The notes under the pieces were generated by a model, which saw nothing but the letters and a program-made list of their open reading frames with translations, did not search any database and was not told the DNA's origin. DNA of 27,701 bases, taken from a virus. Location of the stretch: IMG/VR virus record IMGVR_UViG_3300036876_000106, positions 1-27,701 of that record. One strand, 5' to 3'. The stretch's first letter is position 1; each line of letters starts with the position of its first letter. The translations under genes were made by a program, and so were the position numbers. Shown piece after piece: positions 1 to 27,701 of the stretch.

Positions 1-71
1 AGCGCCTCTGCCATGATGCTGCGCGCCGAGTTGCCGGTACACAACACAAGAATGTTGTAGGGCTTCCGCAT
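1..71 (-). CDS. arsC: Arsenate reductase / low-molecular-weight protein tyrosine phosphatase family (5' part only)
   Basis: The first 23 codons of a leftward gene are visible and the rest is outside the window. The peptide starts MRKPYNILVLCTGNSARS and continues IMAEA. This is the N-terminal beta strand and the C-T-G-N-S-A-R-S phosphate-binding loop of the LMW-phosphatase fold, in the form typical of thioredoxin-coupled ArsC proteins, with the nucleophilic cysteine at residue 11. The ATG at 71-69 has a good ribosome-binding site (AGGAG, complement of 80-84). It is the only non-phage gene seen and it marks the host side of the junction. The family cannot be narrowed between arsenate reductase and another LMW phosphatase from 23 residues; the loop favours ArsC. 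Confidence 0.82.
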   Translation of the reverse strand, partial: MRKPYNILVLCTGNSARSIMAEA

Positions 72-236
72 GGCAGTTTCTCCTGTACTTTCTTGAACGC
101 TCCTGTGGCCGAACGCGTTTGATTTCAGTGAAAGAACGATTTACGTTTCAGTATACTGAAATAGAGCGCGTTCATTCCATTTTCCATAGATTTGCAAAAC
201 CCTCAAAAACGGACGCCACATCCCACGCCAGAAGCA
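72..236. promoter_or_regulatory. Host/prophage junction region with a perfect 16-bp palindrome upstream of arsC
   Basis: No gene is seen in these 165 bases. They hold the perfect palindrome TTTCAGTATACTGAAA at 146-161, preceded by a related imperfect one, TTTCAGTGAAA, at 123-133. The palindrome lies about 75 bp upstream of the arsC start and contains TATACT, a near-consensus -10 hexamer on both strands, but I see no matching -35. Palindromes of the form TTTCA-N6-TGAAA are of the kind bound by ArsR/SmtB metalloregulators, which would suit an arsenic gene (inference). The alternative is a transposase-binding end sequence, since Mu end sites carry a CGTTTCA core and CGTTTCA occurs here at 144-150. 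The exact prophage end could not be located. Confidence 0.5.
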
Positions 237-410
237 TTACTGAATCCAGCCATAATTACCCCCAGAAGAGCTACTCGGGGCGGCGGCTACAATTATCGAA
301 AAAGCCTGACTTCCTGGGTAACCATTTGCCCCGGTGGCACTTATCGTAAAGGTTGATGTGCCAACGGTTGTCGGCAGGCCACCGATAACCCCTAAGGAAG
401 CATCCTGACT
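237..410 (-). pseudogene. In-frame Ig-like (putative Ig / He_PIG-type) C-terminal fragment behind the fibre stop codon
   Basis: Directly after the TAG stop of the fibre gene (413-411) the same reading frame stays open for 57 codons, to a TAA at 239-237. It reads like the second half of a bacterial putative-Ig domain: GVIGGLPTTVGTSTFTIS, then a strand ending AFSIIV, then a Ser/Gly linker and NYGWIQ. The first half of such a domain is missing, and there is no start codon or ribosome-binding site. It may be the tail of a displaced fibre or host gene left after recombination, or a C-terminal extension reached by amber readthrough. The style (Ig fold, Ser/Gly linker, final aromatic) is like the C-terminus of the tail-tip protein ending at 1684, which favours a phage origin. 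Confidence 0.6.
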
Positions 411-1682
411 CTACGGGTAGGTGACCTGCCAACCCAAAAATGTTTGAGAGAGTACCTGGCCGACTGGATCAAGCACTGCTGCTAAGTAATTGAAACCAGA
501 GCTACCAAGCCAGCTAGAGCTTTTCGAGACCGAATAAGCCAGAGTCCACAAGTACCCATCTATTGAAAAACTGATATTCAACGTTGTGCCGGTATCCTGC
601 ACTCTGATCCCGAGGAGATTACCGTTAAAAGTGGTCATTAATAAGTCCGCATCCCAAGAAGTGGATGAGTTCCAGAGCCCGACGTTCCATTGGGCTATGT
701 ATGTTGATGATCCAGACCACCGGATTCCGAATCGCATCAATTTACCAGTTAAAGAATTCAAAATGGCTACGCCGACGAACGGATTTGCGGAGTCTGAGGA
801 AGGTCCTCGAAAACTGTTTACCACCGCTGTAAGTGTGAAAGGAATAGATGGATATGCAGAAGCAACACCTTCGATATGATCACTCCCAGTGTTAGCTGAG
901 TCGGCCAACAAAATGCCGACAGCGGCATTAATCGCGGAAAAGGTCGAAAGCTGATTGAAGGCAGTTAATAATCCAGTATTTGCAAGTGTGGGATAAGCTG
1001 GTGATGAACCAAGGATTCCAGGGAAAAGAAATATTCCATTTGGAATACTGCCCCCACCGCTGCCTGGGGCAGCGCTAATAATCCCCGCCGAAATAGTGAT
1101 TGAAGAGCCATCGGGCCTGACAGCGCCCAAAGCTGATGTGGTTGCAACGGGTAAGTCAGCAGGAACCAGCGCGCGCAAGGTGGCTAGCCCGGAGGATCCG
1201 TTTGGCGAAGCTAGAACCTCATTAGCAGCGCCGGATGGCAGTGAAGCTCCAGCAGCGCTTAAAACTCCCGCCGAAATCGTGATCGAAGAGTTATCCGGTT
1301 TGACGGCTCCTGGCGCCAGGGCAGATGCGAGGGGTAAGTCGGCGGAAACAAGAGCACGTAAAGCGGCTAGCCCAGAGGCTCCGTTTGGCGAAGCTAGAAC
1401 TTGATTGGCAGGACCGGACGGTAGAGGCGTCGCAGGCGGAACATACCAAGTGCCATCGGCTTTGAGCACCTTCCCCGCAGCCGCGTCTCCGGCGGCCGGA
1501 GCAGGCACGAGGCCCATGACGCCGCCGGCGCCAGAGTCGCCCACCATCTTTGGAAGATAAGCTGACACATTACGCGCGATAGTGGGATCGAGAGACGGCG
1601 CATCGGCCTGCCATTCTACATTCAAGCCGCCAACAGGAGCCGCGGGCTCCGAGTTATTTAGATTGATCGTCTGCGTTGGCAT
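411..1682 (-). CDS. Tail fibre / receptor-binding protein with 61-residue tandem repeats
   Basis: This is a 423-aa protein and the last complete gene of the tail operon. Residues 1-85 (INLNNSEPAAPVGG, then a GDSG..G motif and a KADGTW motif) are the N-terminal type common in tail fibres. Residues 87-147 and 148-208 are two tandem 61-residue repeats, each starting LPSG and ending in an SITISAG-type strand. After a Gly-rich hinge, residues 212-423 form a Ser/Thr-rich beta domain ending GWQVTYP that resembles a concanavalin-like lectin fold (inference from pattern). It starts one base after the stop of the tail-tip gene, so it is co-translated. The distal half is visibly more AT-rich than the head genes, as is usual for exchanged receptor-binding modules. 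Host binding is inferred from position and architecture. Confidence 0.8.
   Translation of the reverse strand: MPTQTINLNNSEPAAPVGGLNVEWQADAPSLDPTIARNVSAYLPKMVGDSGAGGVMGLVPAPAAGDAAAGKVLKADGTWYVPPATPLPSGPANQVLASPNGASGLAALRALVSADLPLASALAPGAVKPDNSSITISAGVLSAAGASLPSGAANEVLASPNGSSGLATLRALVPADLPVATTSALGAVRPDGSSITISAGIISAAPGSGGGSIPNGIFLFPGILGSSPAYPTLANTGLLTAFNQLSTFSAINAAVGILLADSANTGSDHIEGVASAYPSIPFTLTAVVNSFRGPSSDSANPFVGVAILNSLTGKLMRFGIRWSGSSTYIAQWNVGLWNSSTSWDADLLMTTFNGNLLGIRVQDTGTTLNISFSIDGYLWTLAYSVSKSSSWLGSSGFNYLAAVLDPVGQVLSQTFLGWQVTYP
1059..1424 (-). repeat. Two tandem 183-bp repeats inside the fibre gene
   Basis: Units at 1242-1424 and 1059-1241 encode fibre residues 87-147 and 148-208. Shared peptide landmarks are LPSG, VLASPNG, GL(A)LRALV.ADLP, GAV.PD.SSITISAG and SAA. 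Nucleotide similarity is clear, for example the shared GTTTGGCGAAGCTAGAAC, but it is not perfect. The duplication is therefore not recent, or has been kept under selection. Such repeats usually act as shaft or spacer segments. Confidence 0.8.
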
Positions 1683-1683
1683 G

Positions 1684-4600
1684 TTAGCTCCCGTTCACTG
1701 TCCAGCCGCCGCCAGAAGTGACGGCGCTGGAAATGGTGATTGGCGCAGAAGCCGTGGCCGCAGGCACGGCTAAACTCGTAGCCTCGATAGTGTGATTGCC
1801 TGTTGCCGGTGGCGCGGAATAGAAGCCCGTCGAATCGATCGTGCCGACTGTTACATTGCCTCCTGGGATGCCATCCACAGCCCATGTGACGCTCTGATTC
1901 GCGTTATTCAGCACTGTGGCCGAGAACTGCAAAGTAGTTGCCGCTGGAATGGTGGCCGAAGAAGGCGAGATATTGACGACAGCGGAGACTGCGGAAGCCG
2001 GCGCGCAGTAGAGCGCAAAAACGTCTGCGGCTCCTGCCCAGATATTCCCCTGGCCATCACCGAACTCGATATGAACGACGTTGTTATCGTCGAGATAGGC
2101 GGCATAGATGCCGTGGGCGTGATTTCCATTGTCTGGATAATCCCACCCGCTGGTGCCCACGATAGCTTCCAGCGAAGCACCATCGCCCGCGGCTGCCGGT
2201 AATTCAAGAGTTGAGCCATCCGCTACGCCCAGGGCGCAACCAACGCCGAAAACCAGGCCAGCGCTCAATGGACATTGCGCCCACTTTGCTCCCCCGAGCG
2301 TTTGAGTCGTCCAGGTTCCCATGTTGTTCTTCCAGGCAAAAACGAGAACCGAGGCGTTGCCATGCCAGACGTTGCCTTCGCCATCCTTGAAGTTAAGATG
2401 AACAACCTGGCTGGAATCGACGTATGCGCCAACCCAGTGCGCATCGTGGCCGCCAGTTGGAACACCATCGTGAGGAAACGCGACGGCAAACATCTTATCT
2501 GTGGTGAAGCCAGCCGGCAGCGAAACTGTAAAGCTCCCATCGCCGGCGACGATTCCGCGTCCGAAGACGATCTCTTCACCGCCTTGCAATGTGAAGCTAA
2601 CCCAAGTCAAGCCACCGCTCGAAGCAGTCACATCCGCGCTGAGCCACGCGAGGCAGGCATAATTTGCCTGGCCGATCCAGTAACTCCCGTCGTTGTCTTC
2701 GTATTTCAGCGTGAGGCCAAAAGAACTGCTCACATCGCAAAGCTCGATGGTAGCCATGGCGCCGCTCCAACCGCTGCCACCAAAGCCCTCTGGAGAAGCC
2801 CAGGCGAGTGTATTGCCGACAGGATAGCCGGTAGACGGCAATTGAAATATCGATCCACCCGCGCCTGATCCGGTGAAAAATGAGAAGTTACCTGCCGCGA
2901 GGGGAATCGCTGTGAAGCTGGAGCTATTGCCGGGATCACTGCCCGGCACACTCGGCCAGCCAGCCTGCGTAGGATCGCTGGTGTCATACATGACCGCTTC
3001 GTTATAAGGCCCGAGCGAAAACTCGATCTCACCGCTGTTTTCGTCAGGCTTGAGAGAGATTTCACCGCCCGAACCAGCGGCTTTGGCGCTCGGCGGATAG
3101 ACCGTGCGCGGTTCCAACACTTCATATTCACCGGCGTATTGGAAGTTCGTCGAATCATCCAAAGTAACGTGGTCTCCGCACTCAATGGCGCAAGCCAGAT
3201 TTCCGGCCGCGTCGCGCGCGAACATCGAGGTGCGGAATTTCACGCATGGAGGCGTAATATATGGCGACTGATCGATTCCGAGCTGCCGATCCCGCTCATA
3301 GCAGGTGAGCCGGCTGACCTGGTCATAAGTGCTCGTTGCGAAGTCGAGTTCCTGCTTCACCTTATTGCGCTGGAGCGGGATGCCAAGGCCGATCACACCG
3401 CGCGCGAGCATGTTGTTTTTGTGCCAAAACTCCGGCGTCCGTTCTTTAAATCGCGAATACAGTAGGCCGAGGCCCCCGCCAGCACCAACACTCGCGGGGA
3501 AGTTTGTGCCTTTGCTTACCAGCGTCAAAGTCGAGGGATCAACCTCAGTCGTTGAGCCTGGGTTAATGATGGCAGGAACGCTGTAGACTGCCCACTGCCC
3601 GTCATAAGTCGTATTTGTTCCACCGATTGCGATTCTGTCTCCACCTTCGCAGGGATGCGGCTCGACCGTCGTCACAACAGGGTTTCCGCCGTAAGTGCAG
3701 GTGATTGAGGCGATCTGCGAGCATTCAGGGACCAGAATATCTCTGTGTTTGCCGATAAAACGGTTCGCGGTTTTATGAAGGCTCTGATCACTTGCGTCCC
3801 AGGAGCCGGGCAAAATATGAGCGCGGCTGAAGGTGAAGACGCTGGATCTCGGCATGTCGCATTTCAGGGAAACCTTTCCGGCATATTCGGAAGAAAAACT
3901 ACGGCAGCAGATCAGAATTTGCTCAAGGACCGCTTGCAGGCTCGTTTGCTGGTTGAACGAATAATGCCCTTCGAACCTGCGCCGGCTGTTCGGCAGGATC
4001 TCATCAAAATATTGAGCAGCTGTAAAAATCGATCCCCAGTCAAAGCGATTCTGAACCGCCTGGGTCACTTTATCCGGGCCATAAGTCAGATCGAGCCGAT
4101 AATCGGGCATCAATTTCCGGCGCAGAAGCACATCGACGAAATGCCAGGCCGGATTCGTCGTGAATGCATAGCCGGTCTGATTCCCCTCATCATCGAACAT
4201 TCGGCACTTCAAGGCTCGCCAGAGGCCAACCGGCGCGATGTCGGTCCACATGCTCGCATCGTTGCCGTTGTTGCTCGATTGGTTCAGAATCGGCTGTTTC
4301 CGCATCAGCGTGTAGTAGGCAATGCGCGATTCAGTGATGCACTGCACAGCCGGCGGATAGAGCGTGGAGAGAATGTCAAGGCCCTGATCCGGGCCTGTCG
4401 ATGTGGGAGACAATTCACTGCCAACGGTCGAATCGCAGCCGCTGTGAAAATTAAAAACAAATCCCTCTGGGTTGCCGTCGAGCGCTTGAAGCCAGTCAAA
4501 ACCGTAGCTGCGGATCACCTTCTGCGCGGGTGTGTTCACGCCGTTCCAAACCAGCAGATCGTTGATCCAAAGCTCAACGCAGCCATCCCACTCGCCATGG

Positions 4601-4773
4601 CCGAGCTTCCACAGTCCGAGGCGCGTGTATTCGTTGACTGAATCGCCAGTATCCTGCAGCTGGTAATATTTCGAGCGTTTTCCGGTGGCCCAGACATAGC
4701 CGTAAGAAAGAGGAATCGGAGTCCCGGTGGTCTCGCTGGCAGAGCTGCTCTGTGTTGTGGAAGCGTTTGCCAT
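1684..4773 (-). CDS. Tail-tip / central fibre protein (lambda gpJ position) with repeats and a C-terminal Ig-like domain
   Basis: A 1029-aa protein follows the gpL-like gene through a TGATG stop/start overlap at 4775-4771. The N-terminal ~600 residues are a phage tail-tip type region (SYGYVWATGKRS near the start; later stretches on binding and base architecture are not assignable in detail). Residues ~640-925 hold about three related ~100-residue beta repeats. The clearest pair are the segments HLNFKDGEGNVWHGNASVLVFAW and HIEFGDGQGNIWAGAADVFALYC, and an earlier, more diverged copy contains NDGSYWIGQANYACLAW. Residues ~932-1015 form a bacterial Ig-like domain (TLQFSATV, SVTWAVDGIPGGN, GTIDSTGFYSAP). 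The protein ends in a Gly-rich tail. Position after a gpL-like gene and before the fibre supports a host-recognition tail-tip role. Confidence 0.78.
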   Translation of the reverse strand: MANASTTQSSSASETTGTPIPLSYGYVWATGKRSKYYQLQDTGDSVNEYTRLGLWKLGHGEWDGCVELWINDLLVWNGVNTPAQKVIRSYGFDWLQALDGNPEGFVFNFHSGCDSTVGSELSPTSTGPDQGLDILSTLYPPAVQCITESRIAYYTLMRKQPILNQSSNNGNDASMWTDIAPVGLWRALKCRMFDDEGNQTGYAFTTNPAWHFVDVLLRRKLMPDYRLDLTYGPDKVTQAVQNRFDWGSIFTAAQYFDEILPNSRRRFEGHYSFNQQTSLQAVLEQILICCRSFSSEYAGKVSLKCDMPRSSVFTFSRAHILPGSWDASDQSLHKTANRFIGKHRDILVPECSQIASITCTYGGNPVVTTVEPHPCEGGDRIAIGGTNTTYDGQWAVYSVPAIINPGSTTEVDPSTLTLVSKGTNFPASVGAGGGLGLLYSRFKERTPEFWHKNNMLARGVIGLGIPLQRNKVKQELDFATSTYDQVSRLTCYERDRQLGIDQSPYITPPCVKFRTSMFARDAAGNLACAIECGDHVTLDDSTNFQYAGEYEVLEPRTVYPPSAKAAGSGGEISLKPDENSGEIEFSLGPYNEAVMYDTSDPTQAGWPSVPGSDPGNSSSFTAIPLAAGNFSFFTGSGAGGSIFQLPSTGYPVGNTLAWASPEGFGGSGWSGAMATIELCDVSSSFGLTLKYEDNDGSYWIGQANYACLAWLSADVTASSGGLTWVSFTLQGGEEIVFGRGIVAGDGSFTVSLPAGFTTDKMFAVAFPHDGVPTGGHDAHWVGAYVDSSQVVHLNFKDGEGNVWHGNASVLVFAWKNNMGTWTTQTLGGAKWAQCPLSAGLVFGVGCALGVADGSTLELPAAAGDGASLEAIVGTSGWDYPDNGNHAHGIYAAYLDDNNVVHIEFGDGQGNIWAGAADVFALYCAPASAVSAVVNISPSSATIPAATTLQFSATVLNNANQSVTWAVDGIPGGNVTVGTIDSTGFYSAPPATGNHTIEATSLAVPAATASAPITISSAVTSGGGWTVNGS

Positions 4774-5975
4774 CAGATTGTCCGCCTCCGATTGATGATG
4801 TTGAAGGCAGTGTTGGCAACGGTATCGCCGTAATTCTTTTCGTAGCTGTTAGCTTCAACCATGATGTGAGCCGGCACCTGGCAGGTCTGATAGCTGTACT
4901 GACACTCAGTCGAACCGGTGGCGCCGCAGCGTGGGCCTCCCCATTGAAGCTGGCAGGTCTCAGAATAGATTTCGAGCGGAGTGTCGTCTTGCGATGGATT
5001 CAGCAGTTGTGTCCCTTTCAGAGTCACTGTATCCACACCGATCGGATCAACCGTCAGGGTTCCATGAACCTCAAGCCACGCGGCCTCCGCATCAGCCTGC
5101 CAAGAACGAAAGACAAAAAATGCACCCTCTAAAGTGGAGCGTCGAGCAATCTTTTCAAAATTCCGGCTGAGTGAATCCCCACTGAGATTCTGAAGCACAA
5201 AGGCGCCCACATCCGTCACCAAAGAACGATGGAACGTGAACTTCGGAACCTCTACGAGCCAGGGAATATAAGGCCCTGAACCGTATGGTGCTTCCCCTGG
5301 GAAGCCCCATCCGGCATAGCCTCCAGACTCACTCGTGTAATAAATTGCAACCCCGATAAAAGAGATAGTTGCAAAGCACGAAGCGCGGTTTTCGCCCAAC
5401 TCAACAGGCATCCAGGAGAACGCTTCGATTGCCTGCTCTGGAGTTAATCCTGAAAGCTGCGTCCAGAGGGCGTTGGTTGCATGGTATTCTCCAGCAAATG
5501 AACCTCCAGAAGGAAAATTACAAACCGTTGAGGTAATGAGCTCCCCACCCCCAGAGACGTCAACATTGCAAATCACTGTCGGCCAAATTCTTGTGATCAC
5601 GGCGTCGGAAGGGAGCGTAGGCATTTTAAATCCAGAAAAGGTGGCCCAAGAAAACAGGTGGGCACCCTCTGCCTGGAAAAAGCACGTTTTGATAGACCCG
5701 CTTTCGCTCATTGAGCCCGTATCGTAAAAATCTCCTTCACCTGAAACACCGCCGATTGTCGGATATGCCCAGGCGACTTTTTCGCTCGAAGTGGGCGGAA
5801 TTGGAGGGTAGGCATAACCAGGCAAGCCGCCTGTGATCACAACCGGCGCATTGCTCGGCCGATCGCTCCAGTAGTAAAGGTTGCCGTTCACATCCTGCAC
5901 ATCGAGCAGGTTCACCGGCGCGATGCCCGAGCGAGCGCCACCGATGGCCTTCAGAGATGGAGGGTAGGCAATCAT
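4773..5975 (-). CDS. Tail-tip protein of lambda gpL type with a four-cysteine cluster and a large internal insertion
   Basis: A 400-aa protein. The C-terminal part carries cysteines at residues 341, 350, 358 and 365 (C-x8-C-x7-C-x6-C). The outer spacings x8 and x6 equal those of the four cysteines that bind a [4Fe-4S] cluster in lambda gpL, as I recall them. The local sequence ETCQLQWGGPRCG fits the gpL/BR0599 C-terminal signature. Residues 1-45 (ARSGIAPVNLLDV, YYWSDRP) and 240-335 look like the two halves of the base domain. Between them lie ~190 residues of extra, Ser/Gly-rich sequence not expected in a ~230-aa gpL. The gene is coupled to both neighbours by single-base stop/start overlaps. 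Role: closing the tail tube at the tip. Confidence 0.75.
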   Translation of the reverse strand: MIAYPPSLKAIGGARSGIAPVNLLDVQDVNGNLYYWSDRPSNAPVVITGGLPGYAYPPIPPTSSEKVAWAYPTIGGVSGEGDFYDTGSMSESGSIKTCFFQAEGAHLFSWATFSGFKMPTLPSDAVITRIWPTVICNVDVSGGGELITSTVCNFPSGGSFAGEYHATNALWTQLSGLTPEQAIEAFSWMPVELGENRASCFATISFIGVAIYYTSESGGYAGWGFPGEAPYGSGPYIPWLVEVPKFTFHRSLVTDVGAFVLQNLSGDSLSRNFEKIARRSTLEGAFFVFRSWQADAEAAWLEVHGTLTVDPIGVDTVTLKGTQLLNPSQDDTPLEIYSETCQLQWGGPRCGATGSTECQYSYQTCQVPAHIMVEANSYEKNYGDTVANTAFNIINRRRTI

Positions 5976-6832
5976 CAGCGCATAACCTCCAGCGCGTACC
6001 AGCTCACATTGGTGCCCGTTGCCGCGGCGTTCTTGGTGCCGTCACAGACCACCTTCACTCGATGGATATCGAGCGGCATACTCTGCTGCGTGACCACGAT
6101 CTGCGGTCCAATGTCGGCGGCGTTATAGAGATCGACCGTTTGCAAGAGGACACCATCAACAAAGATGTCAGCTTTGCCAAACTCGGGACCTTTCAGCAAA
6201 TAAAGCCGGAAACCGTAGCCGCGATATTCATATTGTGCCCAGTCACCGGCCGCGCCTGCGTCATCCATCGTGATATAGGCGGTGCCAATAGTGGCCAGGT
6301 TTACCCGCTCCGTGCCCTGGCTACCGGCGACAGAGGTGCGCGCCGTCTGCGACCAAGCTCCGTTAAAAGCCAGCTTCTGATCGCCGAAGTCGTTATTGAT
6401 GAAGAATGCGATCGCATCGTGAGCCCAGTCGCTCGGATATTCGACCATCGCCTGCTGTGGGATCTCCTCAAAGGTGACATTTGCGACATCCCACATGCCA
6501 TTGCCGGTTTCGACAGGGATGACCTCGGATGTGAAGCGACCGACATAGTGACGGCCTCCGCCGTCCCAATCGATGATGGTGAAGAAACCGTCCTCGTATT
6601 GTTCGTAGTACCACTTCAGCCGCTGCACGCATGCCCAGGAGCGCATTGTCCAACTTAAAGAAAAGGTATGGCCAGTATTTTGCGTCTCGCGCGTCCAGGG
6701 CGTGCCGCCGACGGCCTTTTTGTTCAGCTTGGTGCTCGTGCGCTTGCGCGTGAATCCGTAGTTGGGCGTCATCGAATCTTCGATAGACTCATCCCATGTC
6801 GTTGTCGGGTTAAGGATGTCGCTGGCTGGCAT
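5975..6832 (-). CDS. Distal tail protein (lambda gpM position) fused to a carbohydrate-binding-like domain
   Basis: A 285-aa protein. Residues 1-128 look like a distal-tail/minor-tail domain (KWYYEQYEDGFFTIIDWDGG, VANVTFEEI) and occupy the first slot after the tape measure, as gpM does in lambda. Residues ~150-285 have the pattern of a jelly-roll carbohydrate-binding module: a YRGYGFRLYLLKGPEFGKAD stretch, VDLYNAADIG, and a final His-x-Val-x-Val strand followed by GTKN and a closing Trp-Tyr strand. In secreted glycosidases this pattern binds glycans (family knowledge), so contact with a cell-surface polysaccharide is inferred. Its start overlaps the tape-measure stop as TAATG at 6834-6830. 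Confidence 0.72.
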   Translation of the reverse strand: MPASDILNPTTTWDESIEDSMTPNYGFTRKRTSTKLNKKAVGGTPWTRETQNTGHTFSLSWTMRSWACVQRLKWYYEQYEDGFFTIIDWDGGGRHYVGRFTSEVIPVETGNGMWDVANVTFEEIPQQAMVEYPSDWAHDAIAFFINNDFGDQKLAFNGAWSQTARTSVAGSQGTERVNLATIGTAYITMDDAGAAGDWAQYEYRGYGFRLYLLKGPEFGKADIFVDGVLLQTVDLYNAADIGPQIVVTQQSMPLDIHRVKVVCDGTKNAAATGTNVSWYALEVMR

Positions 6833-9800
6833 TAGAGTCCTCCCCCCGAGTTCTCCGCATAGCTGTCGTTCACGGCCGAGCGGATGTTGTGCTTGTATTT
6901 GTCGAGGAAACCAGCGACGCCCTTCGCGTCAATTGCGTGAACGTGCAGATGAACATCACCCATCGACGGGGTTTGCGCTGGCATCGTTCCGCGATTTCCT
7001 TCGGTCACGGCTTTTGTGATCTCGCTATTGTCCACGCTCGAAAAGATGCGCTCGCCCGCGTGATTCAAGTTGTAGCCGGTTTCGGGAACATAAGATGTGC
7101 CAGTGGCGTATTGCGCTGCGCTCGCGGAGTACTGGCTGCGGCCGGCCTTTTCCTCAGCTGAGAGTTTGCCTTCGGCCTGCTTGATCTCCGGAGTGATGTG
7201 ATCGTTGCGATAGCGCCTGGCGGAAGGCCCCATTTTGCTTAAGGTTTTGAAGGCCTCCGCATCCAGGCCTTGTAGATCCGAATAGGCTGAAAGAAAATCC
7301 ATCGAGCCGCTGTTATAAGCTTGCTGCGTATCGGCGATGTGTGGACGGACAGTCTTTTTGTCGTATTCTTCAGCCTTCTTCGCGCCTCCAGGCCCCAAGT
7401 AGCCAATTACCGCGCCAGCCGCTGCGCCAACCGCCGCGCCGAGAGGGCCAGCCACGGCCATGCCAAGCTCAGCGCCGCTCAAAGCGCCGGTAGTTGCGCC
7501 TCCCATTCCTCCTGTGCTCTCATAAGCGCTGTACATTCCAGCCACGCCTTCTGCCGCAGACATCGTATTTGCGTCAGTGAGCCCGCTGCTCGTCATCGAG
7601 CCGTTGCCGCCACCTTTGGGTGTGAAGTCTCCTTTTTTATCAAATTTTCCACTCAGATCAGGATTTTGGGTCTCTGCATAGCCAGCTTCCTGATCGGTTT
7701 TGGGGACGGGCTTGAAGTGGTGATAAATAGCTTTAGAGCCGGAGACGATGCCATATTCTTGAGATCCATCCCCTCCAGTTCCCGCACTGCCTCCGAAATT
7801 AAACTTCGCCTTTGTGCCACCGGCGATGTCTTGCTTGCCTTGTCTGTAAATCTTATGGAGATCCTTGATATTAGTGATGCCATGGCCAATGCGGCCCGAG
7901 GCTGTCGCTGAAGGGCTCTCAATGCCAAGACCAAAGCCGCCCTCATTTGTATGACCATCCTCGTGCGTTGTAGCTCCAACGCTGCCGACATGTCCTGATG
8001 TGCCCCAATTCGAGTCAGATGTTGTTGTGCCGGTTCCTAGTCCACCGCTTGCCCCGGTGCTCCCCGGTGCGTAAAACGTCGTGCCAGCGCCACCAGGAGT
8101 ATATCCACCACCGCCGAATGAGGTCGCAGCCATGCTCGTCCCAGGTCCACTACTATTAGCAAAGCCCCCGCTGCCAACGTGGATTGTCGCAGAGGTGATC
8201 GAGAATGTGGCGGAAGCCATCGGAGCGATGCCGTGGACGCCAGGGATCTCCGACTTTACGGCCGTCCCCGCGCCAGGTGTTTTCTTTTTACCGAAGCCGA
8301 AGCCCTCGAAAACTTCACCGAAGAGGCCTCCCGAGCCTTTGGAATCTGCGCCAGTGCCAGCGCCACCTTTTTTGGTCTGGAAATGCTGCACAATCGTCGC
8401 AGCCATATTGCCCGCGGCTTTATCTCCAAGCTCTTTCAGCGCTTCCTTGGGATGATCCAGGCTCTTGAAAAGATGGGTGAACTGCTCGGCCATCTTGTCA
8501 TGGGCTTCTTTAGCTGCTGCTACCATCTCCGCATTGGCCTCAGCTTGTGCAGCGGCCGCGCGGCGATGGTATTGTTCTTCGGCGTCCTCCTGGCCGGAGA
8601 GTTCTTCTTTATAGCGACGCAGCTTTTCATCAAGCTCGGCTTTAATTGACGCGGTTTTTTGCTTCTCGGCACTCAGTGACTTAACCCGCGCCTGGGCTTC
8701 AATTTGCTCGGTTTCATCAATAGAGTGCTGGTGCTTGGCGGCCAGCTCGTCGGAGTTGCGTTTTTTCTCAGCGGAGTCCCTTTCGTTTTGAGCGCGCATT
8801 TCCTGATCAGTCTGATCGGTGGTGGTTTTAACCAAAGCCAGACGCTGGCCGGAATTGAGGTCCGTGCGCTCATAAACGTGAGAGAGATTGATTTCTCCCT
8901 CCCGTTTGATTCGGGCCGATCCAGTGAGACCAGCTAGCTCTGTTTGCTCGCGCTGATGTGTGATCTGCGCATCGATCTCAGCATAACGATTCATCTCTTC
9001 GTTATGGAATTTGGTGTGAACATCCGCGATGGCCTGGGCGCTGGTAATTCCTCTCCGCTTCAGGTCTTCAATCGCGGCCGCTTCCTGCGCGTGATAGAGT
9101 TCACTGCCGCGCAGCCCGGATTCCAAGGCCTGCTCATGGATGCGGGCCAGCTCCTGGGCCTGCGACTTGGCGTCGCCTGCGTGGCCTTTTTCTTGATTGG
9201 CTAGTTCGGCATCGGCCTTCTTTCGAGCAATGAGGACTTCACGCGCTTCTTTATCAGCCCCAGCGTTCATAGGAACTGAATTGCCTAAAATTCTGTCTTG
9301 CTCGTTTCCATAAAAGCGTTCCTCGTGCGCGCGATCTCTCGCTTCCGTAATCGCCGCGTCATGCTTTTGCTTCCCGGACAGACCAACATTCCCAGCATAT
9401 TTCAGATCGATATCACTCAAGCGCTGTTCGTGCGCTTGTTGAGCTTCAGCTGTGTGTTGCAGCTGATCCAGCTTTTTCTGCGCGTCAATTTGGTTGCCTG
9501 CCGCCTCACCTTTTTCGTGGCCTGCTTGCCACTGAGAGCCCACGAAAGGGACAATTGCGCGCCAGCTCCATGATTGCGGGCCTTTTTGTTCGATTGTTCG
9601 TATTTGCTGTTCGTATCGCTCAGCCGCCGCTGTAGCCTCATCAATTCGTGCGCGCGTGGTTTCAATCGAATGCGTGTCACCGAAGTTTTGATCTTTTGTT
9701 TTTGCAACTTCAGCTTGGTAATCCTGGACTGCTTTAGGAAGTGCCGTGAGAGAGTTCCAGAGCTTTTCAGCGCCATGGATCATGGCCGAAAAGACCATTC

Positions 9801-10122
9801 CACCAATCTGGATCGCACCTATACCAATCATCACCGAGCCAACAGCATTCAAAGCCTTCTGCGCGGTAGCACTCTGTGCGATCAGCGACTGCATTGCTCG
9901 CGGAATGCGGATTCCGAACTCCTCGGTGAGCAGCCTGGTCTTTTCCCGCGCGGAGAGTGCCCCTACCCCGGCTTGCTCCAAGCCCTGCTTCATCTTCTGG
10001 CCGGAAGATGTACCAGCCGCTCCGAGCTTCTGGATGTTCTGCTCAACGCCCGCGATTGCCGCGCCTGAATTGGCGTCAACGACGTTGATCGAAATTTGAA
10101 CAGCGCTGGATTCTACCGCCAT
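6832..10122 (-). CDS. Tail tape measure protein
   Basis: A 1096-aa protein with the composition of a tape measure. Hydrophobic segments lie at residues ~98-117 and in a Gly/Ala-rich stretch at ~878-913. A long Lys/Glu/Gln-rich helical, coiled-coil region spans ~120-580, followed by a Gly/Ser/Thr-rich middle and a C-terminal domain (NLNHAGERIFS, HLHVHAID). The usual scaling of about 0.15 nm per residue gives a tail near 165 nm, long for a podovirus or short contractile tail and fitting a siphovirus. ATG at 10122 has an AGAGG ribosome-binding site. It lies between the chaperone-type genes and the distal tail protein, as expected. Confidence 0.93.
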   Translation of the reverse strand: MAVESSAVQISINVVDANSGAAIAGVEQNIQKLGAAGTSSGQKMKQGLEQAGVGALSAREKTRLLTEEFGIRIPRAMQSLIAQSATAQKALNAVGSVMIGIGAIQIGGMVFSAMIHGAEKLWNSLTALPKAVQDYQAEVAKTKDQNFGDTHSIETTRARIDEATAAAERYEQQIRTIEQKGPQSWSWRAIVPFVGSQWQAGHEKGEAAGNQIDAQKKLDQLQHTAEAQQAHEQRLSDIDLKYAGNVGLSGKQKHDAAITEARDRAHEERFYGNEQDRILGNSVPMNAGADKEAREVLIARKKADAELANQEKGHAGDAKSQAQELARIHEQALESGLRGSELYHAQEAAAIEDLKRRGITSAQAIADVHTKFHNEEMNRYAEIDAQITHQREQTELAGLTGSARIKREGEINLSHVYERTDLNSGQRLALVKTTTDQTDQEMRAQNERDSAEKKRNSDELAAKHQHSIDETEQIEAQARVKSLSAEKQKTASIKAELDEKLRRYKEELSGQEDAEEQYHRRAAAAQAEANAEMVAAAKEAHDKMAEQFTHLFKSLDHPKEALKELGDKAAGNMAATIVQHFQTKKGGAGTGADSKGSGGLFGEVFEGFGFGKKKTPGAGTAVKSEIPGVHGIAPMASATFSITSATIHVGSGGFANSSGPGTSMAATSFGGGGYTPGGAGTTFYAPGSTGASGGLGTGTTTSDSNWGTSGHVGSVGATTHEDGHTNEGGFGLGIESPSATASGRIGHGITNIKDLHKIYRQGKQDIAGGTKAKFNFGGSAGTGGDGSQEYGIVSGSKAIYHHFKPVPKTDQEAGYAETQNPDLSGKFDKKGDFTPKGGGNGSMTSSGLTDANTMSAAEGVAGMYSAYESTGGMGGATTGALSGAELGMAVAGPLGAAVGAAAGAVIGYLGPGGAKKAEEYDKKTVRPHIADTQQAYNSGSMDFLSAYSDLQGLDAEAFKTLSKMGPSARRYRNDHITPEIKQAEGKLSAEEKAGRSQYSASAAQYATGTSYVPETGYNLNHAGERIFSSVDNSEITKAVTEGNRGTMPAQTPSMGDVHLHVHAIDAKGVAGFLDKYKHNIRSAVNDSYAENSGGGL

Positions 10123-10125
10123 GGG

Positions 10126-10530
10126 TTACCTCTTCTTGCGCTGGAACTTAACGCCGCATCCTGCGCACTCGAAACCAAAGCGGTTCTGCTGGCGAATACC
10201 ACAGGAACTGCACGCCGGGTGACGCCCTTCAAAAGCAGAACGCGCTCGATGAAGAGCGAGTATCCCCTCTGCTTCAAAGGCCGCGAGATCCCGCGCTGCG
10301 AAAACGACGCCGGCACGCTTGAGCGCGTCGAGGTGAAGCAGGTACTCGCCGAAACGGTAGTATCCCCAGGCAAGCGTGCGCGGTGGCACCTGGCGCTCCA
10401 TCCGCGCGAGGGTCTCCGGATCTGCTCCAGAGGCCTCGCTGTGGATGCGGCTGCGCACGAAATCTTCCTCGAAGATCTCTTCGAGAGCCATGCGAACGCC
10501 TTCAGTGTCATGCCAGACATCAATTGCCAT
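10126..10530 (-). CDS. Small zinc-ribbon protein in the second tail-chaperone slot
   Basis: A 134-aa protein starting MAIDVWHDTEGV. The ATG at 10530-10528 lies just after a GGAAGAGG ribosome-binding site; a longer open frame upstream would run inside the chaperone gene and is not favoured. Residues ~1-100 are charged and helical. The C-terminal ~30 residues contain CSSCG and CAGCG, a four-cysteine zinc ribbon, followed by a basic tail (KFQRKKR). It overlaps the upstream gene by 11 bases and sits where lambda has the T part of the G-GT chaperones, but no slippery heptamer is visible at the overlap, so it is probably a separate protein. No function is assigned beyond position. Confidence 0.72.
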   Translation of the reverse strand: MAIDVWHDTEGVRMALEEIFEEDFVRSRIHSEASGADPETLARMERQVPPRTLAWGYYRFGEYLLHLDALKRAGVVFAARDLAAFEAEGILALHRARSAFEGRHPACSSCGIRQQNRFGFECAGCGVKFQRKKR

Positions 10531-11260
10531 CCTCTTCCACCTTCGGAGCCGCTGGAGCAAAAAGCATATCCACGGCCGCGACCTTGTGGTAGGTGTCCAT
10601 GTACTCGACGATGGCATCGTGATCGAGCGCGGCGTTGCCATCCACGGCATAGCCTTCGACACTCACAATCAGCTCGTCATAGAGTTCCGCCAATGTGGCT
10701 TGCGCACCAAGCCACTGCGTCTTTCCGTTGCGCGAGCCGCCCACCACGCGCGAACGGCTGTTATCGCGCGACAAGCGCCGCTGCTGCTCGGCCGTTGGTG
10801 TTTTGAAGTTGTGCCGGAGCCCGTGAAACTTCCGCATCACGCCTTTGTCGTCGGCACTCCAGATTGCATCGAGAAAGACCGACTCCTGGCCAAGCATGAT
10901 CTGCGCATCTTCGGAAGACTCACTTGCAGAGACCAAAATGATGGCGTTGGCCACGCCCAAGCGATGCGAGAGCGGGAGAAGTTCCTTCCAGCCGTCCACC
11001 TGGCTGATGCCGGTTTTTTCGTCGGGCAGTGCGTAGCCGCTGGCATTGATGAGGGATTCTTCGACCAGGGCAAGCCGCGCGGCGCTGGAGTCGAAGCTGT
11101 CCACGCGCTTGCCGTTCTGATTTTCACTTGTGGAAATGATGCCCTCGAAGTAGCGCAGCCACTGCCTTTTCAGGATGCGTCCAATGGTGAGGGAGTATTT
11201 TTTCCCGCGATCTTCAATCGCGATCACGCGGGGCTGAGCGAGTTCGATAGCTGCTGACAT
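10520..11260 (-). CDS. Putative tail assembly chaperone (lambda gpG position)
   Basis: A 246-aa protein starting MSAAIELAQPRV, lying between the tail tube and the tape measure, where siphoviruses encode the chaperone that coats the tape measure. I recognise no domain. The sequence has a mixed alpha/beta N-terminal half (RGKKYSLTIGRILKRQWLRY), an Arg-rich stretch (LSRDNSRSRVVGGSRNG) and an acidic C-terminus. The start at 11260 is chosen because AAGAAGGA lies just upstream; a longer frame from 11425 would run through a terminator hairpin. The ribosome-binding site is complementary to a segment 42-50 bases upstream in the leader, so translation may be controlled. Length and lack of homology make the functional call positional only. 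Confidence 0.6.
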   Translation of the reverse strand: MSAAIELAQPRVIAIEDRGKKYSLTIGRILKRQWLRYFEGIISTSENQNGKRVDSFDSSAARLALVEESLINASGYALPDEKTGISQVDGWKELLPLSHRLGVANAIILVSASESSEDAQIMLGQESVFLDAIWSADDKGVMRKFHGLRHNFKTPTAEQQRRLSRDNSRSRVVGGSRNGKTQWLGAQATLAELYDELIVSVEGYAVDGNAALDHDAIVEYMDTYHKVAAVDMLFAPAAPKVEEDGN

Positions 11261-11321
11261 GGGTCCTTCTTTCTTTTTGTGATGTGATTTGATTTTGTGT
11301 TTCCAAGGGTGAAGGACCCTT
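11261..11321 (-). promoter_or_regulatory. Chaperone leader that can sequester its ribosome-binding site
   Basis: In the mRNA (minus) sense the nine bases GAAGGACCC (complement of 11261-11269) lie immediately before the chaperone ATG and include its Shine-Dalgarno. They are perfectly complementary to GGGTCCTTC (complement of 11311-11319), 41 bases upstream. That upstream segment can instead form a local hairpin, AAGGGT-CCTTC-ACCCTT (11305-11321), which uses the same bases. The two structures exclude each other, so an on/off translational switch is possible. This is read directly from the sequence; control in vivo is inference. Confidence 0.55.
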
Positions 11322-11395
11322 TTGATGATTGAAGTTCCAGGCAGCCGTGTGGAACCTCGAACCGTGCCGAAGTCGTGGCGCGGGCACTGCGGAGG

Positions 11396-11432
11396 TAAAA
11401 AGAGGGCGCGTTCCCCGTAAATCAACGCGCCC
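11396..11432 (-). terminator. Rho-independent terminator after the tail tube gene
   Basis: In the leftward sense a perfect 9-bp stem, GGGCGCGTT / AACGCGCCC (11424-11432 and 11404-11412), with an 11-base loop is followed by TCTTTTT (complement of 11397-11403). It lies 15 bp after the tail tube stop codon and before the chaperone gene. With no clear promoter in the 130 bp between it and the chaperone, it probably acts partially, lowering expression of downstream genes relative to the abundant tube protein. Confidence 0.75.
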
Positions 11433-11446
11433 CAGGAGCAACCCGT

Positions 11447-12472
11447 TTAGGCGCCAGGAGCCGCCAGATATGATGCGACATCATTCGTCACACCAATCGA
11501 GATCGGAGGCACGCCGGCCGCCTGGTAATTCGTGGTTTCGTCATTTTCCACCTGCCAGACAACCATATCCCCATCAAAACCGAGCTTGGTGGTCTTCAGG
11601 TGCATCTGCGGAACCGAAATCGTCATCTGAGCGTCCGCTCCAGAGTTGACAGCCAGCTCGTAATCGCACGCAGTGTCGTTGGCGAAGCGCGTGTAAACGT
11701 CGTCAGAATCCTTGGCGGCGAAGGTTGTGGAAAGCGAGAACTTGGGATTGCCCTTGCGAACGAATATCCCGTAAAGTCCGCCGCCCGGCGCGCGGTGAAC
11801 GACAAGCTGGTTTTCCAGCTTCAGCGTCGTGCTCATGTGGCGTCCAATAAGAGATGCGGTAGCGCCAACCGGGCCAAAGGTCAACTCCGCATCCGAGCCC
11901 AAAAGATAACTCTCTGTGGGCGCAACTGGCAGCGAGCCGGCCATGGAACCAAGAATCTGCATCCCGGTGCCAGTCATGCCGATTTCGATCATGATGGCGC
12001 CAATCTCGCTGATTGTGAGCGTGAGATCGCCGATGCACATATCTGGGCACTTGTAATGCACGTCCTCGGTGTCTTCCATGTAAATCGTCGTCGGCACGGC
12101 CGTGCGCGTGCTCTCGTCGAAGGTGAAGGTGTGCGCATAGGGCGACGCGACACCAACCACTGTGTCGGTGCCCATCAGAAACGCCAAAGCATATCCAGCC
12201 AGCCAGGGCGAAAGCTCAGCCTTGAATCCGCTCAAGGTTGTGTCATAGCTCGTGATTTGGCCGTTGGTGGCGAAGGCGGTCCCTTTGCCGGCATACGCGA
12301 TATCCGTGCGCCGCGTGATCTTACGTTCCAGAACGGCCGCGCCGTCAAATCGTTGCCGATGCGTGAGAGCAGCATCCAGCAGTGCGGTGTTCCAGGCAGC
12401 CTGAGAGTTTGCGCTGAGCATCAGGTTTCGGGCTGTTTTCCATTGCGAAAGAAAATTAAAAGGACCGGCCAT
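11447..12472 (-). CDS. Major tail tube protein
   Basis: A 341-aa protein starting MAGPFNFLSQWKTARN, with a beta-rich body. It lies between the tail-completion genes and the chaperone/tape-measure genes. Conserved-looking stretches include HRQRFDGAAVLERKITRRTD near the N-terminus, which recalls tail tube proteins of B3/D3112-type siphoviruses, and a C-terminal ISIGVTNDVASYL. The ATG at 12472 has GAGGTGA upstream and shares a TAATG overlap with the preceding gene. A terminator follows at once, as is common after genes for abundant structural proteins. Tube identity rests on order, size and absence of any sheath gene. Confidence 0.75.
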   Translation of the reverse strand: MAGPFNFLSQWKTARNLMLSANSQAAWNTALLDAALTHRQRFDGAAVLERKITRRTDIAYAGKGTAFATNGQITSYDTTLSGFKAELSPWLAGYALAFLMGTDTVVGVASPYAHTFTFDESTRTAVPTTIYMEDTEDVHYKCPDMCIGDLTLTISEIGAIMIEIGMTGTGMQILGSMAGSLPVAPTESYLLGSDAELTFGPVGATASLIGRHMSTTLKLENQLVVHRAPGGGLYGIFVRKGNPKFSLSTTFAAKDSDDVYTRFANDTACDYELAVNSGADAQMTISVPQMHLKTTKLGFDGDMVVWQVENDETTNYQAAGVPPISIGVTNDVASYLAAPGA

Positions 12473-12816
12473 TACTTCACCTCGACTTGAATTTCAGCGG
12501 CCTTCTCGACCGTGGGTTGTGGCGCATCTGTGTGGCTTGCGGCGGGAGAGATCACACGTCCCGGCACGGGAGTGGGCTTCTGTGAAGCAGCAGGCGCAGG
12601 GACGGGCGCCAGGGCCAGAATTGAAGCGCCCTGATAGGTTTTGAGAGAGAGCACGCGCCGCCACTCGCTGCTGAGCACGCGCACTGGTTGACCAGGCGTA
12701 AAGACGTAAGAGAAATGCGCGTTAGCGATGCGCACCGTCGCGCCCTGGCCGGCGAAAGTGATACCGGCCGCGGACAGTTGCACTTGAACAAAATCGGACG
12801 GAGCTGCCGTGGTCAT
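12472..12816 (-). CDS. Small tail/connector-associated protein of unknown function
   Basis: A 114-aa protein. Residues ~1-65 are a compact beta-type domain (VQVQLSAAGITFAGQGATVR, YVFTPGQPVRVLS, an EWRRVLS turn). The remainder is a low-complexity Pro/Ala/Val tail ending in acidic and valine-rich sequence, probably disordered. It overlaps the upstream DUF1834-type gene by four bases (ATGA) and the tail tube gene by one. Mu places a small protein (gp38) near this position, but I cannot show homology. No function is assigned. Confidence 0.65.
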   Translation of the reverse strand: MTTAAPSDFVQVQLSAAGITFAGQGATVRIANAHFSYVFTPGQPVRVLSSEWRRVLSLKTYQGASILALAPVPAPAASQKPTPVPGRVISPAASHTDAPQPTVEKAAEIQVEVK

Positions 12817-13334
12817 AGTCCAAACCTCGCATTCGGGCCATCGAATTGAGCGATGCCTTCGACAGAAATCGTGATAGCAAAGAGCTGGTCAACCGGGCCG
12901 CCATCATCAGGGAGAACAAGAGAAACCCGCTTGACTTCAATCGGCATTGAGCTTGTGCCATCAGCGAGAGCCAGCCGTGCGCCTGCAAGTTGATTCAGGG
13001 CAACCGCGACCAGGCCGAGCGATTGAAGCCGCTCGTCGGCTTTGGACCGTAGGCTCGATTCGAAGCAGAGCACATCGAAGAGCATTCCGTTCTGATAGGT
13101 CAGCCGCTGATTGTCGCGCAGATTGGCGAAGTTCGCGTCTCCGAATTGCACGCGCATCGATGGTGGCTTGAGCGCGAGCTGGCCCTGGGCATTGAAATCT
13201 TTGCTGTTGACGGAATTGATGTCAACAAGGACAGGCGCAACGGAAGTGCCATAGGCCGGTGGCATCACGGTTTTGAGCAGCGTGATCAGCGCAGCTTCAA
13301 CATAATCGATTCGGAATTGCGAAGGCGCACCCAT
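12813..13334 (-). CDS. Mu gp37-like protein (DUF1834 type), probable tail terminator/completion factor
   Basis: A 173-aa protein starting MGAPSQFRIDYVEAALI. It has the features of the DUF1834/gp37 family: an N-terminal 'xxxVExAlixxLk' helix, a central QRLTYQNGMLFDVLCF strand pair, and a C-terminal domain with an LFAITISVEG strand. It follows the gpG-like gene, as in Mu (order gp36, gpG, gp37). The start overlaps the preceding stop as TAATG. The role in completing the tail end next to the head is inferred from the family's position. Confidence 0.75.
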   Translation of the reverse strand: MGAPSQFRIDYVEAALITLLKTVMPPAYGTSVAPVLVDINSVNSKDFNAQGQLALKPPSMRVQFGDANFANLRDNQRLTYQNGMLFDVLCFESSLRSKADERLQSLGLVAVALNQLAGARLALADGTSSMPIEVKRVSLVLPDDGGPVDQLFAITISVEGIAQFDGPNARFGL

Positions 13335-13984
13335 TATTCGCCTCCCAATCCGGCTTGCACTTTGGCGCGGCGAATGTAGCCGTTGACCAGGCTCTGAATG
13401 CGCTGAGGATCTTCGGGCCGAAAGACGAGATAGGGCCGCGCCGGAATGTTCTGATGGCGAGTGTGCGCCGAGACGCTGCCACGGACCTGATTGCGCGGGC
13501 CGCGAATATTCATCGTGCGATTGCCAAGCCGCCCTTTACCTAGTGATTTAGAAAGCCGCGCAAAGCCATGCTGGCGCACTTTGACGGTGGCGGATTGCAT
13601 CTTTTCCGTGCGTGGGCCCACGCCGACCGAGCCGCGATCTCGCGAGCCGAATTGATGCACGGCCGCATAAACGACATTGGTTCCGATCGTTACGCTGTCG
13701 GGGCTCGTTTGAGATATGCCGATCGAGTTCAGTAGTCTGCCGGAGTCGATCAGAAGCTTGTGACCGGAGCCGTATTTTTTGGGGTTGTTTTTGATGGTCG
13801 AGGGAGCGAGAGGCATCCAGGAGTTTGCCGGAGACCCTTGCTCGCGAAAGGTGCGCCGGATCGAGACCAGCATTGCCGCGCCAATCTCCTGCATCAGATC
13901 GCCCTTCTGCGCGAGCGCGAGACGGAACTTTCCCAGCGCGATTCTCACGTTGGCATCGTCGATCTGGATGACTTCCGCGCTCAT
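13334..13984 (-). CDS. Phage virion morphogenesis protein, Mu gpG family
   Basis: A 216-aa protein. Key family features are visible: an N-terminal helix (ANVRIALGKFRLALAQKGDL), a 'FREQGSP..SWMPLAPSTIK' stretch, 'LLIDSGRLLNSI' and 'VYAAVHQFGS', and near the C-terminus IPARPYLVFRPED. These match the gpG / tail-S family that joins tail to head. An Arg/Gly-rich basic insertion (residues ~150-185, GRLGNRTMNIRGPRNQVRG) makes it somewhat longer than the usual ~150-170 aa. It overlaps the DUF1320 gene by four bases (ATGA). Confidence 0.88.
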   Translation of the reverse strand: MSAEVIQIDDANVRIALGKFRLALAQKGDLMQEIGAAMLVSIRRTFREQGSPANSWMPLAPSTIKNNPKKYGSGHKLLIDSGRLLNSIGISQTSPDSVTIGTNVVYAAVHQFGSRDRGSVGVGPRTEKMQSATVKVRQHGFARLSKSLGKGRLGNRTMNIRGPRNQVRGSVSAHTRHQNIPARPYLVFRPEDPQRIQSLVNGYIRRAKVQAGLGGE

Positions 13985-14424
13985 ACAAAACCCTCAATGT
14001 TCTTGTCGCTGAAATGAAGATGGCGATCTTTCTTTGAGATCGTCGGACCGCCCAGCGAAACCTGCGGCTGGAGCGCCGTTGACGGTTGATCGAGCGATGC
14101 TTTGGCTGCAGCGATATCTTTGAGAAAGCTGATTGCCTGGTCAAAGCGCTGCTGCACGGTTTCGCCGATTGTTGTTTCGCGCCGCCGGCTAAAAAGCAGG
14201 TAAACTGCGATATCCAAGGTCAGCGCCTTCACATCATCCGATTGCTGTAGCGGCGTGACGTAGCGCATTCGGCAATAGCTTTCTACGCGCCCAGAGGCCT
14301 CTTCGAGCGCCGCTGTGACCGTCGTGGTATTGATTTCACCAGTATTGTCATCATCGGTAAGCTCAGTCAGGTCCTTCGCCGTCATGCGAAGAGGGACGAG
14401 ATCGGCTTGGGTTGCGTAGGCCAT
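13981..14424 (-). CDS. Mu gp36-like head-tail connector (DUF1320)
   Basis: A 147-aa protein starting MAYATQADLVPLRMTAKDL, the typical DUF1320 opening ('Y.t.aDL...'). The helical body includes ALEEASGRVESYCRMRYVTP and LTLDIAVYLLFSRR, which are recognisable family segments. Proteins of this family form a ring between portal and tail. The ATG has a GGAG ribosome-binding site. It lies after the capsid and gp35-like genes and before gpG, the Mu order. Confidence 0.88.
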   Translation of the reverse strand: MAYATQADLVPLRMTAKDLTELTDDDNTGEINTTTVTAALEEASGRVESYCRMRYVTPLQQSDDVKALTLDIAVYLLFSRRRETTIGETVQQRFDQAISFLKDIAAAKASLDQPSTALQPQVSLGGPTISKKDRHLHFSDKNIEGFV

Positions 14425-14436
14425 GCTTCTCCGGAG

Positions 14437-14604
14437 TTAGTTGGCGGGTGCGATGAGACCGCGCTTGATCAGATCCGACGCGGCTTTCTCACTGAACTGC
14501 GCGATGCCGCCGCGAACGTAGATGCAGTGGTTGAAGATGAAGCCGGCGAGAATACGGTACTCGGGCTCAGTTTTGGCTTCAGTCAATTCCTTTTTCTTGG
14601 CCAT
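14437..14604 (-). CDS. 55-aa gp35-like small head protein
   Basis: A short gene between the major capsid and the DUF1320 genes. The protein starts MAKKKELTEAKTEPEYRIL and ends SDLIKRGLIAPAN. The start at 14604 is preceded by CGGAG at proper spacing, and the stop lies 12 bases before the next ATG. The basic N-terminus and C-terminal helix-turn ('KAASDLIKRGLI') fit the small protein (gp35) that follows the capsid gene in Mu relatives, but at 55 residues homology is not certain. It is probably a minor virion or assembly protein. Confidence 0.72.
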   Translation of the reverse strand: MAKKKELTEAKTEPEYRILAGFIFNHCIYVRGGIAQFSEKAASDLIKRGLIAPAN

Positions 14605-14630
14605 TTCGGCTCCGTTTCGAGATTTGCTGA

Positions 14631-14656
14631 AAGCGCGCCCCTTGCGAAGCGCGCCC
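14631..14656. repeat. Direct repeat of AAGCGCGCCC in the capsid downstream gap
   Basis: The 10-mer AAGCGCGCCC occurs at 14631-14640 and 14647-14656. Because GCGCGC is self-complementary, the two copies can also pair as a 6-bp hairpin in the mRNA just after the major capsid gene. A second small fold, ACCC...GGGT, covers the capsid stop codon region. Function unknown; an mRNA-stabilising 3' structure is possible. Confidence 0.45.
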
Positions 14657-14688
14657 TCAGCCCGTCAATGCGCCTACCCTGCGCGGGG

Positions 14689-15744
14689 TTAACCCTCGAT
14701 GTCGCCGGGGATCACGCCCATGGTGGGAGCGACGCTCAGCGCGTTGAGCAGCGGGATACCCGTTTCCTGCGCGGTTGCGCGCAAGTCGTAGTACCAATCC
14801 ACGCTCTGCCAATACTTCTTCTTGGCCAGGTGCGGATCGATCCACTCGAGAACGCCGTAGCCGTCCACGGTCGAGGGCGGAGCGGCAATGGTGGCGCCGT
14901 TGCCATCGGTTCCACCCGTCCAGACGAAAGTCTTGGCGCAGGAAACATCGTCTTGTGTGGGCGCGGCTTGCGCGTAGCCCAGGAAGGCGTTGCTGCCCCA
15001 AACCCAAGAGGCCACATTCTGCCGGTTGAGCAGGATGGCGCTGCCCTGGATGCACTTCACACGGAAGACTTGCGAGAGCTGATCCGGGGAGATCGAGCCG
15101 GGCGTCGTGTATTTGAAGCGGTTGATGATGTCCGGATGATTCTGCAGCGCGACCACAACCGGATCGCTCAAGAGCAGAGTCATCTCGTTATCCTGCACTC
15201 CGGCTTGGCGGAGAATCGCCTTGGCCGCCTCGATCTGCACGATCGGGTGAGAACCGTCAGTGCCCTCGCCGGGAACCGCGGGATACTTATCCCACTGGTT
15301 GTTTACCCCCGCGCTGAGGTCAATGAAATTGGGGAAATTACTCTCGCTCAGCAACAGCTTGGCAATCGCGACCTCCCTGTCGAGATTGATCTGTTTGATG
15401 AGCTGCTGGGTAAGCTGCTTACGCGTGGAGAAGCCCAGGCCGAGGCCATAGCTCTCACTCTCGAAGGGCACATCGCCCTGGAGCGCGTGAGACGCCGCCA
15501 TATAGGGCGCGGTGGAATAGCTGCGCCGCACGGATTGCGGCTCGCCGCCGGGAGCGCGGAGCGTGGTTCCAGGCAGCTTGAAGTCGTCGCGATTCCATAC
15601 GACGTACTGGAAAGACTGCCGCGCCACAGGCACGCGCGGGGCAAAGATTTCGCCAACTAAGGCGTTGTTGCGGAACTCCTTGGCGAAGTTCGACAACGCC
15701 ACATTCAGAGCCCCTGCCGGCATCGTTCCAACATAGCCGCCCAT
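14689..15744 (-). CDS. Major capsid protein (HK97-type fold, by context)
   Basis: A 351-aa protein lying after the protease/scaffold and decoration genes, the Mu-group order. The N-terminal part (ALNVALSNFAKEFRNNALVG, then IFAPRVPV) and a C-terminal SVDWYYDLRATA stretch are typical of phage major capsid proteins. The middle has the expected alternation of helices and strands. It has the strongest ribosome-binding site in the block (AGGAGG) and is separated from its neighbours by gaps carrying hairpins, as suits the most abundant head protein. It starts at about the mature capsid length, so the separate upstream gene probably supplies the scaffold. Confidence 0.9.
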   Translation of the reverse strand: MGGYVGTMPAGALNVALSNFAKEFRNNALVGEIFAPRVPVARQSFQYVVWNRDDFKLPGTTLRAPGGEPQSVRRSYSTAPYMAASHALQGDVPFESESYGLGLGFSTRKQLTQQLIKQINLDREVAIAKLLLSESNFPNFIDLSAGVNNQWDKYPAVPGEGTDGSHPIVQIEAAKAILRQAGVQDNEMTLLLSDPVVVALQNHPDIINRFKYTTPGSISPDQLSQVFRVKCIQGSAILLNRQNVASWVWGSNAFLGYAQAAPTQDDVSCAKTFVWTGGTDGNGATIAAPPSTVDGYGVLEWIDPHLAKKKYWQSVDWYYDLRATAQETGIPLLNALSVAPTMGVIPGDIEG

Positions 15745-15797
15745 TTACATCCTCCTGCCGCTTGCGCGGGATAGTTCACATTTTTTGTTGCGCCGCC

Positions 15798-15824
15798 TGG
15801 CGCTCGGCTCATCGCAGAGCGCCA
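15798..15824. other. Intergenic hairpin upstream of the major capsid gene
   Basis: A perfect 8-bp stem, TGGCGCTC / GAGCGCCA, with an 11-base loop lies between the decoration and capsid genes. It is not followed by a T-run on either strand, so it is unlikely to be a rho-independent terminator. An RNA-processing or stabilising element is more likely (inference). Confidence 0.6.
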
Positions 15825-15839
15825 TGCGGAAAAGGTTAG

Positions 15840-16256
15840 TTAGGCGATTGCCGCCACCAGGCCAAAGAGACCCGGCACGAAAACGCAGATAAAATCTCCC
15901 GCGTTGGGTGTGGTTTCCAGGGCAATGGCCACAACCGTCTGGCCGACGGTAGCCGGCACAAGCTGCCCGGCGGCGTTGTTGGTGAGGGCCAGCGGCGCGG
16001 AAGCAATGGCGGCGCCAACCTGGGCCACCGCCTGGCCATGCTCGATCACCGAGATCGCCTCGGTGGTAGAGACAGCATCTTCTTCGATGATGCCGATGCA
16101 GGCGGAGTTGGCGACGCTGGCCACGGCGGCATGATAGACATCCGTGCCATAGACAACGGCCAGTCCGCGAGTAAAGCCGGACGAACCGCCGGGGATCAGG
16201 CTTTCCTTGATCTGGACGCCCTTCGGCCCCTTGGTTTCAGTGCTGATGTTCACCAT
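15840..16256 (-). CDS. Head decoration protein (DUF2190 family)
   Basis: A 138-aa protein starting MVNISTETKGPKGVQIKE. The features are typical of DUF2190 capsid-cement proteins: a small, Ala/Val/Gly-rich beta body with GIIEEDAVSTTEAISVIEHG and a C-terminal 'PNAGDFICVFV' strand. It sits between the protease and the major capsid gene. The ribosome-binding site GGAGG is strong. It is expected to bind the capsid surface and stabilise the filled head. Confidence 0.88.
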   Translation of the reverse strand: MVNISTETKGPKGVQIKESLIPGGSSGFTRGLAVVYGTDVYHAAVASVANSACIGIIEEDAVSTTEAISVIEHGQAVAQVGAAIASAPLALTNNAAGQLVPATVGQTVVAIALETTPNAGDFICVFVPGLFGLVAAIA

Positions 16257-16293
16257 TTTGCCCTCCTTGGGGCTGAAAGTTCAAAATTGATAT

Positions 16294-16320
16294 GGCCGGT
16301 TGCATTCAGCAGAGCCGGCC
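16294..16320. other. Intergenic hairpin between protease/scaffold and decoration genes
   Basis: GGCCGG (16294-16299) and CCGGCC (16315-16320) form a 6-bp GC stem with a 15-base loop. The leftward mRNA continues ATATCAATTTT, so weak termination is possible, but the T-run starts 8 bases away. It is one of several hairpins placed in each wide gap of the head block. Confidence 0.5.
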
Positions 16321-16333
16321 TTGGTGAATCTTG

Positions 16334-17677
16334 CTAGACCGCCCCAGCAGCCGAACCGCCGGCAACCGTCAACTCGGGGCGCTCTTCCGCGATCTCGGAG
16401 AGAGCCTCGCTGAAGCTGATCTTCTTTTCCTTCTGGCGCGCCCTGGCCGCGTCGGTCAGCGGATCGCCACTTGAAGCCTTTCCGTGGCTGGCTGGAGTGC
16501 CTTCAACTGCGCGGCCACCGGGAACAATCTTCGGCAGCCCCTCCAGGAAGAGCATCAGTGTCTCCAGCGGAGTCACCGTCTGCTTCTCCGCGCCTTCGCC
16601 GAACTCGACGGTTCGGGTGGATTTCGCCAGCTCCTCGAAGACCGGGCCGAGGCCCATCTTCTCGAAAGCTGGAATCCACTTGCCAGCCGTTTTCAGCTTT
16701 GCAATCGCGGCCATGGCGCGCTGTTTCACTTCGCCGCCTGCAATTGCTGTTTCGCGCTCCGCGAACTTCGCGGTCTGCGTCTTCAGCTCGCTCTCCAGCG
16801 CGGTAATTTTGACCTGCATCGGAGCTGCGGCTGCCGTGGCTGCCTCGGTAGCGATGCGCTTGGCGTCATCCTCGCTGAAAGTCTTCGGTGGCGCGGAGGA
16901 GCCAAACATCTCCGCGAAGAAGGCTTTGACGCCTTCCTTAATCTGCTCGGGTACGGTCTTTTCTGCTGCCACTTGTTCATCCTCCCCGAAGTCCACCTCG
17001 ATGAACTTCGATCCATGATCGTTGAAAGAAAGGTCTTGGAGACCCTTGACTTCGGGAGGCTGCGCGCCGAGATATGCAACATGGCGCAGTCCCGTGATGT
17101 TGCCGTCGGCGTCGCAATAGAACGCTGCCGAACGCTTCTTGAAGCGCCCAGCCTTGCGCGCCTCGTCGAACTTGGGGTCAACCTGCTTTTCCCTAGCCAG
17201 CAGCTTGTCGCCGTCAACAGCCAGGCTCTCGATCCAACCGTAGGCCGGCTTGTCATCAGCCGGGTGGCCGATGGTGGCAGGAGCTTCGTGATAGGTGGGG
17301 TCGTAATTGCGCACCACGCGGTCCAGATCGGCGCGGGTGATGAGGCCTTTGTTCGCACCGCGATAATCACCGGCGCGGAAGATCTCGATCCAGGGGCGCG
17401 GCGCTTCGCCATGCTCAACGCTGGAGAGATACGTCTTGCGGAAGTTATCCGTGTCCAGGCCGGCATCCTTCGCTTTGGCTGCGATCTTGCGGGCCGTGGC
17501 GGCTTTCTCCGATTCCGGCACATGCTTTTCATGTCCGAAGAGTTTCAATGCGGATTCGACGTGATCCTTGTCAACCGGCAGATGCCAGGTGGAAATATCC
17601 TCAGGATCTCCCACGTAGGCAAAATCGCTCGATTCGAGCGGCTTGCCATCTACTGTCTTCGTGAGCGCTGTCGCCAT
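16334..17677 (-). CDS. Head maturation protease with C-terminal scaffold (Mu gpI family)
   Basis: A 447-aa protein. Residues 1-85 are an extra N-terminal domain (FAYVGDPEDISTWHLPV, ATARKIAAKAKDAG), seen on some phage proteases. Residues ~90-215 are the protease: PWIEIFRAGDY, a GHP motif with His138, and a KKRSAAFY motif with Ser183, the likely catalytic pair of this serine-protease family. Residues ~235-330 are an Ala/Glu/Lys helical scaffold region (AAEKTVPEQIKEGVKAFFAE, KITALESELKTQTAKFAER). The remainder is helical and ends Gly/Ala-rich. In Mu the scaffold is the C-terminal part of this same protein. It processes the prohead from inside. Confidence 0.9.
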   Translation of the reverse strand: MATALTKTVDGKPLESSDFAYVGDPEDISTWHLPVDKDHVESALKLFGHEKHVPESEKAATARKIAAKAKDAGLDTDNFRKTYLSSVEHGEAPRPWIEIFRAGDYRGANKGLITRADLDRVVRNYDPTYHEAPATIGHPADDKPAYGWIESLAVDGDKLLAREKQVDPKFDEARKAGRFKKRSAAFYCDADGNITGLRHVAYLGAQPPEVKGLQDLSFNDHGSKFIEVDFGEDEQVAAEKTVPEQIKEGVKAFFAEMFGSSAPPKTFSEDDAKRIATEAATAAAAPMQVKITALESELKTQTAKFAERETAIAGGEVKQRAMAAIAKLKTAGKWIPAFEKMGLGPVFEELAKSTRTVEFGEGAEKQTVTPLETLMLFLEGLPKIVPGGRAVEGTPASHGKASSGDPLTDAARARQKEKKISFSEALSEIAEERPELTVAGGSAAGAV

Positions 17678-17690
17678 GGAGACACCATAT

Positions 17691-17710
17691 CGAGACGCAT
17701 CGCCGTCTCG
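17691..17710. other. Hairpin in the leader of the protease gene
   Basis: A perfect 7-bp stem, CGAGACG / CGTCTCG, with a 6-base loop ends 13 bases upstream of the protease ATG. The start has no good Shine-Dalgarno (only GGTG-type sequence), so this structure may influence initiation. It is not a terminator, as no T-run follows. Confidence 0.5.
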
Positions 17711-17745
17711 TGCGGTAACTGAAACATCCGCGAAAGCTGGAACAC

Positions 17746-18549
17746 TTACACTCCAGCCAGCGTGTGGAAGCCGGGCTCGGGCACTCCAAGCCGGGCTAGT
17801 AATGGCAGCCGTTCCATGCCGCCTTCATCGCTTCCATCAGGCGCGTCTTCGGGAAGCACGGGAATCACCGAGCAGCGGCAGTTAAAGCCACTGGGTGGAT
17901 AAATTTTCATCCAGACCGGATCAATAGCGCGTGCGCAAAAGCCATCCAGCGACGCGTGCGCCGGCCTCACGCGCAGATCTCCAACCGTCCAGTACTGCCA
18001 ATAAGGCAACGCATCCATCAGGTCCGGCTCTTTCATTTGCTCAAGCCGGCCCGCGCTGTAGGCTTTGCCGGTATTGGTTTGAAAGACAGTATCGAGCTCG
18101 AATGCGGCCAGCTTTTCAATGCCGGCTTCGGTGGTCATCGCATCCACAGCTTTGTGGAACTCGGCCGCCGTTCCACCTTTGGCTAATGTCTCGGCCAAGG
18201 CATCGCGAATTTTTCCAATCAAGCGCTGATCGCTGACTCCGGCCACGGTGAAAGCGTCGTTGCGGTACTGGCTTGTTAGGCCGTCAAAGAGTTCCCGCGT
18301 CACGGGCGTCAAATTGCGTAGATACTCGACTGCGCCTGTTGGGGGAAGGGTGAAGCTAAAGCCGACGTTGAGGGTGTCGCCCTGGGCATCTTCTTCCGCA
18401 AAGTTCTTGAGGCGCGAAGTGGTAGCCAGGTGCACCGGGCGATGTAGCTTGACCATGCCAAATCGCGCAACGTGCAAGCGCCCAAGCAAATTGGACGCGG
18501 CCAAGTGGCGCGCCAGCAGATCGCCGAGGCGCACCTGGTCACTGGCCAA
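17746..18549 (-). CDS. Head morphogenesis protein, MuF / SPP1 gp7 type
   Basis: A 267-aa protein; starts at TTG (18549), chosen because AGGGGTAGATT lies just upstream and the frame overlaps the portal stop by 11 bases. The MuF signature is complete: a helical N-terminus, QTNTGKAYSAGRLEQM, PYWQ at 182-185, His198 with ASLDG, IDPVWMKIYPPSGF, and a Cys-x-Cys pair (224 and 226) followed by SVIPV. Family members bind the portal and enter the prohead interior. It is shorter than Mu gpF (which has extra C-terminal sequence) but has the whole core. Confidence 0.92.
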   Translation of the reverse strand: MASDQVRLGDLLARHLAASNLLGRLHVARFGMVKLHRPVHLATTSRLKNFAEEDAQGDTLNVGFSFTLPPTGAVEYLRNLTPVTRELFDGLTSQYRNDAFTVAGVSDQRLIGKIRDALAETLAKGGTAAEFHKAVDAMTTEAGIEKLAAFELDTVFQTNTGKAYSAGRLEQMKEPDLMDALPYWQYWTVGDLRVRPAHASLDGFCARAIDPVWMKIYPPSGFNCRCSVIPVLPEDAPDGSDEGGMERLPLLARLGVPEPGFHTLAGV

Positions 18550-20011
18550 AATCTACCCCTTTCGGAGGCATGGCCGTGGATGCGATCTCCCGTACTCGCG
18601 CGGCGAAGATACCCTTTGCCTCGCCCTGCAATTGTTCGAAGAGCTTGTCGTACTGCGCCATCTCCGCGCGCATTGCGGCCTCACCCTGGCGCTCGGCAAA
18701 GGTTGCGCTGGAACGGTCAGTGAGCGACACCGATGGCGCGGCCGCGTTCGGCACCAGCTCCTGATCTTCTGTTTCATTCGGAGTCAGCGGCCGGTCGTAA
18801 CGGTCGGAGATATAACCGACGGTGAACTTCTTGCCCATGCGCATCAGACCGGAATCCACGGTAAGCGCGAGCTGCAGATCCTCAGCCTCTTCCAGATCGA
18901 ATTGCCAGATCGGCATCGGAGCCTTTGGACCGAAATTCCACAGCACAAGCGGCTTGATGAGCTGATCATTGATGACAGACTGCAAACTGCGGCACAGCTC
19001 CACGCTGCGCTTATCCAAAGTGTCGGCGTGTGTCTCGCCCTGAGCCTTCGATCCACCGCCGCCCTCGTTGCCAAAGCTGGTCAGAGTCTCTCCCATCACC
19101 CGGCGAGCGATGGAGTACTGCATCGCCTTGAAGAAGCTCTCGTAAACCTTTGGGTCCTGAGCGCGGGCTATCTTGAGCAGCTCGGGCTCAAACTCGAAGC
19201 CCTTGGGCACCGCAACGGCGACGTTGTCAACGAGGGACTGAGCAATATCCACGGCCTGCTGGCGCTCGGAGGCGTTGTCCGCATCGTTGTAATGCACCAC
19301 GGCCGTGCCGGGGCCTTTCTCCGCGAATTGTATCCACAGCCGCTGAATGTTCCGCTTGAACCAGCTGGGCCAGAAGACAGCCTTAAGAAGCGGACGGCCC
19401 ATGCGGTTGCGCGAGCGCTTGCGGTAGCTGAAGATGAGGAACTTCTGCTCGGGGAGCTGCTGGCCTTCAGAGGCCCAGGGATTGTCAAGGAGCTGCAGAT
19501 TGCCCACCTGCGGATAGAAGCGATTGCCAAAAAGAAATAGTTCTTGCGGACAGTCGCTGATATCCACCAGTTCGGCCTGGCCCTCCGAGGTATCAAAGAT
19601 CATTTCCTGAACGCTGAAGCCGTAGCCGGGCGCATCGAGAATGCAATCGAGCACCGCGTGAAAGTCGAGCTTATCGAGCTGCGTCTCCACAAACTCTTTG
19701 ACATCCTTGGCGAGTGACGATTCATCACGCGGCGCGGGAAGCACACTGCGATCGCGCTCCAGAACCGAGAGCTTGAGTGTGTCAAGGCAGTTGGCAACAT
19801 CTTCGTCTTTGTCTTCCAGCTCGCGAAAATAAGCCATCGTCTCGGGCTGGTTATAGGTCATCGCCGCCCAGATCGATGTGGGATTGCGCGTGCCGCCGAA
19901 GGCCAGCGTATTCCGGTAGAGCGAGATCTGCTGGAGGTAAAGGCTGGTGGACGAGATCATCTCGCCCTTTGGCGGTAGCGGCGGAACTGCGGGAATCTTT
20001 GCGTCGGCCAT
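18539..20011 (-). CDS. Portal protein (DUF935, Mu gp29 family)
   Basis: A 490-aa protein between the large terminase and MuF genes. Family-typical segments include a MADAKIPAVPP opening with an aromatic-rich NPTSIWAAMTYNQPETM, 'ELEDKDEDVANCLDTLKLSV', 'PGYGFSVQEMIFD', FLIFSYRKRSRNRMGRPL and WPSWFKRNIQRLWIQFAEK. It forms the dodecameric ring for DNA entry and contacts the terminase. Its ATG overlaps the terminase stop as TGATG. Length is usual for the family. Confidence 0.93.
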   Translation of the reverse strand: MADAKIPAVPPLPPKGEMISSTSLYLQQISLYRNTLAFGGTRNPTSIWAAMTYNQPETMAYFRELEDKDEDVANCLDTLKLSVLERDRSVLPAPRDESSLAKDVKEFVETQLDKLDFHAVLDCILDAPGYGFSVQEMIFDTSEGQAELVDISDCPQELFLFGNRFYPQVGNLQLLDNPWASEGQQLPEQKFLIFSYRKRSRNRMGRPLLKAVFWPSWFKRNIQRLWIQFAEKGPGTAVVHYNDADNASERQQAVDIAQSLVDNVAVAVPKGFEFEPELLKIARAQDPKVYESFFKAMQYSIARRVMGETLTSFGNEGGGGSKAQGETHADTLDKRSVELCRSLQSVINDQLIKPLVLWNFGPKAPMPIWQFDLEEAEDLQLALTVDSGLMRMGKKFTVGYISDRYDRPLTPNETEDQELVPNAAAPSVSLTDRSSATFAERQGEAAMRAEMAQYDKLFEQLQGEAKGIFAARVREIASTAMPPKGVDFGQ

Positions 20012-21345
20012 CAGAGGTATCCCTTCATCTGCGAGTAGGAGGTGGGCTTTTCGGATGCCTTGACACCGGCGAGAGAGCAGACTCCACCGTTATCCCCGGC
20101 GAGTAGTGCCAGCGATTGCGCCCAAAACTCGTCGGCGTGCCCAGCCTCAGTACGATCCGCGTCGAAGCGGAAGTTGCCTGCGGCGGTTGGAATCCGGCGC
20201 ACCGCGTGAATTGCTCCGCGCAGGTTGCGGTCATCTGGAATCCGGATGATTCCTTCTTCGTAGGCGCGGCGCGTCCGGACCGCCAGGTCTTCTTTGACTG
20301 CCAGCGTGAAGTTAACTGGCTCAACGCGCCAGGTGCCCCACTTAGCCTGAACTTCCTCCGCCATCTGCATTCCGATGCCGGTGCAGTCGAAGCAGCCCCG
20401 CCGGATGGGCAGATTCTCAAAAAACCAGTCGATCCGCTTGCGCTGGATGGCAAAGGACGTGGCTCGCATCCGTACAATTGCGCGGGTCCAATAAACGCCG
20501 AGAGCTTTTTCGAGCAGGTAGACGACCGTCAAATCCTTCTTGCGGCCGATGTCCACGCCGAGAATCAGTTCCCCAACCGGCCTGAAGCCCTCCGGCAGAT
20601 CGACGGTGGCGAAAATCGACTCCGCCGCCTGTATCTGATCCCAGGTGATCCAGCTCGTCGCGTCAGAGACGAACTTGCAGCAGTACTCCTGCTCCCAGAT
20701 GTCTTCATCCGGGCAGCCCTCGCGCAGCTTGTCAATATCCGCGTCCAGGCCCTGCGCCACGGCGTCATAGATTGTGGTGCAGTGCTTGGAGAAGCCGTTC
20801 TCCTTCTCGCTCAGCTCATAGAACATACCTGACTCGCCGAAGCAGGTCGAGCCGATTTCGATTGAATAGCCGCGCGTGATGGACGGATAGATGGCCGCAT
20901 AGATGCGCTTGGCGTCCTTGTGAAAGGCGAACTCATCAGCCAGTACGTTTCCGGTGTAGCCGCGGGCGGTGTCGGGATTAGCGGGCAGAAAGATCATGCG
21001 CGCCTTGTTCGATGGGAAATGAATTACTGACTGCGTCTGCTCGACACCCTCGACAAAAGCTCCAGTGCCCTCCTTCTCAACGAACTCATAGCCGCGCGCA
21101 GCTTGCTCAATCTGCGCAATCGCCTCGACATGCTCCCGAGCCTTGTGCGCCAGTTCATTTGATTGCCGCTGGCCGGCGGAGAGTGCTATCCACAGCGTCT
21201 TATGGCGAACCAGGTCTGTGACCGCGCGAAATGTCGCACAGAAGCTGAAGCCGATTTGGCGTGCCTTCTTCCAGATTTTCAGCGGGGACTTATCGTTGAT
21301 CCAATCCTGCTGGTATTGGAGAAAGATGGCTTTAGACGGCCCCAT
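20011..21345 (-). CDS. Terminase large subunit (Mu gp28 type)
   Basis: A 444-aa packaging motor. ATPase: a deviant Walker A, KARQIGFSF at residues 27-35, in which the canonical Lys of GK(T/S) is absent, as in several terminases that use an upstream Lys/Arg; Walker B is GNVLADEF with Asp137-Glu138. Nuclease: candidate metal-binding acidic residues are Asp265 (LGVDIGRKKD), Asp320 (CFDCTGIG) and Asp405 (GHADEF). All are spaced as in the RNase-H-like fold. The ATG has an AAGGAGATTT ribosome-binding site and lies 14 bases inside the small-subunit gene. Confidence 0.95.
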   Translation of the reverse strand: MGPSKAIFLQYQQDWINDKSPLKIWKKARQIGFSFCATFRAVTDLVRHKTLWIALSAGQRQSNELAHKAREHVEAIAQIEQAARGYEFVEKEGTGAFVEGVEQTQSVIHFPSNKARMIFLPANPDTARGYTGNVLADEFAFHKDAKRIYAAIYPSITRGYSIEIGSTCFGESGMFYELSEKENGFSKHCTTIYDAVAQGLDADIDKLREGCPDEDIWEQEYCCKFVSDATSWITWDQIQAAESIFATVDLPEGFRPVGELILGVDIGRKKDLTVVYLLEKALGVYWTRAIVRMRATSFAIQRKRIDWFFENLPIRRGCFDCTGIGMQMAEEVQAKWGTWRVEPVNFTLAVKEDLAVRTRRAYEEGIIRIPDDRNLRGAIHAVRRIPTAAGNFRFDADRTEAGHADEFWAQSLALLAGDNGGVCSLAGVKASEKPTSYSQMKGYL

Positions 21346-22015
21346 AAATCTCCTTCACCTTCTCCAAAAGATCCTCGCGTGTAAGAGCCACGGCCGGTTT
21401 GCCGTCGCGGCCTTCCATCTCGCCGATCAGCTTGCCGGCCTTTTCCTTGATGAGGTCGAGCTTGATCTGCACATTCTTCTCATCCACCGCGACGCGCCGA
21501 GCCTGTAGCTCCACACGTTGAAGGCGGCTGAGAGTCAGCGATAAAACATTCAGGCCGTCGAGGAACTTCGCCTGATCGCCGGGGCCTACCTGGCGCATCA
21601 GTGCAAAGACCTGATCGCGCATGGCGTTCATCACGGCGTCGTTAGTGCCTGGCAGGTCTTTGCCGGCAAAAGCCTCGGCCCACTCGCGAGCCTTTGCGCT
21701 TTCGGCCATAACCTGGGCGCGGACCTGGCTCACGCGCAAATCAAACCAGCGCTGCAGGCTCGACTTGGCCAATCGGAATCCAGGGAAAAGATCAAGCACA
21801 TCCGGTTCAATATTCGGCCAGTCGATGAAGCCCTGGTTGTCTTTTTCCCAATCCTTACTAAAAGGCAGCGCAGACTGCTCGGCGATCTCTACCCAGGTGC
21901 GTCCGCGACCGTAGAGCGTCTGGATCGCATCGCGCGCCGATTGCGGCAGACGGTCAATCTTGAGCGGCAGCTTTGTAACCCGCTTTTCTCCGGTTTTTGG
22001 CCTGGGCTTAGACAC
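21332..22015 (-). CDS. Terminase small subunit (DUF3486, Mu gp27 type)
   Basis: A 227-aa protein starting at GTG (22015) behind AGAGGAA. The N-terminal ~100 residues carry the family opening, KLPLKIDRLPQSARDAI, and LYGRGRTWVEIAEQ, consistent with a helix-turn-helix DNA-binding domain. An RWFDLRVSQVR stretch follows, and the C-terminal half is helical with LQARRVAVDEKNVQIKLDLI, suited to oligomerisation. It precedes the large subunit, the Mu order, and should recognise the packaging site. Confidence 0.92.
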   Translation of the reverse strand: MSKPRPKTGEKRVTKLPLKIDRLPQSARDAIQTLYGRGRTWVEIAEQSALPFSKDWEKDNQGFIDWPNIEPDVLDLFPGFRLAKSSLQRWFDLRVSQVRAQVMAESAKAREWAEAFAGKDLPGTNDAVMNAMRDQVFALMRQVGPGDQAKFLDGLNVLSLTLSRLQRVELQARRVAVDEKNVQIKLDLIKEKAGKLIGEMEGRDGKPAVALTREDLLEKVKEIYGAV

Positions 22016-22190
22016 AGTGATTCCTCTTGAACTCGATCGGGAGATTGCGAATTAACCTCAGATATGAATAGCCAAATAAGCGCCTGAATAGCCCCCGCGT
22101 GATCTGCTCAAACGTTCCGCATTTACGACAGGCCCTACCTTGCTTTCCAAAGATCAGATAGGGCTCCCACTCGTGTGAACAGTTCAACAT
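22008..22190 (-). CDS. 60-aa zinc-ribbon protein
   Basis: A small protein with Cys4 and His6 (NCSHEWEP) and a CRKC pair at residues 20-23 (RACRKCG), the pattern of a small zinc finger, followed by an Arg-rich C-terminus (RLFGYSYLRLIRNLPIEF). The start at ATG 22190 has AAGGGA upstream, and the gene overlaps the small terminase by 8 bases. Mu carries a small zinc protein, Com, that acts on mom mRNA, but no sequence similarity beyond zinc ligands is visible, so this is not called Com. It could be an RNA- or DNA-binding factor for packaging or late control. Confidence 0.75.
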   Translation of the reverse strand: MLNCSHEWEPYLIFGKQGRACRKCGTFEQITRGLFRRLFGYSYLRLIRNLPIEFKRNHCV

Positions 22191-22214
22191 CAGCTATCCC
22201 TTCTAGGCAGAGAA

Positions 22215-22535
22215 TTAGTTGAAAAGCACATCCTCATTGCTCTGGCGGCGCGTGTAGAAGCGCAGCCCGAGTGGTGTCAGCGCGATTTGGCTCAGCTCCA
22301 CGCGGCCAGTGATTTCATTGACGGCCGTCTTGAAGTCGATATAGTCGAGCACCGCGAGATCCTGCAGAAGCGTGACCACCTGGTCGCGGCCTAGCGTTTG
22401 CCCCATTTTTTGAAGCACGGCCCACATCTCGAAATCGTCCATACGGGAGAGCTGGTTTTCATGGCCCTCGCGCACCAGCTTGAGGATGATGCCCCTCCGC
22501 CGCCGCGCCTGAATCTCTCTACGTTCCACTTCCAT
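22215..22535 (-). CDS. Small helical, probably winged-helix protein (Mu gp26 position)
   Basis: A 106-aa protein with a strongly basic start (MEVERREIQARRRRGIIL), a helical segment around WAVLQKMGQTL and GRDQVVTLLQDLAVLDY, then a strand-turn-strand segment with LTPLGLRFY. The pattern fits a winged-helix domain, as expected for the gp26-type gene between the gp25-type (DUF2730) and gp27-type genes. It overlaps the upstream membrane-protein gene by 17 bases. The identification is by position and pattern, not a confirmed match. Confidence 0.7.
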   Translation of the reverse strand: MEVERREIQARRRRGIILKLVREGHENQLSRMDDFEMWAVLQKMGQTLGRDQVVTLLQDLAVLDYIDFKTAVNEITGRVELSQIALTPLGLRFYTRRQSNEDVLFN

Positions 22536-23085
22536 CGCCAGCCTCCAGATCTTTTTTGTCCAACGCTGCCTTCTCGCTGCTTAACATCGAATGCAGGCCC
22601 TTCAGACTGCGGCCCATTTCACGCAATACCTCATCCTGCCGGTCAAAGCGCTCATAAACTCCTGGAAACTCCTGGGCGGCGTAAATTGCCAATCGCTCAA
22701 CCTGCTCGGCCTGGCGCCCTCCCTGGTCCGCAAGCCTGGTCAACGCATCCGCCGTACGTCCGGTCGCTGCGGCTGAGTCATGCACACTCTGGGCCACCAT
22801 GCCGAAGCTCTCGCGGATCGCCGCCACCATGCCATCGAGGAACTTGCCCGCGACGTAGAGAGCCATCAAGGCGACGATGAACGCCGGCCCCCAAACCTGT
22901 AGCAGCTGGAAACTCCTGTCCGGCTGACTCCGAAAGACCTCGTAAGCTCCCAATGCGACCGACATCCCCGTTGCGCCGCCAAGCGCAACTTTCAGGTGCC
23001 GTAGCCAGCCCGTTCGGAAGCCAGCCTGGACATCCACCCGCTGAGGTCCGACACCGCTCAAATTTAAAGTCGTCACTGTGGCCAT
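22519..23085 (-). CDS. Membrane/coiled-coil protein of the Mu gp25 (DUF2730) position
   Basis: A 188-aa protein from the ATG at 23085, preceded by GAAGGGGAA; a TTG-initiated longer form from 23154 is possible but lacks a ribosome-binding site. Two membrane segments are seen at residues ~33-50 and ~62-83. The remainder is a helical, coiled-coil-type region (RLADQGGRQAEQVERLAIYA, MGRSLKGLHSMLSSEK). DUF2730 proteins have one N-terminal membrane helix and a coiled coil, so this is a longer relative or analogue. Next to lysis genes a role in the envelope is possible, but none is established. Confidence 0.72.
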   Translation of the reverse strand: MATVTTLNLSGVGPQRVDVQAGFRTGWLRHLKVALGGATGMSVALGAYEVFRSQPDRSFQLLQVWGPAFIVALMALYVAGKFLDGMVAAIRESFGMVAQSVHDSAAATGRTADALTRLADQGGRQAEQVERLAIYAAQEFPGVYERFDRQDEVLREMGRSLKGLHSMLSSEKAALDKKDLEAGDGSGT

Positions 23086-23300
23086 TTCCCCTTCAAAAAG
23101 CCGTCCTGCCCCTTTTTGGGGTCCGATCTGGATAAATTTGCGCTTAAAACCCAAAATGCCGGGGCTGTGACCCCCCGTCGTACCCGTTCACTAAAATTCC
23201 ATGTGGGGTAGGGCTTAAATTCATCCTCAGCCCCGTGTCGCGCCTCCTGGCGCGTTTTGCCTTTTTGCCCCCTCCGAGCCTCCCGAGCGCGACGGCTCAC
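23073..23300 (-). CDS. Possible 75-aa basic protein (doubtful)
   Basis: A GTG-initiated frame starting with an Arg-rich stretch (SRRAREARRGQKGKTRQEAR) and ending 13 bases inside the next gene. It could be translationally coupled: a six-codon minigene (ATG at 23317, with GGAG just upstream) ends in TGA at 23299-23297, overlapping this GTG as GTGA. Against it are the odd composition, the lack of a recognisable fold, and several hairpins in the DNA (CCCCTTTTTGGGG at 23110-23122; CGCGCC-TCCT-GGCGCG at 23239-23254), which suggest a non-coding gap. The gap 23086-23334 otherwise holds no gene. Confidence 0.3.
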   Translation of the reverse strand: MSRRAREARRGQKGKTRQEARHGAEDEFKPYPTWNFSERVRRGVTAPAFWVLSANLSRSDPKKGQDGFLKGKWPQ

Positions 23301-23334
23301 TCATCGTTTCCGTCCATCGAACTCCAGTCTCCAG

Positions 23335-23418
23335 TCAAAACGGAATCCGGCTTACCAGCCATCCGGCCAGGCCGAATCCCAAGCCTGTCCAAACCCAGTT
23401 CCATAACTCCTGTTTCAT
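23335..23418 (-). CDS. 27-aa membrane microprotein
   Basis: A very short gene encoding MKQELWNWVWTGLG and continuing to a C-terminus SRIPF, mostly a single membrane helix (VWTGLGFGLAGWLV). The ATG at 23418 has a strong GGAGG ribosome-binding site six bases upstream and overlaps the stop of the preceding gene as ATGA, which strongly supports translation. In this place, just behind the lysis genes, a lysis modulator or envelope-acting peptide is possible (inference); no family is recognised. Confidence 0.65.
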   Translation of the reverse strand: MKQELWNWVWTGLGFGLAGWLVSRIPF

Positions 23419-23684
23419 AGCGCCTCCACTAAGCCGCGAATCCTGTTCTGCACATTGCCTTCAGTTCTCCAGAGAGGCCGCTTTGTGCAAGTGATAATCA
23501 GCTTCTGCTCTGCTTCGGTGTATAGCCACTCGATCTCCATCGAATCGCCCGAGGCATGTCCCGCCGAGGCGTACCCCAAACTCTCAGAGCAACTCATCTT
23601 GTCTGCCTGCGCGCGGATGCGGGCGCGGATCTGCAAAAATCTCTTCCGCGTGATCGAGCTAAATGTGGCCGTTACGTTTGCCAT
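23415..23684 (-). CDS. 89-aa hypothetical phage protein
   Basis: Starts MANVTATFSSITRKRFLQI at 23684 with AAAAGG upstream; a longer frame reaching 23789 overlaps the small gene to its right and is not favoured. The first half is a strand plus a basic helix (KRFLQIRARIRAQADKM). The second half has a strand pair (SMEIEWLYTEAEQKLIITC) and ends in a short helix. This alpha/beta layout suggests a small compact fold; I recognise no family. It is coupled to the 27-aa membrane gene that follows. Confidence 0.65.
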   Translation of the reverse strand: MANVTATFSSITRKRFLQIRARIRAQADKMSCSESLGYASAGHASGDSMEIEWLYTEAEQKLIITCTKRPLWRTEGNVQNRIRGLVEAL

Positions 23685-23815
23685 CGGCTTGCCTTTTTCA
23701 GCCGCTGCCAGACCTGGTTGAGTCCGGCAGCGGTAGGTTGGTTGAGTTCCTCGGGTACGCGCCCTCTCCGATACATCCGACTGGAGCAACTGGCAATCCG
23801 AGGCCGTTCGCTCAT
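23672..23815 (-). CDS. Possible 47-aa basic protein
   Basis: Encodes a 47-residue basic peptide starting MSERPRIASCSSRMYRRGR and ending KKASRWQT. The ATG at 23815 lies 13 bases after the Ig-like gene's stop, with GAGAT nine bases upstream, and the stop lies 13 bases inside the following gene, fitting the coupled pattern of this region. There is no domain, and length and composition allow a chance frame. Confidence 0.42.
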   Translation of the reverse strand: MSERPRIASCSSRMYRRGRVPEELNQPTAAGLNQVWQRLKKASRWQT

Positions 23816-23828
23816 TGGTGGTATCTCG

Positions 23829-24170
23829 TTAATTCGGCGTCCCAAAGCTGACACCGAGGCTGGCCGTGCGTCCGGTAGGAGGTGGCGAGGGCGCGGAGAC
23901 GGTCAGCGTGTTACTGCCGCTGAACGTGCTCACTGTGCCGTCGCTATCCGTGACCGCGGCGACCACGTCGACACGGACCGTGCCAGGAGCAATAGCCTTC
24001 AAGGTTGCTGTGCCGTCCGCGTTCGCGGTCAAACTGGCAATCGTCGGATCGGTCACCGACCAGGACGGGTTTGACACGATTGCGCCAGGAGTTGGGGTCA
24101 CGCCGTCCGCCTCAAGCGGTACGGCCGTTGCGGGCACCGATTGTCCGACAAGCAAGGTTACAGGGGCCAT
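23829..24170 (-). CDS. Ig-like (bacterial Ig, Big_2 type) phage protein
   Basis: A 113-aa protein from the ATG at 24170, chosen because GGAG lies seven bases upstream. It starts MAPVTLLVGQSVPATAV, has the Ig core NPSWSVTDPTIASLTANADG and ATLKAIAPGTVRVDV, and ends RTASLGVSFGTPN. This is the Ig-like module common on phage surface proteins, thought to aid weak binding to the cell surface. The same frame is open upstream to an ATG at 24338, four bases behind the stop of the 50-aa membrane gene. That longer form would add a basic segment and a hydrophobic helix (SLILDLCLLFSWFFLPHTLY), so a membrane-anchored version is possible. Confidence 0.75.
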   Translation of the reverse strand: MAPVTLLVGQSVPATAVPLEADGVTPTPGAIVSNPSWSVTDPTIASLTANADGTATLKAIAPGTVRVDVVAAVTDSDGTVSTFSGSNTLTVSAPSPPPTGRTASLGVSFGTPN

Positions 24171-24342
24171 GGATTCTCCAATTCGGATCTTCAGAGTTTT
24201 CGTCCGTTGCGGTTTCAGGCGCTGTTTCCAGCGGCCATAGAGGGTGTGAGGGAGAAAAAACCAGCTGAACAATAAGCAGAGATCCAGAATCAGCGATCTA
24301 AATCGCCGGCCAGTTCGCAGCTGTGTCCTTTCCTCCATGCGG

Positions 24343-24495
24343 TTAAAGTTTCGCCTTGATGGCCGTCTCAATCGCGATCAGCCTGGTTTCGATGGTGGTT
24401 TCCAGACTCTTCACTGCGGCGACGATCTTGCCGTTGAAGACTACGCCCAGAATCACGCCGGTTACGAACACGACAACAAACCAAAAGAAAATCAT
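24343..24495 (-). CDS. 50-aa single-pass membrane protein of the lysis cassette
   Basis: Encodes a protein starting MIFFWFVVVFVTGVILGVVF, a single N-terminal membrane helix, followed by an amphipathic helical tail (VKSLETTIETRLIAIE, ending KAKL). A GAGAGAGGG ribosome-binding site lies just before the ATG at 24495. It directly follows the holin-like gene. Size, topology and position suit an antiholin, a second holin, or another small lysis regulator, but none can be chosen from sequence. Confidence 0.72.
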   Translation of the reverse strand: MIFFWFVVVFVTGVILGVVFNGKIVAAVKSLETTIETRLIAIETAIKAKL

Positions 24496-24507
24496 GTTTT
24501 CCCTCTC

Positions 24508-24825
24508 TCACTGCTGCGCGGGAGGATCTCCCGCCTGTTGTGGGGGCGGACCTTCTCGATCCGCCCGATTCTTATATGCATCTGCGAACTTGTTCACGCC
24601 GTAAAGAGCTGCGCAAATGCCACTGACGTACATGCCTAACTGCCCAACAAAAGCCGTCAACTCCGGAACCGTCACCGCGCCGTGGACCTTCGATAACAGC
24701 GCTGTCATCCACCCTGTCGCAAAGCAGATCACAATCACAACGCAGATCCGGGCATTGCTGATCGTGCCATCCGGCTCGCTCAGCCAGGAGCGGACGAAAG
24801 CCAAGGCTTTGTCGACGACTACCAT
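24508..24825 (-). CDS. Holin-like membrane protein
   Basis: A 105-aa protein from the ATG at 24825 (MVVVDKALAFVRSWL). It has two membrane helices (ARICVVIVICFATGWMTALL and AFVGQLGMYVSGICAALYGV) and a charged, Pro/Gln-rich C-terminus (PPPQQAGDPPAQQ). The number of membrane helices and the charged end fit class II holins. It overlaps the end of the spanin-like gene by seven bases, within the lysis cassette. Its role would be timed opening of the inner membrane to release the endolysin. Confidence 0.75.
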   Translation of the reverse strand: MVVVDKALAFVRSWLSEPDGTISNARICVVIVICFATGWMTALLSKVHGAVTVPELTAFVGQLGMYVSGICAALYGVNKFADAYKNRADREGPPPQQAGDPPAQQ

Positions 24826-25475
24826 TTGCGCCCCGCCACGTATCCCGCGCCCGCGCCAATCACGATCCACTTCGCGGCCGTCAATGTTTTATGAATCCAG
24901 GTGCCACCCTTAGCCGTCTTCTCCCAGGTATCGCGCTGCGCCTCGGTAGCTTTCAACTCTGCGGCCGTGTCCGCAGCCGTCAACGCGCAGGAAGCAAGCT
25001 TGGCTGTATTCTCCTGGCAGCCAATTTCGGCGTTCTGTATCGCTTGGAAATCGGCTGCCGGAACTATGATTTGCTGCTGCGGAACCTTGGCCGAGTCCGC
25101 CACTCCCGGCTGCGCGGGTCCATTTCCCACCGCCGGCGCTGGCGCTGTCTGAATCGTGATGGGCTGCGGCAATGAAGGAATCAGCCTTGAAGTGTCCAGA
25201 ATGATTTGCTGCGGCGTCGCGGGTTTGCTCTTCTGCTGTTCAAGCGCAGCCAGCGTTGTCTTGAGCTGCGCGGCTACCTGCGAGGCATCGCTCTTAGCCG
25301 CGTCAATGCCCTTCTGCTGCGCGGCCGTCTGCGCCTCAGCTTTGATCCGGGATTCGCGCTCCGCGAGCCATTCATAGCCGCCCAGGGCAATCAGGGCAAC
25401 TAACAACGCAATACCAATGCGACGCGGCCACGGCGAGGGCGTAACGAGAGTGGCGGGAACGACCGGTGTGCTCAC
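24819..25475 (-). CDS. Spanin-like (Rz-type) membrane protein with membrane segments at both ends
   Basis: A 218-aa protein from GTG at 25475, which has AGGAGG four bases upstream and overlaps the endolysin stop as GTGA. An N-terminal membrane helix (RIGIALLVALIALGGYEWL) is followed by a helical coiled-coil stretch (ERESRIKAEAQTAAQQKG, AAQLKTTLAALEQQKSK), a Pro/Gln-rich middle, and a second helix region (AADTAAELKATEAQRDTWEK). A last hydrophobic segment (KWIVIGAGAGYVAGRKW) ends the protein. The N-terminal anchor and periplasmic coiled coil are those of inner-membrane spanins (Rz). The C-terminal hydrophobic end is unusual for Rz, and no separate Rz1 lipoprotein gene was found. Confidence 0.65.
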   Translation of the reverse strand: MSTPVVPATLVTPSPWPRRIGIALLVALIALGGYEWLAERESRIKAEAQTAAQQKGIDAAKSDASQVAAQLKTTLAALEQQKSKPATPQQIILDTSRLIPSLPQPITIQTAPAPAVGNGPAQPGVADSAKVPQQQIIVPAADFQAIQNAEIGCQENTAKLASCALTAADTAAELKATEAQRDTWEKTAKGGTWIHKTLTAAKWIVIGAGAGYVAGRKW

Positions 25476-25915
25476 TGGACCTCCTGTCCATGCCACAACT
25501 CAGCTTCAGCCGCGCGGCGTGTCTTCAAAGCGGCAAGCTCTTCCGCGCCGGCGTGATCCCAGCGCAGCAGCTGCTCTACCGCATCGTCGTAGCGGCCGGC
25601 GTTCAGATCTTTGAGCAGGGTTGAGGCAGCCAGACGTTGCGCGCCCAGGTTGAACGTGAAGTCCACCAGCGCATCGAACTGGCCCTGTGTTAGCGGAACC
25701 GTCACCAGGCGCGCAACGGCTTGCTCGGCTGTGCGCAGATCGAAGTTAAGCAACGTCTCGGCCTCAGCCTCGTCAATGCCGTTTGGGAAGCTGTCCGGGC
25801 GCAGAAGCCTGTGGCCATAGCCAATCGTCGGAAATCCAACCGCGTCTTTGTAAACGTGACTGCGGAAACCTTCACTCCGCTTCAACAACGCCATCCCTGC
25901 TGGACTGATTTCCAT
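25472..25915 (-). CDS. Endolysin, T4-lysozyme type (GH24 muramidase)
   Basis: A 147-aa enzyme that hydrolyses the glycan strand of peptidoglycan. Residues 1-35 show the catalytic E-x8-D-x5-T motif: Glu15 in RSEGF, Asp24 in YKDAVG and Thr30 in PTIGYGH. The second lobe has DALVDFTFNLG and AASTLLKDLNAG, both typical. The start at 25915 is supported by GGAAGAG; a longer frame from 25957 is less likely. There is no signal peptide or N-terminal membrane anchor, so it needs the holin for release. It is the first gene after the 230-bp regulatory gap. Confidence 0.95.
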   Translation of the reverse strand: MEISPAGMALLKRSEGFRSHVYKDAVGFPTIGYGHRLLRPDSFPNGIDEAEAETLLNFDLRTAEQAVARLVTVPLTQGQFDALVDFTFNLGAQRLAASTLLKDLNAGRYDDAVEQLLRWDHAGAEELAALKTRRAAEAELWHGQEVQ

Positions 25916-26145
25916 CGCTCTTCTTCCCGAGCCAGCGCAGTCAAAATGGATCGGCATTTCAGCTGCGCTGCACTCGCTCTGGCGCTCCGCACGACGTCCT
26001 TTTTTTCAGAGATGTGCGGAACAATTGAAGCCAGAATAGGGCGCGACTTCGTCGCGCAGTGCGGCAACTGCATTAGCCGATTTATCTGCGATAGATGGAA
26101 TGATGCGCGGTGCGGAGTGCGGCGCGAGATGGGGTGATTGCGAAA
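25916..26145. promoter_or_regulatory. Non-coding region before the lysis/late genes with a GTGCGG motif cluster
   Basis: A 230-bp gap, the likeliest place for the start of late transcription. GTGCGG occurs at 26014, 26059, 26110 and 26117 on the plus strand, and its reverse complement lies in TCCGCAC at 25986-25992, which with 26014-26020 forms an inverted repeat. There is also a strong hairpin, GCGCGACTTCGTCGCGC, at 26041-26057, lacking a T-run and so not a clear terminator. No convincing sigma-70 promoter is visible on the minus strand, which fits activator-dependent late transcription. Mu late genes need the activators Mor and C, but no such gene is in the window. Confidence 0.5.
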
Positions 26146-26754
26146 TTAAAGCAACTTGAGAATATGATCTGGGCGCGTCTGCAACCAATTTCGGCACTGC
26201 GAGCGTAGAGCCTCGTATACGGGGCGTCCAATCCGTTTACGTGGAGGAACGTCGAAATCCATGATGGGCAAAACCGAGCATCCACACATCCAGCCGTTTG
26301 GTGGAAAGATGTCTTCCCAAATCGGGTCATCAGGGCGAGCGATATATTGATCGAGTGAAGAATGCTTCTTGCAGTATCGGGACATACAGTCAAGCTGCCA
26401 ATAAGGAAAATCCTCGTTCGATGACTCTCTGATCTGGTTATATCGATGATACGCGTAGATGTCCAAAACGACGCTAGTGAAGAGGATCTCTGGCCATTTT
26501 CTGGAATCGGTGTTTGGCAGTGCGAATTCATGCCAAGCGGACACGCAATATGGCGCTTCGTCCGAACCGCACCAACGCCTGAAATCTCGTTCCGTTTCAC
26601 CCTTTTTAGCGCTTTCAAGGATGCGCTGAGCAATTATCAGAACTGCATCGGCGCGATAAATTCCATCCCAACGGAGGACTTGTTCCACCATCGAGACTGC
26701 GTGCTGCCCCATGTCATAGTTGGTTTTTAAGTTGGAACTAAATCCTACCATCAC
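26146..26754 (-). CDS. Orphan MuF C-terminal-domain protein in the immunity operon
   Basis: A 202-aa protein (GTG at 26754, or ATG at 26751 if that is used). Residues 89-165 match the core of the head MuF protein at 17746-18549: a Tyr/Arg/Gln helix (AYHRYNQIRES), PYWQ at 117-120, His131 with SSLD, ARPDDPIW, IFPPNGW and a Cys157-x-Cys159 pair followed by SVLPI. The His-to-first-Cys distance (26 residues) is identical in the two proteins. The N-terminal 85 residues are helical and unrelated to the capsid-binding part, and the C-terminus is basic. It is in the wrong place for head assembly, the third gene of the repressor operon. Possible roles: regulation, exclusion, or a moron of the MuF-toxin type. 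Function unknown. Confidence 0.75.
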   Translation of the reverse strand: MMVGFSSNLKTNYDMGQHAVSMVEQVLRWDGIYRADAVLIIAQRILESAKKGETERDFRRWCGSDEAPYCVSAWHEFALPNTDSRKWPEILFTSVVLDIYAYHRYNQIRESSNEDFPYWQLDCMSRYCKKHSSLDQYIARPDDPIWEDIFPPNGWMCGCSVLPIMDFDVPPRKRIGRPVYEALRSQCRNWLQTRPDHILKLL

Positions 26755-26758
26755 GTTC

Positions 26759-27136
26759 TCACTTTCGGAAACCTGACATCGCTTTCTCTGCTTTTGCTGC
26801 TGCCTGATCGGCTATGCCCGCGCGAAGGACAGAAGTTTCAATAGAGTGCGAACTCACTAAGCTTTCAAGCGAGGAGAGCCATTCACGTAGTGCCTTCGCG
26901 GCTTGTGCTTCGGCTAGATTGAGTGATTCCGAATCAAGAGCGTCCAGACAGCCGCGCGCGGCCAGATCAGCTTCTGGAAATGCCCCATTTTGGTAATAAT
27001 CTTCCGCTGTGGAAACGGATGAATAGGCGATTTGGAGCTGTCTGCGAATTTGCCGATGATGATAATTGTTCGCGAACAGACAGCCCACAGCGAGCAAAAC
27101 AATGACTGCGACTAGAATTGCACTCTTTCGCATCAT
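26759..27136 (-). CDS. Membrane-anchored helical protein of the repressor operon
   Basis: A 125-aa protein: a basic start (MMRKSAI), one membrane helix or signal (ILVAVIVLLAVGCLFAN, residues ~6-23), then a ~100-residue helical soluble domain with repeated Ala/Leu/Glu segments (ADLAARGCLDALDSESLNLA). A VGC triplet lies at the end of the hydrophobic segment, but its lipobox is weak. The start overlaps the repressor stop as ATGA, so it is translated with the repressor, possibly in the lysogen. Superinfection exclusion at the membrane is a reasonable guess for a lysogeny-linked membrane gene; no family is recognised. Confidence 0.72.
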   Translation of the reverse strand: MMRKSAILVAVIVLLAVGCLFANNYHHRQIRRQLQIAYSSVSTAEDYYQNGAFPEADLAARGCLDALDSESLNLAEAQAAKALREWLSSLESLVSSHSIETSVLRAGIADQAAAKAEKAMSGFRK

Positions 27137-27630
27137 GCCTTCACTTTCCGGTTTGATGGGCTACGGGCGAGATCAACCATCCTATCCACAATAGAGCAAT
27201 CGCGATGCTTTTCGCCCAGCCAAGAATCATAGACCTTCGATACAATCTCCGCATATTTTTTCTTGGTCAGGATCACGCCTAATTTGTTCGCAGCCGAAGT
27301 GACCGCTTCTAGCACATCAGCCAATAATTCCGGGTCCGTTGCCCTGCACACTTTCTTTTCCGGCGGCTCTCGCTGCTCAAAATAGTTTTCGGGTATTCCC
27401 GCCTGATCGAGAAAAAACAGCTTATCTGATCCTTCGGCAATGCGAGATAGCCTCGCAAATATCTCTGGGGTTGGACGATTTCTGCCAGCCTCCCATTTTG
27501 AAACGCTCGAAGGAATCGTTCCTATCCGGGCAGCAAATGCCGTTTGGCTGTCACCGAACTTGCTCCGCAGTTCTTCAATCCGAGAAGCCGTGACCGGTAC
27601 ATCGTTCTTTTTCTTCGGTTTAGGCGGCAT
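27133..27630 (-). CDS. XRE-family (Cro/CI-type) repressor
   Basis: A 165-aa protein. A basic N-terminal arm (PPKPKKKNDVP) precedes a helix-turn-helix domain at residues ~14-70: SRIEELRSKFGDSQTAFAAR, SSVSKWEAGRNRPTPE, ARLSRIAEG. The C-terminal ~90 residues are helical (LLADVLEAVTSAANKLGVIL) and probably dimerise; no Ser/Lys peptidase pair of the LexA/CI type is seen. The start at 27630 has AAGGGA upstream. It faces away from a divergent promoter whose -10 region lies inside a 33-bp dyad, so it is the likely prophage repressor, with that dyad as operator. Confidence 0.87.
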   Translation of the reverse strand: MPPKPKKKNDVPVTASRIEELRSKFGDSQTAFAARIGTIPSSVSKWEAGRNRPTPEIFARLSRIAEGSDKLFFLDQAGIPENYFEQREPPEKKVCRATDPELLADVLEAVTSAANKLGVILTKKKYAEIVSKVYDSWLGEKHRDCSIVDRMVDLARSPSNRKVKA

Positions 27631-27641
27631 ATATTTTTCCC

Positions 27642-27671
27642 TTGACAGGTTGTGGAAGTGTGCATTATGCT
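27642..27671 (+). promoter_or_regulatory. Divergent early promoter
   Basis: On the plus strand a perfect -35 TTGACA (27642-27647) is followed, after 17 bases, by TTATGC (27665-27670), or after 18 bases by TATGCT (27666-27671). It points right, towards genes outside the window, and is overlapped by the operator dyad. It is the expected early promoter of a lambdoid or Mu-type switch. Confidence 0.7.
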
Positions 27672-27682
27672 CAGTTTCACAA
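27650..27682. promoter_or_regulatory. 33-bp operator dyad overlapping the early promoter
   Basis: The sequence is symmetric about base 27666, with 13 of 16 base pairs complementary: an inner perfect GCAT-T-ATGC and an outer TTGTGGAA / TTTCACAA. It covers the -10 and part of the spacer of the rightward promoter and lies 20 bp upstream of the repressor ATG. A dimeric XRE repressor bound here would block the early promoter and could also control its own gene. Confidence 0.7.
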
Positions 27683-27698
27683 TGCCGGGAGGTTCACC

Positions 27699-27701
27699 TT
27701 G
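27699..27701 (+). CDS. Start of a rightward early gene (first codon only)
   Basis: A TTG at the last three bases of the window follows GGGAGG (27687-27692) with a 6-base spacer, an excellent Shine-Dalgarno, downstream of the divergent promoter. An ATG at 27682-27684 is possible but has no ribosome-binding site. In Mu the gene here is a Cro/Ner-type regulator, but its identity cannot be read from three bases. Confidence 0.4.

Follow-up and report, generated by a model that had tools for sequence, protein, structure and literature searches.

The window analysed here (27,701 nucleotides, positions 1 to 27,701 of the IMG/VR virus record IMGVR_UViG_3300036876_000106) carries near one of its edges a tail fibre gene, the amber stop codon of which is followed in the same reading frame by a further 57 sense codons with an immunoglobulin-like signature. 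This arrangement raises the question of whether the additional codons belong to the fibre, either as the severed end of a longer gene or as an extension reached by readthrough of the TAG, or whether they were left behind when neighbouring genes recombined.

Translation of the minus strand confirmed that the fibre protein ends with ..FLGWQVTYP in front of its TAG and that the same frame then stays open up to a TAA (Table 1). The C-terminus of the extension reads ..GGNYGWIQ. There is no ATG, GTG or TTG within the open frame and thus, with these start codons, the extension could only be translated by passing the TAG. The other two frames of this stretch contain four and two stops. The Ig-like half-domain of the original prediction was also recovered: residues 3-41 of the extension matched positions 55-95 of the 96 positions of the Pfam profile He_PIG (PF05345; E 3.3e-4), which corresponds to the second half of the domain. 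With 21.5 bits as protein and 20 bits in the genome search, this match is below the curated cut-off of 24 bits. When the 57 residues were shuffled, none of nine shuffles matched He_PIG and one matched another family (E 0.25). Protein matches to the extension (E <= 1e-4) were present in 33 of 398 genomes, all drawn from one acidobacterial family. Taken together, the half-domain, the shuffles and the genome matches indicate that the protein resemblance of the extension is not a product of chance. The continuation had originally been called unlikely by chance, and for the resemblance this judgment holds; it does not extend to the in-phase join, which taken alone has a chance of 1 in 3.

Table 1. 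Coordinates and supporting observations for the features of the window and for the He_PIG genes of other phages
Feature	Locus	Position	Strand	Observation
Putative host DNA with the beginning of a low-molecular-weight phosphatase-like gene	window	2-71	-	PF01451 on 23 aa, E 5.5e-4, below cut-off
Right end of the putative Mu-like prophage, CTATGGAAAATGGAAT ... GGCCACA	window	189-104	-	similar block in 11 other loci
TAA closing the extension frame	window	239-237	-	matches to L126, L128, L129 and L130 reach the last or second-last residues
In-frame continuation, 57 sense codons	window	410-240	-	probably the last part of a distinct phage gene with He_PIG (Ig-like); first domain half lacking
Fibre stop codon TAG	window	413-411	-	a few residues from the stops of same-domain relatives
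Tail fibre gene	window	411-1682	-	ORF, 423 aa; alignments, structure model, fold matches
Gene for a tail protein, upstream of the fibre gene	window	1684-4773	-	ORF; weak Big_2 Ig-like match near the C-terminus
He_PIG gene	L126	3761-4171		ends ..SNYGWCG before stop
He_PIG gene	L134	3749-4165		138 aa, ends ..GGSYVFLQ before stop
He_PIG gene	L127	3173-4150		ends ..GNYGYVA before stop
He_PIG gene	L128			ends ..TNYCLIY before stop
He_PIG gene	L129			ends ..SNYGYVA before stop
He_PIG gene	L130			ends ..SYAFIS before stop
He_PIG gene	L120			ends ..APVSFAY before stop

The fibre itself seems to be complete at its TAG without the extension, as judged from the positions of the stops in its relatives and from a structural model. 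Its C-terminal domain (about residues 211-423) recurs in L002, L003 (identical to L004 and L005) and L008 (identical to L009) at 35-36% identity, and the fibre of L035 aligns with it distantly (17% identity), so that the latter backs the position of the fibre end only at this distance. In the alignment, the stop codons of these four relatives (TAG in L002 and L003, TAA in L008 and L035) are all located a few residues from the TAG of the window. The fibre ends of L002 and L003 are close to one another. The contig of L008 terminates at the fibre stop and is uninformative on downstream DNA; in L002, L003 and L035, the DNA 3' of the stop differs from the extension. This comes close to what the original prediction had named as speaking against it, namely related fibres that end at the same TAG with unrelated sequence behind. 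The C-terminal domain was modelled as a beta-sandwich, the last strand of which (residues 204-211 of 213) ends just before the stop. Confidence in this model, which was built from five sequences, is moderate (mean pLDDT 59.9, first 43 residues below 50). Among the fold matches listed, TM-scores over the query ranged from 0.37 to 0.54, with hits to alginate lyases, family 43 xylosidases and legume lectins as well as to a plant-pathogen protein of unknown function. No match was obtained when solved structures were searched by sequence or when the fibre was compared with 50,697 phage records.

Matches to the fibre N-terminus were found in seven of 396 genomes of a draw from the phylum (E <= 1e-3) and in four of 398 genomes of the family draw (E <= 1e-6), which amounts to eight distinct genomes over both draws. 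Five of them (G001, G002, G233, G075, G384) were inspected and none has a fibre ending in He_PIG; G089, G114 and G396 were outside this inspection. In the fibre shaft, codons of about 87-144 and 148-205 constitute a duplicated stretch of 173 bases with 75% identity between the copies; the alignments of L002, L003 and L006 cover one of these. The Big_2 match (PF02368) in the neighbouring tail protein reached 20.1 bits, which is below its cut-off.

On its other side, the extension borders on the end of a prophage. We read the record as a Mu-like prophage since it encodes proteins matching Portal_Mu (PF06074, E 1.2e-69), Phage_Mu_F (PF04233, E 2.2e-19) and Mu Gp27 (PF11985, E 1.8e-6); a helix-turn-helix gene is located at the opposite side of the record. 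The right-end block of the window was also present in L002, L003, L007, L026, L028, L032, L034, L042, L044, L045 and L054, in each of which GCCACA is followed by differing DNA. From this pattern, the phage terminus would be base 104 and host DNA would begin at base 103, with 32 bases between this predicted terminus and the ATG of the phosphatase-like gene. Thus, the extension sits between the last gene and the right end of the prophage. Two of the related loci (L034, L035) come from genomes of Acidobacteria. In acidobacterial and viral contigs, the right ends consist of AAAATGGAAT, about 60-75 bases and GCAGCCACA or a near variant of it, beyond which the DNA differs. A search for the right-end pattern yielded 33 stretches: eight were on contigs already in the set, 19 were left out of the reading, and of the six new ones read, four were such ends (L042, L044, L045, L054). 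The remaining two (L040, L052) look like chance.

The window shares with Mu-like transposable prophages the three Mu-type proteins, the position of the tail and fibre genes as last genes, and a right end that closes in CA with varied DNA beyond it. Mu itself terminates in CA. The record is possibly truncated at the side opposite to the right end. L028 and L044 have Mu-like right ends at which the terminus is preceded by a tail protein gene as the last long frame, with no fibre gene seen in between. In L003, two direct repeats of 185 bases (6162-6346 and 7338-7522, 98% identity) are located between the fibre and the right end; they flank a gene with a match to Dam-type methyltransferases, which was seen in L016 on the same contig (28.3 bits versus a cut-off of 28.1 bits).

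A search of viral contigs with only the extension confirmed no relative. An alignment query consisting of the extension and three similar frames from acidobacterial genomes (L118-L120) reached 19 viral loci. Seven genes were inspected (L126, L127, L128, L129, L130, L134 and L120, the last in an apparent prophage), and in each of them He_PIG scored above its cut-off close to the C-terminus. The layout common to these intact genes is the He_PIG domain, a short linker, a mostly aromatic tail and the stop. In blastp, residues 1-55 of the extension were 51% identical to L126, residues 1-56 were 52%, 45% and 45% identical to L128, L129 and L130, and residues 7-56 were 50% identical to L127. For L134, tblastn gave 56% identity in 55 columns that extend to its final residue and blastp 54% over 35 columns (residues 3-37). 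Against a database that consisted of the seven He_PIG proteins alone, blastp E-values ranged from 3.2e-7 to 1.2e-11. Depending on the comparison used, the homology starts 1 to 7 residues past the TAG. From these identities, the extension is most likely the 3' end of a separate He_PIG phage gene, the own stop codon of which was probably retained; the TAA at 239-237 would then be the original stop of the lost gene. The window resembles the phage genes with C-terminal He_PIG in the second domain half, the linker, the aromatic tail and the stop, whereas their start, N-terminal part and first domain half are absent from it. The intact Ig domain that the original prediction had advised to look for was present in other phages, where it closes a gene of its own. 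The view of that prediction that the missing first half points to a recombination scar is supported. In L127, an F5/8 type C (galactose-binding-like) domain (PF00754, E 3.6e-19) precedes the Ig domain, and this suggests that genes of this kind may act in surface binding.

The surroundings of the intact genes suggest what may have been lost. A gene of about 290-305 amino acids is located directly before the He_PIG gene in L126, L129, L134 and L120, and nearly so in L127; in L128 and L130 the preceding gene is a different one of 337 amino acids. The gene of about 300 amino acids followed by the C-terminal He_PIG gene is thus a recurring phage gene pair in five of these loci. In L127 and L134, this pair is preceded by a fibre gene with the N-terminus of the window fibre (52.9% identity over 87 and 53.0% over 83 columns, respectively). 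Neither the middle gene of about 300 amino acids nor the leading portion of the He_PIG gene is present in the window. The genes of this length belong to two mutually non-matching families (L126, L129, L134 and L096 versus L120 and L127), so that the lost middle gene may have belonged to either. They had no match in any locus recognised here as Mu-like, and two tested proteins of one family had no match in PHROG. He_PIG was found in none of 25 other related records, several of which are fragments ending at or before the fibre stop. No Mu-like relative with the He_PIG gene intact turned up among these records, and the ancestral order of genes is therefore deduced from other phages.

Eleven other right ends were tested for traces of the remnant and a clear one was present in L007 only. 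The fibre of L007 matches that of the window solely over residues 1-143, its N-terminal part, and has a different end. Starting 9 bases past its fibre stop, 38 of 51 bases are identical to the end of the extension. None of 500 and none of 1000 shuffles attained this DNA score, and 6 of 1000 attained that of the protein frame. Here too, the remnant is in the frame of the fibre, and a TGA closes it after 12 codons. The right end of L002 gave a weak signal (score reached by 54 of 1000 shuffles, DNA, 300 bases before the right end), and nothing was found at nine of the 11 right ends, L003 included (559 of 1000 shuffles). For a frame of L002 and L003 reading ..AFSII.., the scores were reached by 7 of 1000 and 0 of 1000 shuffles at the protein level, but by 17 of 500 and 114 of 500 at the DNA level. 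These possible traces are in frames other than that of the fibre. A decayed He_PIG end behind the L002 and L003 fibres was set aside as proof, and because of the mixed shuffle results we did not rely on these traces.

With high probability, the 57 codons are the remnant of a mostly deleted neighbouring gene, which lies in the frame of the fibre by chance and represents an ordinary scar of phage gene shuffling. This reading draws on the resemblance of the remnant, the fibre ends of the relatives, the intact gene and its neighbours as found in other phages, and the location next to the right end. We infer that the right end of an ancestor of this phage carried the fibre gene, a gene of about 300 amino acids and a gene ending in He_PIG with a short aromatic tail, in this order. 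A deletion or an exchange of a module, possibly the fibre module, would have ended inside the He_PIG gene, taking away the middle gene together with the leading portion of the He_PIG gene, which would amount to about 60% of its length had it matched that of L134. The 3' end would thereby have been joined to the DNA at the fibre stop codon or immediately past it, in frame by chance, and would now be untranslated. L007 supports such a deletion or exchange, as it has a piece of the gene tip behind a different fibre end. Several observations count against the remnant reading: no intact He_PIG gene was found in the Mu-like group, the genes of about 300 amino acids matched no known Mu-like locus and fall into two families, the trace is clear at one of the 11 other right ends, and the distant alignment of L035 and the end of the L008 contig at its stop lower our confidence slightly. 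In addition, the extension is open over 57 codons, which is expected of a young scar but also of used sequence, and the join is in frame in L007 as well. The join in the window is documented in one contig.

That the contig is an assembly chimera joining two different phages at the stop codon appears very improbable. We have a single record, and a pattern of 23 bases across the join (wobble positions open) had no exact match in viral contigs, a search from which the record itself and near records were possibly excluded. Nevertheless, the remnant is continued by an ordinary right end and then by DNA of host-like character, and part of the same gene tip sits at the corresponding place in L007, which is a separate record.

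Programmed or leaky readthrough of the TAG, which would yield a putative minority of long, Ig-extended fibres, is in our estimate a very remote prospect. The frame is open for 57 codons in phase, and Ig-like extensions of phage structural proteins, among them coat proteins, are known to be produced by frameshifting (review PMC5009743). The window resembles these cases in that an Ig-like coding stretch follows directly on a structural gene, but it differs from them by a half domain, a plain stop and the lack of an in-frame counterpart in relatives with this fibre end. With profile positions 55-95 of 96 only, the extension would probably not fold alone. None of the three distinct relatives that share the fibre end and have downstream sequence (L002, L003, L035) has it in frame there, and the frame behind the other fibre end of L007 is shut after a few codons. 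Because TAG ends four of the 27 listed genes of the window, fibre included, it is an ordinary stop here. No tRNA genes were found within the window. Beyond the shared frame and the openness of a once-coding stretch, readthrough has no positive support, and the suggestion that the in-phase join reflects a functional link was not borne out. It is just as doubtful that a leaky TAG with an in-frame half Ig domain represents a putative scar on its way to becoming a readthrough extension; if true, this case would picture how Ig-like extensions are first acquired.

Scarcely credible, finally, is a longer, Ig-ended fibre shortened by a point mutation to TAG, as the original prediction had considered: the common frame and a stop between two protein-like stretches would fit, but the first Ig half is absent directly behind the stop, so that even the uncut version would have been defective, the fibre domain of the relatives and the last strand of the model (moderate confidence) end near this place, the Ig domain closes a separate gene in other phages, and no uninterrupted fibre-Ig version was found among the relatives looked at.

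As the remnant of a neighbouring gene, the extension most probably records an exchange of tail genes beside a Mu-like right end, where the tip of the last gene persists while the genes before it are swapped or lost. It also calls for caution, since an in-frame continuation past a stop codon need not imply readthrough, even when it bears a recognisable fold.
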